From Pedobacter polaris (lineage in GTDB: Bacteria; Bacteroidota; Bacteroidia; Sphingobacteriales; Sphingobacteriaceae), in the NCBI RefSeq assembly GCF_005116505.1, contig NZ_SWBR01000002.1, positions 558,314 to 622,313 on the forward strand: a stretch of 64,000 bases of DNA, given 5' to 3'. Below, one piece after another: positions 1 to 64,000 of the stretch (positions are counted from its first letter, which is position 1; the number at the start of each line of letters is the position of its first letter). A model generated the notes under the pieces. That model was not told where the DNA came from. It was given only the letters and a program-made list of their open reading frames with translations, and did not search any database. The translations under genes and the position numbers were made by a program.

Positions 1-530
1 CCATTTTCTACCAGGTGGCTTTCAAAATTTCTAATGCTCTCGTATCTATTATTCCAGAATTTTTTATCAATTTTTTTAACATCATCATAAGCTGGAATAC
101 GTTCGCTCATTACATATTCTGGATGTACCTTACAAACTAATACATTCTCGTAATGTGAGCGATTATGAATTCCTATTCTGCCACGTTCTGGCAAAGCTTT
201 ATAGTGTCGCCATAAATAATCATGCTCATACTCTTCACTATTTGGAGTTTTAAAGCTATATACTTGACAACCTTGAGGATTTAATCCAGACATAACGTGT
301 TCAATAGCACTATCCTTACCGGCCGCGTCCATAGCTTGAAAAATGATTAATAAGGAATGAGAATTAGCAGCATATAACGTTTCTTGAAGTACAGAGAGTT
401 CGTCTTTTACTTTTTCTAGCTCTTCTTTGCCATCACTTTTATTTAAATGACCGTTGTAAGTTGTACTAAAATCTTTAAGAGAAAATTTGCCATCTGGCTT
501 TACTAAATAATTTTTTGTGTTGGTTTTCAA
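1..530 (-). CDS. ppk2: PPK2-family polyphosphate kinase (3' end outside window)
   Basis: The reverse strand is open from position 530 to the window edge and encodes the N-terminal ~176 residues of a PPK2-type kinase. PPK2 enzymes move phosphate between polyphosphate and nucleotides in the cytoplasm. The Walker A-like segment FQAMDAAGKDSAIEHV is visible at about residues 64-79, followed by a segment with WRHYKALPERGRIGIHNRSHYE-like order, where PPK2 proteins carry the lid and Walker B region. The start is inferred as TTG at 528-530: an in-frame stop lies 15 bases upstream and no ATG occurs before the P-loop. The gene is divergent from the PBP1A gene. The nucleotide preference (ADP, GDP or AMP) cannot be read from this part. 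Confidence 0.85.
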   Translation of the reverse strand, partial: MKTNTKNYLVKPDGKFSLKDFSTTYNGHLNKSDGKEELEKVKDELSVLQETLYAANSHSLLIIFQAMDAAGKDSAIEHVMSGLNPQGCQVYSFKTPNSEEYEHDYLWRHYKALPERGRIGIHNRSHYENVLVCKVHPEYVMSERIPAYDDVKKIDKKFWNNRYESIRNFESHLVEN

Positions 531-761
531 AGGGTAAGTTTTTTAAAGGTTAATGTTTTGTTTTATTTTTAAATATAGAGTAAAATTTAAGTAAATTAAA
601 TACGTTAATTTGTACTTAGAATCTGTTTAATCATTATTTACAAAACGTACCATAAGTAACTCTTGTTTTGCGTTTTTTTTGTATGAAAATAATTTTAAAC
701 ATTTTTATAGTTTAACACTATTTTAACAGATAATAATTCACGTTTTTTCCATCTTTATACC

Positions 762-3209
762 ATGTTTCGAGAAATAAAAAATAAATACGTTCGCTACATT
801 ACACTACTTATATATTTCATAGTTATTTTCTTTTGTGCGTTACAAGTTAACTTTTTATGGCTTTTTGGTTATTCTCCAAGCTATGCTGATATTAAAAAAC
901 CAGCACAAAGAGTTGGTTCAGAATTATATACCGCTGATAGTGTTCTAATTGGTCGCTATTTTAAAGAAAATAGAACCCCAGTTGATTTTAATCAAATTTC
1001 TCCTAGCATAATCCATGCATTGGTTGCCACAGAAGATGTTCGTTTTTATAACCATTGGGGTATTGATGCTCAAGCAGTTGGAAGAGCTATTGTAGGAATG
1101 GGAAAAGATGGAGGAGCAAGTACAATTACACAACAATTGGCAAAAAACCTATATCGCACTCGCTACAGCAAATCTTCGGGCTTAATTAAACATGTCCCTT
1201 TAGTTAGGACATTGGTCTCTAAATTTAAAGAATGGATGACGGCCATGAAATTAGAATCCAATTATGAGAAGAACGATATCATAACTATGTATTTAAACAC
1301 CGTTTCATTTGGAAATAATGCATATGGTATTAAAACAGCAGCAAGAATTTATTTTGATAAAGAAGCTAAAGATTTACAAGTCAATGAAGCTGCCTTACTT
1401 GTTGGTATGTTAAAAGGTACAAATCTCTATAACCCAACAAAAAATCCAGCAGGTGCTTTAAATAGAAGAAATATAGTACTTAATCAAATGAACAAGTACA
1501 ATTATTTAAGTAAAGATAGTTTAACATTACTTTCCAAACTTCCAATACAATTAAAAGAAGGTAAAATGAGAGATGCCAGCAGCGGCGATTCTTATTTGCG
1601 AGCTGCAGTTGATAAATATTTAGAAGAGTGGTGCAAGGAGAATAACTACGATTTATATGAAGATGGTTTAAAAATTTACACTACTATCGATTCTAAGTTG
1701 CAAGGCTACGCAGAAGAATCAGTTAAGGATCAAATGAGGATCATCCAAAGAAGATTTTATAATGTATGGGGTAATGAAGATCCGTGGGAAGATTCTGAAC
1801 GTAAAAAAGTAGACTATCCCGATAGGGCTAAAAAGAACCTACCTATTTATGCCATGTTGCAAAAGAAATTTAACAACAATACTGATTCTATTGATGCTTA
1901 TTTTAACAAGAAAAAAAAGATGAAAATCTTCTCTTACAAAGGAGATAGAGATACCTTATTTAGCACGATGGATTCTATCCGCTACTATGGAAAAATCATG
2001 AATGCTGGAATGATGACCATGGAACCTAAGAGCGGTAAAATTAAAGTCTGGGTTGGCGGTATCGATCATAAATTTTTCAAATATGACCATGTTAACCAAG
2101 CAAAACGCCAAGCAGGATCTACCTTTAAACCTTTTGCTTATTTAGCAGCTTTAGAAAGCGGAATGAGCCCTTGCGATACTTTTGTAGATAAACCAGTAAA
2201 AATAGCCTACCAAAATAAAGGTAAAACTGAATACTGGGAGCCTAAAAATGCCGATTGGAGTAATAGTTATCAGGAAATGTCATTACGTTGGGCAATGGCT
2301 AAGTCTGTAAACACCATAACTGCACAGGTAACTGAAAAAGTTGGATCGGATAATGTAGTAAAATGGGCACATGAATGTGGAATAGAAAGCAATTTAGAAT
2401 CTGTTCCATCTGTAAGTTTGGGGCCAAATGATGTTACTGTTTTTGAAATGGTTAAAGCCTACAGTACTTTTTTAAATGAAGGTGTAAAAACAGATCCTAT
2501 TCTTGTAGAGAAAATTACTGACCAAAATGACAATTTAATTGAAGAATTTAAGCCAAAAACCAAACGAGTTTTAACTGAGGAAATTGCTTGGTTAATGTTA
2601 TATATGTTTAGAGGCGGTATGGAAGAACCAGGTGGAACCTCGCAAGCACTTTGGGAGTGGGATCTATTTAACAAGAATAACCAAATTGGTGGTAAAACTG
2701 GTACCTCATCAGATTATGTTGATGCTTGGTATATGGGCATAACCAAAGATTTAGTAACGGGTGTTTGGGTTGGATGTGATGAACGCACAGCACATTTTAG
2801 AAACGGAGAAACTGGTGAAGGCTCTAGAACAGCATTACCAATTTTTGCCAAATTTATGGAGAAGGTTTACCATGACCCAACCAGTGGATATACCTATGGT
2901 CCATTCCCTAAAGCGAAGGTAGAAATCAATATAAAATATAATTGTCCTACACCGAGACAACGAGTTGACACTACAGTTGTTGATAGTACATTAGTGGACT
3001 CATTAGATATGGTAGAGCCAATTATTGAAACACAACCAGTTGTAGTACCTGAAACGGAAGTTAAAAAAACAGAAGAAAAGAAAGTTCCAGAAACACAACC
3101 AAGTCCTACCACTACCCCTACGGTTCCATTAACTAAAAAGGAAGAAAGAGAACTGCGCAGAAAGCAACGACAAGAAGAAAAAGAAAAAAATAAAAACGGT
3201 GGGGACTAG
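762..3209 (+). CDS. mrcA: Penicillin-binding protein 1A (bifunctional transglycosylase/transpeptidase)
   Basis: This class A PBP polymerises lipid II glycan strands and cross-links the peptides on the periplasmic face of the inner membrane. A single N-terminal membrane anchor lies at about residues 12-35. The GT51 domain shows EDVRFYNH (91-98, catalytic Glu) and GGASTITQQ (118-126), followed by the KEWMTAMKLE...MYLN motif. The transpeptidase domain shows the SxxK nucleophile in STFK (about 452), SVN (about 514) and KTGT (about 645). The 815 residues suit the family. The last ~80 residues are a Pro/Thr/Lys/Glu-rich tail that looks disordered, a common end for Bacteroidetes PBP1A. The start ATG is preceded by AT-rich DNA without a clear Shine-Dalgarno sequence. 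Confidence 0.95.
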   Translation: MFREIKNKYVRYITLLIYFIVIFFCALQVNFLWLFGYSPSYADIKKPAQRVGSELYTADSVLIGRYFKENRTPVDFNQISPSIIHALVATEDVRFYNHWGIDAQAVGRAIVGMGKDGGASTITQQLAKNLYRTRYSKSSGLIKHVPLVRTLVSKFKEWMTAMKLESNYEKNDIITMYLNTVSFGNNAYGIKTAARIYFDKEAKDLQVNEAALLVGMLKGTNLYNPTKNPAGALNRRNIVLNQMNKYNYLSKDSLTLLSKLPIQLKEGKMRDASSGDSYLRAAVDKYLEEWCKENNYDLYEDGLKIYTTIDSKLQGYAEESVKDQMRIIQRRFYNVWGNEDPWEDSERKKVDYPDRAKKNLPIYAMLQKKFNNNTDSIDAYFNKKKKMKIFSYKGDRDTLFSTMDSIRYYGKIMNAGMMTMEPKSGKIKVWVGGIDHKFFKYDHVNQAKRQAGSTFKPFAYLAALESGMSPCDTFVDKPVKIAYQNKGKTEYWEPKNADWSNSYQEMSLRWAMAKSVNTITAQVTEKVGSDNVVKWAHECGIESNLESVPSVSLGPNDVTVFEMVKAYSTFLNEGVKTDPILVEKITDQNDNLIEEFKPKTKRVLTEEIAWLMLYMFRGGMEEPGGTSQALWEWDLFNKNNQIGGKTGTSSDYVDAWYMGITKDLVTGVWVGCDERTAHFRNGETGEGSRTALPIFAKFMEKVYHDPTSGYTYGPFPKAKVEINIKYNCPTPRQRVDTTVVDSTLVDSLDMVEPIIETQPVVVPETEVKKTEEKKVPETQPSPTTTPTVPLTKKEERELRRKQRQEEKEKNKNGGD

Positions 3210-3281
3210 TTTAGTGTTCATAAAACTATAAAGCATATTATATCGTAAATTAACCATCATATTGTTCTTAAAAATCACACC

Positions 3282-6200
3282 ATGAATAGAAATTTTACTT
3301 TTATAAAAAAGTTATTACTAATATTATTATTGGTTTTAACATCTGTTATTTCTGTTAAAGCCCAGTATTTTGGGCAAAATGTAGTTCGATATAAGAATGC
3401 TGATTTCAAGGTATTACAAACACCACATTTCGAGATCTATTATTATATTAAGAATGATAAACTCCTAAAAAAATTCGCTCAGGATGCTGAAACTTGGTAT
3501 AAAATGCATCAAGAAGTTTTTCGTGATACATTTTTAACTAAAAATCCTATTATTTTATATAGTAATCATCCAGATTTTCAGCAAACAACTGCATTAGGTG
3601 GCGGTTCTCCAGGCGTGGGTACCGGTGGTGTTACCGAGGCATTAAAGAACAGAATTATTATGCCTGTTTTAGATTTGAGTAGCCAAACAAGGCATGTACT
3701 TGGACACGAATTGGTACACGCTTTTCAATATCACGTATTGTTAGAGAAAGACTCTATTAGCTTAGAAAATATTGGAAATACACCTTTATGGATGGTTGAA
3801 GGTATGGCCGAATATCTTTCTGTTGGTAAAAAAGATGCATTTACATCTATGTGGATGCGTGATGCATTATTAAATAGAGATATCCCTTCACTTAAAGATT
3901 TAACCAATTCAAATAAATATTTCCCTTATCGTTATGGACAAGCTTTTTGGACATTTGTAGGGTCTCTTTATGGGGATACTACTATTGTGCCATTGTTTAA
4001 AAACACAGCTAAGTTTGGTTATGAAAATGGAATTAAATACACTTTTGGGTTTGACGACAGAACTTTATCAGGATTGTGGAAAAACTCTATTGAAGAACAT
4101 TACAGGCCATTATTAAAAGCAGATAGCTCTCAAATTAAAATTTCTGGAACTAAAATTATAGACAATAAGAATGCTGGAAATATGAATGTTGCTCCAGCTA
4201 TTAGTCCTGATGGTAAATTTTTGGCGTTTTTATCTGAAAAAGACTTATTTGGTATCGATTTATTTCTAGCAGACGCTAAAACAGGTAAAATCTTAAGAAA
4301 GTTAACTAGTCAAGTTGCAAACTCTCACATTGATGATTTTAACTTCATTGAATCTGCAGGAACTTGGTCGCCAGATAGCAAACAATTTGCCTTTAGTATT
4401 TTTAGTAAGGGAAAAAATCAAATGCTTATTGTTGATGTTGCAAATGGCAATACTGTTTTAAAAACAGATATGGGCAATGTAGAACAGTTTAGTAATTTAA
4501 CATGGGCTCCAAACGGAAAAGATATTGCTTTTTCGGGAATGGTTGAAGGACAGAGTGATATTTTCTCTTATAATTTAGACACAAAAGTTGTTACTCAAAT
4601 AACCAATGATGAGTTTTCTGATTATGCTCCTAATTATTCTCCAGATGGAACTAAGCTTGTTTTTTCATCAGATAGGGCAGCAATGTCAAGTGGGAACATC
4701 AGTGCTGTTAACCCATTAAACTTAACAAGTTATGACATTGCTAGTAAAACTTTGAGCAATGTTCCTGTATTTAATGGTGCAAATAATCTAAATGCACAGT
4801 TTTCTGGCGATAGTAAACGCATCTTCTTTTTAAGTAACAGAGACGGTTTCAGAAACTTATATGAAGTAACCTTAAGCGACAATAGTGTTAAACAGTTAAC
4901 AGATTATTTTACAGGTATAAGTGGTATTACAGAGTTCTCTCCTGCTATTACTGTTTCAAGAGATGATGATATCATTTATAGTTATTATCGCTACCAACGC
5001 TATACGTTGTACAATTCTACCTTAAGCAATTTTAAAGCTAAAACTGTTAATGCGCAAGATGTAAACTTTAACGCTGCGATATTGCCCCCAATGGAAAACG
5101 TAGGTGTAAATATAGTTAACTCTAATTTGGGCAACTTTGATAGGTTTGAGAAGACAACAACAGATTCTATGAAAACTGTAGCTTATAGACCTAAATTTAA
5201 ATTAGATTATTTAGCAAATAGTGGTGTTGGGGTTTCTGCAAGTAGATTTGGGGCTGGTTTACAGGGTGGTATTATTGGGATGTTTAGCGATATACTAGGC
5301 CGTAACCAAATTATTGCTAACTTATCTATCAATGGAGAAATTTATGATTTTGGAGGTTTAGCCGCATATATCAATCAAAAAAATAGAATTAACTGGGGTG
5401 TTGCAGTTTCTCATATACCTTATATAACTGGTTTTACAACATATGGACTTTATAATCCACAATATAGCTCAGAACCAATTGATACAATTAGTACAAATAT
5501 TTTAAGAACTTTTGAAGATAAGTTGGAAGTTTTTGCATCTTATCCTTTTAGTAAAGTTCACAGGTTTGAAGCAGGAACTGCATTTTCTCATTATGGTTAT
5601 CGTTTAGATAGGTATAATGAATATCAAGATATAAGTGGATATTATTTAGGTGCAGAAAGACAAAAAGTATCTAATTCTGAAGCAACAAACACTTTAGGAA
5701 TTCCTCTTAATCCATTTACCATATTTTCGGCCAATGCCTCTTTTGTAGGAGATAATTCTATAAATGGGCTAACAGCTCCTTTGGATGGATTTAGATATCG
5801 AGTTGGTGCGGAACAATATTTTGGAGACTTTAGTTTTTCTGCTGTAACTGTAGATTTTAGAAAGTATTTAAGAGCAAAACCTGTTACTTTTGCAGTTAGA
5901 ACCTATAATTATTTAAGGCTGGGTAGAGATGGAGAGAATCTTTATCCATTATATGCTGGTTATGGTTATTACATTAGAGGATATGAAGCCAATTCATTTT
6001 ATAATAGCAAATATCAAACTACTGGAACATTTGATATAGATCAATTATCTGGAAGTAAATTGGCTGTATTTAATTTTGAAGCTAGACTACCTTTTACTGG
6101 CCCTAAAAAATTGGCTCAAATACAATCTAGACTTTTATTTTCAGATTTAAATGTATTCTTTGATGCTGGCTTATCATGGAATGAAGATTCAAAAGTGGTT

Positions 6201-6452
6201 TTCAAGGGCCAACCTACCTATCAAACTGTTCCACTACTAGATCAGCAAGGTAATCCTGTTTTGGATAAACAAGGTAAACCACGAACAGCCCAGGTTACCA
6301 ATGAAAGAGTGCCGGCAATGAGTGTTGGTGTTTCTTTAAGGGTAAACTTATTTGGTGCACTTATAATTGAACCTTATTATGCATTTCCTTTTCAACGGAG
6401 AGATTTGGGTGGCAAAGGTGTGTTTGGTTTAAATTTTGCCCCAGGTTGGTAG
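3282..6452 (+). CDS. Secreted metallopeptidase-like / TolB-propeller / outer-membrane barrel protein
   Basis: A 1056-residue exported protein with three apparent parts. A signal peptide (about 1-27, ending VKAQ) leads into a gluzincin-like peptidase region with HELVH at 142-146 and EGMAEY at 173-178, consistent with an HExxH...E zinc site. The middle (about 290-600) holds repeated PD40/TolB propeller blades such as ISPDGKFLAFLS, WAPNGKDIAFSG and YSPDGTKLVFSSDR. The last ~380 residues are rich in alternating beta strands with aromatic girdles and resemble an Omp85-type surface-antigen barrel. The fusion suggests an outer-membrane protein with a periplasmic peptidase and propeller. The substrate is unknown. 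The gene follows pbp1A by 72 bases on the same strand and is bounded by a terminator at 6472. Confidence 0.8.
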   Translation: MNRNFTFIKKLLLILLLVLTSVISVKAQYFGQNVVRYKNADFKVLQTPHFEIYYYIKNDKLLKKFAQDAETWYKMHQEVFRDTFLTKNPIILYSNHPDFQQTTALGGGSPGVGTGGVTEALKNRIIMPVLDLSSQTRHVLGHELVHAFQYHVLLEKDSISLENIGNTPLWMVEGMAEYLSVGKKDAFTSMWMRDALLNRDIPSLKDLTNSNKYFPYRYGQAFWTFVGSLYGDTTIVPLFKNTAKFGYENGIKYTFGFDDRTLSGLWKNSIEEHYRPLLKADSSQIKISGTKIIDNKNAGNMNVAPAISPDGKFLAFLSEKDLFGIDLFLADAKTGKILRKLTSQVANSHIDDFNFIESAGTWSPDSKQFAFSIFSKGKNQMLIVDVANGNTVLKTDMGNVEQFSNLTWAPNGKDIAFSGMVEGQSDIFSYNLDTKVVTQITNDEFSDYAPNYSPDGTKLVFSSDRAAMSSGNISAVNPLNLTSYDIASKTLSNVPVFNGANNLNAQFSGDSKRIFFLSNRDGFRNLYEVTLSDNSVKQLTDYFTGISGITEFSPAITVSRDDDIIYSYYRYQRYTLYNSTLSNFKAKTVNAQDVNFNAAILPPMENVGVNIVNSNLGNFDRFEKTTTDSMKTVAYRPKFKLDYLANSGVGVSASRFGAGLQGGIIGMFSDILGRNQIIANLSINGEIYDFGGLAAYINQKNRINWGVAVSHIPYITGFTTYGLYNPQYSSEPIDTISTNILRTFEDKLEVFASYPFSKVHRFEAGTAFSHYGYRLDRYNEYQDISGYYLGAERQKVSNSEATNTLGIPLNPFTIFSANASFVGDNSINGLTAPLDGFRYRVGAEQYFGDFSFSAVTVDFRKYLRAKPVTFAVRTYNYLRLGRDGENLYPLYAGYGYYIRGYEANSFYNSKYQTTGTFDIDQLSGSKLAVFNFEARLPFTGPKKLAQIQSRLLFSDLNVFFDAGLSWNEDSKVVFKGQPTYQTVPLLDQQGNPVLDKQGKPRTAQVTNERVPAMSVGVSLRVNLFGALIIEPYYAFPFQRRDLGGKGVFGLNFAPGW

Positions 6453-6471
6453 ATTAATCTCAAAACATAAA

Positions 6472-6504
6472 AAGAGCATCTCAAATATTGGGATGCTTTT
6501 TTTA
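6472..6504 (+). terminator. Intrinsic terminator after the propeller/barrel gene
   Basis: AGCATC (6475-6480) pairs with GATGCT (6492-6497) around an internal mismatch, followed by a run of T. It lies between two convergent genes and reads best for the + strand. Confidence 0.7.
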
Positions 6505-6514
6505 TATACTGATA

Positions 6515-6865
6515 TTAGGATAAAATACTTAAGGGTAATGCAACTTGAGTATTTAACTTTTTCTGATAAATGATATTTTCGAAATCAAGACCAATAGTTA
6601 AATCAATCCAATCAGGATTACATGAGCGAACAATTCTTTCTTTTTGAGGTCTTGTAAAGCGACTAACTACTTTAAAACGGTTCAATGCCTGAGATTCAGT
6701 TTTAAACTCTTCAAAGTAAACCAAACGTGTTAATTGCTGGCCGCTATCAAAAAATAAGTTAGGCATCTGTTTATAGAAATCAAGCGTTTTAATTAGATCT
6801 GCGCTCATTCCTACATGTAAACTAGTGCGGTTTCTGTCGGTTACGATATAAACAAATTTTTTCAT
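6515..6865 (-). CDS. GIY-YIG superfamily protein
   Basis: A 116-residue protein starting MKKFVYIVTD with HVGMS about 14 residues later, which fits the paired GIY and YIG strands in a diverged form (YIV and HVG). The region FEEFKTESQALNRFKVVSRFTRPQKERIV matches the usual helix with E-A...R-x-K spacing, which in these small UvrC-like single-domain proteins runs EA..RE..IK..R. Family members bind or cut DNA, but many small Bacteroidetes members have no known function. Loss of the canonical Tyr in the second motif makes catalysis uncertain. It is a single gene, convergent with the one before it. Confidence 0.7.
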   Translation of the reverse strand: MKKFVYIVTDRNRTSLHVGMSADLIKTLDFYKQMPNLFFDSGQQLTRLVYFEEFKTESQALNRFKVVSRFTRPQKERIVRSCNPDWIDLTIGLDFENIIYQKKLNTQVALPLSILS

Positions 6866-6910
6866 GACTTCTCGGCTTAAAGGTTAAAAACTAAATTATT
6901 TAGATAAATG

Positions 6911-6941
6911 TTTGTACTTTTAATAAATATTACTAACTTTA
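6911..6941 (+). promoter_or_regulatory. Bacteroidetes-type promoter of the XRE-S24 regulator
   Basis: TTTG at 6911-6914 is followed after 19 bases by TAACTTTA at 6934-6941, one mismatch from the TAnnTTTG -7 consensus. Spacing agrees with the known -33/-7 arrangement. The predicted transcript start is near 6948, leaving a leader of about 50 bases. Confidence 0.5.
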
Positions 6942-6999
6942 TGAGCACAATAATACTAACAATTTTAGTAAAAACAAATTTATTTTAAAATTATTTTTT

Positions 7000-7776
7000 A
7001 TGTCAAACATTTCAGGCAACCTTAAATACTTAAGAAAGAAAAAAGGTCATACACAGCAACAATTCGCTGATGCTATGGAAATTAAACGTTCATTGATTGG
7101 AGCCTATGAAGAAGATAGAGCAGAACCAAAATATGATTTACTAAAAAAAATAGCAGAATATTTTGATTTAACTATTGATGAGTTTATCAATGAAACTATA
7201 AATGACAATTGGAAACCAAAACCAAAAAGTCAAGGCTCTAATTTAAGAGTGTTAAGTATATCTGTAGATCAAAACGATAATGAGAATATAGAACTTGTTC
7301 CTGTTAAGGCAAGTGCTGGTTATCTAAATGGCTTTTCAGATCCACAATACGTAAAAGACTTACCTAAATTTCAACTTCCCCTACCCGCTTTAAAACAGGG
7401 AACATTTAGAGCCTTTGAAATTATGGGGGATTCGATGTTACCTATTCAACCCGGTAGTGTAATTATTGGTGAATATATGGATAACTGGAATGATGTTAAA
7501 ACAGGAGAAACTTATGTAATCATTAGCAAAAATGAAGGTGTAGTATATAAAAGAGCAGGCAATCGTTTTAAAGAGAACAAAGAGCTCAAATTAATTTCAG
7601 ACAATACAGTCTACGATCCTTACTCGGTTGCTGCTGATGATATTTTAGAGATATGGAGAGCAAAAGCATATATATCTACTACTTTACCAGATCCAACACC
7701 AGAACCTACTATAGAAACTCTCTCTAGTATGATGGCACAAATGCAAAAATCAATTTCTCAATTAAATAAGAATTAA
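7000..7776 (+). CDS. XRE-family repressor with S24 (LexA/CI-like) autoprotease domain
   Basis: A 258-residue transcription factor. Residues ~5-62 form an XRE helix-turn-helix (HTQQQFADAMEIKRSLIGAYE). The C-terminal half is an S24 peptidase fold: GDSM with candidate nucleophile S145, candidate general base K184 in VYKRAG, and an Ala-Gly cleavage site at A106-G107 (SAGY). This matches the CI/LexA self-cleavage layout, so DNA damage or another signal could trigger inactivation. No phage genes are nearby, so this looks like a chromosomal stress regulator rather than a prophage repressor. The start ATG is supported by the promoter at 6911. The residues after ~215 are Pro-rich with a short C-terminal amphipathic stretch. 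Confidence 0.85.
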   Translation: MSNISGNLKYLRKKKGHTQQQFADAMEIKRSLIGAYEEDRAEPKYDLLKKIAEYFDLTIDEFINETINDNWKPKPKSQGSNLRVLSISVDQNDNENIELVPVKASAGYLNGFSDPQYVKDLPKFQLPLPALKQGTFRAFEIMGDSMLPIQPGSVIIGEYMDNWNDVKTGETYVIISKNEGVVYKRAGNRFKENKELKLISDNTVYDPYSVAADDILEIWRAKAYISTTLPDPTPEPTIETLSSMMAQMQKSISQLNKN

Positions 7777-7852
7777 CATAATTTAACAGAGGCTGATTAA
7801 ACTCTGGCTTACTTTTTACATCTATGCTATTAAACAACCAATTAATATACAG

Positions 7853-8296
7853 ATGAAAAAATTATTTTACACGGTAGCTTTAGTAGTAATGGGAATTACA
7901 GCTAGCTATGCACAAAAACCTGAAAGAGAAAAATTAACTCCAGAACAAAGAGCTGAAAAAACTGCGACTGCATTGGAACAAAAATTAAGTTTAAATGCAG
8001 ATCAAAAAACCAAAGTTCAGCAATTAGAGTTAGAACGCATTAAGAAAAATGATGAATGGCGTAAGCAAGACGTAGGTACCATGAAAGACAAGATGGAAGA
8101 ACGCAAGGCTTACATGAAAGCTTCTAAAGAAAAAATGGATGCTATTTTAACTCCAGAGCAGAAAAAAACATTGGATGCTTCTCGTGATAAAATGAGAGAC
8201 AAAATGAAAGATAGAAAAGGCGGCAAAGGATTAAGAGGTCCCAAAGGGACTAAACCTGGAGAAGGAACCCCAACTCCCCCAGCAAAAAATAATTAA
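7853..8296 (+). CDS. Small secreted Spy-like/DUF4890-type protein
   Basis: A 147-residue exported protein: signal peptide MKKLFYTVALVVMGITASYAQ, then a highly charged helical body with two copies of the LT(P)xQ motif (KLTPEQRAEK near residue 27 and ILTPEQKKTL near residue 102). This pattern is shared by Spy/CpxP-like periplasmic proteins and by DUF4890 proteins of Bacteroidetes. The tail is Lys/Gly/Pro-rich (KGGKGLRGPKGTKPGEG). A periplasmic chaperone or envelope-stress role is inferred only from the motif. It is transcribed alone and ends at a strong terminator. Confidence 0.7.
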   Translation: MKKLFYTVALVVMGITASYAQKPEREKLTPEQRAEKTATALEQKLSLNADQKTKVQQLELERIKKNDEWRKQDVGTMKDKMEERKAYMKASKEKMDAILTPEQKKTLDASRDKMRDKMKDRKGGKGLRGPKGTKPGEGTPTPPAKNN

Positions 8297-8302
8297 CAAA
8301 AG

Positions 8303-8336
8303 AAAAGCCTCGACAATTATCGAGGCTTTTCTTTTT
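8303..8336. terminator. Bidirectional terminator between convergent genes
   Basis: AAAAGCCTCGA (8303-8313) pairs perfectly with TCGAGGCTTTT (8320-8330) around a 6-base loop, with T on the right and A on the left, so it can serve both strands. Confidence 0.85.
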
Positions 8337-8351
8337 AAAGATGATTGAAAA

Positions 8352-9044
8352 TTATTTTAAGTAGCCAGTAGCATTTAAAAAATCTGCCCATACCTTATAT
8401 CCCTCCGGAATAAGATGCAAACCATCTTTAGTTAACTCTGCTTTTAAATGATTGTCCTTATCTAAAAACTGGGTATATAAATCAATTACAGTTACATTTT
8501 TCGCAGCTATTTTTTTAATCTCATTATTGAGATAAAGAATATGCTCATCCTTACCATAATGGTTTTTAAACTTTTCGAAAGAAGCATTTACAGGAAGAAG
8601 CGTATTAAAATAGATTTGAGTTTTCTTTGACCCTTCTCTAATTCGCTTTACAATTTTCTTGTAATTACCTAAAATTACACTGTCAGGGATATTTCTAGAA
8701 ATGTCATTTATACCTATAAGAATAAATATTTTTTTTGGTTTACCATCTATCACATCTTGTAAGCGTTCTAAAACTCCAAAAGTAATATCACCAGAAATAC
8801 CTCTATTTTTTGCTTGTGGTAAACTTAACAATTTTGCCCAATCTGTACCTGCAGTAATACTATTCCCTAAAAAAACATAATCTTTTTTAGATTTAACATC
8901 TGCTTTGAATTTGGCTACTTGCTCTATATACTTTCCTGGGCGATATGTACTGTCCCATTTAACTGTTTGAGCACTTGCAAGATTTACATTTAATGCAATT
9001 AGTAATCCTAATGCAATTGAAACCTTTTTTAATAATATCTTCAT
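8352..9044 (-). CDS. Secreted SGNH/GDSL-family hydrolase
   Basis: A 230-residue exported esterase-like protein with signal peptide (about 1-25, ending ASAQ). The SGNH blocks are all present: GNSIT (Ser nucleophile, about residue 62), GISGD, GINDISRN (Asn block) and DGLHL (Asp/His pair near the C-terminus). The family includes lysophospholipases, acetylesterases and carbohydrate deacetylases. It is the last gene of the leftward arm, 7 bases after glpT, next to a glycerophosphodiesterase. That context makes deacylation of lysophospholipids or of O-acylated glycerol-phosphate polymers plausible, but this is inference. Confidence 0.85.
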   Translation of the reverse strand: MKILLKKVSIALGLLIALNVNLASAQTVKWDSTYRPGKYIEQVAKFKADVKSKKDYVFLGNSITAGTDWAKLLSLPQAKNRGISGDITFGVLERLQDVIDGKPKKIFILIGINDISRNIPDSVILGNYKKIVKRIREGSKKTQIYFNTLLPVNASFEKFKNHYGKDEHILYLNNEIKKIAAKNVTVIDLYTQFLDKDNHLKAELTKDGLHLIPEGYKVWADFLNATGYLK

Positions 9045-9051
9045 TTATATC

Positions 9052-10398
9052 TTATTTAAGATCTGCTAGATTTTGTTTCTCTCTATTCCAAGTAAATGCC
9101 GTAAAGAATATGGCTAAGACGCAAGCTGCAACGATAACTAAAAATCCTCCATCCCATCCCCATTCATCAACTACAAAGCCGATTGCAATGTTTGCAAATA
9201 AAGCACCGCCTAAATAACCGAACAAGCCTGTTAACCCAGCTGCTGTTCCTGCTGCTTTTTTAGGCACTAAATCTAAAGCTTGAACGCCAATTAGCATTAC
9301 TGGACCATAAATTAAAAAACCAATAGCAATTAGCGCAGAAATATCAATCCAAACATTGCCTGGAGGATTTTTCCAATAAACTAGTACAGCTACCAAAACT
9401 AAAGCCATATAAATAACAGTGGCGGGTGCTCTTCGTCCTTTAAAAATTTTATCACTAACCAACCCACATAATAATGTTCCAGGTATACCTGCCCACTCAT
9501 AAGCAAAATAAGACCAACTAGATTCATTAATAGAAAATCCTTTGGCCTGCTGTAAAAAGGCTGGGGCCCAATCTAAAACCCCGTATCTTACTAGGTAAAC
9601 AAATGCATTTGCAAAAGCAATGTACCAAAGCATTCTGTTATTTAAAACATAATTAAAGAAAATTTCTTTGGCTGAGAATTCTTTTTCTTGATCTGCAGAA
9701 TAATTTTTTGGATAATCATTTTTGTACTGTTCAATTGGTGGTAAACCACAGGATTGGGGTGTATCTCTAACAAAAATATAAGCAATTAGTGCAAAAACCA
9801 AAGCAATCAATCCTGGAAAGTAGAGTTGCGCATGCCAATTAGCAAAAATTTCTATTGCCAATATTGATATAGGCCCAACTAAACCTCCACCCACATTGTG
9901 TGCAACATTCCAGATAGACATCGCTGTACCTCGTTCCCTGACAGAATACCAATGCACTACCACTCTGCCACAAGGAGGCCAACCCATGCCTTGAAACCAT
10001 CCATTTATGAATAGCAGAACAAACATAATTGTAACTGAAGATGTCGCATACGGTATAACTCCCATAAAAATCATGGTTACCGCAGATAAAACCAATCCGA
10101 TTGCTAAGAAAATTCTTGCATTGCTTCTATCAGAAAAATTACCCATTATAAATTTACTTAAACCGTAGGCAATGGAAACACTAGATAATGCTATACCAAG
10201 TTCTCCTTTAGAAAAACCTTGCTTCTCCAGTTCTGGGATTACCAATGAAAAGTTCTTCCTAACTAAATAATAACCAGCATAACCTAAAAATATCCCTAAA
10301 AAAACTTTAATTCTCTGCGATTTATATTCAGCATCGATTTCAGATTCTGGCAATAACGGTTTATGCGCTGCTGGTGGTGGAAAAAGTCTAAAACTCAT
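9052..10398 (-). CDS. glpT: Glycerol-3-phosphate:phosphate antiporter GlpT (MFS)
   Basis: A 448-residue inner-membrane MFS protein with about twelve membrane segments. The N-terminal region FLGYAGYYLVRKNFSLVIPELE and the FMGNFSDRSNAR loop are typical of the organophosphate:Pi antiporters, and GWPPCGRVVVHWYSVRERGTAMS-like text matches GlpT/UhpT. It would exchange periplasmic glycerol-3-phosphate for cytoplasmic phosphate. The gene sits between glpQ, whose product releases glycerol-3-phosphate, and the SGNH hydrolase, 37 bases after glpQ, so glpQ-glpT form a transcription unit. UhpT and PgtP are the alternatives; the neighbours favour GlpT. Confidence 0.92.
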   Translation of the reverse strand: MSFRLFPPPAAHKPLLPESEIDAEYKSQRIKVFLGIFLGYAGYYLVRKNFSLVIPELEKQGFSKGELGIALSSVSIAYGLSKFIMGNFSDRSNARIFLAIGLVLSAVTMIFMGVIPYATSSVTIMFVLLFINGWFQGMGWPPCGRVVVHWYSVRERGTAMSIWNVAHNVGGGLVGPISILAIEIFANWHAQLYFPGLIALVFALIAYIFVRDTPQSCGLPPIEQYKNDYPKNYSADQEKEFSAKEIFFNYVLNNRMLWYIAFANAFVYLVRYGVLDWAPAFLQQAKGFSINESSWSYFAYEWAGIPGTLLCGLVSDKIFKGRRAPATVIYMALVLVAVLVYWKNPPGNVWIDISALIAIGFLIYGPVMLIGVQALDLVPKKAAGTAAGLTGLFGYLGGALFANIAIGFVVDEWGWDGGFLVIVAACVLAIFFTAFTWNREKQNLADLK

Positions 10399-10435
10399 GT
10401 ATTATTTAGGTCGATTTAGATTAGTAAATTGTATA

Positions 10436-11329
10436 TTAAAACAAATTAGGATAATCTGTGATGATGCCATCAACTTTTAAAGATTTTAATCTATTGATTT
10501 CTTCAATTGTATTGACTGTCCAAGGGATAACTTTAATTCCATCAGCATGTGCTTTTTTAACTAAATCAGCATCAACCATATTATAATTAGGACTTAAAAT
10601 AAATGGTTTGTAACCTAAATCAGCTATGTTTTCTTCGTAGGTTTTTTTATTGGCTACCAAGAAAGAAGTTTTAACACCAGGATATTTTTGATTAATGATT
10701 TGAATTGTTCTTTTATCAAAAGACTGGATAACCACATAAGGGGTAATTTTTTTACTTTCTATAACATCCATTAATAACTTTACAAAAACTTCTGGTGTTG
10801 GATTAACGACATTATCTCCAGCAACATCACATTTAGTTTCGATATTGTAAAATACTTGTTTTTTGCCTTTAACCTTAATATCATTCTGAACAGCATCAAT
10901 TAAATCAGATAATAAAGGAATAAAGGTTTTAATCTTTTTTTGTTGTGGAAAACCTGTATTTATCTTTGTTCCTATATCAAAAGTTTTTAAAAGATCATAA
11001 TCCATTTGGTAGATTGCATACTTTTTACTGTCGGTTTTAGGAATTTCATTTCCCTCTGGAGTAAGCATAAAACCAGGACTTAAGTAGTCATCATGTGTTA
11101 CTACCACTTTCCCATCTTTGGTAATATGAGTATCCATTTCTAAGGTTGTAATAGAATCAAATTTCATTGCATCTTGCATTGCAATAATGGTATTTTCAGG
11201 CATTAAACCTCTACCACCTCTGTGGGCTTCTGCACTAAAGGCAGGAAATTTGGCTGTCTGTGCACTCATTTGACAAGAATAGCCTAAAAAGGTGATTAAA
11301 CCTAAAGATAGTGTTTTTACAATTTTCAT
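10436..11329 (-). CDS. glpQ: Periplasmic glycerophosphodiester phosphodiesterase GlpQ
   Basis: A 297-residue exported GDPD-family enzyme that cleaves glycerophosphodiesters into glycerol-3-phosphate and an alcohol. After an N-terminal signal (about 1-24) the GDPD motif EAHRGGRGLMPENT is seen at about residues 34-47 (catalytic His, Arg, Glu and Asn), then EMDTHITKDGKVVVTHDD with the second catalytic His and the metal-binding acids. The C-terminal barrel strands (VIPWTVN, DGIITDYP) are also typical. A Cys at about residue 19 follows LGYS, which is a poor lipobox, so the protein may be soluble. It is the first gene of glpQ-glpT-SGNH. Confidence 0.93.
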   Translation of the reverse strand: MKIVKTLSLGLITFLGYSCQMSAQTAKFPAFSAEAHRGGRGLMPENTIIAMQDAMKFDSITTLEMDTHITKDGKVVVTHDDYLSPGFMLTPEGNEIPKTDSKKYAIYQMDYDLLKTFDIGTKINTGFPQQKKIKTFIPLLSDLIDAVQNDIKVKGKKQVFYNIETKCDVAGDNVVNPTPEVFVKLLMDVIESKKITPYVVIQSFDKRTIQIINQKYPGVKTSFLVANKKTYEENIADLGYKPFILSPNYNMVDADLVKKAHADGIKVIPWTVNTIEEINRLKSLKVDGIITDYPNLF

Positions 11330-11433
11330 CTTATTAAATATGCTTTTAGCGGTAAGCTACCATGACTTTAAACAATTCATTATATGATTGTAAAATCATG
11401 GTTGTTTTATTTGATCATTTGTAATTAAATATA

Positions 11434-11463
11434 CAAAGAGCTATTAAAATAAATAGCTCTTTG
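11434..11463 (-). terminator. Hairpin between the small secreted gene and glpQ
   Basis: CAAAGAGCTATT (11434-11445) pairs perfectly with AATAGCTCTTTG (11452-11463). It likely ends the susC-to-11561 transcript, although the T run beyond it is weak. Another palindrome, ATGATT/AATCAT (11384-11399), lies between it and glpQ. Confidence 0.55.
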
Positions 11464-11560
11464 TCCTGTTTTAGATTCCAGTAAATGTTATTAGCAAAGG
11501 ATTAACAACAGTAAACCTTATAATTAGCAATGTACCTTTACTAAAGGCAATACCGCAAAA

Positions 11561-11980
11561 TTATGGAATGATAATATAGTCTGGGCTTGACAACAAACGC
11601 AGGTAATAACTTCTTGAATAACTGTTGCCCTCATTGTTGGAGTAAGATCCATAAAAAAGAACATCGCTGGCTAATAAATCATAACCTTCCTGCATCAAAT
11701 ACTGACCATTTTGGCTAACGCCATCAGGTAGAAATGGAGATGTTGCAGATGGATCTAGACCAAATAGTATGTTGATTGCATAAGTAGGATAAATCCGGGT
11801 TGTCATACTTGCATCGCTATAAAAACGAACCATATAAGTTCCTCTAGTTTCAGTACTCCAATTGTCTCCATTATCTTCCGTAACGGTATAATCATCTTCA
11901 ATTTCAAGATGAGCGTAAACTTGTGAACGACCTACTAGGCTGCATAGCACAATACTGAATAATAAAATAATTTTTTTCAT
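11561..11980 (-). CDS. Small secreted protein of unknown function
   Basis: A 139-residue protein with a clear signal peptide (MKKIILLFSIVLCSLVGRSQ). The mature part is acidic, rich in Tyr, Ser and Thr, and predicted from its alternating pattern to be mostly beta strand. No family motif is recognised. It follows the phosphoesterase gene by 83 bases on the same strand and precedes a terminator-like hairpin, so it is probably the last gene of the susC transcript. A binding or accessory role in the uptake locus is only a guess. Confidence 0.55.
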   Translation of the reverse strand: MKKIILLFSIVLCSLVGRSQVYAHLEIEDDYTVTEDNGDNWSTETRGTYMVRFYSDASMTTRIYPTYAINILFGLDPSATSPFLPDGVSQNGQYLMQEGYDLLASDVLFYGSYSNNEGNSYSRSYYLRLLSSPDYIIIP

Positions 11981-12063
11981 TGTTTTTTGATTAAAATGTT
12001 TAATTTTTACTAAAGTAAAACAGTATTATTAGCTAACTATTAAGCAATTATAAATTATATTTA

Positions 12064-13464
12064 TTAACTCATCTCGGAAATATATTTCTCTCCGAAACGA
12101 TCTGTTGCTACTACTTTTACTTTTTTAACAGATGGCTCGAAATGGGCTATAAATAAATGATCTGTCATTCTAGGTTCTGGAAAAGTTCTACCTAATGGTA
12201 ATTTATCGCCCTTATATAATTGAACAGAAAGTGGATCAAATCCTTTTTGTTGTTCCATTATTCCCATCGGCTTTCCATCTAAAAAATATTCTACTTTCCA
12301 CTTAGGATCATAGTTCCAAACATTGGCAATTAACCTTTTTTGATTGGTTAGCTCATCAACGTAAAGACGAATTTGTTCTTTTCTATCTAAGCCTGTTGGT
12401 TGGTAATACCATTTTAAATCAGTACCATTAACTTCATATACTCCATATCCACTAGGCGTTCCATCTTCACAAATTGGACCAGTCCACCAAGCACCACATA
12501 CTGTTCCATGGTTATGTTCAAATACATCATTTGTAATCATGTTTCTGTTGTAATGGGTATGACCAGACATGATATGTACATTAGAAAATCCGGAAATAAC
12601 CTTAAAGAAATCTTCGTTATTTTTAACTCCACTATTAACAGGAATATGTAGTGAAATGATTATCAAAGCATCTTTGGCAACATGTTGTAAATCTTTTGCC
12701 ATCCAATCTAATTGGGCTTGACTTATAAAACCATCGTAATTGCGTTCGGTACCTAAATACCTCACATCATCTAAAACAATATAATGCGCTTTACCCCTAT
12801 TAAAAGAATAATAAGTTGGCCCATAATGCTCACTGAAAGTCTTATCGGATGTTTCATCTCCGCCCATGCGGTAATCCATATCATGATTACCTAAAGCCTG
12901 AAAGAATGGAATACCCATTTCAGCCACTGCTTTATTATAGTCTGCAAATAATTCGTGGTTATCCCAAACGATATCACCAACACAAATACCATGAACAGGG
13001 GTATTTCCCATAGACTTGATGATTTTTTTTGTATCTGGTACAGAATAGGTCATCATTTTCTCCACATCCTTTTTATTCTTTACTTGCGGATCTGCCCAAA
13101 TGATGAAATTATGTTTATCATCATTTCTACTCAATGCTTTTAGTTCAAAGTTTAGCTTTGTTGAAGTAGCAAATTTCTCATAGTGTTTAGCTAAATAGCT
13201 TTCCGTTTTAAACTCATACCCTGATGGTGTGCTTAACCAAATAAATTTGGCTAAAATATTTACTTCAATAGTATAATTACCATCCGCATCTGTTTGCACT
13301 ACATTAAATCCATCAGAAACTACAACGTTTGCAATACCTTTTCCCTTGCTGGTTATACGACCAGAAATTTTGATTACGGTGTCAAAAAAGGAATGAGCTT
13401 TTAGGCTAATAAATAAAGTTGTAGCTAATAAGCTTGACTTTTGTATAAATGATCTTCTATTCAT
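12064..13464 (-). CDS. Tat-exported calcineurin-like phosphoesterase
   Basis: A 466-residue metallophosphoesterase. The N-terminus MNRRSFIQKSSLLATTLF has a twin-arginine motif (RRSFIQK), so export folded with metal is likely. Residues ~30-110 form a carboxypeptidase-regulatory/MetallophosN-like beta sandwich (SGRITSKGKGIANVVVSDG). The catalytic core shows ADPQ (variant of DxH), GDIVWD, GNHDMD, SLHIP and GHTHYNRN, the usual two-metal ligand series. A C-terminal beta domain (~380-466) follows, as in MetallophosC proteins. It starts 2 bases after the DUF5689 lipoprotein gene. Phosphomonoester or phosphodiester hydrolysis of the imported substrate is the natural inference; the exact substrate is unknown. 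Confidence 0.88.
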   Translation of the reverse strand: MNRRSFIQKSSLLATTLFISLKAHSFFDTVIKISGRITSKGKGIANVVVSDGFNVVQTDADGNYTIEVNILAKFIWLSTPSGYEFKTESYLAKHYEKFATSTKLNFELKALSRNDDKHNFIIWADPQVKNKKDVEKMMTYSVPDTKKIIKSMGNTPVHGICVGDIVWDNHELFADYNKAVAEMGIPFFQALGNHDMDYRMGGDETSDKTFSEHYGPTYYSFNRGKAHYIVLDDVRYLGTERNYDGFISQAQLDWMAKDLQHVAKDALIIISLHIPVNSGVKNNEDFFKVISGFSNVHIMSGHTHYNRNMITNDVFEHNHGTVCGAWWTGPICEDGTPSGYGVYEVNGTDLKWYYQPTGLDRKEQIRLYVDELTNQKRLIANVWNYDPKWKVEYFLDGKPMGIMEQQKGFDPLSVQLYKGDKLPLGRTFPEPRMTDHLFIAHFEPSVKKVKVVATDRFGEKYISEMS

Positions 13465-13466
13465 AA

Positions 13467-15002
13467 TTAGTTTATAACCTTAGTTACATCAGCTTTTCCT
13501 TCAATATCAGCAAGGGTTTTAGGTGTAAGAATCGGTTTGTCTACACGTAGAGACCCTACCCATTTTTTAGCTGTAGCATCATATACTCCACCCAAATAAC
13601 TGAAACTATTAACACCAGGATTAGCCCCTACTTTGGTTGTATTGGTACCCTGTGTATAAAAAGGCTGAAAAGTGGCTCCATTATTTCTTTTATAACGATC
13701 ATTATCACATATAGCATAACCAACACCATTTCCAAATAAGCTACCACCACCAGCAAAGAAAATAACATCAGATGGAACAGTGTTTAGATCAACGTTGGTA
13801 GTTGCAAAAACTGCAATTCCTCCAGCGTTACCTGTATTAGCCAATAAATTTGATGTCTTAGTTCCAATACCGTTATCACCATCTATATTAGCATATTGCT
13901 TACTCACTGCCCAGTTAGCATTGCTAATATCGGTAGAGCCATTGCCATTGATTACTTTATTACCACCAACATAAAAGAAAGTACCTTTTGCTACAGTACC
14001 TCTAGTAATATTAAATTTATAGGTCCTCAAGTCGCCAGTAGCCCAACCGTTAACAGGAAAGCCTGTTGGAGTAGAAGCGCCAGCATTATTCGTTGTAAAT
14101 AGACTAAAATTCTTTTGTCTAAAATCAAGATCTTGAGTAGCCATTAGTTGTATGTACTCAAAATTGGCATCAGTACTAGTTGGGTCGGCAAAGAATCCAG
14201 TAATAATTACTGGATTTGGACCTAATGGAATACTTGCATCAACTGTAAGACTAGTAGGTGTAAAATCTGACTTAACACGAGGATAAATTTGTGACGCAAC
14301 TGTTGCTGATGGGATAACTATACCTTTTATAATTGCAGAATATGGTAAAAATTCACGTTTAAAACTTGCATTACTACTCACATTCATTTGCATATCTCCT
14401 GAGCCTTCGTTAAAGGTTTTTACACCTTCTATAGTTTCAACACCTATATTAGGTTCGAAATTACAGTTGTAGATGACGGCTAAACAGCTCTCGAAACGTT
14501 CTGGAGCTAATTTAAGATTAGACGTAGAAACTTGAACAGTTCTTAAGGTTACACCAGACGCTTTTTTCTCTACATTGGCTGCCGTTAATCCAGTAATTTG
14601 TAAGATACCACTTATTCGTTTAAGTACCCCTCCCTCTAGATTTATATGAACAGAATCTCCTGGAATGTAATTCGCAGCAGCTGCACCAATATTAATAGCT
14701 ATTCCTCTTAGGGAATCTATACCGCCACCAAAATCTTTAGCATTTTGAACGAAAAGCAAACCATTTGGCATATTACCACCAGTTTGATCAGAAATAACCT
14801 GCCCTCTTAAATAAGATGCTTCACGTAAATTTTCCTTAGTAAGCGTTACATCAACACCTCTATGTATCCTTCTCAAATCTAAATTTGCTATATAGGAACT
14901 AACCGAACCTTTTACAACATTAATCTCGTCGTCTGGCTTACAGCTAGACCATAGTGCAGCAAAAACAGTAAATACTACAATATATTTTATAAGATCTTTC
15001 AT
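13467..15002 (-). CDS. DUF5689-containing surface or periplasmic lipoprotein
   Basis: A 511-residue lipoprotein: N-terminus MKDLIKYIVVFTVFAALWSSCKPDDE with lipidation Cys at about residue 21. The region ~35-240 (ASYLRGQVISDQTGGNMPNG and following) matches the OB-fold-like DUF5689 pattern found in Bacteroidetes uptake loci. The second half (~270-500) is beta-rich with aromatic and Gly-rich strands, like a lamin-tail or choice-of-anchor ligand-binding domain. The acidic residues just after Cys (DDE) resemble the surface-export signal of Bacteroidetes lipoproteins. It lies between susD and the phosphoesterase gene, which suggests that it binds the substrate at the surface. Confidence 0.75.
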   Translation of the reverse strand: MKDLIKYIVVFTVFAALWSSCKPDDEINVVKGSVSSYIANLDLRRIHRGVDVTLTKENLREASYLRGQVISDQTGGNMPNGLLFVQNAKDFGGGIDSLRGIAINIGAAAANYIPGDSVHINLEGGVLKRISGILQITGLTAANVEKKASGVTLRTVQVSTSNLKLAPERFESCLAVIYNCNFEPNIGVETIEGVKTFNEGSGDMQMNVSSNASFKREFLPYSAIIKGIVIPSATVASQIYPRVKSDFTPTSLTVDASIPLGPNPVIITGFFADPTSTDANFEYIQLMATQDLDFRQKNFSLFTTNNAGASTPTGFPVNGWATGDLRTYKFNITRGTVAKGTFFYVGGNKVINGNGSTDISNANWAVSKQYANIDGDNGIGTKTSNLLANTGNAGGIAVFATTNVDLNTVPSDVIFFAGGGSLFGNGVGYAICDNDRYKRNNGATFQPFYTQGTNTTKVGANPGVNSFSYLGGVYDATAKKWVGSLRVDKPILTPKTLADIEGKADVTKVIN

Positions 15003-15034
15003 TATATTTTTTTATTTTAAAATGATGTGAAAAA

Positions 15035-16642
15035 TTATGGTTTTTGCCACCAAACCAATGTATTAATGTCGTCAGCTCCTTGCGTAGCTATAGCATTTTT
15101 GTAATTAGTTGGATTAGTTGATTGGGTAATAGTTGGATAAAACAATCTAGCAGGCATTTTAGCTCCATTTACTAAACCCGGTCCTTTTGGTAATTGCGGA
15201 TGCCCAGTGCGTCTATATTCAAACCATTGTTGAAAGTCTACCAAAAACATAGCGTAGTATTTTTGAAGATGTATCATTTCCATTTTACTATTATTACCGT
15301 AGGTCGAATCGTCTAAAGGAAGTGCTGGCTTCCAAGCTAAATTATTATCATTTAAATAGCTAATAAAATTAGCTTGAGTTAAACTCGAAATAAAATTTGG
15401 TCTCCAATAATTGATAGCGTCAGCTATACCCTGATGATAAAAATCACCTGCATTACCATTAATCCATCCTTTTGCAGCTGCCTCTGCTTTTATAAAGCTA
15501 ACCTCAGCTACATTCATGATAATGCCTGTGTAAGCATCTCGTTGTAAATTATATGATTTTTTTCTAGCAGCAGTCCCCGTACCATCTACATCGTCGTCGG
15601 CATTAAAATGTGCCAATATACCTGGAATCGCACCTGGAACAGATCCGCTAGGGATACCTTCTACTCCATCTATGCTCCAACGTGATGTATAAGAAGGTGC
15701 CCCCATGTTAGTTACGCATGGATGTCCCCAAGTCATCAATTTTCCCAAAAAGAAGTCACATAAGCCTATTGCCCTGAAATCATTAGGACGTATACTAGAC
15801 ATAAAAGGTGAAGTATATAATGCCGCTGCTGAATTTGAACCTGTCCATAATATCCTACCATTATCTCCATTTTGATTAATAGCACCTTGGTCATTGTTTG
15901 TAATAATAGGATAATTAGCAGGATTAGTATCGATAATCTCTTTTATTTTAGCTACTGTATTAGCAGCTACTTCTGACTTTCCTGCAATACGCAACAACAA
16001 TCTCAAATATAAAGAATTGCCTAATTTACGCCACTTAGCTACATCTCCTTTGTAAACTGGGTCACTTTGAGGAACAATTGCCCTTCCCTTTTTAAGTAGT
16101 TCGTTAGCCTCTTCTAATTTTTTAAACAAATCCAAATAAATGTCTTTCTGTTTATCAAAAACCGGTTGTAGATTATTTCTACCATCATTAGCTTGGGTAT
16201 AGGGTACATCTCCGTAAGTATCGGTTAATAAAGAATATATCCAAGCCTGCGTAATCAAGGAAATACCCTGATAAGATTCGTTAATACTTTCCGGCTTACT
16301 TGCAATAGTGTAGATATCTTTAATATTGGTTAAATTAACATACCAACCGTTCCAAGTATTATCTGCCTGGGTACGTCTGATATCATATCTAAATACCTTT
16401 CCTTCTGCAGGGCTCAATTCAACAGTAACCTGCATTAACTCGTTATTGAAATTACGGTTACGCAGCATATTGGTTGCCATAAGATTGACTAATGTTGGCG
16501 CTAAAAGTTGCTCAGGAGTAGCTTTCACATTGCCCAGTGGATCAGTATTTACCTCATTAAAGTCTTTCGTACATGAGAATGTAGATAAACTTAAAGCGGC
16601 TAAAAGTATATATATGATATTTTTTTTATTCATTTTCATCAT
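15035..16642 (-). CDS. SusD/RagB-family substrate-binding lipoprotein (SusD-like_2)
   Basis: A 535-residue outer-membrane lipoprotein. The signal peptide ends LSTFSC (Cys at about residue 24), followed by TKDFNEVNTDPLG, a typical SusD-like_2 start. Helical TPR-like repeats run through the middle and the C-terminus ends in the usual NDINTLVWWQKP-type tail. SusD proteins close over the SusC channel and hand over the ligand. It starts 8 bases after susC ends. The first codons give two adjacent Met then a third (MMKMNKK), so the start could be 6 or 9 bases further in. The ligand is not readable from sequence; the locus holds no glycoside hydrolase. Confidence 0.93.
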   Translation of the reverse strand: MMKMNKKNIIYILLAALSLSTFSCTKDFNEVNTDPLGNVKATPEQLLAPTLVNLMATNMLRNRNFNNELMQVTVELSPAEGKVFRYDIRRTQADNTWNGWYVNLTNIKDIYTIASKPESINESYQGISLITQAWIYSLLTDTYGDVPYTQANDGRNNLQPVFDKQKDIYLDLFKKLEEANELLKKGRAIVPQSDPVYKGDVAKWRKLGNSLYLRLLLRIAGKSEVAANTVAKIKEIIDTNPANYPIITNNDQGAINQNGDNGRILWTGSNSAAALYTSPFMSSIRPNDFRAIGLCDFFLGKLMTWGHPCVTNMGAPSYTSRWSIDGVEGIPSGSVPGAIPGILAHFNADDDVDGTGTAARKKSYNLQRDAYTGIIMNVAEVSFIKAEAAAKGWINGNAGDFYHQGIADAINYWRPNFISSLTQANFISYLNDNNLAWKPALPLDDSTYGNNSKMEMIHLQKYYAMFLVDFQQWFEYRRTGHPQLPKGPGLVNGAKMPARLFYPTITQSTNPTNYKNAIATQGADDINTLVWWQKP

Positions 16643-16650
16643 TTTAAGTA

Positions 16651-19600
16651 TTAAATGCCCACAACTAAACGTAATCCATAATTTCTTGTTGATGGTAGCT
16701 GTCCAACTTCAAAACCTTGTTGAATATCAGAACCAGACAATGTTCCAAACTCAGGATCGAAACCTGGCCAACGCGACCATATAAATAGGTTACGTCCATA
16801 CGCACTGATTGTCATTTTACTAAAACCAATTCTTTGCAAGAATTTCTTATTAAAACTATAAGTAAGATTGGCTTCTCTAAACTTCAGGTAATTTGTGCTA
16901 TAAACCGCTCCTTCTGCTTGGTTATAACCTATTGTCTCATAATAACTCTGTATGTCGGCAGCTATCACATCATTTGGCCTATAGGTTCCCAAACGATTAC
17001 CATTCACATCTGTATTCTCTACCACTCCTTGTCCTAAAATACCATTATATCTACCAGGCAAGGTAAGTGATGATTTACCAAATCTTAATAATTGAGCCAT
17101 TGTCATAGAGTGCCCTACCGCTCCTAATTGAGCATCGAAAAGTACATTCATACTTACTTGTTTGTATGTAAAACCTGTACCAAAACTATATCTAAATAAA
17201 GGCATTGTATTGCCTAAATACCTTATATTATTATCAATTCTTGGTACGCCAGTTTTTTCGTCAAATATGATTTGCCCATCAGATGTGCGCAAAAAGCCAT
17301 TGCCATATAAATCACCCATACTACCACCAACTTGCGCCACAATTTGTCCTCCATTACCAAATCCACCAGTACGTAACACAACTGAACTATCAGCCAATTC
17401 TTTAATTTTATTACGGTTGGCTGTGAAAGTACCATTAACCGTCCAACTGAAGTTCTTAGATTTTATTGGCGTAGCGTTCAATGCAATTTCAATACCCTTA
17501 TTATCAACTTGTCCTACGTTAAACACACCTATATTATACCCTGTTGATTTATCGAGGATACGGCTAAGTATTTGATTTTTGGTATTCCCTGAATAGATGG
17601 CAAAATCTAAATTTAAGCGATTATTAAACATCTTTAAATCTAACCCTAATTCTACGGTAGTAGTAATTAATGGTTTAAGATTTGCATTAGGCAAAATGGT
17701 TGGATTAGTCAATGCATTGCCTGGATATGTATTATTTGCAGCTATTAAATAGTTGTATTCAGTACGATAAGGAATAGTACTACCACTACCTACTTGTGCA
17801 ATAGAAGCTCTAAATTTCGCAAAGCTGATAGACTTTGGTAATTTCCAATAATCTGAAGCTATGAAAGCTAAACTTGCAGAGGGATAAAAGAAACCCACAT
17901 TATCTGTTCTTGTAATGGTCGCCAAAGTACTGTTCCAATCTTGACGGGCCGTTAAATCTAGATATAAATAATTTTTATACGAAAAAGATGCTGTTCCATA
18001 AAAACTGTTGATCCTGTAACGTGCAGTATCCGGCGCATATACTAATGGATTAAGGTTATTATCTAATCTGAAAATATTTGGCGTAACCAAACCATCAGCA
18101 CGAACTTCTAATCTATTATATTCGTTACGCATTTGGCTTCCACCTAAGCTAGCATTCAGTTGAAAATCTTTGCCTATTTTTTTATCATATTTCAACATGA
18201 AGTCAGCACTAATTTCGTAAGAGCGTATGTTACTTACACGATAAGCACCTTGAGCCCATCCAGTTCCATTAGCACCAAAAGGTCTTTTAGTTTCTCGCAC
18301 ATCCTTATTCAAATCCCCAGAAGCACGAACCATTAAACTTAGTTCTTTGGTAAATTTATAGTTAGCTTGTATATTACCCAAAAAACCATTACGACGTTGT
18401 CCATTCAAGTACTGTTCAGAAATGGCGTAAGGTCCTTCTGGAAATGAGGTGGTTAAATCCGAAAATTCTATAAATTCTCTACCAGTTTTCCAATAATCTC
18501 TGTACCAATCGGTATTGATGTTCGGTTGAGAAAATGCAAACCAGTACATTAAAGATTGATTACCAAAACCTGTAGTAGGCAAATTATCGGCATTTCGATT
18601 ACTATACTGTGCCTTTATGTTGACACTAAGTTTTTTGGTGATATTTGAATTAGCATTTAAAGCTACAGATGTACGTTCTAAACCTGTATTTGGAACGATC
18701 CACTCATTTTCACCATGACTAGCAGTTAACCGTAATCCAACTCCTTTATACGTACCATCTAAAGTAAGGGAATTTGTTTGCTCAAAACCAGTAACAAAAA
18801 AAGCGTCAATAGGATCTTCGTATGCCACAAATGGTGTACGTGTTGTACCAAGTGCTTTAGTTGCTGGATCATATTGATAAAACATTAATCCCGTACCCAA
18901 TGGAGGTCCGTAAGCGGCACTAACAGCACCTGTTCCCCATTGATAGAAATTGGAACCATCATTACCCAAACCAAACTCAGTTTGCCTATCTGGTTTTCTA
19001 TTCACTTGCTCCCAAGCACTGTTAGAAGTAAATGTAATCCCCACCGTTTTTCTATTCTTGGTTGCAGATTTAGTGGTTATGACAATAGCTCCATTAGCAC
19101 CACGTTGTCCATACAAAGCCGAAGCTGCTGGTCCCTTAAGCACAGTCACACTTTCAATATCCTCAGAGTTTAAATCATTCAATCCACTCCCAAAATCCAC
19201 TGGCATAATATCACCACCTGTACCGTAAGCACCACCACCTGTAGCTGCAGTTCTTCTGGAACTACTTGAAGCAACCACACCATCAATTACAATAAGTGCT
19301 TCGTTGTCTCCTGTTAAATTGTTTTCACCCCTTAATATAATTTTATTTGAAGCAGCAGGTCCACTATTACGCACTAAATTTAAACCTGCAACTTTACCAG
19401 ACAAAGCATCAGTCCAGTTACTCGAAATAGCATTAGTAATCGTGGTGCTGTCTAAAGTTGTAGTTGCATAACCTAAAGCTCGTTCAGAACGTTTAATACC
19501 TAAGGCGGTGGTAATTACAACCTCACTTAACTGGCTTGAAGATTCTTTAATACGAATAACTAAGTTAGCTTGGCCATCATTAAATGTTCTAGTTATAGTA

Positions 19601-19974
19601 GCGTAACCGATCATAGAAAAGCTAACTACCGTGCCTTTTGGTACACTGATTGAAAACTCTCCATTTTCATTAGTAACACCTAAAACTTTTCTAGTGTTAT
19701 CAACAACAGTAATACCTGGCACCACCTGTCCATCAGCATCATCAACAACTTTACCTTTTACAACCACATTTTGTACAGTAGTTTGTTGTGCAAAAGATTG
19801 TGCTGATGTAATTGCTAGAATTAAACTTCCAAACAAGAATAGTTTACAGGAAAAAATACCACTGTAGATTAAATTAAAACTACTTCGTTTTTTGTACTGC
19901 TTTTCCGCGTCTTTAGTTTCACTACGCAAGTTATGCCAAAGCAGAGCAACATGTTGAGTAAATGTTTTGTTCAT
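16651..19974 (-). CDS. SusC/RagA-family TonB-dependent outer-membrane transporter
   Basis: An 1107-residue TonB-dependent transporter. After an unusually long N-region (~45 residues before the hydrophobic core at ~46-62) comes a carboxypeptidase-D regulatory-like domain (~72-150, VKGKVVDDADGQVVPGITVV), a TonB-box-like LSEVVITTALG segment, the plug (SDALSGKVAGLNLVR-like, ILRGENNLTGDNEALIVIDG) and a beta barrel ending NYGLRLVVGI. No STN domain is present, so this is not a sigma/anti-sigma signalling type. It is the first gene of the leftward operon, with a promoter at 20033-20060. It takes up a ligand too large for porins, and the neighbours suggest a phosphodiester compound. Confidence 0.95.
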   Translation of the reverse strand: MNKTFTQHVALLWHNLRSETKDAEKQYKKRSSFNLIYSGIFSCKLFLFGSLILAITSAQSFAQQTTVQNVVVKGKVVDDADGQVVPGITVVDNTRKVLGVTNENGEFSISVPKGTVVSFSMIGYATITRTFNDGQANLVIRIKESSSQLSEVVITTALGIKRSERALGYATTTLDSTTITNAISSNWTDALSGKVAGLNLVRNSGPAASNKIILRGENNLTGDNEALIVIDGVVASSSSRRTAATGGGAYGTGGDIMPVDFGSGLNDLNSEDIESVTVLKGPAASALYGQRGANGAIVITTKSATKNRKTVGITFTSNSAWEQVNRKPDRQTEFGLGNDGSNFYQWGTGAVSAAYGPPLGTGLMFYQYDPATKALGTTRTPFVAYEDPIDAFFVTGFEQTNSLTLDGTYKGVGLRLTASHGENEWIVPNTGLERTSVALNANSNITKKLSVNIKAQYSNRNADNLPTTGFGNQSLMYWFAFSQPNINTDWYRDYWKTGREFIEFSDLTTSFPEGPYAISEQYLNGQRRNGFLGNIQANYKFTKELSLMVRASGDLNKDVRETKRPFGANGTGWAQGAYRVSNIRSYEISADFMLKYDKKIGKDFQLNASLGGSQMRNEYNRLEVRADGLVTPNIFRLDNNLNPLVYAPDTARYRINSFYGTASFSYKNYLYLDLTARQDWNSTLATITRTDNVGFFYPSASLAFIASDYWKLPKSISFAKFRASIAQVGSGSTIPYRTEYNYLIAANNTYPGNALTNPTILPNANLKPLITTTVELGLDLKMFNNRLNLDFAIYSGNTKNQILSRILDKSTGYNIGVFNVGQVDNKGIEIALNATPIKSKNFSWTVNGTFTANRNKIKELADSSVVLRTGGFGNGGQIVAQVGGSMGDLYGNGFLRTSDGQIIFDEKTGVPRIDNNIRYLGNTMPLFRYSFGTGFTYKQVSMNVLFDAQLGAVGHSMTMAQLLRFGKSSLTLPGRYNGILGQGVVENTDVNGNRLGTYRPNDVIAADIQSYYETIGYNQAEGAVYSTNYLKFREANLTYSFNKKFLQRIGFSKMTISAYGRNLFIWSRWPGFDPEFGTLSGSDIQQGFEVGQLPSTRNYGLRLVVGI

Positions 19975-20482
19975 AATTTATTGATATATCCGGTTAGTTT
20001 ATGCAAACAATTTAGTTCTGCTACCGAAGTCGCAAAAGTAAGCGACGAACGTTAAGCCAATATTAACTATTCGTTAATAGTTTCGAACTTTTTTATTCCG
20101 ATTTATTTAATTTTATGTTATTAAATATTTCGATATAAAAATATAAAAACAAATTGAAACTACTAATTATTTTTAAATATTCAAAAATGATTGGCTTTTT
20201 TAGAACAAAAACAAGGTTTAATTAAATTAACAGCGTAAGTAATTATTCAATAATAATTGCCATTACAAATCAAAAAGACTTAAATTCCCTGCTGAAGAAT
20301 ATTATTTTAGCTAACATAGATTTAACACGCAACATTTCGGTTACAAGGAATAAGTTCTATGAAAGAATAGCAATGAGATTAATATCGAAACTTGCTCGAA
20401 AGGTTAATAACAGAAATAAAACTTCTTATTAGTTAATTGAAAGGAACTGAATAGCCATTAATATATAAGAGTAAAGGACTAA
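19975..20482. promoter_or_regulatory. 508-base regulatory region between susC and glpR
   Basis: No gene is seen here. It holds the susC promoter, a perfect AACTATT/AATAGTT inverted repeat (20065-20082) and four copies of TTTCGA or its complement (20081, 20128, 20385, 20396). By base composition well under one copy would be expected. The 12-mer ATATTTCGATAT (20125-20136) differs by one base from ATATTTCGAAAT upstream of glpD (21339-21350). These are candidate sites for the adjacent DeoR-family repressor. Confidence 0.5.
20033..20060 (-). promoter_or_regulatory. susC promoter
   Basis: On the minus strand TACTTTTG (20040-20033) is an exact TAnnTTTG -7 box, with TTG (20060-20058) 17 bases upstream, slightly shorter than the usual 19-21. 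The predicted transcript start is about 50 bases before the susC ATG. The inverted repeat at 20065-20082 lies just upstream of the -33 element. Confidence 0.5.
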
Positions 20483-21250
20483 TTAAACGATAGTGACCGT
20501 AACACCTAGTCCTTCAAGGTGATTTACAATTTGCTGAGATATACCTTTATCAGTAATAATATGATCTATATCTTCAAGCCCACAAATTTTACCAAAGCCC
20601 CTTTTACCAAACTTAGTAGAGTCGGCTAGAACAATTGTTTTTTGTGAAACATTGATCATTTTACGGTTTAGATGAGCTTCCATTGCATTAGTGGTGGTTA
20701 AGCCGTAATCTAAATCAATTCCGTCAACACCTAAAAACAGTGTGTTAAAATAAAAATCTTGAAGTACTTGTTCTGCATAAACCCCCATTACAGACGATGA
20801 GCTTTTACGCAATATACCACCCAATTGAATGACCTCAATACCAGGCTCTCTTAACAATTCTAATGCAATATTTAAAGCAGATGTTACAACTGTTAAATTA
20901 AGTCCAGCGGGAATGTTTTTTACAAAATATAACAAAGTAGTACCAGAAGCAACGACTACAGAATCATTCTCTTTTAAAAGCTTGGCAGCAGCAGCACCAA
21001 TCTTGTTTTTCTCAATTGATTGTAGCTTTTCTTTTTCGTTAACTGGCCTGTCAACTGTATATGGATTATTAACTGTAGCACCACCATGTGTTCTAAAAAG
21101 CAAGCTTTTATCTTCTAATAGCTTCAAATCTTTCCGTATCGTTACAGATGAAACTTTTAGTTCTTTACACAGTTCAACAACATTTATATACTGATCTTTT
21201 TGTATCCTGTTCAGTATAAACTGATGTCTTTCAGCTAAGTTCATTATCAT
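20483..21250 (-). CDS. glpR: DeoR/GlpR-family transcriptional repressor
   Basis: A 255-residue DeoR-type regulator: N-terminal winged helix (AERHQFILNRIQKDQYINVVELCKELKVSSVTIRKDLKLLE) and a C-terminal sugar-phosphate sensor (about 75-240, with VTSALNIALEL, GG and LFLGVDGID). In this family glycerol-3-phosphate or another phosphorylated metabolite releases the repressor from DNA. It sits between the susC arm and the divergent glpD-glpK-glpF arm, which strongly suggests that it senses glycerol-3-phosphate for both. Homologues usually start at the second ATG (MNLAERHQFI), giving 21244 as an alternative start. Confidence 0.88.
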   Translation of the reverse strand: MIMNLAERHQFILNRIQKDQYINVVELCKELKVSSVTIRKDLKLLEDKSLLFRTHGGATVNNPYTVDRPVNEKEKLQSIEKNKIGAAAAKLLKENDSVVVASGTTLLYFVKNIPAGLNLTVVTSALNIALELLREPGIEVIQLGGILRKSSSSVMGVYAEQVLQDFYFNTLFLGVDGIDLDYGLTTTNAMEAHLNRKMINVSQKTIVLADSTKFGKRGFGKICGLEDIDHIITDKGISQQIVNHLEGLGVTVTIV

Positions 21251-21338
21251 ATTTGGGTCTTCTTGTTTGCAAAATAATAAATAAAATAAAGACTCAATCT
21301 ATTTGGTTAAATAAAATATTTTTTTTAGTTGATTTTTT

Positions 21339-21350
21339 ATATTTCGAAAT
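21339..21350. promoter_or_regulatory. Candidate GlpR operator upstream of glpD
   Basis: ATATTTCGAAAT contains the perfect 10-base palindrome ATTTCGAAAT (21341-21350). One base differs from a site upstream of susC. A further GTTTCG half-site lies just downstream near 21372. Its position about 50 bases before glpD suits repression. Confidence 0.4.
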
Positions 21351-21398
21351 GATTACTTATACTTGCTTATTGTTTCGTTTTATTATTTTTCATTATTA

Positions 21399-22991
21399 AT
21401 GCGTAGAATACACAGTTATCGTTTATCAGATCAATCAACCTGGGATGTAATCATTATTGGTGGTGGCGCAACAGGATTGGGCACTGCACTTGACTCGGCT
21501 AGCAGGGGCTTAAAAACATTACTCGTTGAACAGTCCGATTTTGCCAAAGGCACATCTAGTAGAAGTACCAAATTAGTACATGGCGGCGTGCGTTATTTGG
21601 CTCAAGGTGATATAGGACTAGTTAAACATGCTCTTCGTGAGAGAGGATTGTTAGAACAAAATGCTTCTCATCTAGTTCATAAAGAAGAATTTATTATCCC
21701 TTGCTATGATTGGTTTTCTGTAGCAAAGTACCTAACTGGATTAACGCTATACGACTGGCTTGCAGGTAAATATAGCTTTGGAAAATCTAAATATTTATCA
21801 AAAAAAGAAACATTAAAAGTAATGCCTGGCATTAAGCAAAAAGGCCTTAAAGGAGCTATTAGGTATTTTGATGGCAAGTTTGATGATGCTCGTTTAGCTA
21901 TAAATATTGCTCAAACTGCAACTGAACAAGGAGCTACCTTAATTAATTACATGAAAGTAGTTAACCTTTTAAAAGAAGGAGATTGTGTAACCGGAATTGA
22001 AGCTGAAGATGCGATAACACAGGAAAGATTTAAACTTAAAGGGAAAATAGTAATCAATGCAACAGGAGTTTTTGTTGATGAGATTTTACAAATGAACAAC
22101 CCTAACGCAAAGAAAATGGTTCGCCCTAGCCAAGGTGTTCACATTGTACTAAAAAAGGAATTTTTAAATAGCGAATCTGCACTTATGATTCCAAAAACTG
22201 CAGATGGAAGGGTTTTATTTGCAGTACAATGGCATGAACATCTATTAGTTGGAACTACAGACACACCTTTAGACGAACATAGTTTAGAGCCTCGAGCTTT
22301 AAAAGAAGAAACAGATTTTATACTAGCCACTGCCGGATCTTACTTTAACACTAAACCTACTGAAAATGATATCTTAAGCGTTTTTTCTGGTTTAAGGCCA
22401 TTAGCCGCTCCTACCGATTCAAATGGCAATAGTACTAAAGAAATCAGCAGGGATCATAAATTAATAGTTTCTGCAAAAGGTTTAATTACAATTACGGGAG
22501 GTAAATGGACTACCTATAGAAGAATGGCAGAAGAAACAATTGATTTAGCGATTAAACATAGTGGATTCGAGCCCAAAAGCTGTGTAACAAAAAATCTTAA
22601 GATTCATGGGTGTGCAATTAGTACGGATAATAACTATATGAATATTTATGGGTCTGATAGGGAATTTATTGAAGATTTATGCAAAAAACAACCTGAACTA
22701 AGTAAAAAACTACACCTTAACTTTCCATATACAGAAGCTGAGGTGGTTTGGTCAATCAGAAATGAAATGGCAGAAACTGTTGAAGATATTTTAAGCAGAA
22801 GACTAAGAGTGCTTTTCATTGATGCAAGTGCAGCAATTGAGATGAGCGAAAGAGTTGCTTCAATTTTAGCAGAAGAATTGGGTGCAGATAAAAATTGGAA
22901 AGAGAATCAAATAGAAATATTTAATAAATTAGCTTCTGGATACATCTATCACGCTAATAAAATTGATCACAAACCAGCTTTAGCGAGTTAG
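21399..22991 (+). CDS. glpD: FAD-dependent glycerol-3-phosphate dehydrogenase
   Basis: GlpD oxidises glycerol-3-phosphate to dihydroxyacetone phosphate at the inner membrane and passes electrons to quinone. The N-terminal Rossmann motif [16 protein letters not shown] binds FAD, followed by [17 protein letters not shown] (the DAO-family GlpD signature). GLRPLAAP and [13 protein letters not shown] lie further on, with the C-terminal GlpD domain after residue ~400. I choose the ATG at 21399 (530 residues, [12 protein letters not shown]). The frame is open up to a TTG at 21363, but those 12 extra hydrophobic codons lie in the likely promoter/operator region. It is followed after 22 bases by glpK. 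Confidence 0.94.
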
Positions 22992-23013
22992 TAACCTAAC
23001 CAAATATAAACTT

Positions 23014-24504
23014 ATGAGCAAATACATCCTATCTCTCGATCAAGGAACCACAAGTTCGAGAGCAATAGTTTTTAACCATGATGGTGAAATTGTTGCCATT
23101 GCGCAAAAAGAATTCACACAAATTTATCCTCATGCAGGTTGGGTTGAGCATGATCCATTGGAAATTTGGTCTACGCAATTATCTGTAGCTGCCGAGGCTA
23201 TTGTAAAAGCTGGATTATCGGCAACTGATATCAACTCAATTGGAATCACTAATCAAAGAGAAACTACAGTTGTATGGGATAGAGAAACTGGTCAACCAGT
23301 TTACAATGCAATTGTTTGGCAAGATAGACGTACATCTGATTATTGTGATAGTATTAGAAAACAAGGGCTATCTCAAAAAATTCAAGATAAAACTGGTTTA
23401 ATAATCGATTCTTATTTCTCTGCCACAAAAGCAAGATGGGTTTTAGAGAATGTAGCAGGTGCAAAAGAAAAAGCAGCTGCTGGTAAATTGGCATTTGGAA
23501 CAATTGACACTTGGTTAATTTGGAAATTAACAAATGGTGCAACTCATGTAACTGATGTAAGTAACGCATCTCGAACCATGATTTACAATATCCACACTTT
23601 AAGTTGGGATGAAGAATTACTGGATTTATTTGGCATTCCAAAATCAATGTTACCAGAAGTAAAATCATCAAGTGAGATTTATGGCGAAACCGCTGGGAAT
23701 GTTTTAGCAGCTAAAATACCTATCGCTGGTATCGCTGGTGATCAGCAATCTGCCCTATTTGGACAAATGTGTACAGAAATTGGAATGGTAAAAAATACAT
23801 ACGGCACAGGTTGTTTTATGTTAATGAACATTGGTAAAACTCCAAAAATCTCTGTTAATAACCTTCTAACTACAATTGCTTGGCAAATAAATGGTGAAGT
23901 AAATTATGCATTAGAAGGAAGTATTTTTATAGGTGGGGCCGTTGTACAATGGCTTAGAGATGAACTTGGCATGATATCTAAATCTGCTGATGTAGAAACG
24001 TTAGCTTCTAAAGTTCCTGATACACAAGGCGTTTATATTGTTCCAGCATTTGCTGGCTTGGGAGCCCCACATTGGGACCAACATGCTCGTGGAACAATAA
24101 CTGGCTTAACTAGGGGTACAAATAAATCGCATATTGCAAGAGCTGCATTAGAAAGTATTGCTTACCAAACCATGGATGTTTTGAAAGCTATGGAAGCTGA
24201 TGCTGGAGTTGGTATTTCAGAACTAAGAGTTGATGGGGGTGCAACAGCAAATAATCTTTTAATGCAATTTCAGGCTGATTTATTAAACTGCAAAGTGATT
24301 AGACCAGAAGTTACCGAAGTTACGGCAATTGGGGCAGCCTATCTTGCAGGTTTGGCAACAGGTTTTTGGGATAGTATAGATCAAATAAGATCTCAATGGA
24401 AAATCAATAGAACATTTGTAGCAAGTGATAATATTGACAATACAACCCGAATTAAAGGTTGGAATAGAGCGATAAAAGCTGCAAGAGTTAACGCAGAAGA
24501 TTAA
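23014..24504 (+). CDS. glpK: Glycerol kinase
   Basis: A 496-residue FGGY-family kinase that phosphorylates glycerol to glycerol-3-phosphate with ATP. It has [14 protein letters not shown] (phosphate 1), [18 protein letters not shown] (the glycerol-binding Arg-Glu pair), [10 protein letters not shown] and [10 protein letters not shown]. The C-terminal region carries GLGAPHWD and the adenosine motif [19 protein letters not shown]. The length is canonical. It lies 22 bases after glpD and 54 before glpF, so the three form an operon. Glycerol-3-phosphate it produces is both the GlpD substrate and the expected inducer. Confidence 0.97.
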
Positions 24505-24558
24505 AAATATTTACAAATTGCAAATCCCTTTGGATATTGCATTTAACCAAATAAAAAT

Positions 24559-25296
24559 ATGAACGTATACCTATCAGAATTCATTGGCACAGCATTAATG
24601 ATATTATTAGGCAATGGTGTAGTAGCAAATGTTGTACTTAAGGATACAAAAGGCAACAATAGTGGTTGGATGGTGATAACTACTGCTTGGGCCCTAGCTG
24701 TATTTGTTGGTGTTGTAGTTGCCGGTCCACATAGTGGTGCACATTTAAACCCTATTGTAAGTTTAGGTTTAGCTATTGCTGGAAAATTTAGTTGGGCATT
24801 AGTGCCAGGATATGCAGGTGCTCAAGTTGCCGGTGCAATGACCGGTGCATTCTTAGTTTGGCTAATGTATAAAGATCATTTTGATGCTACTGAGGATCAA
24901 GGATTAAAAGCAGCTCCGTTTGCAACCGGTCCAGCAATAAGAAATTATACTTCTAATTTAATATCAGAAATTATTGGGACTTTCGTTTTAATCTTCGTCA
25001 TTTTCTATTTTACTGATGCTAATATGGGCACTAAAGAAGAGGCCACTCCTATTGGTTTAGGGTCTTTAGGCGCAATACCTGTAGCATTTTTAGTTTGGGT
25101 AATTGGTTTAGGTTTAGGTGGCACAACTGGATATGCAATTAACCCAGCTAGAGATTTAGGACCAAGAATAGTTCATGCTTTAATTCCAATGAAGGGTAAA
25201 GGTGGTAGCGACTGGGCCTATGCATGGGTACCAATTATAGGTCCGATAATAGGCTCTTCCTTAGCTGCTTTAGCTTTTTTAGCATTAAACCCTTAA
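24559..25296 (+). CDS. glpF: Glycerol facilitator (MIP/aquaporin family)
   Basis: A 245-residue channel with six membrane segments and the two re-entrant loops of the MIP family. The second loop is canonical, NPARD at 195-199, with the Asp typical of glycerol-conducting members. The first loop reads HLNPIVSLG with NPI at 64-66 in place of NPA. Together with glpD and glpK it allows glycerol entry, trapping and oxidation. The gene ends just before a terminator. Water or another polyol could also be conducted; the operon favours glycerol. Confidence 0.93.
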   Translation: MNVYLSEFIGTALMILLGNGVVANVVLKDTKGNNSGWMVITTAWALAVFVGVVVAGPHSGAHLNPIVSLGLAIAGKFSWALVPGYAGAQVAGAMTGAFLVWLMYKDHFDATEDQGLKAAPFATGPAIRNYTSNLISEIIGTFVLIFVIFYFTDANMGTKEEATPIGLGSLGAIPVAFLVWVIGLGLGGTTGYAINPARDLGPRIVHALIPMKGKGGSDWAYAWVPIIGPIIGSSLAALAFLALNP

Positions 25297-25320
25297 TAAT
25301 TTGATAAATATTAAATAAGG

Positions 25321-25357
25321 AAAGCCTCGATAATCTCGGGGCTTTCTTTATTTTTGA
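25321..25357 (+). terminator. Terminator after glpF
   Basis: AAAGCCTCGA (25321-25330) pairs with TCGGGGCTTT (25336-25345) with one G-T wobble, followed by a T-rich run. The run also contains TATTTTTG (25349-25356), the probable -7 box of bioF. Confidence 0.8.
25349..25356 (+). promoter_or_regulatory. -7 box of bioF inside the glpF terminator tail
   Basis: TATTTTTG matches TAnnTTTG exactly and ends 5 bases before the bioF ATG, so transcription would begin at or next to the start codon. No clear -33 element is seen. Confidence 0.4.
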
Positions 25358-25361
25358 ATGA

Positions 25362-26483
25362 ATGAACCAAGCAGAAAATTTTCTTCAGAAAAAATTGAAT
25401 GAAAGGGTTGAAAAAGGGCTATTAAGGAAACTTACAAGTACCTCACTCCCAATTGATTTTTGTTCAAATGATTACTTAGGTTTTGCAAGATCGTTAGCGT
25501 TAAAGGAATTAATCGATAAGCAAAGTAGTGAAATTGAAAATTTTAAAAATGGATCTGGTGGTTCACGTCTATTAAGTGGAAACCATCCTTTTACCGAAAA
25601 AACGGAACAATTCATTGCAAATTTTCATCATGCACAAAGTGGATTGATTTTTAATTCTGGCTATGATGCGAATATTGGCTTATTATCCTCAATACCTCAA
25701 CGTGGAGATACTATAATTACAGATGACCTTATACATGCAAGTTTAATAGATGGTGCAAGATTAAGCTACGCAGAACGATTTAAGTTTAAACACAATGATT
25801 TAATAGATCTTGAACAAAAACTAAAAAATGCAAAGGGCATTACCTATGTAGTTGTAGAAAGTGTTTATTCAATGGATGGAGATACTGCTCCCCTAGTAGA
25901 AATAAATGAGCTCTGCAAAAAGTATAATGCTAATTTAATTGTTGATGAGGCACATGCTACAGGCGTTTTTGGGCAGCAAGGCAAAGGATTAGTCTACCAA
26001 TTAGGCCTAGAAAATGATGTTTTTGCCAGGATTGTAACTTTTGGCAAAGCGATGGGAACTCATGGTGCTATTATTTTAGGCAATGATACACTTAGAAACT
26101 ACCTGATTAATTTTGCAAGATCTTTCATTTATACAACTGCTGCTCCTTTACACAATATTATCTCGATAAATTGTGCTTATCAGCTCTTATCAAGTGGAGA
26201 TTTTGAATATCAAATCCAACAAAAAATAGCCTTATATAATCAATTAATTAAAAATATAAATTTGCCAGTAATTAAAAGTACAAGTGCAATTCAAACTATG
26301 TTGTTTGATGATAACGATAGCGCTAGAAATGCAGCAGCTGTTATGCAAAGCAAGGGTTTTGATGTCAAAGCAATTCTAAGTCCAACTGTGCCAGAAGGAA
26401 AAGAACGGTTAAGAATTTGCCTTCATACTTATAACAGTGATCAAGAAATAACCGATTTGGTTAATGAATTAAAAGTTTTGTAA
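25362..26483 (+). CDS. bioF: 8-amino-7-oxononanoate synthase
   Basis: A 373-residue PLP enzyme of the alpha-oxoamine synthase family that joins pimeloyl thioester and L-alanine in biotin synthesis. FCSNDYLGFA, SGGSRLLSGNHPFTEKTE, DEAHATGVFGQQGKG and TFGKAMGTHGA are visible; K229 is the expected Schiff-base lysine. Glycine C-acetyltransferase is the close alternative, but bioD follows 2 bases after the stop codon, which settles BioF. The ATG at 25362 is preferred over the out-of-frame ATG four bases upstream. Confidence 0.94.
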   Translation: MNQAENFLQKKLNERVEKGLLRKLTSTSLPIDFCSNDYLGFARSLALKELIDKQSSEIENFKNGSGGSRLLSGNHPFTEKTEQFIANFHHAQSGLIFNSGYDANIGLLSSIPQRGDTIITDDLIHASLIDGARLSYAERFKFKHNDLIDLEQKLKNAKGITYVVVESVYSMDGDTAPLVEINELCKKYNANLIVDEAHATGVFGQQGKGLVYQLGLENDVFARIVTFGKAMGTHGAIILGNDTLRNYLINFARSFIYTTAAPLHNIISINCAYQLLSSGDFEYQIQQKIALYNQLIKNINLPVIKSTSAIQTMLFDDNDSARNAAAVMQSKGFDVKAILSPTVPEGKERLRICLHTYNSDQEITDLVNELKVL

Positions 26484-26485
26484 TA

Positions 26486-27097
26486 ATGGCCAATAAATAT
26501 TTTATTACTGGAATTGGAACTGGAATTGGAAAAACAGTTGTTAGTGCAATTTTAACCGAAAAATTAAAGGCAGACTATTGGAAACCTATACAATCTGGGG
26601 ATCTAGAGCAAAGTGATAGCTTGACAGTTGAGAGTTTAATCAGTAATCAAAAAACTAAAATTCATCCAGAAACTTACCGATTAAATCACCCACTATCACC
26701 ACATTTATCTGCAAAGTTAGATGGAGTTGAAATCGAATTAAACCAATTTCACCTTCCAAAAACTGATAATTCGCTTATAGTTGAAGGCGCTGGTGGCTTA
26801 CTAGTTCCGTTAAATGATAAAGAACTAATTTTAGATTTGATTAAGCATTTGAATCTTGAAGTTATTGTGGTTTCACAAAATTACTTAGGAAGCATAAATC
26901 ATACATTACTTACCATTAATACCCTACAGCAACATAATATTGCTATTAAAGGCATAATTTTTAATGGGGAAGCTAATTCGGAGAGCGAAAGCTATATTTT
27001 GAATTATACTCAAATTAATCATTTAGGAAATATCCAGGCCCTCAAGAGTTTAGATAAAATAAATATTATTGAAGCAGGAAAAAGTTTAAATCTTTAG
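26486..27097 (+). CDS. bioD: Dethiobiotin synthetase
   Basis: A 203-residue P-loop ligase that closes the ureido ring of dethiobiotin from diaminopelargonate, CO2 and ATP. The N-terminal FITGIGTGIGKTVVSA holds the P-loop (GTGIGKT), YWKPIQSG the substrate lysine region, and VEGAGGLLVPL the conserved Glu/Gly loop. It starts 2 bases after bioF, so the two are translated together. No bioA, bioB or bioC is present here; these steps must be coded elsewhere. Confidence 0.95.
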   Translation: MANKYFITGIGTGIGKTVVSAILTEKLKADYWKPIQSGDLEQSDSLTVESLISNQKTKIHPETYRLNHPLSPHLSAKLDGVEIELNQFHLPKTDNSLIVEGAGGLLVPLNDKELILDLIKHLNLEVIVVSQNYLGSINHTLLTINTLQQHNIAIKGIIFNGEANSESESYILNYTQINHLGNIQALKSLDKINIIEAGKSLNL

Positions 27098-27244
27098 TAA
27101 TCCCCTTTTGCATCTCTGTTTCTTGCACAATTTGAAGTTTATAAACTGGATTGAAGCGATCTCCTGATTCTTCATCGGGAATAGAGCGTAAAGCCAGACT
27201 GACATTAATAAAAGTGATGAAATTGCTTTTCTAAAACATTACCT

Positions 27245-27302
27245 GTCATACCGACTTCGGAGGAATCTGATCAAAGAGATTCTTCGCTGTGCTCTGAATG
27301 AC
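27245..27302. repeat. Dispersed GTCATTCCGAC-type hairpin repeat (copy 1)
   Basis: GTCAT...CGACTTCGGAG, GAATCT, then AGATTC and a closing GAATGAC form an imperfect hairpin in the space between bioD and rplT. The same word order recurs in tandem at 39169-39422, with a shorter relative at 50494-50531. Confidence 0.75.
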
Positions 27303-27316
27303 AAAAAAATGGTCAT

Positions 27317-27348
27317 AAAAAAAGGGGAACAAATTGCTCCCCTTTTTT
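27317..27348. terminator. Bidirectional terminator between bioD and rplT
   Basis: AAAAAAGGGGA (ending 27328) pairs with TCCCCTTTTTT (27338-27348). Its A and T flanks let it serve both the biotin operon and the thrS-rplT operon. Confidence 0.85.
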
Positions 27349-27363
27349 ATTGTAATGTATTTC

Positions 27364-27708
27364 TTATTTTACTGCATCAATGATTGCTTTGAAAGCATCT
27401 TTATGGTTCATTGCTAAGTCTGCTAATACTTTACGGTTTAAACCGATGTTTTTAGCTGCCAATTTACCAATTAATTGAGAGTAAGATACACCGTGCTCAC
27501 GTGCTCCAGCGTTGATACGTTGGATCCACAAACCGCGGAATTCTCTTTTCTTAACTTTACGGTCACGGTAAGCATATTGCAAACCTTTTTCTACCGTGTT
27601 TTTAGCAATGGTAAATACCTTGCTTCTTGATCCCCAATAGCCTTTGGCCATATTTAGGACTTTTTTCCTTCTGCGTCTAGCAGCTACTGCGTTTACCGAA
27701 CGTGGCAT
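27364..27708 (-). CDS. rplT: 50S ribosomal protein L20
   Basis: A 114-residue protein with the full L20 pattern: [50 protein letters not shown] and the C-terminal KAIIDAVK. It binds 23S rRNA early in large-subunit assembly and in many bacteria represses its own operon. It is the last gene of thrS-infC-rpmI-rplT, 69 bases after rpmI. No obvious L20 leader mimic was seen by eye. Confidence 0.98.
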
Positions 27709-27777
27709 AGTGTGTTGTTTTTGATAAGCGGTGTTGCTTTCGCAATCTTAGTTACCGAGTATCTGGTTAAAAATTAA

Positions 27778-27978
27778 TTATTTACCGATTGCAAGCATAC
27801 GTTTAACGTTGCCCATATCAGCTGCACTTACCAGACTTGTCTGGCCTAAGTTACGCTTACGTTTAGTGCTCATTTTAGTTAAAATGTGACTTTTGTATGC
27901 GTTCTTTCTTGAGATTTTACCTGTTCCAGTAAGCGAAAAACGCTTTTTAGCACTGGAATTGGTTTTCATTTTTGGCAT
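27778..27978 (-). CDS. rpmI: 50S ribosomal protein L35
   Basis: A 66-residue basic protein with the L35 pattern [38 protein letters not shown] and the C-terminal VKRMLAIGK. It lies between infC (27 bases upstream) and rplT, the order seen in most bacteria. Confidence 0.98.
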
Positions 27979-28005
27979 AACCCTGTTTTAATTTATATAA
28001 TTGTA

Positions 28006-28575
28006 TTACTTCTTTGCTACTTTAGGAGCTAATGTTAAAAACATACGCTTTCCTTCTAATTTAGGTAATAATTCTACCTTACCTATTTCTTCTAAGGCTT
28101 GAGCAAACTTTAACAATAAGATTTCACCTTGTTCTTTGTAAACAATAGCTCTACCTTTAAAGTGTACATAAGCTCTTACTTTCTCACCATTTTCTAAGAA
28201 ACTAACAGCATGCTTTAATTTAAATTGAAAATCGTGATCGTTTGTATTAGGACCAAAACGAATTTCTTTAATTACCGTTTGTTTAGCATTTGCTTTTATC
28301 TCTTTTTGCTTTTTCTTTTGTTCGTAAACAAACTTGCTATAATCGATAATACGGCAAACTGGTGGAACTGCATTTGGTGAGATTTCTACTAAATCTAGCT
28401 CCAATTCATCAGCAAGTGCCAAAGCTTTAGCCAAAGGATAAATCCCTGGTTCAACATTATCTCCAGCTAACCTAACTTCTTGAGCCCTGATATACTGATT
28501 AATATTATGTTCTGCTTCTTTTTTCTTAAAAGGAGGACGTGGTCCCCTATTAAATCCTGGTCTTCCTAATGCCAA
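28006..28575 (-). CDS. infC: Translation initiation factor IF-3 with a TTG start
   Basis: A 189-residue IF-3. The N-terminal domain shows [59 protein letters not shown]. The linker is Lys-rich and the C-terminal domain holds [42 protein letters not shown]-3 binds the 30S subunit and proofreads start codons. The frame has no ATG near the expected start; the only suitable codon is TTG at 28573-28575, 13 bases after the thrS stop. A rare start codon is the known basis of infC self-control in E. coli (AUU), so the TTG here may do the same. Confidence 0.96.
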
Positions 28576-28588
28576 ATGTAAATCCTGT

Positions 28589-30514
28589 TTAAACTGTTAT
28601 TTCTTTATTAATTAATGCACTAAATTCTGCTAAAGTCATCGAACCTAAATCTCCTTCGCCATGTTTACGAACTGAAACTTTTTGCTCTTCCATTTCCTTT
28701 TCGCCAATTATTAGCATATAAGGCAACTTTTTAACTTCAGCATCTCTGATTTTTCTTCCAATCTTCTCATCTCGAAAGTCTATCAGCCCGCGAATATCGG
28801 AATTATTTAGTTCATCTGAAACTTTTTTTGCATATTCTTCATACTTTTCTGAAATAGGAAGGATAATATATTGTTCGGGCGAAAGCCATAATGGAAAATT
28901 ACCAGCACAATGTTCAATTAACACCGCCACGAAACGCTCTAGCGAGCCAAATGGAGCACGATGAATCATTACCGGACGATGTTTTAAATTATCGCTACCT
29001 GTATACTCTAACTCAAACCGCTCAGGCAAGTTATAATCTACCTGTATTGTGCCTAACTGCCATTTTCTACCCAATGCATCCTTAACCATAAAATCTAGCT
29101 TAGGTCCATAAAAAGCAGCTTCACCAAGTTCTACTACGGTTGGTAATCCCATTTCTTCTGCAGCTTCTATAATTGCAGTTTCAGCTAGTCTCCAATTCTC
29201 ATCAGAACCAATGTATTTTGCTTTATTTTCTGGGTCGCGTAAAGAAACCTGTGCAATATAATTATCGAATCCTAAAGATTTGAAAACATACAAAACAAGG
29301 TCGATTACTTTTTTAAACTCTTCTTTAACTTGATCTGGACGGCAAAATAAATGTGCATCATCTTGAGTAAATCCTCTTACACGGGTTAAACCATGTAACT
29401 CACCACTTTGTTCATACCGATAAACAGTACCAAATTCTGCAAAGCGAACTGGTAAATCTTTATAAGAACGAGGTTTAAACTTGTACATTTCGCAGTGATG
29501 CGGGCAATTCATCGGTTTTAAGAAAAACTCTTCTCCTTCTTGGGGTGTTTTTATTGGCTGAAAACTATCTTTTCCATATTTATCATAATGACCCGAAGTA
29601 ACATATAAATTTTTATGGCCAATATGAGGAGTAATTACCTGCTCATAACCAGATTTAACTTGGGCTTTTGTTAAAAATTGAACTAAACGCTCACGTAAAG
29701 CGGTACCTTTTGGCAGCCACATTGGCAAACCAGCACCAACTTTTTCAGAGAACATAAATAGCTCTAATTCCTTACCTAGTTTACGGTGATCACGCTTTTT
29801 AGCTTCCTCAATCATCAACAGGTACTCTGTTAGTTCACTAGCTTTTGGAAAAGTTACTCCATATATACGAGTTAGTTGCTTTTTAGTTTCATCCCCACGC
29901 CAATATGCACCAGCAACATTCATCAATTTTATAGCTTTGATAAAACCAGTGTTTGGAATATGTGGACCGCGACATAAATCAGTAAAAGCACCTTGAGTAT
30001 AAAAAGTGATTTTACCATCATCTAACCCTTCTAAAAGATCTAGCTTATATTCATCACCTTTTTCGGTAAAATATTGAATTGCATCAGCTTTGCTTACGCT
30101 TTTTCTGCTAAACTCTTCTTTCTGTTTAGCGAGCTCAAGCATTTTGGTTTCAATGGCTTTAAAATCGTCTGAAGAAAATTCTCTATCTCCAAAATCTACA
30201 TCGTAGTAAAAACCAGTTTCTATGGCAGGGCCGATACCGAATTTTGTTCCTGGATATAGCGATTCTAGAGCCTCAGCCATTAAGTGGGCTGAAGAATGCC
30301 AAAATGTAGCTTTTCCGGCAGTGTCGTTCCAAGTTAATAATTTTACGCTTGAATCAGATTCAATTGGTCTCGATGAGTCCCAAATTTCTCCATTCACTTC
30401 TGCAGCTAAAACGTTTCTTGCTAAGCCTTCTGATATAGATAAGGCTATTTGATGGGCAGATGTGCCCTTTTCGTACTGACGACTAGAGCCATCAGGTAAA
30501 GTAATGTTAATCAT
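28589..30514 (-). CDS. thrS: Threonyl-tRNA synthetase
   Basis: A 641-residue class II synthetase. The N-terminal TGS domain (1-60) is followed by the editing/SAD domain with [12 protein letters not shown] (Zn-binding H-x3-H) and GPHIPNTG. The catalytic core holds [47 protein letters not shown] (motif 2) and [20 protein letters not shown] (motif 3). The C-terminal part is an anticodon-binding domain. It is the first gene of the operon, with a -7 box at 30592-30599 and a hairpin in the ~70-base leader. Confidence 0.98.
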
Positions 30515-30552
30515 CTACAACTATGATTTAAAAGTTAAAAATTTGTTTAGTT

Positions 30553-30573
30553 AAATCACCTACTACGTGATTT
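30553..30573 (-). promoter_or_regulatory. Hairpin in the thrS leader
   Basis: On the minus strand AAATCAC, a seven-base loop GTAGTAG, and GTGATTT form a perfect 7-bp stem within the leader, about 40 bases before the ATG. The seven-base loop is the size of an anticodon loop, which recalls the ThrRS-binding operator of E. coli thrS. Functional meaning is unproven. Confidence 0.4.
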
Positions 30574-30591
30574 TTGAAATGCAAAGATAAG

Positions 30592-30599
30592 AGTTATCA
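30592..30599 (-). promoter_or_regulatory. -7 box of thrS
   Basis: On the minus strand TATCTTTG followed by C matches TAnnTTTG exactly. The expected -33 position reads TTT rather than TTTG. It predicts a leader of about 70 bases. Confidence 0.45.
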
Positions 30600-30620
30600 G
30601 CATTATAAAAATACATATAT

Positions 30621-30648
30621 AAAAAAAGCCCCAATTAAAATTGAGGCT
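30621..30648 (-). terminator. Terminator of the GLPGLI-protein gene
   Basis: On the minus strand AGCCTCAATTTT pairs with AATTGGGGCT with one mismatch, followed by a run of seven T. Confidence 0.7.
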
Positions 30649-30670
30649 CTTAAACAGATATTTAGTAAAA

Positions 30671-31600
30671 TTAATTAATTATCACGCTTCTTGCCTGACC
30701 TGTTGCACCACCTGGTCTGCCACCACCTGTAAACCTTTTCATCATGGTTTCCATTTTGGTTTTGTATTGCTCTGCTGTAATAGGCAAAGCCTTTTTAGGG
30801 GCAGTAACATCTTTGGCACTAACATTTCTATATTCTATACTTTTTGCCGTTGTAGTTTTACCTTTATTTTCAATTGCTAAAACTGTTCCTTCAGTCCAAA
30901 AATTTGGGTCTGGAGAAAAATTAAAGCCTAGGTCATTGGTAAACCAAACTGCTGTTTCATCAATTACATCTCTATCTTCACCCAATACCTTTGCTTTGCG
31001 AATTGATTTTACAATTACTTTATTACAATTAAATCCAATAATTTTTTTGGTTTCATCAGATTTAACAACTTCTAATGTTGGTGGGCCAGGTAAAAACTGA
31101 ACTGCACTAACAGTAGTTGTATTTCCTGTAGTAGTTGCCGCATTGTTATTGTTTTGAGATCTGTTACCCATGTTAATTGGTTGTGCTGGTAATGCTACTG
31201 CTAATTTACCTTGCATAACATAAGTTGTATCACTTACATCAAATACTTCTACTAATTTCTGATCTGCAAACGTGTAATAATATTCTCTTGCACCACCGGC
31301 ACCCCCAAATCTCATCATCATACGACCCATTCCACCACCACCTTGACCACCATTACTATCTTCCGTCTCTTCTACAGGCATGTAACTAGCACTAGTGGCA
31401 TTAAAAAGTAATTCGAAATTTGTTTTCACTGCTTTAGGCATACGTGCCCTCATTTCATCACTTAATTGAATACCGTTTGCAGATGCCATTGCAGCTGGAT
31501 CCATTGTACTTTCAAATTGAATTGCTCCCGACTTTTTTTGAGCTTGCGCACTTATCGTTAATGTTAATAAGCCGACAAAGGCCATACATATTTTTTTCAT
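30671..31600 (-). CDS. GLPGLI-family secreted protein
   Basis: A 309-residue exported protein (signal peptide MKKICMAFVGLLTLTISAQAQ). The order of elements (N-terminal strand IQFEST, a central YYTF...LVEVFD region, then ETKKIIGFNCNKVIVKS and VWFTNDLGFNFSP) follows the GLPGLI family of Bacteroidetes, although the name-giving motif itself is not intact. A Gly/Met-rich insert (GGQGGGGMGRMMMRFGGAGG) lies at about residues 84-105 and an Asn/Thr-rich linker near 145. No biochemical role is established. It is a single gene with its own promoter box at 31626-31633 overlapped by a palindrome. Confidence 0.7.
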   Translation of the reverse strand: MKKICMAFVGLLTLTISAQAQKKSGAIQFESTMDPAAMASANGIQLSDEMRARMPKAVKTNFELLFNATSASYMPVEETEDSNGGQGGGGMGRMMMRFGGAGGAREYYYTFADQKLVEVFDVSDTTYVMQGKLAVALPAQPINMGNRSQNNNNAATTTGNTTTVSAVQFLPGPPTLEVVKSDETKKIIGFNCNKVIVKSIRKAKVLGEDRDVIDETAVWFTNDLGFNFSPDPNFWTEGTVLAIENKGKTTTAKSIEYRNVSAKDVTAPKKALPITAEQYKTKMETMMKRFTGGGRPGGATGQARSVIIN

Positions 31601-31621
31601 AGGTATTTTTATTGTTTTGAT

Positions 31622-31640
31622 ACTACAAATTTATTGTAGT
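31622..31640 (-). promoter_or_regulatory. -7 box with overlapping palindrome, GLPGLI gene
   Basis: TAAATTTG on the minus strand (31633-31626) matches TAnnTTTG and lies inside the perfect inverted repeat ACTACAA/TTGTAGT (arms 31622-31628 and 31634-31640). The palindrome could be an operator. Confidence 0.4.
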
Positions 31641-31706
31641 TTTTAGACTTAAAATGTTAAAAAAGGTTAATTTGTTTTAATATAACTTTTCTTTTACATA
31701 AGCCCT

Positions 31707-31760
31707 TAATCCCCTAAAGGGACTTTAAACTCACAATTCCCCCTCCAGAGGGTTAGGGAG
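31707..31760. repeat. C/G-rich intergenic repeat (CCCCTAAAGGG / CCCTCCAGAGGG)
   Basis: Short C/G-rich inverted words unlike the surrounding AT-rich DNA, directly after the LutA-like gene. It resembles the interspersed repeats seen between genes in Sphingobacteriaceae. No second copy was noticed in this window. Confidence 0.45.
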
Positions 31761-32489
31761 TTAATAATCTAACCAACCATTTGCCAATACATCAGCAATA
31801 TGCATGGTTTTAATTGGAATGTTATTCTTTTTGATGTATCCTTCTAAATGCATTAAACATGATAAATCCGTTGAAATGATATATTCTGCTTCCATTTCTA
31901 TGGCATTGTTTATTTTTTGCTCTGCCATTGCTGATGAAATTGCATCGAACTTAACAGCAAAAGTACCCCCAAAGCCACAACACATATCAGTATCTTTCAT
32001 TTCTACCATTTCTAAACCATGTACTTTAGAAAGTAGCTGACGAGGTTCATCTTTAATTTTACACTCTCTTAAGCCACTACAAGAATCATGGTAAACAGCT
32101 TTTCCATCAAGTTCTGCTCCAAAATAATCTTTCTTTAAAACATTGACTAAAAAATCAGAAAGTTCAAAGATATTACTTTGCATATTTCTACACTTGTTAT
32201 GTACTATAGTATTGGTAAATAAATCATTAAAGCCATTTTTAACCATACCAACGCAAGAAGCAGAAGGTGCAACAATGTAATCGCTTTCCGAAAAATCATT
32301 TAAAAATTTATTACCGATTTCTTTTGCTTGCTCCCAATAACCTGCATTATAAGCTGGTTGTCCACAGCAAGTTTGTTTGGCATTATAATTTACTTCACAA
32401 CCTGCTTTCTCAAGCAATTTAATTGTGTTAAAAGCGGTTTCTGGATATAATTGATCTACAAAACAAGGAACAAATAACTCTATCTTCAT
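31761..32489 (-). CDS. lutA: LutA/LldE-like Fe-S protein with two CCG domains
   Basis: A 242-residue cytoplasmic protein with two cysteine-rich CCG domains: an N-terminal CCGQPAYNAGYW (about residues 41-52) and a C-terminal CCGFGG (about 170-175), each with upstream Cys ligands (FVPCFVDQLYP and YHDSCSGLRE). The pattern and length match LutA/LldE/YkgE, a subunit of the LutABC L-lactate oxidation complex, and relatives in glycolate oxidase. LutB and LutC are not adjacent, so either they are elsewhere or this serves another redox partner. It follows the UMF1 transporter by 25 bases. Confidence 0.8.
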   Translation of the reverse strand: MKIELFVPCFVDQLYPETAFNTIKLLEKAGCEVNYNAKQTCCGQPAYNAGYWEQAKEIGNKFLNDFSESDYIVAPSASCVGMVKNGFNDLFTNTIVHNKCRNMQSNIFELSDFLVNVLKKDYFGAELDGKAVYHDSCSGLRECKIKDEPRQLLSKVHGLEMVEMKDTDMCCGFGGTFAVKFDAISSAMAEQKINNAIEMEAEYIISTDLSCLMHLEGYIKKNNIPIKTMHIADVLANGWLDY

Positions 32490-32514
32490 TGGTGGATGTT
32501 AAATTCTAGGCGTC

Positions 32515-33828
32515 CTATTCTACAATAACAGACTTTGGCTCTACCTTTTTTAGGAACAGCAAAAATAGTAAACCTAAAATGAAAAACACTGCTAATGCGA
32601 TAACAGAATTTCGCATACCTAACTGTTCATCAATAAAACCGAAAATAAACATCCCAAAAACAAGTGCTACTTTTTCCGCAACATCATAAAAACTAAAGAA
32701 AGAGGTATGATCTGGACTTTCCTGTGGCAAAAATTTAGAATAGGTAGAACGAGACAAAGATTGAATACCACCCATTATTAACCCAATTACAGCCGCTAAA
32801 GCATAAAATTGATATTCTGTATGAATGAAATAAGCTGCGATACAAGCCCCAATCCAAATAACTACTACACCAATCAATACATTTACGTTTCCATATTTTT
32901 TTGAGGATAGATATGACATCAGCATTGCACCAGGAATAGCCACCAATTGTAAAATTAAAATTGTGGCAATTAATTTTTCTGTAGGTAAGTGTAATTCCTT
33001 TTCTCCAAATATGGTTGCTACTAACATGACCGTTTGCACACCCATTGAGTAAAAAAAGAAAGCGAATAAAAAGCGTTTTAAGTAAGCCATTTGCTTAACC
33101 TGAAGCCATACTTTATTTAGTTCATTAAAGCCATTTGTAAAAATATTTTGGTTCTCTGCTTTAAAGTTTGGACTTCCTTTTGGTAGATTTTTAAAAGGAA
33201 TTTGAGCAAAAACCATCCACCAAACACCAACCATAAAAAATGATAATCTAGCGGGAATTGAACTATCTGTAATGCCAAACCAATCTGGTTTAAACACAAA
33301 TACAAAGCATATTATTTGTAAGATAATACTACCTATATAGCCGTACGTAAATCCTTTTGCACTTACTTTATCTTGCTGATCTACAGTTGCTATTTCTGGT
33401 AAATAAGAATTGTAAAAAACCAAGCTTCCCCAAAAGCCAATAGCTGCAACCACGCATAAAACAACTCCTAGTTCTAATGTATCTGTTTTAAAAAAGAAAA
33501 GTCCACAACAGGCCAAAGAGCCTAAATAGGTAAACATTTGCATGAAAACTTTTTTATTTCCACGAGTATCTGCTATTGAAGACAATATTGGAGACAATAT
33601 TGCAATTACTAAAAATGCAAATGCCATTGCATAACTATAAAGTGCAGAGTTAACAAATTTTCTTCCAAAGAAAGTTACATAATCAATGGTATCAGGGTTT
33701 TTATCTGATGTGATAATGGTATAATATGCTGGAAATATAGTGGAAGTTATAACCAAGTTATAAGCTGAGTTAGCCCAATCGAAATAAGCCCAAGAGCGAA
33801 TTGTCTTTTTGTCGTTTTTTGCTTGCAT
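32515..33828 (-). CDS. UMF1-family MFS transporter (Atg22-like)
   Basis: A 437-residue inner-membrane protein with about twelve hydrophobic segments. The start KKTIRSWAYFDWANSAYNLVITSTIFPAYY is the signature of the UMF1/Atg22-like group. A cytoplasmic insert with KNLPKGSPNFKAENQ lies near residues 212-230. Substrates of bacterial members are unknown, although the yeast namesake exports amino acids from the vacuole. It is probably co-transcribed with the LutA-like gene downstream. Confidence 0.85.
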   Translation of the reverse strand: MQAKNDKKTIRSWAYFDWANSAYNLVITSTIFPAYYTIITSDKNPDTIDYVTFFGRKFVNSALYSYAMAFAFLVIAILSPILSSIADTRGNKKVFMQMFTYLGSLACCGLFFFKTDTLELGVVLCVVAAIGFWGSLVFYNSYLPEIATVDQQDKVSAKGFTYGYIGSIILQIICFVFVFKPDWFGITDSSIPARLSFFMVGVWWMVFAQIPFKNLPKGSPNFKAENQNIFTNGFNELNKVWLQVKQMAYLKRFLFAFFFYSMGVQTVMLVATIFGEKELHLPTEKLIATILILQLVAIPGAMLMSYLSSKKYGNVNVLIGVVVIWIGACIAAYFIHTEYQFYALAAVIGLIMGGIQSLSRSTYSKFLPQESPDHTSFFSFYDVAEKVALVFGMFIFGFIDEQLGMRNSVIALAVFFILGLLFLLFLKKVEPKSVIVE

Positions 33829-33950
33829 AATTTTAGATTAACTAAAAGTAGATAAAAAAATAATAAACAATGTAAATGTTAAAAATTGCTCGATTGTTAA
33901 ATTGTTAATTGCGGCAAGTATTGTCTCAATACTCACTACTCAATCCATTA

Positions 33951-35843
33951 TTATAAATAATACTTTTTCCCATCACTCTTGATTTTACCCGCATCTAATA
34001 GCTCGCGAATACGGTCTATCTTTTCAGTTTCTGTACCAGAATTTACTGAACCTACTAGTTCATCTAAACTATAATGTTCGCTTTGCAATAGCGTAATAAG
34101 CTCAAAATCTATTTTATCTTTTAATTGAGCTATTTCTTCTAACTTCTTTTCTGCTAGACAGATATCGCAAAATCCACATTTATCCGCATTTATTTCTCCA
34201 AAGTAATAAAGCAATTGTCTGCTTCTACAAAGTTGTGTTGAAGCATAACTTAGAACTGCGCTTACTTGGTCTTTTTGAATTTGTTGTCTTAGCAAAATAT
34301 ATTTCACATCAATGTCTAAGTTCACTTGATCTCTTCGAGGTAAAATAAATTGTAATTGAGGTTGGTCGGTTTGAGGTAGGTAAGATAAAACACCAAATTG
34401 TTGAAGGCGATTTAAATAATCAATCACATCCTTATAAGAGATTTTCAACCGGTTAGACAAATCCGCTTCTTTAATTTTAACATAGCCATCAAAGGCGCCC
34501 CCATAACTACGTTGAATTGTCTTTATAATTGGATCATAGGCAGAATTCTCAATCTGAAAACGGTATACATCTTCATGGCCTGTAGTAAACATTATTCTCG
34601 ATTGTAAAAAGATATTTTCAGACAATGCGATATAACCATCATGCTCTAAGAATTTTAAAGCAGCTAACGTTTTAATTACACCTAAGCTAAACTTCTTACA
34701 GAAATCTGCAACATCAAATTCAAAACTTAGGCCCTCACCTGCACCAAAAGCCAATTGAAAATAATTTCCTAAATAATGGTAAGTCTTTTTTATTTCATCA
34801 ACTGTAGGGAAACTATCTGCATACTTAGCATTTAAAATTAGCTGATCAGATTTATTAGCTAGCAACACAGCAAATGCACGTTTTTCATCTCGTCCTGCCC
34901 TGCCTGCTTCTTGATAATATGCTTCTAAACTGTCTGGCAAATCTAAATGAATCACAAAACGAACATTAGGTTTATCAATCCCCATTCCGAAAGCATTGGT
35001 GGCAACCATAATTCTAATTACATCCTTTTTCCAATCTTCCTGTTTTTTAAATCGGAGTTCTTTTTCTATTCCGGCGTGATAAAAATCTGCCGCAATTCCG
35101 TTCCGTTGTAAAAAATGGGCAACCTCTGCTGTTTCTCTCCTATTTCTAACATATACTAGACCACAGCCTTTCACATTGTTAGCAACCTCTAATAATTTTT
35201 TATGTTTATCTTCTAAATCAAAAACTACGTAGCTTAAATTTCTACGTGAAAAACTTTTTACAAAAACCTGAGCATCCTTCATCTCCAATTTATGTACAAT
35301 ATCTTCTTTTACAAAGGCAGTTGCTGTAGCTGTTAAAGCCAAAATTGGTTTATCTGGATGAATTTCACGAAGTTCTTTAACTTTTAAATATGGCGGGCGA
35401 AAATCATATCCCCATTGAGAAATACAATGTGCTTCATCTATAGCAATTAAATTCACCTTCATATAAGAGATGCGTTCTCGAACTATTTCTGAGAGTAATC
35501 TTTCTGGAGATAAGTAAAGAAATTTAATATTTCCGTAAATGCAATTGTCTAAAAGAATGTCTATTTCACGTTTACCCATACCTGCATAAATCGCGATAGC
35601 TTGAATTCCTTTAGCCTTTAAATTTTCAACCTGATCTTTCATGAGGGCAATTAATGGAGAAACCACAATACAAATTCCGTCCATAACCATTGCAGGCACC
35701 TGAAAGCATATAGATTTCCCTCCGCCAGTTGGCAACAAAGCAAGGGTATCTTTTCCGTCTAAAACTGATTGGACAATTTCATCCTGTAATGGCCTAAAAT
35801 TATCAAATCCCCAATATTTTTTTAATATCTCCGCTGCTGTCAT
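33951..35843 (-). CDS. recQ: ATP-dependent DNA helicase RecQ
   Basis: A 630-residue superfamily 2 helicase. Walker A is LLPTGGGKSICF (about 36-47), Walker B DEAH followed by CISQWGYDFRPPYLKV (the RecQ aromatic-loop region), motif V NAFGMGIDKPNVRFVIH and motif VI YQEAGRAGRDEKRA. The zinc site is seen as CRSRQLLYYFGE...CGFCDIC. It has the RQC region but little beyond it, so an HRDC domain seems missing or reduced. RecQ unwinds recombination and replication intermediates. The minus-strand box TAGTTTTG (35864-35857) 13 bases before the ATG is a likely promoter element. Confidence 0.95.
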   Translation of the reverse strand: MTAAEILKKYWGFDNFRPLQDEIVQSVLDGKDTLALLPTGGGKSICFQVPAMVMDGICIVVSPLIALMKDQVENLKAKGIQAIAIYAGMGKREIDILLDNCIYGNIKFLYLSPERLLSEIVRERISYMKVNLIAIDEAHCISQWGYDFRPPYLKVKELREIHPDKPILALTATATAFVKEDIVHKLEMKDAQVFVKSFSRRNLSYVVFDLEDKHKKLLEVANNVKGCGLVYVRNRRETAEVAHFLQRNGIAADFYHAGIEKELRFKKQEDWKKDVIRIMVATNAFGMGIDKPNVRFVIHLDLPDSLEAYYQEAGRAGRDEKRAFAVLLANKSDQLILNAKYADSFPTVDEIKKTYHYLGNYFQLAFGAGEGLSFEFDVADFCKKFSLGVIKTLAALKFLEHDGYIALSENIFLQSRIMFTTGHEDVYRFQIENSAYDPIIKTIQRSYGGAFDGYVKIKEADLSNRLKISYKDVIDYLNRLQQFGVLSYLPQTDQPQLQFILPRRDQVNLDIDVKYILLRQQIQKDQVSAVLSYASTQLCRSRQLLYYFGEINADKCGFCDICLAEKKLEEIAQLKDKIDFELITLLQSEHYSLDELVGSVNSGTETEKIDRIRELLDAGKIKSDGKKYYL

Positions 35844-35918
35844 AAAAAGGTGTCATCAAAACTAATAAAAACGATGTGATATTATTAAATTGCGGGCTAA
35901 TTAATCTTAATCCTTAAA

Positions 35919-38900
35919 ATGAACAAATTTTTCCTATTCACAAGCTGTTTATTTATTACTTTCTCAGTTGCGGCACAAGATAAAAAAGAAGCCACAAAAT
36001 GGGATATAGAACAATATAAAGGTCAAACCAAAACTTTTACAATAAATACCGATGAAGGTACTTGGATGAACTTAGATGTTAGTCCAGATGGGCAAGAAAT
36101 TGTTTTCGATTTATTAGGGGATATTTATAAAATGTCTATCAGTGGTGGTCCTGCCAAATTAATAAGTGGTGGTATTGCTTATGATGTTCAACCTCGTTTT
36201 AGTCCGAATGGCAAGTATATTTCTTACACAAGTGATAAAAGTGGTGGTGATAACATTTGGATTATGGATCGCGAAGGAGGTAATAGAAAGCAGATTACCA
36301 AAGAAACTTTCCGGTTGCTAAATAATGCTACTTGGATGCCAAATAGTGAATATATAATTGCTCGTAAACATTTTACTGGTTCACGTTCATTAGGTGCCGG
36401 TGAAATGTGGATGTATAGTATTTATGGAGGAGATGGTGTTCAATTAACCAAAAGAAAAAATGACCAGCAAGATGCTGGTGAACCAAATGTTTCACCAGAT
36501 GGCAAATTCTTATATTTTAGCGAAGATGTTTCTCCGGGACCAAATTTCGAATATAGCAAAGATCCAAATGGTTTAATTTACGCCATTAGACAATTGGATT
36601 TAACTACAGGGAAATTAACTAATTTAATTGCTGAACAAGGTGGTTCTGCTCGTCCGCAAATATCGCCTGATGGCAAATTTATGGCTTACGTTAAACGTGT
36701 TCGCTTAAAGTCTGCTTTATATATCCAAAACATTAAAACAGGCGAACAATGGCCACTAACTGAAGAATTAACGCATGACCAACAAGAAACTTGGGCAGTT
36801 TTTGGAGTATATCCAAATTTTGCATGGACACCAGATTCTAAAAAAATCATTTTTTACGCTAAAGGAAAAATTAAACAAATAGACCTTAATAATTTATATG
36901 TTTCTGATATTCCATTTGAAGTAAATAGCCAACAGACCATACAACAATCATTGCATTTTGAACATAAAGTTTTTAGCCCAGAGATTAGTGTGAAAATGAT
37001 TAGACAGCTAACTACCTCACCTGACGGAAAAATGGTTGTTTTTAATGCTGCAGGTTATTTATATAAAAAAGAATTACCTAACGGTGTACCAGAAAGACTT
37101 ACAACTGGACTTGATTTTGAGTTTGAGCCAGAATTTAGTCCCGATGGTAAATTTGTGGTTTACACTACTTGGAGCGATGAATTTAAAGGCTCAATCAAAA
37201 GAACTGAGCTAAAATCTGGTAAAACTATTTCATTAACAGATGAAAAAGGTTATTACTATTCTCCTTCTTATTCCAATAAAGGTGATAAGATTGTTTTTAG
37301 AAAAGGTGGTGGTAATGAAACTTTAGGTTTAACTTATAGTAAAAATACAGGTGTTTTCATCATCTCATCAAATGGTGGTGCAAAAACTTTAATAAGCGAA
37401 AGTGGTATCAAACCAATATTTAATAGCGATGATACAAGAATTTATTTTCAAGGATATGATGCTAGTAAAAAAGCATATAAAAGCATGGATTTGAATGGTG
37501 GTAATGAAAGAACTCATTATACATCTCAATATGCCAATCAATTTATCCCGAGTCCAGACGGGAAGTGGATGGCATTTACCGAATTGTTTAATGTTTACAT
37601 TACTCCTATGGTTACCACAGGAATTCCAATGGATTTATCAGCAAGTAATAAATCTATCCCTTTGGCTAGGGTTACAAAGGATGCTGGAACCTATTTACAC
37701 TGGAGCTCAGATAGTAAAAAATTATTTTGGACTTTAGGGGAACAATATTACAATAGAGAAATTAAAAACACTTTCAGCTTTATTGAAGGCGCACCACAAG
37801 TTTTACCCGAATTAGACACTGCTGGGATTGCTATTGGTTTAAAGTTAAAGGCTGATGCCCCTACTGGGTTATTAGCTTTAAAAGGCGCTAGAATTATCAC
37901 CATGAAAGGTGATGAAGTGATAGAGGAAGGAACCATTCTTTTAGAAAACAATAAAATAATAGCTGTTGGTAAAACTGCTGATGTAATTGTTCCCTCAGAT
38001 GCTAAAGTTGTTGATGTAAATGGTAAAACAATTATGCCAGGAATAATTGATGTGCATGCTCATTTACGTACCAGTCCTGATGGGATTAGCCCACAACAAG
38101 ATTGGTCTTATTTAGCTAATTTAGCATTTGGAGTAACTACTTCCCATGATCCGAGCAGCAATACAGAAATGGTATTTAGCCAAAGTGAAATGCTAAAAGC
38201 TGGTAGAATGATCGGTCCACGTTTATATTCAACTGGGTCAATATTATATGGAGCAGACGGCGATTTTAAAGTAGTGATTAATAGTTTAGATGACGCTTTA
38301 TCACATTTAAAAAGGCTTAAAGCAGTTGGTGCTTTTTCAGTTAAATCATATAATCAGCCACGCAGAGATCAACGTCAGCAAATTTTAGAAGCGGCCAAGC
38401 AATTGAAAATGGAAGTTGTGCCAGAAGGTGGCTCTACATTTTTCCATAACATGAATATGATTGCAGATGGACATACTGGAATTGAGCATAGTATTCCGGT
38501 AGCGCCAGTTTATAAAGATGTTGTTAATTTCTGGAAAAACACTTCAGTTGCTTATACACCTACTTTAATTGTAGCTTATGGAGGTCAATGGGGAGAAAAT
38601 TATTGGTATGATAGAACAAACGTTTGGGAAAACGAAAGGCTTTTAAACTTTACACCACGCTCAATAATCGATTCGCGTTCTAGAAGAAGAACAACTTCAG
38701 AATATGGAGATTACGGACATATTGAGGTTGCTAAAACAGTTAAGCAACTTGCTGATGCTGGAACTAAAATTAACTTAGGCGCACATGGGCAAATACAAGG
38801 TTTGGGTGCACATTGGGAACTTTGGATGTTTGTACAAGGTGGAGCAACACCATTACAAGCGATCCGTAATGCAACTTTAAATGGTGCAAACTATTTAGGA

Positions 38901-39170
38901 ATGGATAAAGAAATTGGCTCTTTAGAAGTAGGGAAATTAGGAGATTTGGTAATAATGGACTCCAATCCTTTAGATGACATTAGAAATTCTGAGAAGATAA
39001 AATATGTAATGGTTAATGGGAGGTTATATGATAGCATGACGATGAATGAAACAGGAACTAGAGAGAAAGTTCGTTCAAAACTTTGGTTTGAATTAGATAA
39101 AGGTGTTTCATTTTCTATTCCTTACAAACTATCTGAAACCTGGACTTTTACTGTTCCTAATTGCGACTAG
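35919..39170 (+). CDS. Secreted TolB-propeller / amidohydrolase fusion
   Basis: A 1083-residue exported protein (signal ends SVAAQ, about residue 19). Residues ~45-620 hold PD40 propeller blades (VSPDGQEIVFDLLGDIYKM, FSPNGKYISYTSDKSGGDNIW, VSPDGKFLYFSED and others). From ~650 an amidohydrolase-superfamily domain follows: LLENNKIIAVG, the metal site DVHAHLRTSPDG, EHS near residue 865, the NLGAHGQIQGLG strand and the closing GSLEVGKLGDLVIMDSNPL. Such fusions are common in Bacteroidetes and are thought to act on peptides or cyclic amides in the periplasm, but substrates are not established. It is a single gene, divergent from recQ; its stop codon touches the repeat at 39169. Confidence 0.88.
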   Translation: MNKFFLFTSCLFITFSVAAQDKKEATKWDIEQYKGQTKTFTINTDEGTWMNLDVSPDGQEIVFDLLGDIYKMSISGGPAKLISGGIAYDVQPRFSPNGKYISYTSDKSGGDNIWIMDREGGNRKQITKETFRLLNNATWMPNSEYIIARKHFTGSRSLGAGEMWMYSIYGGDGVQLTKRKNDQQDAGEPNVSPDGKFLYFSEDVSPGPNFEYSKDPNGLIYAIRQLDLTTGKLTNLIAEQGGSARPQISPDGKFMAYVKRVRLKSALYIQNIKTGEQWPLTEELTHDQQETWAVFGVYPNFAWTPDSKKIIFYAKGKIKQIDLNNLYVSDIPFEVNSQQTIQQSLHFEHKVFSPEISVKMIRQLTTSPDGKMVVFNAAGYLYKKELPNGVPERLTTGLDFEFEPEFSPDGKFVVYTTWSDEFKGSIKRTELKSGKTISLTDEKGYYYSPSYSNKGDKIVFRKGGGNETLGLTYSKNTGVFIISSNGGAKTLISESGIKPIFNSDDTRIYFQGYDASKKAYKSMDLNGGNERTHYTSQYANQFIPSPDGKWMAFTELFNVYITPMVTTGIPMDLSASNKSIPLARVTKDAGTYLHWSSDSKKLFWTLGEQYYNREIKNTFSFIEGAPQVLPELDTAGIAIGLKLKADAPTGLLALKGARIITMKGDEVIEEGTILLENNKIIAVGKTADVIVPSDAKVVDVNGKTIMPGIIDVHAHLRTSPDGISPQQDWSYLANLAFGVTTSHDPSSNTEMVFSQSEMLKAGRMIGPRLYSTGSILYGADGDFKVVINSLDDALSHLKRLKAVGAFSVKSYNQPRRDQRQQILEAAKQLKMEVVPEGGSTFFHNMNMIADGHTGIEHSIPVAPVYKDVVNFWKNTSVAYTPTLIVAYGGQWGENYWYDRTNVWENERLLNFTPRSIIDSRSRRRTTSEYGDYGHIEVAKTVKQLADAGTKINLGAHGQIQGLGAHWELWMFVQGGATPLQAIRNATLNGANYLGMDKEIGSLEVGKLGDLVIMDSNPLDDIRNSEKIKYVMVNGRLYDSMTMNETGTREKVRSKLWFELDKGVSFSIPYKLSETWTFTVPNCD

Positions 39171-39422
39171 AAGTTTTTTATGCTTGTTTTGTCATTCCGA
39201 CTTCGTAGTTTGTCATTCCGACTTTGGAAGAATCTGTTGGGTTGTTTTATTGTTATAGATTCTTCGCTTCGCTCTGAATGACAAAATTGGCAATGAGAAG
39301 TTTTTTACCCTGTTTTGTCATTCCGACTTTGGAGTTTGTCATTCCGACTTCGGAGGAATCTATTGTGTTATTTTATTGTTATAGATTCTTCGCTTCGCTC
39401 TGAATGACAAAATGTTCTGAAT
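39169..39422. repeat. Two tandem 127-base copies of the GTCATTCCGAC hairpin repeat
   Basis: Two units (39169-39295 and 39296-39422) start with AGAAGTTTTTTA, contain GTCATTCCGACTT twice, then GAATCT, a TTATTGTTATAGATTCTTCG stretch and GCTCTGAATGAC. The arms GTCATTC/GAATGAC and AGAATCT/AGATTCT let each unit fold. The first unit begins inside the stop codon of the preceding gene. The partial third GAATGAC (39419-39425) suggests further slippage. Confidence 0.85.
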
Positions 39423-39440
39423 GACAATTATTTAAAAATA

Positions 39441-39893
39441 ATGACCGAAATAATTCTTTACACTTCTATCAATGCGCCTATTCAAATTGTATTTGATTGT
39501 GCACGTAGTATAGACATCCATCAGTTATCTACTGCAAAAACCAACGAAAAAGCAATTGCAGGAAGATTGAGTGGTCTGTGTGAATTAGGAGATGAAGTAA
39601 CTTGGAGAGCTAAACATTTCGGGATTTATCAAACATTAAGCTCAAAAATAACTAAACTAAAAGCACCTTTCTACTTTCAAGATTGTATGGTAAAAGGGGC
39701 GTTTAGCTTCATTAAACATGACCATTATTTTGAGGAGAAAAAAGGAGTTACTGAGATGAAAGATGTATTCTCCTATGGCGTTCCTTATGGGATATTTGGG
39801 GAATTTTTTAATAAAATTATCCTTAACAAATATATGATAGCTTTGTTAACTGAGAGAAATAGAGTGATTAAAGAGGTTGCGGAGAAAGAATAA
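39441..39893 (+). CDS. SRPBCC (START-like) family protein
   Basis: A 150-residue cytoplasmic protein. The opening TEIILYTSINAPIQIVFDCARSIDIHQLS and the later FYFQDCMVKGAFSFIKHDHYFEEKKGVTEMKDVFSY follow the helix-grip fold of SRPBCC ligand-binding proteins (COG4276-like). The hydrophobic cavity binds an unknown small molecule or lipid. It is a lone gene between repeat blocks. No catalytic residues are apparent. Confidence 0.75.
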   Translation: MTEIILYTSINAPIQIVFDCARSIDIHQLSTAKTNEKAIAGRLSGLCELGDEVTWRAKHFGIYQTLSSKITKLKAPFYFQDCMVKGAFSFIKHDHYFEEKKGVTEMKDVFSYGVPYGIFGEFFNKIILNKYMIALLTERNRVIKEVAEKE

Positions 39894-39902
39894 TGTAAAA
39901 CT

Positions 39903-39966
39903 CGTCCTGCTGGATTTATTTCAGCATCTTTTTCATGCCAGACCCTGAAATAAATTCAGGGTGACG
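39903..39966. repeat. CTGAAATAAATTCAGG hairpin repeat (copy 1)
   Basis: CGTCCTGCTGGATTTATTTC and CTGAAATAAATTCAGGGTGA face each other as near-complementary arms around GCATCT...AGACC. A second copy in the same orientation is at 42240-42353, on the other side of the radical SAM gene. Confidence 0.75.
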
Positions 39967-39973
39967 TTAACAT

Positions 39974-42175
39974 TTACAAAACAAGCAAGCCAAACTCTCT
40001 CAACGTATGAATCGGTTTGGAATACCAGAACAATTCAAAATGTTCTATCGTGTTTTCAAAATCAGTTTTGATTTCTTGAAAAGTCAAGACCTTCTCGTTT
40101 ACAACAGAAATCTTCTCTAAAATAGAAACCAACCACTCTCCTTCTTTTTTATTGGTTTGAATGCTGTAAGTTTCCTTTTTACTATGAAAATTTAAAATCA
40201 TCATATCCCAAGTATTGCCTTTTTTAGATTTGGTAAAGATTTCTATTGTTGGTTTCCCTCCTAACCAAACTATTTTGGCTGTAGGTTTAACATTGAAATT
40301 TTCATCAGTTTGTAAAGCACTGTCAATAAAATTAGATGGAATAGAAGTTCTAGGAATTTTAAAATCAAACCAATCTTGCAGTTTGTAATCAAAACAAATG
40401 CCGTGCATAAAGTTGAAAAGCGATTTTTTCAGTCCGAAGCTGAACTTGTTATGGTCTATCCCAGTTTTATCAGTGTAATTGATATCATTATTGGCAAATG
40501 TTCCAATTTCTTCAGTTTCTTTTACCACACCAAACTTTTCAGGATATAATCCAACTGGACTATGAGCCGTCATTGCAAATTGATGCCAGAAACCAGATTG
40601 TAAAACCCCAACTTCAAATAACTGACGAACCATTTCTAAACTATCAACAGTTTCTTGAACAGTTTGAGTTGGATAACCATACATTAAATAAGCATGAACC
40701 ATTATTCCGGCTTCAGTAAAGTTTCTTGTTACTTTAGCCACTTGTTCTACCGTTACGCCTTTATCAATCAGTTTTAATAACCGATCAGATGCAACTTCTA
40801 AGCCACCAGATACTGCTATGCAACCAGATGCCTTTAACAGTAAACATAAATCTTGCGTAAAGCTTTTCTCGAAACGAATGTTCGTCCACCACGTAACCGA
40901 AATCTTTCTTCGTAAAATCTCTAATGCTACTTCACGCATTAAGGCCGGTGGTGCAGCTTCATCCACAAAGTGAAACCCATTCTGGCCTGTTTTTCCAGCT
41001 AAGTCTTCAATTCTATCTACAATGAGCTTTGCTGCAACAGGTTCATAAACTTTAATATAATCGAGAGAAATATCACAAAAAGTGCATTTACCCCAATAAC
41101 AACCATGTGCCATTGTGAGTTTGTTCCAACGACCATCACTCCACATTCTATGCATCGGATTTACAATCTCAATAACAGAAATATACTTGTCTAATTGTAA
41201 GTCAGTATAATCTGGGGTACCAACATCGGCTTGCTTGTAGTCGTTTTTTAAAGCGTCATTTCTATAAATAACCTCTCCATTCTCTAATAAAAAAGTTCTT
41301 TTATAGAGGTTAAATTCGTCGCCTCTCCTAATCGCATTGTACAACAATTCGATTGGTAACTCTCCATCATCTAAAGTAATGTAATCGAAAAATTCGAAAA
41401 CCCTTTTATCAGCTAATGAGCGTAATTCTGTATTTGGGAAACCACCACCCATAGATATTTTAATATGTGGATAGTTTTGTTTTACATATTGTGCACAGCG
41501 AAATGCCGAATATAAATTACCAGGAAAAGGGACAGAGATAAGGAATAATTGAGGTTGAACTTCTTCTATCCTATTTTTAAGGATATCTATTAGAATTCTA
41601 TCTATATAAGTAGCTCCCTCATTTAAAGCCTGATATAACTCATCAAATGAATTAGCACTTCGCCCCAATCTCTCTGCATAACGACTAAAACCAAAATTTG
41701 GGTCTATACATTCTACAATAAAATCAGAAATATCTTCTAAATAAAGTGTAGCTAAATGCTTGGCTTTATCTTGCGTTCCCATTGCACCAAAAGCCCAATC
41801 TAACTCTTCTAATTGTGCAAATCGAGAAGCTTCTGGCAAATAATCTTCCTGACAAATCTGTAAAGCTAAAGTCGGATTTTTCCCCTGCAAGAAAGCAATA
41901 ACGGCATCTATGGTTTTAAGGTATTCTTCTTTTAAAGAAATGATTCGTTGAATGTTGAAAGATGGTGGTACTGCACTTCGACTGCGCTCAGCGTGACAAA
42001 ACAAGTTTAACAAACCGTTTTTTGAAAACAGCGCTAAAATAACTTCGATACCTAAATCGGCTTGAGTTGAGGAAATTCCTTTTGTATTTAAAAAACCTTT
42101 AATATACGCAGTTGCTGGATACGGTGTATTCAGTTGTGTAAATGGCGGTGTAATTAAAAGAAGGTCGCTTTTCAA
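39974..42175 (-). CDS. B12-binding-domain radical SAM protein
   Basis: A ~733-residue protein. The N-terminal part (LLLITPPFTQLNTPYPATAYIKGFL) and ISMGGGFPN at about 245 form a cobalamin-binding-like Rossmann region, followed by a radical SAM barrel. The cluster motif reads CYWGKCTFC, i.e. Cx4Cx2C rather than Cx3Cx2C. HFVDEAAPP and CIAVSGGLEVASDRLL are typical later strands. The reaction is unknown; family members do methylations and ring rearrangements. Residues ~60-70 (FCHAERSRSAVPP) are encoded by a copy of a dispersed repeat. The frame has no ATG: a TTG at 42193 overlaps the -7 box TATTTTTG (42198-42191), so I prefer the next TTG at 42175. Confidence 0.82.
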   Translation of the reverse strand: MKSDLLLITPPFTQLNTPYPATAYIKGFLNTKGISSTQADLGIEVILALFSKNGLLNLFCHAERSRSAVPPSFNIQRIISLKEEYLKTIDAVIAFLQGKNPTLALQICQEDYLPEASRFAQLEELDWAFGAMGTQDKAKHLATLYLEDISDFIVECIDPNFGFSRYAERLGRSANSFDELYQALNEGATYIDRILIDILKNRIEEVQPQLFLISVPFPGNLYSAFRCAQYVKQNYPHIKISMGGGFPNTELRSLADKRVFEFFDYITLDDGELPIELLYNAIRRGDEFNLYKRTFLLENGEVIYRNDALKNDYKQADVGTPDYTDLQLDKYISVIEIVNPMHRMWSDGRWNKLTMAHGCYWGKCTFCDISLDYIKVYEPVAAKLIVDRIEDLAGKTGQNGFHFVDEAAPPALMREVALEILRRKISVTWWTNIRFEKSFTQDLCLLLKASGCIAVSGGLEVASDRLLKLIDKGVTVEQVAKVTRNFTEAGIMVHAYLMYGYPTQTVQETVDSLEMVRQLFEVGVLQSGFWHQFAMTAHSPVGLYPEKFGVVKETEEIGTFANNDINYTDKTGIDHNKFSFGLKKSLFNFMHGICFDYKLQDWFDFKIPRTSIPSNFIDSALQTDENFNVKPTAKIVWLGGKPTIEIFTKSKKGNTWDMMILNFHSKKETYSIQTNKKEGEWLVSILEKISVVNEKVLTFQEIKTDFENTIEHFELFWYSKPIHTLREFGLLVL
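41973..41999. repeat. Repeat fragment inside the radical SAM coding sequence
   Basis: TTCGACTGCGCTCAGCGTGA on the + strand matches the intergenic word TTCGACTACGCTCAAGATGA at 43643 in 16 of 20 positions. In the gene it is read on the minus strand as HAERSRSA without breaking the frame. Confidence 0.75.
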
Positions 42176-42190
42176 AGGATTTGTTTTCTG

Positions 42191-42198
42191 CAAAAATA
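42191..42198 (-). promoter_or_regulatory. -7 box of the radical SAM gene
   Basis: TATTTTTG on the minus strand matches TAnnTTTG exactly. It places the transcript start near 42185, downstream of the first possible TTG codon. Confidence 0.4.
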
Positions 42199-42239
42199 CA
42201 GGAATTTTAAGATTAAACTAATTTGCATTTTTAAGGCTA

Positions 42240-42353
42240 CGTCTTGCTGAATTTTTCAGCAGCATTTATTTGTTTTTTATCTTCAAGTAAGCTTCGCTTT
42301 TTATTTCATTATCTGCCTTGCAGGGAAGACCCTGAAATAAATTCAGGGTGACG
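42240..42353. repeat. CTGAAATAAATTCAGG hairpin repeat (copy 2, with insert)
   Basis: It starts CGTCTTGCTGAATTTTTCAG and ends ACCCTGAAATAAATTCAGGG then TGACG, as at 39903-39966. The arms here are separated by a longer AT-rich stretch (about 75 bases). Confidence 0.65.
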
Positions 42354-42356
42354 CAA

Positions 42357-43547
42357 TTACAAATTCTGTGCAATTACAAAACCACTTGCCCAAGCCCATT
42401 GAAAGTTATAACCCCCAAGCCAGCCTGTTACATCCATACATTCGCCACCAAAATATAAGCCAGGTATCTTTTTGCATTCTAATGTTTTGCTAGAAATTTC
42501 ATTGGTATCAATTCCACCACGCATCACCTCTGCTTTATCGTAACCTTTGTCGCCTGCTGGCTTAACTTTAAACTCGTGAATGGTCTGATAAACCAACTCC
42601 ATATCAGCTTTGCTTAAATCGGCTACCGTTTTAGTTAAAGGCAAAAACTTACCCAAGGCATCTGTAAATTTCTTTGCATAAAAACGGTTCAGCAGAGTTG
42701 ATAACAATGTTTTCCCGTTTGATTTACGCTCTTCTTCTATCAATTCGAGAATGTTTTGATTGGGTAATAAGTTGATATTAAATACTTCACCCCTACGCCA
42801 ATAAGATGAGATTTGTAAAATTGCAGGACCGCTCAAGCCCCAATGTGTAAATAGAATATTCTCTTCAAATGAGATCTCATCATTACTTACCTCACAAAAA
42901 ACGGAGTTTCCAGAAAGTTGTGCATACCAATCTTCATCCTTACCCGTAATGGTTAAAGGAACTAATGCTGGAGCGGTTTCTATAATTTTTAATCCATTGT
43001 TACGAGCAAACCTTAAAGCAAAATCAGTTGCACCCATTTTCGGAATTGGTAATCCACCACTTGCAATAACTACTTTTGGAGCAGAAATAGTTTTCACTTT
43101 ATCTCCAACAGTATAGCTCAAGATAAAACCTTTTTCATTTTGTTCAATGTCTTTTACATCTGTATTACACCAAATTTCCTGCTCCATTTCTTCGCAGAGC
43201 GATATAAAAACTTCGACTATGTCTTTGGCATTTTTATCTTCAGGAAATAACTGACCTAATGTTTTTTCTTTACCAATGATGCCGTAGGTTTCAAAAAAAT
43301 TGATGGTGTCTTCAACAGTCCATTGATTAAAAGACGATTTTAAAAAATGGGGATTAGCAGAGATAAACTGTTCTGTGGTTGCCCATTGATTGGTATAATT
43401 ACATCTTCCGCCACCAGAAATTAAGATTTTAGCACCTGGTTTACTGTTCTTTTCGAGTACAATTACTTTTTTACCTAAAAAACCAGCTTGTACTGCACAC
43501 ATTAATCCACAAGCACCGGCACCAATAATTATTGCATCTGCATCCAT
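42357..43547 (-). CDS. BaiN/HI0933-family FAD-dependent oxidoreductase
   Basis: A 396-residue flavoprotein. The N-terminal DADAIIIGAGACGLMCAVQAGFLGKKVIVLEKN holds the GxGxxG FAD motif, and KILISGGGRCNYTN is the signature of the HI0933/BaiN group. The C-terminal part shows GGIDTNEISSKTLECKKIPGLYFGGECMDVTGWLGGYNFQWAWASG, which closes the FAD site. The physiological substrate is unknown for most members; bile-acid reduction was shown only for BaiN-type enzymes. The ATG at 43547 is preferred; the frame continues four codons up to a TTG at 43559. Confidence 0.9.
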   Translation of the reverse strand: MDADAIIIGAGACGLMCAVQAGFLGKKVIVLEKNSKPGAKILISGGGRCNYTNQWATTEQFISANPHFLKSSFNQWTVEDTINFFETYGIIGKEKTLGQLFPEDKNAKDIVEVFISLCEEMEQEIWCNTDVKDIEQNEKGFILSYTVGDKVKTISAPKVVIASGGLPIPKMGATDFALRFARNNGLKIIETAPALVPLTITGKDEDWYAQLSGNSVFCEVSNDEISFEENILFTHWGLSGPAILQISSYWRRGEVFNINLLPNQNILELIEEERKSNGKTLLSTLLNRFYAKKFTDALGKFLPLTKTVADLSKADMELVYQTIHEFKVKPAGDKGYDKAEVMRGGIDTNEISSKTLECKKIPGLYFGGECMDVTGWLGGYNFQWAWASGFVIAQNL

Positions 43548-43609
43548 ATTTAAGTTCAAAGTTAAAAGTTTTTAAGTTGAAAGTTAATAATAGCACAAAT
43601 GTTTGTTTA

Positions 43610-43696
43610 TAGCCCCAATTGAAGCGACATCCTTTTTTGTTCCTTCGACTACGCTCAAGATGACAACAAAAAAGATATAGCGGAAAGCGGGACTGA
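43610..43696. repeat. Nested intergenic repeat
   Basis: An outer hairpin CTTTTTTGTT (43632-43641) / AACAAAAAAG (43665-43674), flanked by AGCCCCAATTGAAGCGACAT and GATATAGCGGAAAGCGGGAC, carries in its loop the CTTCGACTACGCTCAAGATG word found inside the radical SAM gene. One repeat appears to have landed in the loop of another. Confidence 0.6.
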
Positions 43697-43780
43697 TTTT
43701 AGATAGCTGCACTAACCTTGCGCTTCAAAAAATTGACAAGGCTTCATTTAACAAAATCACAAATGGCGTTTATTTTTTGT

Positions 43781-43788
43781 TATTTTTG
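43781..43788 (+). promoter_or_regulatory. -7 box of purK-purE
   Basis: TATTTTTG then CA matches the extended TAnnTTTGC box, 23 bases before the purK ATG. A -33 TTTG is not evident at the expected spacing. Confidence 0.45.
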
Positions 43789-43811
43789 CAGCTTATCAAT
43801 CTATTTAGATA

Positions 43812-44951
43812 ATGGCAAAACAAATAAGCGAGTTAAAATTAGGAATATTAGGTGGCGGACAGCTGGGCAGAATGCTGATACAAGAAGCCATCAACTATAA
43901 TTTAACCACTTTAGTTTTAGATCCAGACCCAGATGCGCCTTGCAAAAGCATAGCTAACAAGTTTGAATGTGGTTCTATCACAGATTTTGATACCGTTTAC
44001 AACTTCGGTAAAAAGGCAGATATCATTACCATTGAAATTGAAAAGGTAAATATTGAAGCTTTAGAGCAATTAGAAAAAGAAGGTAAAGTGGTATTTCCTC
44101 AATCTCGGGTTATTCGCTTAATTCAAGATAAAGGCGTACAAAAACAGTTTTTTAAGGAAAACGATATTCCTACTGCTCCTTTTCAATTGGTAAATTCAAA
44201 AGAAGACTTATTAAGTACCAATTTTACTTATCCTTATATTTTAAAACAACGTAGGGATGGTTATGATGGTAAAGGAGTAATGAAAATAAACAGTATTGCT
44301 GAAATTGAAAATGCATTTGATGCTCCTTCCTTAATTGAAGAATTAATAGATTTTGATAAGGAAATAGCGGTAATTGTTGCCAGAAATGCTAATGGTGACA
44401 TGAAAACTTTTCCGATGGTTGAAATGGAATTTAATGCCGAAGCTAACTTGGTAGAATTCTTGATTTCGCCGTCAACTTATCCAGAAGACATACAACAAAG
44501 AGCTGAGAAGATTGCGATAAACATTGCATCGGCTTTAAATATTACAGGTATTTTGGCAGTGGAAATGTTTGTAACCAAAGATGGGAACATCTTAGTTAAT
44601 GAGCTCGCTCCTCGCCCACATAATAGCGGTCACCAAACCATTGAAGGCAATTATGTATCACAGTTTGAACAACATTTGCGTTCTATTTTTAATCTGCCAT
44701 TAGGCGATACTCGATCTATCAATAATGCAGTAATGATTAATTTATTGGGTGAAAAAGGTCATGATGGTTTAGCAAAATATAACGGTTTGGAAAAAATAAT
44801 GGCTATTGATGGGGTTTATGTACATTTATATGGAAAGAAATACACTAAGCCTTTTCGTAAAATGGGACACGTAACAGTAGTTGACCAAAACCGTGACCAT
44901 GCTATTGAAAAAGCAAGATATGTACAACAGACTTTGAAAGTAATTTCATAA
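43812..44951 (+). CDS. purK: 5-(carboxyamino)imidazole ribonucleotide synthase
   Basis: A 379-residue ATP-grasp enzyme that carboxylates AIR with bicarbonate to N5-CAIR in purine synthesis. KLGILGGGQLGRMLIQEA opens the N-terminal domain. YPYILKQRRDGYDGKGVMKI and IEELIDFDKEIAVIVARN form the ATP-grasp fold, and EMFVTKDGNILVNELAPRPHNSGHQTIEG holds the metal-binding Glu/Asn and substrate site. purE follows after 57 bases on the same strand, so the pair acts in sequence. Confidence 0.97.
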   Translation: MAKQISELKLGILGGGQLGRMLIQEAINYNLTTLVLDPDPDAPCKSIANKFECGSITDFDTVYNFGKKADIITIEIEKVNIEALEQLEKEGKVVFPQSRVIRLIQDKGVQKQFFKENDIPTAPFQLVNSKEDLLSTNFTYPYILKQRRDGYDGKGVMKINSIAEIENAFDAPSLIEELIDFDKEIAVIVARNANGDMKTFPMVEMEFNAEANLVEFLISPSTYPEDIQQRAEKIAINIASALNITGILAVEMFVTKDGNILVNELAPRPHNSGHQTIEGNYVSQFEQHLRSIFNLPLGDTRSINNAVMINLLGEKGHDGLAKYNGLEKIMAIDGVYVHLYGKKYTKPFRKMGHVTVVDQNRDHAIEKARYVQQTLKVIS

Positions 44952-45008
44952 AGAAGCTGAAAGACTAAAGCAGAAAGATTAAGGACATTAAGTATTAAAA
45001 CAAACAAT

Positions 45009-45497
45009 ATGAGTGCAAGAGTAGGTATTATAATGGGTAGTAAATCAGATTTAAATGTGATGCAAGATGCTGCTGATATCTGTCAGGAATTTGGTGTTGA
45101 ATTTGAAATGACTGTTGTTTCTGCTCATCGTACGCCAGAACGAATGTTTACCTACGCTAAAAAGGCTGCTCAAAAAGGTTTAAAAGTGATTATTGCTGGT
45201 GCCGGTGGTGCTGCTCATTTACCTGGCATGGTTGCCTCTATAACAACATTACCCGTTATTGGTGTTCCTGTTAAATCTTCAAATTCTATTGATGGTTGGG
45301 ATTCTATCTTATCAATTCTTCAGATGCCAAACGGTATCCCTGTGGCAACCGTTGCCTTAAATGCTGCTAAAAATGCCGGCTTATTGGCTGTTCAGATTTT
45401 GGCAACTGCCGATGACAGTTTAGCACAAAAAATTCAAGCATATAAAGAGGATTTGAAGAAAAAGGTAGAGGAAAGTGCCGAGGAGATGGAAAAATAG
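45009..45497 (+). CDS. purE: N5-carboxyaminoimidazole ribonucleotide mutase
   Basis: A 162-residue class I PurE, which moves the carboxylate of N5-CAIR to give [22 protein letters not shown] (phosphate loop), [15 protein letters not shown] (catalytic His) and [17 protein letters not shown] are diagnostic. The ending is Lys/Glu-rich. It is co-transcribed with purK. Confidence 0.98.
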
Positions 45498-45572
45498 TCC
45501 GAAAGTCCGGATGTCCGTAAGATTAAGTATCATTATCTTTCCGACTTTTCTGACTTGCTGACTTCCGACTAT
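45498..45572. repeat. Inverted-repeat spacer between purE and yqgE
   Basis: AGTCCGAAAGTCCGGATGTC and CCGACTTTTCTGACTTGC, then TGACTTCCGACT, are imperfect complements built from repeated AGTC/GACT words. The block lies between convergent genes and may act as a two-way terminator. Confidence 0.5.
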
Positions 45573-46136
45573 TTAATTCAAACTTGGGTCACTCGGAAAA
45601 TTACTTACATGAGCATATTTCGGACCTAAATTGATGATTACTTCTCGCCAAAGCTCTTCTTCATTATGTGAAAAAACAACATCTTGGTTAAATTTGTCTG
45701 AAACTATCCACGTATTTTCGTTAATTTCTTCAGCCAGTTGGTCTATTCCCCAGCCAGAATAACCTAAAAAGAATTTTACTTCATCTGATGAGATACTATT
45801 GTTGTTTACTAATATTTTAAGTGTTTCGAAATTACCTCCCCAATAAATACCCTTAGCAATTTCTTCACCACTATTTAGTTTATCATAACAGCGATGAATA
45901 AAATGAATTGTGTCTACTTCAACTGGTCCACCAATAAATACCTGAAAATCTGCCTGCCATAAATCGGGCACTAAATCCTTTAATAACAACTGGCTTGGAT
46001 GGTTTAAAATAAAACCTAAAGTACCTTCATCACTATGCTCTGCCATTAAAACAACCGAACGTTTAAAGTTAGGGTCATTTAAAAATGGCTCAGATATCAA
46101 TAGTTTTCCGGTAGCAGGTATTACTTTACTTAACAT
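45573..46136 (-). CDS. YqgE/AlgH family protein (UPF0301)
   Basis: A 187-residue protein with the YqgE pattern: GKLLISEPFLNDPNFKRSVVLMAEHSDEGTLGFILNHPS at the N-terminus, then FIGGPVEVDTIHFIH and FFLGYSGWGIDQLAEEINENTWIV. The family is widespread. A role as transcriptional regulator was proposed for AlgH in Pseudomonas, but biochemical function is unsettled. It is convergent with purE and divergent from pdxH. Confidence 0.93.
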   Translation of the reverse strand: MLSKVIPATGKLLISEPFLNDPNFKRSVVLMAEHSDEGTLGFILNHPSQLLLKDLVPDLWQADFQVFIGGPVEVDTIHFIHRCYDKLNSGEEIAKGIYWGGNFETLKILVNNNSISSDEVKFFLGYSGWGIDQLAEEINENTWIVSDKFNQDVVFSHNEEELWREVIINLGPKYAHVSNFPSDPSLN

Positions 46137-46250
46137 TTGCGAAATTTAAGAAACCATTGTGATTTTACCAAAACAGATGTAGTCGCATTGGTTATTACCA
46201 ATATCAAACAAAATTATATTCTAAATCAGAAAATTAAATAAACTAAAGTC

Positions 46251-46258
46251 TATTTTTG
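46251..46258 (+). promoter_or_regulatory. -7 box of pdxH, leaderless-type
   Basis: TATTTTTG matches TAnnTTTG exactly and ends 4 bases before the pdxH ATG, so the transcript would start at or beside the start codon. Confidence 0.45.
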
Positions 46259-46262
46259 CCTT

Positions 46263-46913
46263 ATGGAACTAACAAAAGAAATGATACAAAGTTTGAGGCA
46301 AGATTATCGCTCTGCAGAATTAAGTGAAAAAGATGCTGATAAAAGCCCTATCAAACAGTTCGAAAAATGGTTTACTGCAGCAATAGATGCTCAATTATAT
46401 GAACCAAATGTAATGACTTTAGCAACAGCCGATAAATCTGGTAAACCTAATGCCCGTATTGTTTTATTAAAAGGATTTGATGAAAATGGTTTCAGTTTCT
46501 ATACAAATTACTTAAGTCAAAAAGGTAAAGAGATTAAAAAAAATCCTCAAGCTTGTTTAGTATTCTTTTGGGCCGAATTAGAAAGACAAGTTCGAATCGA
46601 AGGTAAAATTGAGAAATTATCTAAAGAGGCATCAGAAAAATATTTCCATTCTAGACCAGTAGAAAGTCAGATTGGAGCAATTGTTTCTCCTCAAAGTCAA
46701 ATCATTACAAATAGGCAGCTATTAGAAACAAAGGTTAAAGAATTAACTGCTCAATATGAAGGTAAAACAATTCCTAAACCAGCACATTGGGGTGGATACA
46801 TTGTTAAACCAACATCAATAGAGTTTTGGCAAGGTAGAACTAGTCGTTTGCACGATAGAATTAAATATGATTTGATTAATGGTAAATGGCAAACCAATAG
46901 ATTAGCACCTTAA
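46263..46913 (+). CDS. pdxH: Pyridoxine/pyridoxamine 5'-phosphate oxidase
   Basis: A 216-residue FMN enzyme that oxidises PNP and PMP to PLP. The N-terminal helix SLRQDYRSAELSEKDADKSPIKQFEKWF is followed by the FMN-binding barrel: NARIVLLKGFDENGFSFYTNY, LVFFWAELERQVRIEGKIEKLS and FHSRPVESQIGAIVSPQS. The C-terminal PTSIEFWQGRTSRLHDRIKY and the final RLAP are the PdxH signature. The next gene follows after 8 bases. Confidence 0.97.
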   Translation: MELTKEMIQSLRQDYRSAELSEKDADKSPIKQFEKWFTAAIDAQLYEPNVMTLATADKSGKPNARIVLLKGFDENGFSFYTNYLSQKGKEIKKNPQACLVFFWAELERQVRIEGKIEKLSKEASEKYFHSRPVESQIGAIVSPQSQIITNRQLLETKVKELTAQYEGKTIPKPAHWGGYIVKPTSIEFWQGRTSRLHDRIKYDLINGKWQTNRLAP

Positions 46914-46921
46914 TATTATAT

Positions 46922-47809
46922 ATGAAAAACATTACAGTAATCGGTTCTGGTACAATGGGCAATGGAATTGCGCACACATTTGCGCAGTTTGGTTATCAAG
47001 TAAATCTTGTAGATATTAATATCGAAGCACTTGACAAAGCCATTGTAACTATAACAAAAAATTTAGATAGACAAGTTGCAAAAGGAACCTTAACTGAGGA
47101 GGCAAAAGAAGCAACACTCAGTAATATTACAACCATAACAGATTTGCAAACTGGAGTTGAAAATGCAGATTTAATTGTGGAAGCAGCTACAGAAAATATA
47201 GAGCTCAAGCTTAAAATTTTTAAAGATTTAGATCAATTTGCAAAGCCAGAAGCCATTTTAGCAAGTAATACTTCTTCCATTTCCATTACCCAAATTGCAG
47301 CTGTTACCAATCGTGGAGATAAAGTTATTGGTATGCATTTTATGAATCCAGTTCCTGTAATGAAATTGGTTGAGGTTATTAGAGGTTATGCAACTAGTAA
47401 TGAAACAACTCATCAGATAATGGAGCTTTCGAAAAAATTAGAAAAATCTCCTGTAGAAGTTAATGATTATCCAGGTTTTGTGGCTAATAGAATTCTAATG
47501 CCCATGATTAATGAAGCTGTATATACGCTATTTGAGGGTGTAGCTGGTGTTGAAGAAATAGATACAGTTATGAAATTAGGAATGGCCCATCCGATGGGAC
47601 CCTTACAATTGGCAGATTTCATTGGTCTTGATGTCTGTTTAGCCATTTTAAATGTATTACATCAAGGCTTTGGAAATCCAAAATATGCTCCCTGCCCCTT
47701 ATTAGTTAATATGGTAATGGCAGGTAAAAAAGGAGTAAAATCTGGCGAAGGTTTTTATGATTATAGCAATGGTGTAAAAGAAGCTAAGGTTGCTGCCAAG
47801 TTTATATAA
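46922..47809 (+). CDS. 3-hydroxybutyryl-CoA dehydrogenase
   Basis: A 295-residue NAD-dependent 3-hydroxyacyl-CoA dehydrogenase. The Rossmann start is ITVIGSGTMGNGIAHTFAQFGYQVNLVDI. ASNTSSISITQIA, GMHFMNPVPVMKLVEVIRG (catalytic His) and VNDYPGFVANRILMPMINEA follow, and the C-terminal GLDVCLAILNVLHQGFGNPKYAPCPLLVNMV carries the dimer domain. It suits short-chain fatty-acid or amino-acid catabolism. It lies 8 bases after pdxH, so the two are likely co-transcribed, without a clear functional link. Confidence 0.93.
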   Translation: MKNITVIGSGTMGNGIAHTFAQFGYQVNLVDINIEALDKAIVTITKNLDRQVAKGTLTEEAKEATLSNITTITDLQTGVENADLIVEAATENIELKLKIFKDLDQFAKPEAILASNTSSISITQIAAVTNRGDKVIGMHFMNPVPVMKLVEVIRGYATSNETTHQIMELSKKLEKSPVEVNDYPGFVANRILMPMINEAVYTLFEGVAGVEEIDTVMKLGMAHPMGPLQLADFIGLDVCLAILNVLHQGFGNPKYAPCPLLVNMVMAGKKGVKSGEGFYDYSNGVKEAKVAAKFI

Positions 47810-47814
47810 TTTTT

Positions 47815-47862
47815 GGCTCATGGCTCATGGCTAATTGACCATGAACTATTGACTATTAACTA
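47815..47862. repeat. Short tandem GGCTCAT repeat in the ruvB leader
   Basis: TTGGCTCATGGCTCATGGCT followed by AATTGACCATGAACTATTGA and a second TTGACTATTAAC-type word. The block looks like an interspersed repeat remnant and explains why the reading frame stays open upstream of the true ruvB start. Confidence 0.55.
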
Positions 47863-47863
47863 T

Positions 47864-47871
47864 TATCTTTA
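47864..47871 (+). promoter_or_regulatory. -7 box of ruvB, leaderless-type
   Basis: TATCTTTA (one mismatch from TAnnTTTG) ends 4 bases before the preferred ATG at 47876, the same geometry as at pdxH, queG and bioF. Confidence 0.35.
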
Positions 47872-47875
47872 CCAA

Positions 47876-48898
47876 ATGAATGAAAATCTAGACCCTTCTT
47901 CAGATAACTTAAGTCCAATAGAACGTGATATTGAAAAAGTATTACGTCCACAAGAATTTGAGGATTTTACAGGTCAAGAAAAGATTTTAGAAAATCTCAA
48001 AATTTTCGTTAAAGCAGCAAAACTAAGAGGAGAAGCATTGGATCATGTTTTATTACATGGCCCTCCGGGATTGGGGAAAACTACGCTTTCATACATCATT
48101 GCTAATGAAATGGGTGTGAATATCAAAGTAACCTCTGGTCCTGTTTTAGATAAGCCTGGTGACTTGGCAGGCTTATTAACAAATCTAGAAACGGGAGATA
48201 TTTTATTTATTGATGAAATTCATCGTTTATCACCTTTGGTAGAGGAATATTTATACTCTGCAATGGAAGATTTTAAGATTGACATTATGTTAGAGAGTGG
48301 ACCAAATGCTCGCTCAGTACAAATAGGTTTAAATCCGTTTACCTTAGTTGGCGCCACAACACGTTCTGGACTATTAACGGCACCATTAAGAGCAAGGTTT
48401 GGCATTAATTCTCGTCTAGCCTATTATGATGCAAAAATTTTAACAACTATTGTCTTACGTTCATCTGCTATTTTAAACACGCCAATATCTGATGAAGGAG
48501 CTTATGAAATTGCCCGTCGTAGCCGTGGTACTCCCCGTATTGCCAATGCGCTTTTACGTAGAACTAGAGATTTTGCACAGATAAAAGGAAATGGAAGTAT
48601 TGATACAGAAATTGCTCGCTATGCATTAACGGCTTTAAATGTTGATGAACATGGTTTAGATGAGATGGATAATAAAATTCTACTAGCCATTATTGATAAA
48701 TTTAAAGGTGGCCCAGTTGGTTTAAAAACCATTGCAACTGCTGTTGGTGAAGACGATGGTACTATTGAAGAAGTTTATGAACCATTTCTCATCCAAGAAG
48801 GTTATTTAATGCGTACAGCTCGTGGTAGAGAAGTAACTGAAGCCGCATACAAACACCTAAATAGGATTAAACTAGGGCAAACGGGCAAACTATTTTAG
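47876..48898 (+). CDS. ruvB: Holliday junction branch-migration ATPase RuvB
   Basis: A 340-residue AAA+ motor of the RuvAB complex. [23 protein letters not shown] is followed by Walker [13 protein letters not shown], Walker [13 protein letters not shown], the RuvA-contact hairpin region, sensor [20 protein letters not shown] and the C-terminal winged helix ([36 protein letters not shown]). The frame is open from 47813, but the first 21 codons there come from a repeat. [10 protein letters not shown] at 47876 is the start that aligns with the family and has a -7 box just upstream. Confidence 0.97.
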
Positions 48899-48931
48899 CA
48901 AATTGTTGTTAATAAATTAAGACTAACCTTT

Positions 48932-48959
48932 AGCAATAAAAATTTCCTTTATTGCTTTT
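48932..48959 (+). terminator. Terminator after ruvB
   Basis: AGCAATAAA (48932-48940) pairs perfectly with TTTATTGCT (48948-48956), followed by TTT. Confidence 0.6.
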
Positions 48960-48970
48960 AATATCATTTT

Positions 48971-50476
48971 ATGAATATAGAAATACGAAAACTCACAATA
49001 GAGGATTATAAAGATTTACGTGAATCGATGGTACAAGCTTATACCAGTGGAAATGGAATCTGGAGCAGAGCAAACATCTTAAATTTATTGACATTATTTC
49101 CAAAAGGCCAACTTTGCGTAGCTGTTGATAATAAGGTTGTAGCCTGTTCTTTATCTATTATAGTTGATTATGATATTTTTGGAGACAACCATACCTATGA
49201 AGATATCACTGGAAAATATACCTTTTCTACCCACACAGCAAGTGGGAATGTTTTGTATGGCATTGAAGTTTTTGTTCATCCAGAATATCGTGGTTTGCGC
49301 TTAGCTAGAAGATTATATGAAGCAAGAAAAGAGTTGTGCGAAACATTAAATCTAGAAAGCATTATAGCGGGTGGTAGAATTCCAGGTTATCATGAATTTG
49401 CAGATACACTTTCACCAAGAGCATACATCGATAAAGTTAAATCTAAAGAAATTTACGATCCTACGCTTACTTTTCAGATTTCAAATGATTTTCACGTTCG
49501 TAAAGTTTTAAAGAATTATTTACCTGGTGATTTAGAATCAAAAGAATATGCAACTTTAATTGAGTGGAACAATATCTATTATCAAGACAATGTTTCAGCA
49601 AGATCTGCCAAGACTATAAGATTGGGATTGGTACAATGGCAAATGCGTTTATTTCCAGATATAGATGCATTTTACGAGCAAGTTAAATTTTTTGTTGATG
49701 CAGTAAGCGGATACAAATCAGATTTTATCATGTTCCCAGAATTTTTCAATACGCCACTGCTAGAGCCCTACAACCATTTACCTGAAATGGAAGCCATGAG
49801 AAAACTGGCCGAAAGTACGGCTGAGATTGTGAAGAAACTCCAAGAATATGCAGTTTCATATAATGTAAATATTATCTCTGGTAGTATGCCGATTATAGAA
49901 AACGGAAAACTATACAATGCCACTTATTTATGCCATAGAAATGGATTAACAGAAGATTACAGGAAAATACACATCACGCCTAACGAGCAAAAATACTATG
50001 GCATGTCTGGAGGAGATAAGATAGGTGTATTCGATACCGACTGTGGTAAAATTGGAATTTTAATCTGTTACGACGTCGAATTTCCAGAACTAAGTAGAAT
50101 TTACGCAGACCAAGGAATGCAGATATTATTTGTTCCATTTTTAACTGACACTCAAAATGGATATACCAGAGTTCGGAGATGTGCGCAAGCTAGAGCGATA
50201 GAAAATGAGTGTTATGTAGCAATTGCAGGTTGCGTTGGTAATCTACCTAAAGTAAATAACATGGATATTCAGTTTGCACAATCTGCAGTTTTTACTCCTT
50301 CTGATTTTGCTTTTCCTACAAATGCAGTAAAAGCAGAAACTACACCTAATACAGAAATGATGTTAGTAGTAGATGTTGATTTACATCTTTTAGACGAATT
50401 ACATCACTTTGGTACAGTTAAAATATTAAAAGACAGACGGAAAGATTTGTATGAGGTTAGATTATTAAAATCTTAG
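48971..50476 (+). CDS. GNAT acetyltransferase / nitrilase-family amidohydrolase fusion
   Basis: A 501-residue two-domain protein. Residues ~1-200 are a GNAT-like acyltransferase with VLYGIEVFVHPEYRGLRLARRLYEARKELCE, which holds the acetyl-CoA pyrophosphate loop (R-G-L-R-L-A). Residues ~215-500 are a carbon-nitrogen hydrolase with the full catalytic triad: E257 in FPEFF, K332 in YRKIHI and C366 in LICYDVEFPEL. The fusion is known in several bacterial phyla, but the substrate is not established. A coupled acyl transfer and amide hydrolysis on the same small molecule is plausible. It is a lone gene between ruvB and a hairpin repeat. Confidence 0.9.
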   Translation: MNIEIRKLTIEDYKDLRESMVQAYTSGNGIWSRANILNLLTLFPKGQLCVAVDNKVVACSLSIIVDYDIFGDNHTYEDITGKYTFSTHTASGNVLYGIEVFVHPEYRGLRLARRLYEARKELCETLNLESIIAGGRIPGYHEFADTLSPRAYIDKVKSKEIYDPTLTFQISNDFHVRKVLKNYLPGDLESKEYATLIEWNNIYYQDNVSARSAKTIRLGLVQWQMRLFPDIDAFYEQVKFFVDAVSGYKSDFIMFPEFFNTPLLEPYNHLPEMEAMRKLAESTAEIVKKLQEYAVSYNVNIISGSMPIIENGKLYNATYLCHRNGLTEDYRKIHITPNEQKYYGMSGGDKIGVFDTDCGKIGILICYDVEFPELSRIYADQGMQILFVPFLTDTQNGYTRVRRCAQARAIENECYVAIAGCVGNLPKVNNMDIQFAQSAVFTPSDFAFPTNAVKAETTPNTEMMLVVDVDLHLLDELHHFGTVKILKDRRKDLYEVRLLKS

Positions 50477-50493
50477 ATTATCTTCAAATATTT

Positions 50494-50531
50494 GTCATTC
50501 TGAGGAACAAATATAGTTTGCTCAGAATGAC
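50494..50531. repeat. GTCATTCTGAG hairpin
   Basis: GTCATTCTGAG (50494-50504) pairs perfectly with CTCAGAATGAC (50521-50531). The arms resemble the GTCATTC/GAATGAC ends of the longer repeats at 27245 and 39169. It lies between convergent genes. Confidence 0.7.
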
Positions 50532-50550
50532 TTATTAAATGTAAATCTTT

Positions 50551-50772
50551 TTAATTTGAAACATTGTTTCTAAAGAAGATGAAATAAACAATAAGTAAGA
50601 CCACAATAACAATTGGAATAATCCACTTCATGGCCTGTCCAGCCCCTTTGTTATCAGGTTCATTAACAGTTGGCGCAGGTCCAGGATTTTCCTTATGAGC
50701 CTCATAATTTGTTTCTACTGGTGGAGCAGCTTTATTTGGGTCTTCTGTATGGTTAGGCGTTGAATTTTCCAT
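50551..50772 (-). CDS. Small tail-anchored membrane protein
   Basis: A 73-residue protein: a hydrophilic Pro/Glu/Asn-rich N-terminal half (about 1-46) and one C-terminal membrane segment (MKWIIPIVIVVLLIVYFIFF, about 48-67) with a short NNVSN tail. No family is recognised. The clear tail-anchor design and good separation from both neighbours support a real gene. The role is unknown. Confidence 0.6.
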   Translation of the reverse strand: MENSTPNHTEDPNKAAPPVETNYEAHKENPGPAPTVNEPDNKGAGQAMKWIIPIVIVVLLIVYFIFFRNNVSN

Positions 50773-50862
50773 GATATTTATAATTTAATTTTCCATGATA
50801 GGATAATTTCCAATCAAATACCTAACAAATAGAAAGCATAAAAGGTTTTTTACTTAAAAGCC

Positions 50863-50870
50863 TATCTTTG
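50863..50870 (+). promoter_or_regulatory. -7 box of queG, leaderless-type
   Basis: TATCTTTG matches TAnnTTTG exactly and ends 5 bases before the queG ATG. Confidence 0.45.
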
Positions 50871-50875
50871 TATAA

Positions 50876-51811
50876 ATGTTCAACAATTCTGCAAAATATA
50901 GTCAAATGATTAAAGCGGAAGCTTTACGCTTAGGCTTTATGGCTTGTGGAATTAGTAAGGCCGAATTTTTAGAAGAAGAAGCTCCTAGATTAGAAAATTG
51001 GCTCAACAATAACCATCACGGCGAAATGGGTTATATGGAAAATCATTTCGATAAGCGATTAGATCCGCGTCTATTGGTTGATGATGCCAAATCTATAGTT
51101 TCTTTAACGCTCAACTACTTTACCGAAGATAAACAGTTGGATATCAATGCGCCTAAAATTTCTAAATACGCTTTTGGAACAGATTATCACAGTGTGATAA
51201 AAGAAAAACTTAAAGAATTATTAGCATTTATAAATGAAAACATTGGAGAAGTAGCTGGTCGTTGCTTTGTAGACTCAGCTCCTGTAATGGATAAAGCGTG
51301 GGCACAAAAATCTGGATTAGGTTGGCGAGGAAAAAATTCAAACTTAATAAGTAAGGATGCAGGATCTTTTTTCTTTTTGGCAGAACTGATTATAGACTTA
51401 GAATTAGCTTATGATTCTCCCTTTGCAGCAGATCATTGCGGCTCATGTACACGTTGCATAGACGCCTGCCCTACGGATGCTATTGTTGCTCCCTATACTG
51501 TAGATGGAAGCAAATGCATTTCTTATTTAACCATTGAATTAAAGAACGAAATACCAACAGAATTTAAGGGTAAAATGGAAAATTGGATGTTTGGTTGTGA
51601 TATTTGCCAAGATGTTTGTCCTTGGAATAGATTTGCCACGCCACATAAAGAGCCAGCATTTGAGCCTGCCCTAACCCTTTTACAACTTAAAAAAGATGAG
51701 TTAATTGAAATGACAGATGATGTCTTTAAACAGGTTTTTAAAGGTTCTGCGGTTAAGCGTACAAAATTTACCGGCTTAAAAAGAAACATTGATTTTTTAA
51801 GAGAAAATTAG
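50876..51811 (+). CDS. queG: Epoxyqueuosine reductase QueG
   Basis: A 311-residue cobalamin-dependent iron-sulfur enzyme that reduces epoxyqueuosine to queuosine in tRNA. The N-terminal part has [36 protein letters not shown], then [23 protein letters not shown] (B12-binding loop and catalytic Asp region). Two 4Fe-4S clusters follow, [16 protein letters not shown] and [13 protein letters not shown]. The length matches short QueG forms without HEAT repeats. The next gene starts directly after its stop codon. Confidence 0.96.
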
Positions 51812-52660
51812 ATGAGATATTTGATAATAATTGTACTTGTACTTTGCTTATTAGAAAGCTTAAATGCCCAAGTTTTGAAATTGAAACCACGCAAAGCGAA
51901 TGCTATAACAGGTTCAGCTTTTGCGAAATCTATTGCTGATAGTACTTTATCATTAGCACAACGCGAAGTATTGATTTTAAATGAAATTAAAAGTGGAAAT
52001 GTCCCAGATTTTTTAAGGAAGCTCAAAGAAATTACAGATAATACTGATCATAGTATGGGGATAGAAAAGGTATCCATAAGTTATTATGTTTTACCTGATT
52101 ATTTTTGCATAGGTAGTAATGAAGATTTTTTTTATATACCTATGACTCCAATTTTGGCACAAAAAGTAGCTGATTTAACTAAATGTAGTTTACCCACAAA
52201 GCGGATGGTTGATCAAATCTATAAAAATGCTACAATTAAGCTTTCTCCGCAACCAATTCCTCCTACAAAAGCAATGACAACAGTACCCATCTTTATAGCA
52301 CATAATGATGTATTAAATAAGCAATTAGCACCCTTTCTATTAAAACACAATGCTAGTGATTTAACTGCTGGGAATAAAAAGGACATCATTATTAGCAATA
52401 AAATTTATGGAGAAAAAACTGATAGAGTTGTTATTTATGGTTGGCATAAATTAGATGGAAAAGCTATTCAACCAGTTTATAATAAACACACTAATACTTG
52501 GGCAGATTACAGCCATGGTGTTCGTTTAGTTCAAAACAAAGTATGGGTTAATGGTAAAAAAACCAATATTGCTAAAGTTTTAGCAGATAAAAAAAATTGT
52601 TTTTTATTGAGTGAGGAAGGTGTAATAGAAAAGCCTTATTATCCGATTACTAAGTATTAA
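51812..52660 (+). CDS. Secreted protein of unknown function abutting queG
   Basis: A 282-residue exported protein (signal MRYLIIIVLVLCLLESLNAQ). The ATG follows the queG TAG with no gap, so translation is probably coupled. The mature protein holds YVLPDYFCIGSNEDFFYIPMTP near residue 93, HNDVLNKQLAP near 170, and YGWHKLDGKAIQPVYN then WADYSHGVRLV near 210-240. The last stretch, with Trp-His and Tyr-Ser-His-Gly, looks conserved and could form an active or binding site. I do not recognise the family. No link to queuosine is implied by its export. Confidence 0.7.
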   Translation: MRYLIIIVLVLCLLESLNAQVLKLKPRKANAITGSAFAKSIADSTLSLAQREVLILNEIKSGNVPDFLRKLKEITDNTDHSMGIEKVSISYYVLPDYFCIGSNEDFFYIPMTPILAQKVADLTKCSLPTKRMVDQIYKNATIKLSPQPIPPTKAMTTVPIFIAHNDVLNKQLAPFLLKHNASDLTAGNKKDIIISNKIYGEKTDRVVIYGWHKLDGKAIQPVYNKHTNTWADYSHGVRLVQNKVWVNGKKTNIAKVLADKKNCFLLSEEGVIEKPYYPITKY

Positions 52661-52712
52661 TTTCTTTTAAATCATAACAATTTAAAGAATACCAAAGTAC
52701 GGAGTAAAACAA

Positions 52713-52738
52713 AAGCCCGATTAATATTAATCGGGCTT
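52713..52738. terminator. Bidirectional terminator, perfect 13-bp palindrome
   Basis: AAGCCCGATTAAT (52713-52725) is followed at once by its exact complement ATTAATCGGGCTT (52726-52738). It lies between convergent genes and has a T-rich tail on the minus strand. Confidence 0.75.
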
Positions 52739-52750
52739 CTAAATTTGCTT

Positions 52751-54643
52751 TTAATTCTTTACTACAAAAGTATTGTCACTCCTATCCTTATCTGGAACAT
52801 GGCTGCTGCCCAATACAACTTTATTCAATTTTTTGGTAGTGGGGAATCTGCTTACCACTTCTTTGTTTCCATTTTTCCAAGCTATTATACTTAAGTGACT
52901 TTTTTCAGTTGTTCCGTCATCATAAGTCAAGGTTAAATCAACTGGCAAGGGTTTATTGCTCTTATTTTGTACAATAACTGAATAACCTGTTTGGGTTTTA
53001 ATTACATCTGTTATCGCCAGATCCGTTACTCCCTCCTCAAAAAACCAAGGTTTCCAAAACCAATCTAGATTTTCTCCAGCTCCAGTATTCATGCTGTAAA
53101 AGAAATCATACGGCATTGGGTGTTTGCCATTCCAGTTTTTAATATAATGATGTAAGGCTTTGGTAAATAATTCATCTCCTAAATAGTCTTTTATAAAAAG
53201 ATAGCCAAAACCAGGTTTAGGATAGGAATTGATAAATGAGCCAACCCCTTTTAATTCTGTTGTTAAAGTTACAATTGGAGAATCGTCTTTATTACCCGAA
53301 GAATTACCGGTTTGTAATACTCCATAATCATCTACAATTGTACTATCTATCATGGGCGAAATTAGCCACTCACCTATTGTAGCCCAGCCCTCGTCCATCC
53401 AACCGTATTTTGTTTCATTTATCCCCATATAAAACGGGAACATGGTATGAAAAATCTCATGATCAGTTAAGGTAATTGCATCAAAAGTGTTGCTAGTTGG
53501 ATTGTCATTAACCATCATTGGATATTCCATCTGATCTAAACCATCAAAAACTGTAATGTGATTATATGGAAAAGGCCATTTTGGAAAATTATAACTCATT
53601 GCATAAACTGTCTTCCGAGCAAAGTTTATAACTTCATAATAGTCTTTATGTTTTGCATTAAATACGGCATCTACCCTAGTCCTTCTTTTAGTAATAGGAT
53701 CTACCACCAAACTATTCGATTTCCATAGGTAGTGGTTACTGGTTGCAAAAGCAAAATCAACTACATTTTTAGCATCGAATTTAAAAGTGTTGAATGGTTT
53801 TTGCACTGTTATTTTATTACTTGCTAAATCGGCACTATCAATTACATTGATAGTCACATCACTTTTTTCTGCTTGTTGGAGCTTTTTATAAACCTCTTTA
53901 TTAAATACTTCCGCACCATTTACCAAATCTCCAGTTGCCCAAACTCCAAAATTTTTGGGTACGGTAATAGTTACGTGAAAATTACAAAAATCATTGTAAA
54001 ACTCTTCTGCACCACTGTAAGGTATTCTATTCCAACCATCTACATCATCATAAACAGCAATTCTGGGAAAGAAATAGGCTATAAAATGTGCACCTTCGTC
54101 TACCTGACCAGTTCTTTGATGAGAACCCTTATTTAACGTGTAACTGTACTCAATTTTAAAATTAATAGTTTTACCAGGTGACAAGGCCGGAATTTTGGTA
54201 TGCATATTAGTTCCGTCGATTACTAAACTTGAGGTATCTTTAAGCTGATTATTTAGTAAAACACTTGTGATTTTAACACCTTCACCTAAATCACGTTCAT
54301 TGAACTTAGATTTTCTAGGAACTCCCTTTTTATAAAGGTTTGGATATAACTTAAACCAAATTTCTTCTAAAACATCTGGGCTATTATTGGTGTATTGAAT
54401 TTCTACCGTTCCTTTTAACAATCTAGTTTCAGGATTAAAATCTACTTTGATATTGTAGTTAGCTGTATTTTGCCAATAGTTTTTCCCCGGTGCACCATTA
54501 ATGTCACGAGTTCCTTTTTGGTAAGCTTTTTGAAAAACTGTTTCTACCGGAAGCTGAGCCTTAGCATTGATGGCAGTAGAAAAAGCAAGAACCGCACATG
54601 CAAATAGGTAAACACAGATTTTTTGTTTATTTCTTTTAACCAT
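52751..54643 (-). CDS. Secreted M1-family metallopeptidase
   Basis: A 630-residue exported gluzincin. The signal peptide lies at about 6-29, followed by an N-terminal beta domain (~50-250). The catalytic domain has HEIFH at 395-399 and the third zinc ligand E418 in WMDEGWA, giving HExxH-x18-E as in M1 aminopeptidases. GLDQMEYPMMVN lies where the GxMEN substrate motif sits. The C-terminal part is a short beta domain (VIVQNKSNKPLPVDLTLTYDDG). A periplasmic aminopeptidase role in peptide scavenging is expected. It is a single gene; a 28-base repeat lies 29 bases before its start. Confidence 0.92.
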   Translation of the reverse strand: MVKRNKQKICVYLFACAVLAFSTAINAKAQLPVETVFQKAYQKGTRDINGAPGKNYWQNTANYNIKVDFNPETRLLKGTVEIQYTNNSPDVLEEIWFKLYPNLYKKGVPRKSKFNERDLGEGVKITSVLLNNQLKDTSSLVIDGTNMHTKIPALSPGKTINFKIEYSYTLNKGSHQRTGQVDEGAHFIAYFFPRIAVYDDVDGWNRIPYSGAEEFYNDFCNFHVTITVPKNFGVWATGDLVNGAEVFNKEVYKKLQQAEKSDVTINVIDSADLASNKITVQKPFNTFKFDAKNVVDFAFATSNHYLWKSNSLVVDPITKRRTRVDAVFNAKHKDYYEVINFARKTVYAMSYNFPKWPFPYNHITVFDGLDQMEYPMMVNDNPTSNTFDAITLTDHEIFHTMFPFYMGINETKYGWMDEGWATIGEWLISPMIDSTIVDDYGVLQTGNSSGNKDDSPIVTLTTELKGVGSFINSYPKPGFGYLFIKDYLGDELFTKALHHYIKNWNGKHPMPYDFFYSMNTGAGENLDWFWKPWFFEEGVTDLAITDVIKTQTGYSVIVQNKSNKPLPVDLTLTYDDGTTEKSHLSIIAWKNGNKEVVSRFPTTKKLNKVVLGSSHVPDKDRSDNTFVVKN

Positions 54644-54672
54644 TGTATTTCATTAATATAAAAAAATTTAAA

Positions 54673-54700
54673 ACCACAGATTACACAGATAAACACAGAT
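54673..54700. repeat. Left inverted repeat flanking the GxxExxY gene
   Basis: A 28-base block starts ACCACAGAT and ends AACACAGAT with a third ACACAGAT in the middle. It matches the complement of 55150-55177 at 23 of 28 positions; both 9-base ends are identical. Confidence 0.75.
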
Positions 54701-54711
54701 GTTTTGCTTAA

Positions 54712-55083
54712 CTAATAACCATTTAACATTCTTTTAATTTCAACTCGGGGTTTTCCAAAGTTTATGAGTAAACCGCATTGCTTGTTGCAAGCTACTAGGT
54801 AATTCATTAATTGTGCTTGATGTATTTCTGTTAGCTCTTTTACTGCTTTTAGTTCTACTACAACCTTGTTTTCAACCATTAAATCTGCAAAATATTCACC
54901 TACAACCTCACCATGATATAGTACTTGTAAAGGTTGCTGTTTCATAACTAATAAATTGCATCTCACAATTTCTATAAACAATGCATTTTCATATACCTTT
55001 TCTAGAAAACCTGAACCTAGCGTATTGGAAACTGCATAGGCAGAACCAATAATTTTTTCTGTTATAGCATTAATTTCTTCCAT
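54712..55083 (-). CDS. GxxExxY-family protein (PD-(D/E)XK-like)
   Basis: A 123-residue protein with the name-giving motif G25-F-L-E28-K-V-Y31 and a PD-(D/E)XK-type core: D67 in FADLMV and E77-L-K79 in VVVELKAV, with a following Gln/His helix (EIHQAQLMNYLVA). These residues are those expected of a nuclease-fold metal site, but no activity is established for the family. It lies alone inside a ~505-base unit bounded by 28-base inverted repeats, between an aminopeptidase and an exonuclease gene on the same strand. Confidence 0.9.
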   Translation of the reverse strand: MEEINAITEKIIGSAYAVSNTLGSGFLEKVYENALFIEIVRCNLLVMKQQPLQVLYHGEVVGEYFADLMVENKVVVELKAVKELTEIHQAQLMNYLVACNKQCGLLINFGKPRVEIKRMLNGY

Positions 55084-55149
55084 AAAAAAACAAGTAATTA
55101 TTGCAAACAGATTTTAGAAAACGGAATAAGCACATTCATAGACATTTAT

Positions 55150-55177
55150 ATCTGTGTTCATCCTTTTCATCTGTGGT
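55150..55177. repeat. Right inverted repeat flanking the GxxExxY gene
   Basis: ATCTGTGTT at the left end and ATCTGTGGT at the right end are the exact complements of the ends of the block at 54673-54700. The centre has diverged. Confidence 0.75.
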
Positions 55178-55202
55178 TAAGTTTATTTGTAGTGAAACGA
55201 CC

Positions 55203-56144
55203 TTATTTCCCAAATTTCATTTTTAACTGTTCTAACATATCGTTATTGATAGGTTTTGCAGGCTCTTGAGGTTTAACAGGTCTTGGGCTTTCCGTTTTTG
55301 AAGGTTGAACTTGTTGTTTCGCTTGTTTAGCTTCTTCTTTCTTTTTATTCCAACGTGCCCAAATTTCATCCAGTTTCTTTTTGGTATATAATGGGAAATC
55401 ACCTTGTTTCATCCATGAATAGTAACTTGGTTCAACATCTAGCACAGATTCTACTGTACGGCCTTTGTGTTTACCGAAGTTAATTACCTCTTCTCCGTTT
55501 TCATTATAAACCATTCGGCCTGCAAAATCAACTACCTTATTCATATTGGTAAATTGATGTAAAGCATCAACATCATTTTGAACGGGCTTAGATTTAACTC
55601 CTTTTTTATCTTCGAACTCAGTATCCTGGTATTTGTCAAGTTGAGATAGTAAAACTTCATAAGTTGCTCTAATATCAGCCTCTGCAGAGTGCGCATTGAT
55701 GATATCTTTTTCACAATAAAACCTATATGCAGCCTTTAAGGTACGTTGTTCCATTTGATGGAAAATATTCTGTACATCAACAAATTTTCTATCAGTCATG
55801 TCAAAATCTATCCCAACCCTTAAAAATTCTTCCAATAACATCGGAATATCGAATTTATTAGAATTGTAACCTGCTAAATCAGCGTCACCTATAAATTCTG
55901 CAATCTCTTTAGCTGCATCTTTAAAGGTTTGGGCATCTTTAATGTCTTCATCATAAATACCGTGAATTAGTGAAGTAACCAACGGAATTGGCATCTCAGG
56001 ATTAATTCTTTTAGTCAGAATTAATTCTGTTCCATCTGGCATAGCTTTTAAAATGGCAATTTCAACAATTCTGTCTGAGCCTACATTTATTCCCGTTGCT
56101 TCTAAATCAAAAAAAGCTAAAGGACGTTTTAAATTTAATTTCAT
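55203..56144 (-). CDS. DnaQ-like 3'-5' exonuclease with ExoX-type C-terminal motif
   Basis: A 313-residue exonuclease. The DEDDh motifs are DLE (residues 13-15, FFDLEATG), GYNSNKFDIPML (Exo II) and HSAEADIRAT (Exo III His and Asp). After ~200 comes INFGKHKGRTVESVLDVEPSYYSWMKQGDFP, the compact motif seen at the C-terminus of ExoX-like nucleases (DUF3820 type), then a Lys/Gln/Pro-rich tail. It could trim 3' ends in repair or proofread. The ATG at 56144 is preferred; the frame extends 21 codons up to a TTG at 56207 with a spurious hydrophobic stretch. Confidence 0.88.
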   Translation of the reverse strand: MKLNLKRPLAFFDLEATGINVGSDRIVEIAILKAMPDGTELILTKRINPEMPIPLVTSLIHGIYDEDIKDAQTFKDAAKEIAEFIGDADLAGYNSNKFDIPMLLEEFLRVGIDFDMTDRKFVDVQNIFHQMEQRTLKAAYRFYCEKDIINAHSAEADIRATYEVLLSQLDKYQDTEFEDKKGVKSKPVQNDVDALHQFTNMNKVVDFAGRMVYNENGEEVINFGKHKGRTVESVLDVEPSYYSWMKQGDFPLYTKKKLDEIWARWNKKKEEAKQAKQQVQPSKTESPRPVKPQEPAKPINNDMLEQLKMKFGK

Positions 56145-56321
56145 TTTTATAGATGTGAATATTAGAACTGCTATTAAGATAAAAACATATCTCTTTCTGC
56201 AATTCAAAAATGCTAAAAAGGTTTGGTTAGTTTTGAACTATTTCATTTAAAATTTTAATGCAAATTAATTTCATAATGTTAAACTGTACATTTATCTTGC
56301 CATAAGACAAATAAACTCTAT

Positions 56322-58295
56322 ATGAAGAAAATTTTAACGCTTTTCTCCCTCCTTCTATTTCATTATTCTGCTATTGCTCAGAGTTTTAATTATGGATCAA
56401 TTACCCAAGAAGATATAAATTTTGATAAAAATAAAATAGACAGCAATGCCAATGCAGTTGTTTTAAAAGAATTTGGAACCGCAAGACTACAAATTGATGA
56501 TGCAACAGGAAGTTTAGTTTTAATGTTTGATTATCATGTTAAAATTAAAATATTTAATAAGGATGGATTTGAGCAAGCAAACGTAATTATCCCTACCTAT
56601 AAAGATGATATAAAACAAGAATTTGTTCAAGAGATAAAAGCTACTACTTATAACTATATTAATGGAAATCTTCAAGAAAGCTTGATGGATAAAAAAGCCA
56701 TTTTCACAGAAAACAGATCAAAATATAATTCATTAACAAAGTTTACATTACCGAACATAAAAGAAGGTTCTATTATAGAATATAGTTATCATATCCAATC
56801 TCCTTTAATATTTAACTTTAGACAGTGGGAATTTCAAAGTAACATACCTAAAGTTATTAGCGAATATGTAGCTTTTATACCCGGAAACTATAATTACAAT
56901 GTGTTATTAAGAGGTTTTTATAAATTAAGTGATCAAAAATCTGAAATAAATAAAGAATGCCTGCGGATAAATGGGGTAAATATTGATTGTTCAAAAATGA
57001 CCTACATTATGAAAAATGTACCTGCATTTATTGAGGAAGATTACATGACAGCTGCTAGTAATTTTAAATCAGCAATGTATTTTGAACTTTCTGATGTACA
57101 AATGTTAAATGGTAGTAAGCAGAATATTACCAAAGAATGGAAAAATGTAGATAATGAGTTAGTTAGTGAAAGAAGATTAGGTTCACAAATGAAAAGAAAA
57201 GATCTTTTTAAGGATCTAATGCCAACTATCTTAACAAACACTACTGATGATTTAAGTAAAGCAAAAGCTGTTTATAATTATATCCGTAAGCAAATAAAAT
57301 GGAACAATTATTATGGTAAGTTTAGCGAAGAAAGTGTAAAAACTGCTTTAGATACACGTTCTGGAAATGTTGCAGACATTAATTTGAGCTTAATAGCTGC
57401 ATTATCTGCAGCTAATTTAGATGCAGAAGCGGTAATATTATCAACAAGAGATAATGGTACAGTAAACAAGCTTTATCCAGTAATAAGCGAATTTAACTAC
57501 CTTGTTGCAAAGGTAAATATTGGCGACAAAAGCTATTTATTAGATGCAACTGAACCTTTAATTACTTTTGGTTTATTGCCATTAAGATGTATAAATGATC
57601 AAGGTAGAGTAATTAATCTTAAAAAACCCTCTTATTGGATAGATTTAAAAGCAGCACAAAGAAGTGTAACCAGCTATATGCTTACCGGCAAATTAACTGC
57701 GGATGGTAAAATTAGGGGATTGTTAACCACTACTACATCTGGTTATGCTGCATTTAATAAAAGAAGAGAAATTAAAAAGTATAATTCTATAGATGAATAT
57801 GTTGAGAAATTAGATGAATCTTTACCCAAATTGAGCATCAAAAAGCATGAGATCTCTAAAATAGATAGTGTTGATCTTGCTTTGATAGAATCTTATGAAG
57901 TTGAGTTTGCTGTACACGATGGGACAAATAAAGAACAATTGTTCCTTAACCCCTTTTTCATTAATCGTATTTCTAAAAACCCCTTTAATTTAAATGAGAG
58001 AACTTATCCCGTTGACTTAGGAGCATCATCAGACGAAAGAATTATTATTAATATCACCTTACCAGAGAAATATACTTTACAAGATAAACCAAAAGACATG
58101 GCTATGGCTTTACCCCAAGCTGGTGGTCGATACCTTCTTCAATCTAGTGTAACGGATAATGTTTTAAGTCTAAGTCAAATATTACAGTTTAATAAAGCCA
58201 TTTATACCTCTGAAGAGTATTTGTATCTTAAAGAATTTTATAGCAAAATCATCCAGAATCAAAAAACAGATTTAGTATTAAAATCAACCAACTAA
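56322..58295 (+). CDS. DUF3857 protein with degenerate transglutaminase-like domain
   Basis: A 657-residue exported protein (signal about 1-19, SAIAQ). Residues ~30-260 form the DUF3857 beta domain (LQIDDATGSLVLMFDYHVKIKIFNKDG, LTKFTLPNIKEGSIIEYSYHI). A transglutaminase-like core follows: NYIRKQIKWN, then RSGNVADINLSLIAALSAANLDAEAV, where the catalytic Cys of the usual GDCxD motif is replaced by Val (V350). FNYLVAKV has Tyr in place of the catalytic His, while the acidic LLDATEP site remains. It is therefore probably a non-catalytic member. The stop overlaps the start of the next gene, a paralogue with an intact Cys and His. Confidence 0.85.
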   Translation: MKKILTLFSLLLFHYSAIAQSFNYGSITQEDINFDKNKIDSNANAVVLKEFGTARLQIDDATGSLVLMFDYHVKIKIFNKDGFEQANVIIPTYKDDIKQEFVQEIKATTYNYINGNLQESLMDKKAIFTENRSKYNSLTKFTLPNIKEGSIIEYSYHIQSPLIFNFRQWEFQSNIPKVISEYVAFIPGNYNYNVLLRGFYKLSDQKSEINKECLRINGVNIDCSKMTYIMKNVPAFIEEDYMTAASNFKSAMYFELSDVQMLNGSKQNITKEWKNVDNELVSERRLGSQMKRKDLFKDLMPTILTNTTDDLSKAKAVYNYIRKQIKWNNYYGKFSEESVKTALDTRSGNVADINLSLIAALSAANLDAEAVILSTRDNGTVNKLYPVISEFNYLVAKVNIGDKSYLLDATEPLITFGLLPLRCINDQGRVINLKKPSYWIDLKAAQRSVTSYMLTGKLTADGKIRGLLTTTTSGYAAFNKRREIKKYNSIDEYVEKLDESLPKLSIKKHEISKIDSVDLALIESYEVEFAVHDGTNKEQLFLNPFFINRISKNPFNLNERTYPVDLGASSDERIIINITLPEKYTLQDKPKDMAMALPQAGGRYLLQSSVTDNVLSLSQILQFNKAIYTSEEYLYLKEFYSKIIQNQKTDLVLKSTN

Positions 58296-60199
58296 TGAGG
58301 TTATTTCCGTTTTTTATATTATTTTCTTTGTGCTTTTCTGTTTGTATTGCCCAAGATAACTATGATGCAGAACTAATTCCATCGGCCTTACGAAATAGGG
58401 CAAATGCAACGATTAGAAATGAGGAAACAGTAGTTGATATGCGTTCACCTAATAATGTAATGTATACTGTTAAACAAGCAATAACTGTATTAAACAAAAA
58501 TGGTGATGAAAATGCGAGATTAGTACTCTTTTATGATAAAAATATTTCGATAAAGAGTATTAAAGGAGAAGTTTACAACGAAGTAGGCAAACTAGTTAAC
58601 AAGTTTTCGCAAAGCGATTTTAAGGATGAAAGTGCTGTGCAGGGGTTTTCTTTATTTGAAGATAACAGAGTAAAACATTTCTTACCATCAGTTAATACCT
58701 ATCCGTACACTATAGTTTATAATTATGAAATACGTTATAAACAAAATTTAATCATTCCAGATTGGGTACCAAAACCAGCTAGCGATGTTTCTGTAGAAAA
58801 AAGCAGCTATACTTTTATTTGTAAGCCATCAGATCAGTTTCGTATAAAGACGCAAAGTTTAACCACAAGTGTTGATGAGAAAGTAGATGATAAACAGAAA
58901 GTTTTGGTTTGGAAAGTAAATCATTTATTGGGTGTAAAACCAGAGCCTTACAGCCCATTAAAAGAAACATATCAAACTTATGTTAAAATAGCTCCTCAAC
59001 AATTTAGTTATTTCAATTACAAGGGAAGTTATGCCAATTGGCAAGAATTGGGAAAATGGTATTATGATAATTTATTAAAAGACAGAAATAATTTACCCCC
59101 TGCTACCATTGAGGTCATTAAAGATTTAATAAAAAACGAAAAAACAGATAAAGATAAAGCAAGAAAAATATACCAGTACCTACAAGATAAAACCCGCTAC
59201 ATCAGCATTCAGGTAGGCATTGGTGGCTTTCAACCTTTTACAGCTGCAGATGTAGATCGTTTAGGTTATGGAGACTGCAAGGCTTTGGTAAATTACATGC
59301 AAAGTCTTTTAAATGTTGCAGGTATAGAATCTTACTATTGTGTAGTAAAGTCAGGATCAGAAAAGAAAAGCCTAGATCCTACTTATGCAAGTATGAATCA
59401 AGGTAATCACATTATCTTATGTATGCCATTAAAAGGTGACACAACTTGGTTAGAATGTACGAGCCAGAAAATACCCTTTGGATTTTTAAGTGATTTTACT
59501 GATGATAGATACGTTTTAGCCTGTACATCGGAGGGTGGTAAGTTGCTAAAAACACCCACCTATAGCATGCAAAACAATTTGCAAGTTCGTAATGCTAATT
59601 TAGTTATAGACAACAATGGAAGTGTAAATGGAACTGTAAAAACAATATTTTCTGGAACTCAATATGATAATCATGAAGAAATTGTTGGAAAACCCTTAAC
59701 AGAGCAACAAAAATTACTAAAGGAAGATTATAACATTGATAATATTAATTTTGATAAAATAGCCTATCTACAACATAAAGATGCAAATCCGAAAATTACA
59801 GAAAATCTGAGTTTAAACATTAGGAACTATTGCGCTATTAATAACAACAGAATGTTTATTGTAGTTAATGCATTTAATGTTATAGCAACCATACCAGAGG
59901 TTAGAAATAGAACAATGCCTGTTTATCTAAATAGAGGTTATACTGATATTGATACCATTGTTTATACGATACCTGAAACTGTAATAGGGATTATAGAACC
60001 TATTCATAAAAACATCAAAAGTGAATTTGGTTCTTATGCTTCATCAGCTGTTTTAGATGGAAATAAATTAACTTATTACCGCAAAATTGAATTGAACGAG
60101 GGCACTTTTCCTGCAGAGAGTTATGAGAAGTTTTCGAGATTTATAACAGATATTAATGTAGCCGACAACTTGAAGCTGATATTTAGCTTAAAAAAATAA
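58295..60199 (+). CDS. DUF3857/transglutaminase-like secreted protein
   Basis: A 634-residue exported protein (signal ends VCIAQ). The DUF3857 domain spans ~25-250. The transglutaminase-like core shows YGDCKALVNYMQSLLNVAGIESYYCVV with C328, NHIILCMPL with H372 and WLECTSQ with E387 at the usual Asp position, so a Cys-His-acid triad is plausible. Peptidase or cross-linking action in the periplasm is unproven for this family. Its ATG overlaps the stop of the preceding gene (TAATG), so the two are translationally coupled and may form a pair of active and inactive partners. Confidence 0.87.
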   Translation: MRLFPFFILFSLCFSVCIAQDNYDAELIPSALRNRANATIRNEETVVDMRSPNNVMYTVKQAITVLNKNGDENARLVLFYDKNISIKSIKGEVYNEVGKLVNKFSQSDFKDESAVQGFSLFEDNRVKHFLPSVNTYPYTIVYNYEIRYKQNLIIPDWVPKPASDVSVEKSSYTFICKPSDQFRIKTQSLTTSVDEKVDDKQKVLVWKVNHLLGVKPEPYSPLKETYQTYVKIAPQQFSYFNYKGSYANWQELGKWYYDNLLKDRNNLPPATIEVIKDLIKNEKTDKDKARKIYQYLQDKTRYISIQVGIGGFQPFTAADVDRLGYGDCKALVNYMQSLLNVAGIESYYCVVKSGSEKKSLDPTYASMNQGNHIILCMPLKGDTTWLECTSQKIPFGFLSDFTDDRYVLACTSEGGKLLKTPTYSMQNNLQVRNANLVIDNNGSVNGTVKTIFSGTQYDNHEEIVGKPLTEQQKLLKEDYNIDNINFDKIAYLQHKDANPKITENLSLNIRNYCAINNNRMFIVVNAFNVIATIPEVRNRTMPVYLNRGYTDIDTIVYTIPETVIGIIEPIHKNIKSEFGSYASSAVLDGNKLTYYRKIELNEGTFPAESYEKFSRFITDINVADNLKLIFSLKK

Positions 60200-60305
60200 T
60201 TCCAAGTGTTATACCAATAACCATAATTAAATACATCAGAATTTCTGTAGAGGCAAATCGCTTGTATTTTGACCAGAAGGAATAATCTTCTTTAGGTTTA
60301 GACAT
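60183..60305 (-). CDS. 40-residue single-span membrane protein
   Basis: The minus strand encodes MSKPKEDYSFWSKYKRFAST followed by EILMYLIMVIGITLGIIFLS: a charged N-terminus with aromatic residues and one membrane segment (about 22-39). Such a composition is unlikely by chance in a random short frame. It overlaps the last codons of the + strand gene. A terminator hairpin lies directly upstream, so expression would depend on read-through or an unseen start. No function is recognised. Confidence 0.5.
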   Translation of the reverse strand: MSKPKEDYSFWSKYKRFASTEILMYLIMVIGITLGIIFLS

Positions 60306-60334
60306 AAAAAATCCCGAAATTTTTGTTTCGGGAT
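60304..60334 (-). terminator. Terminator of the thioredoxin-fold/NlpC gene group
   Basis: ATCCCGAAA (60311-60319) pairs perfectly with TTTCGGGAT (60326-60334); on the minus strand a run of six T follows. Confidence 0.8.
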
Positions 60335-60349
60335 AAAGTTATGATTTTT

Positions 60350-60964
60350 TTATTCTGTGGTTCCTTCTTTTTTCCACTTAATACTACAACCAACTGCTTT
60401 TGTAGCTGTAACTGTTGGCTTTTTTCCATCTAATAGAAGATTTACCGCATTTTTAACATAGTTTTCTCTATTGGTATTTTCTTCCTGCTGATCATTATCA
60501 ATGGCACCAATATAAGCCACTTCATTGCCTTTGGCGGTTTTTTGCAACACAAAAATGTGGGGTGTTTTAGTAGCACCAAATTTTTTGGTATACACATGAT
60601 TTGGATCCTCCAAATACACGTAGCTGTAGCTCTTTTCTTTAGCTAATGCCTGCATTCTTTCGTAGCTATCTCCTGGTGATGTCACTGGATCATTTGTGTT
60701 TATAGCAATTACAGGATAGCCTTTTGCCGCATACTCTTTATTCAGTGCCTCTATCCTAGCTTGATAAGCCTTTGCTACTGGGCAAGTATTACAAGTAAAT
60801 ACAACAATGTATCCTTTCGCAGCAGCATAACTTGCAAGAGAAACATTCTTTCCATCAACATTTTTCAAACTAAAATCTGTAGCAATATCTCCTACTTGGT
60901 AACCGGTTTGTGCTTTTGCCATAATGCCTAGCATTAATAAGCAAACAAATAAAAATTTTCTCAT
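60350..60964 (-). CDS. Exported redoxin-family protein (CNTC)
   Basis: A 204-residue thioredoxin-fold protein with a signal peptide (MRKFLFVCLLMLGIMAKAQ). The AhpC/TSA-like start GDIATDFSLKNVDGKNVSLASY leads to VFTCNTCPVAKAY with the redox pair CNTC at about residues 58-61. GATKTPHIFVL holds the cis-Pro loop. The C-terminal AVGCSIKWKKEG adds a conserved Cys typical of this Bacteroidetes redoxin group. A periplasmic disulfide reductase or peroxidase role is likely. It starts 4 bases after the next redox gene in the same operon. Confidence 0.85.
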   Translation of the reverse strand: MRKFLFVCLLMLGIMAKAQTGYQVGDIATDFSLKNVDGKNVSLASYAAAKGYIVVFTCNTCPVAKAYQARIEALNKEYAAKGYPVIAINTNDPVTSPGDSYERMQALAKEKSYSYVYLEDPNHVYTKKFGATKTPHIFVLQKTAKGNEVAYIGAIDNDQQEENTNRENYVKNAVNLLLDGKKPTVTATKAVGCSIKWKKEGTTE

Positions 60965-60968
60965 TTAT

Positions 60969-61457
60969 TTAAGGTTTATAATCTCCGTGAACTATATTTT
61001 TAACTAAATCTTCTAATTCTTTACTTGTAAATTCTCTTTCAAAAAATAACCTGCGATTCTTTTTTGCAATCAAAGTAGCTGGGATTGCCCCAGACCAATT
61101 TTTATCAACTTTTTCTATAAATGCTTGTTGGTCTTTTTCATTAATAATATAAACTTCAGATTTGAGCTTGTGTTTTTTAACAAATGGAATAACCTCCGAC
61201 TTAAGTTTCGACTTGAAGTCTAAACTCATTAAAATTACTTTTAGCGGCTTATTTTTATTTTCAAACTGCAATTTCTCAAAGCTCGGTAATTCTTCTACAC
61301 ATGGTCTGCACCATGTTGCCCAAAAATTAACAACATAGGTTGTGTCTTTTCCTTTAGCTATTCTTTGCTCTAATTCATTTAAAGTTAACAACTTAACTTG
61401 AGATTTAGCGGAAATAGTTATAAAAAACAATAAAAGTATGAAGCAGTATTTAATCAT
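60969..61457 (-). CDS. TlpA-like exported thioredoxin (CRPC)
   Basis: A 162-residue protein with a signal peptide (about 1-20) and the motif NFWATWCRPCVEELPSFEKL, a TlpA/ResA-type active site (CRPC at about 51-54) with the usual Glu two residues on. GAIPATLIAKKNRR holds the cis-Pro. These proteins keep periplasmic cysteines reduced, for example for cytochrome c maturation. It is the middle gene of three thioredoxin-fold genes. Confidence 0.9.
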   Translation of the reverse strand: MIKYCFILLLFFITISAKSQVKLLTLNELEQRIAKGKDTTYVVNFWATWCRPCVEELPSFEKLQFENKNKPLKVILMSLDFKSKLKSEVIPFVKKHKLKSEVYIINEKDQQAFIEKVDKNWSGAIPATLIAKKNRRLFFEREFTSKELEDLVKNIVHGDYKP

Positions 61458-61497
61458 AATAAAATTTGAAATGCCTCAATAATTTAAGACATATTAT

Positions 61498-62049
61498 TTA
61501 CTGTAGCATTTTATTAACTACTTGTTCTACAAACTTATTTTTTGGAACTTTCTTTTCATCTTCCTCATCATCAATTTTACCAATATATTTAATAAGCAGG
61601 CCATTAGGTTTTTTCTGAAACACAACAGCGCTTGGTGTTTGTTTTATACCCAATAAAAAAGTGTATTTAAAGTTGTCATCTGTTAAATATGGAAAAGTAA
61701 AGCCTTTGCTTACCGCAAGCTTTTTCATTTCTGGCATCGCATCTAACGGATATTTAATCGGATTATCTCCATAAGGTCCAATAGCAACAACAGGAAATCC
61801 CTTAACTTTATATTTTTTATCTAGGGCCATAACTCTTTTTTCATACATGATACAATGATCACAGGTTGGTGTCATAAAAACAACAATAAATCCCTTTGCA
61901 GATTTTTGAGCTCTAAAATCATATACAGTTCCTTTAGTACTTAAAAGTGCAATATTTGAAACAGTTTGGCCTACAGTTAGTTCCTTTTGCGCAAAAAGAG
62001 TAGATGATAGACAGCTTAACAAACACAGGATGATGGTAATTTTTCGCAT
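61498..62049 (-). CDS. Exported redoxin-family protein (CDHC)
   Basis: A 183-residue thioredoxin-fold protein with signal peptide (MRKITIILCLLSCLSSTLFAQ). The motif VFMTPTCDHCIMYEKRV gives CDHC at about residues 59-62, an active site more like oxidising thioredoxins. KQTPSAVVFQK holds the cis-Pro. Its architecture parallels the 60350 gene (VGQTVSNIALLSTKGTVYDFR), so the two are paralogues. It is 4 bases downstream of the NlpC/P60 gene. Confidence 0.85.
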   Translation of the reverse strand: MRKITIILCLLSCLSSTLFAQKELTVGQTVSNIALLSTKGTVYDFRAQKSAKGFIVVFMTPTCDHCIMYEKRVMALDKKYKVKGFPVVAIGPYGDNPIKYPLDAMPEMKKLAVSKGFTFPYLTDDNFKYTFLLGIKQTPSAVVFQKKPNGLLIKYIGKIDDEEDEKKVPKNKFVEQVVNKMLQ

Positions 62050-62053
62050 AATT

Positions 62054-62551
62054 TTATTTTAAAGTTCCTGTTTTAACAATTGCATTCTGATATACAGGTA
62101 AATTCAGATCGTCAACTACAACACCTCTGGTAGTGGAGGCATGTACAAAAAAATCGTTATTTAAATAAACGCCAACATGATCTACTTCATTGCCTCCAAA
62201 TGAGAAAAAGATGAGATCGCCCTCTTCTAGATTGCTTTTGCTCCTTTTTTTAACCGCTTCTGCTTGATCCTTAGATCTCCTTGGCAAAGTAAAACCGTAA
62301 ATATTTTTTTCAAGTAATAGCGCAAAACCAGAACAATCAATTCCACTTTTATCTAAGCCACCTAAACGATATTTTACACCAGTCCAATCGGTAATGAAGC
62401 GATATAAACCCTTGTTTTTTAAATTAGCCATAGCATCAGCTGCTTTAGCGGCTTTGGTATTAGATTTTGCAGTATACTTTCGCGTACCACATGAAGATAA
62501 AAATAATGCTAACAATAAAATGAATAAACAATTTAGCTTAAAATTTTTCAT
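62054..62551 (-). CDS. NlpC/P60-family peptidoglycan endopeptidase lipoprotein
   Basis: A 165-residue lipoprotein (LFLSSCGTRKYT, lipid Cys at about 21). The C40 peptidase core shows GVKYRLGGLDKSGIDCSGFALLLEKNIYG with catalytic Cys (about 72), the LPRRSKDQA stretch, EGDLIFFSF, VDHVGVYLNNDFFVHAS with the catalytic His, and a polar residue further on. It cleaves D-Glu-Lys/DAP-type bonds in cell-wall peptides. It lies 2 bases after mutS, so the whole 60350-64000 block may be one transcript. Confidence 0.92.
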   Translation of the reverse strand: MKNFKLNCLFILLLALFLSSCGTRKYTAKSNTKAAKAADAMANLKNKGLYRFITDWTGVKYRLGGLDKSGIDCSGFALLLEKNIYGFTLPRRSKDQAEAVKKRSKSNLEEGDLIFFSFGGNEVDHVGVYLNNDFFVHASTTRGVVVDDLNLPVYQNAIVKTGTLK

Positions 62552-62553
62552 AC

Positions 62554-64000
62554 TTATGTTTTTATCAGTCTTTGTATTTCATCCAATTTTAACAAAGCTT
62601 CAACAGGTGTTAATACGTTAACATCAAGGTTATTTAGCGTATCTCTAATTTTTACTAAAACTGGGTCATCAATAGCGAACATTTGCAATTGGTAAGCCTG
62701 GTTCTGTACTTTCTTAATACTGTCTTTTATGCTTTGCCCCTCTGTTCTATCAATTTCTAAACGTTTTAAAATTTCATTAGCACGATTAATCAATTTAGAA
62801 GGCATACCAGCCATTTTAGCTACATGAATACCAAAACTATGCTCACTCCCACCCGGCACCAACTTACGCAAGAAAATAACCTTATTGCTCATTTCTTTAA
62901 TAGTTACATTAAAGTTCTTAATCCGAGGCATGGTATTTTCAAGTTCGTTTAATTCATGATAATGTGTAGCGAATAAAGTTTTTGGTCTAGCCGAAGGATG
63001 CTCATGTAAAAATTCGGCAATTGCCCATGCTATAGAAATACCATCATATGTACTTGTTCCACGACCAATTTCATCTAATAAAATTAAACTTCTATCAGAT
63101 ATGTTATTTAAAATGCTGGCTGTTTCATTCATTTCTACCATGAATGTACTTTCACCAGATGATAAATTATCTGATGCACCTACTCTAGTGAAAATTTTAT
63201 CAATTAGTCCAAAAGTTACATCTTTGGCAGGAACAAAACATCCCATTTGGGCCATTAAAACAATTAAAGCTGTTTGCCTTAATATTGCCGATTTACCGGA
63301 CATGTTTGGACCAGTAATAATGATAATTTGTTGGGTATCATTATCTAAAAAAACATCATTTGTAATATATTCTTGGCCAATTGGTAGTTGTTTTTCTATA
63401 ACTGGATGGCGGCCACCCTTAATATCCAGGTCTTTTTTATGGTTTAGGTGAGGTTTTACATAATGATTTTTAACCGCTAATTGAGCGAAACACAATAACA
63501 CATCTAACTTGGCTATTAAGTAGGCATTTAACTGAATTGGTTTAATAAATTGGGCAACTTGATACATCAATTCGCCATATAAACGCACTTCAATTGTTTG
63601 TATTTTCTCTTCTGCACCTAAAATTTGTTCTTCGTATTCTTTTAGTTCTGGCGTAATATATCGCTCTGCATTTACCAAAGTTTGCTTACGGATCCAGCTT
63701 CCTGGTACTTTATCTTTATGGGTATGGGTAACTTCTAAATAATAGCCAAACACATTATTAAAAGAGATTTTTAAGGATGGAATTCCTGTACTTGCAGCTT
63801 CTCTTTTCTGAATTTCAACTAAGTACTCTTTTCCACCAAAAGCTATTTTACGTAAACGATCCAATTCATCATCAATTCCATCTGCAATTACATTTCCCTT
63901 AATTAACAAAGCTGGAGGATCTTGATTTAGCTCTCTTTCTAATTTTTCTTTAATGCTTAAGCAAGGGTTTAATTGTGATGCTAACACAGTTAAAAATTGG
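62554..64000 (-). CDS. mutS: DNA mismatch repair protein MutS (5' part outside window)
   Basis: The C-terminal ~482 residues of MutS; the frame is open through the window edge (Gln-Phe-Leu-Thr precedes the GTG at 63987, which is internal). The lever/clamp region ([45 protein letters not shown]) is followed by the ATPase: Walker [16 protein letters not shown], the [16 protein letters not shown] signature, Walker [17 protein letters not shown] and FATHYHEL. The C-terminal helix-turn-helix dimer part is [10 protein letters not shown]. MutS recognises mismatches and recruits MutL. It is the first visible gene of the leftward group. Confidence 0.97.

Follow-up and report, generated by a model that had tools for sequence, protein, structure and literature searches.

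A single gene between two inverted arrays

Between two protein genes of a Pedobacter polaris contig lies a unit of 505 bp (54673-55177, no strand assigned) that consists of two inverted arms and one gene. What kind of DNA this is, and whether its only gene has a role at its ends, are the questions raised by this locus. All coordinates refer to the window, the whole stretch of 64,000 nucleotides that was analysed. A preliminary description had reported a GxxExxY gene enclosed by 28-bp inverted arms, matching at 23 of 28 positions and identical in their outer 9 and inner 9 bases, and this was confirmed from the sequence. Each arm is an array of three CACAGAT-type units in 9-10-bp steps. The arm on the gene's 3' side (54673-54700, plus strand) has three canonical units, ACCACAGAT TACACAGAT AAACACAGAT, with start-to-start steps of 9 and 10. 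The arm on the gene's 5' side (55150-55177, minus strand) reads ACCACAGAT GAAAAGGATG AACACAGAT, and its middle unit, AAAAGGAT, is degenerate. Block by block, 54673-54700 is ACCACAGAT-TACACAGATA-AACACAGAT and the reverse complement of 55150-55177 is ACCACAGAT-GAAAAGGATG-AACACAGAT.

The arm pair was the longest inverted repeat found by the repeat search (29 nt, 83%, 449 nt apart). Its inverted alignment score was 40 with 450-base flanks, the 99th percentile for 785 same-contig pseudo-genes of other loci being 27.6 with 300-base flanks; besides the flank lengths, the gap penalty differed slightly. By itself, the word CACAGAT was no rarity in the window (10 occurrences for 6.0 expected); the significance of the arms rests on their arrangement. 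The unit lies, as described before, between two same-strand genes, and the open reading frames 52751-54643 and 55203-56207 bear this out. Judging by their translations, they may encode an M1-type peptidase and an exonuclease, respectively. A stray AACACAGAT unit (54611-54619, plus strand) was found in the first codons of the peptidase-like gene. The 24 bases at 54606-54629 are 88% identical to 54687-54710, the inner part of the nearby arm, and the stray unit is possibly the remnant of an arm.

The longest open reading frame between the arms (54712-55083, minus strand) encodes a GxxExxY protein of 123 aa. It matched TIGR04256 (E 7.8e-42, 142.3 bits, cut-off 35), its only NCBIfam match at E 0.001, and PF13366 (PDDEXK_3; E 6.3e-40, 136.6 bits, cut-off 22). 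Among 70 aligned GxxExxY proteins, D67, E77, K79 and E28 were invariant, as were L22, G23, G25, Y31, Y95 and N108, and Q91 was present in at least 90%. The family thus looks catalytically intact, a reading of conserved residues without an activity assay, and nuclease activity is inferred. The structure model, built from the 70 aligned relatives (pLDDT 97.4), has a predicted PD-(D/E)XK nuclease fold of the Cas4/lambda-exonuclease type. The closest solved structures were LHK-Exo, SSO0001 (presumably a Cas4), MGME1 and lambda exonuclease (Foldseek E 1e-4 to 2e-3), and comparison with 4ic1 gave a VIA Z of 9.2 with an rmsd of 4.8 over 101 residues. Values of this size could also mean that only the arrangement is shared. 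Chains of tRNA-splicing and cap-snatching endonucleases were also among the structural matches. A sequence search of the PDB returned nothing with the protein as query and one weak, unconvincing row (E 0.13) with the profile.

Inverted arrays around GxxExxY genes and a second family

The preliminary description also held the impression that such repeats occur near GxxExxY genes elsewhere. The best 80 of 550 candidate GxxExxY loci were taken as a diverse set from many phyla, with bacterial titles from Planctomycetota, Acidobacteria, Verrucomicrobia, Bacteroidetes, Proteobacteria, cyanobacteria, Chloroflexi, Spirochaetota and others, and archaeal titles from Methanosarcinales and Methanoperedens. 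The 300 bases upstream of each gene were aligned with the reverse complement of the 300 bases downstream, for 79 loci (L078 had no flank and was left out). Scores exceeded the 99th percentile of 785 same-contig pseudo-genes in 61 of the 79 loci, and the stricter 99th percentile of 790 mismatched pairs in 48; arms did not stand out in the remaining 18 and 31, respectively. The median score was 42, against 19 for the same-contig and 18 for the mismatched control, and 22 in direct orientation. An inverted alignment score of 28 was reached by 50 of 77 GxxExxY genes but by only 8 of 285 other open reading frames of the same loci; the latter were mechanical frames of 270-750 bases, not curated genes, and three of the 80 loci were dropped for short flanks. 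An initial version of the flank test was useless (0 of 34 above the 99th percentile of mismatched pairs), because orthologous loci, scoring up to 810, were among its mismatched pairs. That control was replaced by the same-contig and open-reading-frame controls.

The arrays themselves were sought with a unit finder, which looks in both flanks for inverted chains of near-identical 7-mers in steps of 8-11 bp. At a score of 32 it recovered 100 of 173 GxxExxY loci and 3 of 226 same-contig controls (two of 175 loci were left out for short flanks). Mismatched pairs of different genes scored fairly high (25 of 173), because unrelated loci have words in common. In the phylum, 101 of 198 sampled genomes had GxxExxY. 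Among the loci of the 30 best-scoring of them, the unit finder, with 7-11-bp steps allowed, was positive for 19 of 30 loci and 3 of 120 controls, and a further association count gave 21 of 30 and 1 of 120. The registered units had the consensus C[A/G]C N [G/A] A [G/T] (316 units, 82 loci). Registration itself favours this form, and A+T-rich words such as ATATAAG and ATTAAG fall outside it. Inverted arrays of about three 7-bp units are the usual frame of GxxExxY genes in bacteria and archaea, and we regard the association as practically certain. The earlier impression held for the inverted arrays; their word is lineage-specific and not always CACAGAT.

The word differs even between GxxExxY paralogues of one genome. 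Seven HMM matches in the window's own genome (G000; 15 contigs, 4.57 Mb) correspond to six GxxExxY loci; one gene is split and another has two stops. By eye, all six have inverted arrays in their flanks, each with a different word: CACAGAT, CGCAAAG/CGCTAAG, CATATAAG, ATTAAG, TTAGGATT and ATCTAAGA. The simple inverted alignment gave 46.5 for L002, 44 for L005 and 37 for L004, next to 40 in the window. It was low for L003 (25), whose arms were better revealed by the unit finder (41), and L006 has weak arms (unit score 30).

Array words and proteins vary together. For 120 loci with a unit score of at least 30 (53 of 173 fell below and were excluded), protein identity correlated with arm similarity, with Spearman coefficients of 0.31 in the diverse set (54 loci) and 0.42 in the genus (66 loci), also when only pairs below 60% identity were considered (0.27 and 0.23, respectively). 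None of 1000 label permutations reached any of the four correlations. The locus with the nearest protein in the other set had arms more alike than the average locus (p 1e-6 and 2e-8). In 30 representatives below 65% identity, whether the unit ends in G or in T was associated with residues 26, 29, 110, 111 and 115 (numbering of the window protein; z 7.8-9.3). These residues may be contacts, or only markers of a deep family split into FLEK/NFG and LLES/NFN types, as read from the alignment; the permutations leave this confounding in place. The co-variation partly reflects the common descent of element and protein. It suggests that GxxExxY recognises its own array, a suggestion supported by co-variation only and by no experiment.

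A second family has the same architecture. TIGR02436, which we take to be the S23 four-helix protein of 23S rRNA intervening sequences (IVSs), comprises proteins that, to our knowledge, are not known nucleases. Inverted iterated arrays, mostly in 7-8-bp steps, frame its genes as well, as revealed by the alignment test (39 of 58 loci and 2 of 232 controls at score 28) and the unit test (42 of 58 and 5 of 232 at score 34); two of 60 loci were too short and were left out. In the 40 loci kept after those without arms were excluded, array and protein again varied together (r 0.28; 0.20 for pairs below 60% identity; reached by 0 of 1000 permutations). TIGR02436 loci with arrays include L277-L306 and L339-L368. 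The family occurred in 153 of the 198 sampled phylum genomes. It was present in 93 of the 101 genomes with GxxExxY (p 4e-7, without kinship correction) and, without GxxExxY, in 60 others.

The genomes also carry Y1_Tnp genes, and the REP-associated tyrosine transposase (RAYT) type was considered as the mover of the arrays. For this, 40 loci from the same genomes (L472-L511) were taken for RAYT-type by open-frame length. Their flanks had palindromic REP-like repeats, inverted in 28 of 40 and direct in 31 of 40 at score 28, and a unit score of at least 32 was reached by 3 of 40, against 9 of 155 mismatched pairs. RAYT was rejected as the mover: it co-occurs, but its flanks are palindromic and without unit arrays. 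REPs and unit arrays are different things in shared hosts. Many different palindromic REP-like classes were seen at the RAYT-type genes, for example GTCGGGATTTGTAATCCCGAC.

Gene-less doublets and empty sites

Gene-less arm pairs, here called solos, were searched for with the exact pattern ACCACAGAT-N(32-62)-ATCTGTGGT, 50-80 bp being the range searched. They were found at 126 places in 20 of 60 genus genomes, with up to 22 per genome, and the backward control pattern gave 0 matches in the same 60 genomes. All 20 solo-bearing genomes were among the 38 with GxxExxY. CACAGAT pairs in genomes without the gene, which would have refuted the preliminary description, were absent from all 22 gene-less genomes of the genus, those examined belonging to one clade. 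A CACAAAG version of the solo occurred in 10 of the 60 genomes, all GxxExxY-bearing, with a backward-pattern count of zero. With genomes treated as independent, Fisher tests of solos in gene-bearing and gene-less genomes gave 8e-6 and 0.006. In a tree built from a single neighbouring protein and covering 30 of the 60 genomes, the 13 gene-less genomes formed one clade (one change, support 98/94), so that the link between solos and gene in the genus is one historical contrast and not 60 independent ones. Class-matched comparisons, which did not include all genes per genome, were weaker: p was 0.11 for CACAGAT genes and CACAGAT solos and 0.02 for CACNAAG genes and CACAAAG solos. Across classes, p was 0.11 for CACNAAG genes and CACAGAT solos and 0.61 for CACAGAT genes and CACAAAG solos.

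The 28 bases of the 54673-54700 arm recur identically in a solo at G000:C8:683072. None of the 54 distinct solos in the sampled loci lay within an open reading frame of at least 120 codons. By a simple rule, 44 of the 54 have one canonical and one degenerate arm, as in the window; eight have one degenerate and one unclassified arm, and two have both degenerate. The gene-bearing copies of the CACAGAT class in the genus share this asymmetry, and in 7 of 8 loci the degenerate arm is the one 5' of the gene; the eighth (L023) has a truncated inner copy and could not be scored. The scorable loci among the more distant members of the CACAGAT class (L057, L087, L113) lacked the asymmetry. The two solos of the window's own genome fold as DNA hairpins, with z-scores of -5.5 and -7.7.

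High solo counts were partly rejected as proof of activity, as many solos ride in an unrelated MITE-like repeat. This repeat of about 130 bp has CAATGTCATTAAGTTAAG ends and a CACAGAT doublet in its middle, and it has multiplied in several genus genomes; by a heuristic count, about 20 of the 54 solos sit inside it. Loci in which it carries a solo as passenger are L173-L212 and L388-L417. No copies without the doublet were recognised among those read. The same two bases, mostly TA, bordered the solo on both sides in 33 of 40 cases; they may belong to the inverted end.

GxxExxY copy number in the genus ranged from 0 to 12 matches per genome, and some genes were broken. At the window site, 23 of 29 relatives were readable (in six, both flanking genes were not found). 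The suggested check for empty sites in relatives was positive: by eye, 21 of the 23 had neither the gene nor CACAGAT arms. In the relative with the most similar flanks (G016), the empty site measures 58 bp, compared with 635. A short CGCTAAG-like array stands in place of the unit in five of the 21 (G001, G004, G011, G031 and G034); these stretches are L140, L143, L146, L148 and L149. Of the other two relatives, G027 has a gene copy and two tandem solos, and G009 a decayed remnant with the right arm. The two near-identical solos of G027 (L141) are repeated together with about 26 bases of flank. In the tree, G027 and G009 lie in another branch than the window's genome, and each side has close neighbours that are empty (G016; G001). 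The site thus underwent gains, losses or both more than once.

A second locus, in genus g67, gave a similar picture. A GxxExxY element is located between two genes in G179, G133, G242 and G107 (87-94% identical). Part of it is deleted in G119, and it is absent from G254, G148 and G144 (68-78% identical), where the two flanking genes almost touch. The only event resolved to the base was found in this genus: G179 cleanly lacks a doublet of TIGR02436 type, 70 bp long, and retains one copy of the TACT that brackets it elsewhere, while the doublet is present in G133, G242 and G119 and diverged in G107. The event is a loss, which either excision or slippage between short repeats could explain. The loci compared were L454, L455, L460, L461 and L462. 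In the search for a target-site duplication, no clean insertion was found among 40 solos, at the window site, in G027, G001 and G004, at the g67 locus, in 20-kb g67 windows or among solo-free MITE copies, and no such duplication is established.

Selfish element, passenger or regulatory site

The anatomy, the private words, an asymmetry common to genes and solos, and sites that are occupied, empty or decayed fit a selfish element that recognises its own ends. As anatomy and distribution, the 'small mobile or selfish unit' of the preliminary description is well supported. The lineage-specific word that co-varies with the protein, the solos and the second family with the same architecture go beyond it. 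Our preferred reading, with a probability of about 0.6, is that the ends are arrays of recognition words and that the sole gene encodes the enzyme recognising them. This figure covers the step that GxxExxY itself acts on the arrays; transposition by the protein is the least certain step. Binding, cleavage, pairing of the ends and transposition are all inferred, as is GxxExxY rather than another factor as the agent. GxxExxY would bind the three units per arm, 8-11 bp apart and about one helical turn, would join the two ends or act on their single-stranded hairpin, and would cut at the outer ends, around TTTA|ACC. The cut element might then be copied or moved into AT-rich intergenic DNA, and solos would be non-autonomous copies mobilised in trans.

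The same observations could be explained by a common factor, encoded elsewhere, that moves the arrays in trans, with GxxExxY and TIGR02436 as passengers or specificity adaptors; a REP-associated HUH transposase (RAYT) is the most obvious candidate. The main reason to consider such a shared mover is that TIGR02436 genes, of a different profile, have arrays of the same architecture. In addition, all three families are found in nearly the same genus genomes. GxxExxY and TIGR02436 were both present in 24 of 40, both absent in 15 and discordant in one; for GxxExxY and Y1_Tnp the numbers were 36, 20 and 4 of 60, the four discordant cases being two genomes without Y1_Tnp that are 82-83% complete and two partial Y1_Tnp matches. 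Because the genomes are not independent, our confidence in the selfish-element reading was lowered and that in a trans factor raised. However, the co-occurrence in the genus traces to one clade split, and by the clade tree the joint absence of the three families is one historical event. The palindromic RAYT-type flanks, with no excess of unit arrays, and the 60 phylum genomes that have TIGR02436 without GxxExxY also speak against a common mover, and arrays would not be expected to co-vary with the enclosed protein if a third protein recognised them. We consider a trans factor unlikely, but it remains a serious possibility. The genus genomes lacking the three families belong, where tested, to one clade, as if this lineage had lost or never gained short interspersed elements altogether.

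The arms could instead act in RNA, as a transcript stem removed by RNase III, with the protein binding its own RNA and the DNA spreading rarely and passively. The 23S rRNA IVSs, which in the accessible part of PMC4990558 have the same anatomy with an S23p open reading frame, a 28-bp stem and RNase III, are the model for this, and both the arrays of TIGR02436 genes and the RNA-cleaving endonuclease chains among the structural matches would suit it. Yet the unit is located between protein genes, the closest solved folds are DNA nucleases, a simple stem needs no iterated units, and no Rfam family matched at E 1, so that we judge this explanation improbable. Still less can be said for the arrays as immobile regulatory sites, with GxxExxY as a host repressor or defence nuclease and the solos as operators. 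Iterated sites at helical spacing do resemble operators, and the solos are intergenic, but the arms usually face each other across the gene with left/right asymmetry in the genus, and the solos have both ends rather than being single operators. Genes that are multi-copy, patchy and sometimes broken, at sites that are empty in relatives, do not fit this explanation either. For a defence role, PADLOC offered only weak similarity to Cas4 (best of five matches at E up to 1, E 0.006). Chance or composition, by which AT-rich intergenic flanks would give spurious inverted matches, might draw on the shortness of the words and on CACAGAT alone not being enriched in the window; it is refuted by the same-contig and open-reading-frame controls and by the zero backward-pattern counts, and can practically be dismissed.

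REPINs, thought to be moved by RAYTs, are the known system closest in manner to the selfish element that we prefer. The accessible part of PMC3116915 describes REP doublets that form hairpins, REP-associated tyrosine transposases, several co-existing classes each near its own gene, and ordered REPIN clusters, comparable to the tandem copies with flank in G027. Intergenic inverted doublets, predicted hairpins and multiple copies (some through hitch-hiking in MITEs) are shared, as is a gene flanked by the repeat of the dispersed doublets, here with an identical 28-bp arm and a common asymmetry. In contrast, the only enzyme of the unit is of the PD-(D/E)XK and not the HUH/Y1 type, its arms are directional arrays of 7-bp units and not single palindromes (REP), and RAYT-type genes with palindromic flanks exist side by side with it in the same genomes. 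Without an HUH enzyme and palindromic REPs, the GxxExxY unit is not a member of the REPIN-RAYT system, despite working like one.

The Coxiella IVS described in PMC4990558, as far as its accessible text goes, is similar in being a unit of about 430-500 bp with one small open reading frame and inverted arms of about 28 bp, sporadically distributed and called selfish. The unit differs in that its gene is GxxExxY and not S23p, that it is not in rRNA, and that GxxExxY arms are iterated and of many classes per genome. With Cas4, lambda exonuclease and RecB, GxxExxY shares the predicted fold, the D-(x)9-E-x-K pattern and a QxxxY-like motif (D67, E77, K79, Q91, Y95), QxxxY marking this group of nucleases; however, it is a minimal domain without the 4Fe-4S and helicase parts that are features of Cas4 and RecB. 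As with MITEs and other IS-derived repeats, short gene-less inverted-repeat elements occur beside gene-bearing relatives, and presence and absence at orthologous sites is one feature expected of insertion sequences and transposons, but the only gene encodes no DDE, serine or tyrosine recombinase. Tn7- and Mu-like transposons have several transposase sites per end, which resembles the several copies of a putative binding site here; the unit lacks their DDE transposase and ATPase, and Tn7's TnsA is a PD-(D/E)XK partner only. Flanking arrays and GxxExxY together suggest an undescribed kind of selfish DNA. More tentatively, and with slightly less than even confidence, we propose that GxxExxY elements form a separate class of prokaryotic selfish DNA, found across bacteria and archaea, in which the enzyme alone acts on its own arrays with private words and solos are served in trans, that the S23-type elements are a second, non-homologous class, and that REPIN-RAYT is one of at least three such inventions. 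The rRNA IVSs perhaps belong with the S23-type (TIGR02436) array class.

In the literature searched, which did not cover most subscription-journal papers, GxxExxY/PF13366 was barely mentioned, and neither six typical array strings nor a report of such arrays was found. In the accessible parts of two papers, GxxExxY denotes a Cas4-like gene next to a reverse transcriptase (PMC8934634), and the name 23S rRNA IVP appears in the legend to a figure of a CRISPR-association screen (PMC10910872). GxxExxY and TIGR02436 are very common families for which no known role was found in the literature searched. The link to its own flanking arrays gives GxxExxY a testable one, would explain the interspersed ACCACAGAT- and ACCACAAAG-type repeats in the genomes searched, and offers many natural pairs of protein and word from which to learn how a 123-residue nuclease recognises its sequence. 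The long-standing question of what purpose the open reading frame in 23S rRNA intervening sequences serves would be raised anew as well.

The window protein had tblastn matches in 0 of 50,697 phage records and 6 of 72,556 plasmid records, and a PHROGs search with GxxExxY gave nothing better than E 0.12. In viral contigs, a peptide-pattern scan found one GxxExxY locus, and the CACAGAT doublet pattern occurred in 23 stretches; judged by eye, several of these stretches resemble chance matches and lack unit arrays. A viral structure library contained two close structural relatives of the GxxExxY model, one of them an annotated PD-(D/E)XK nuclease of Halogranum tailed virus 1 (R4TGU4, E 1.7e-10).
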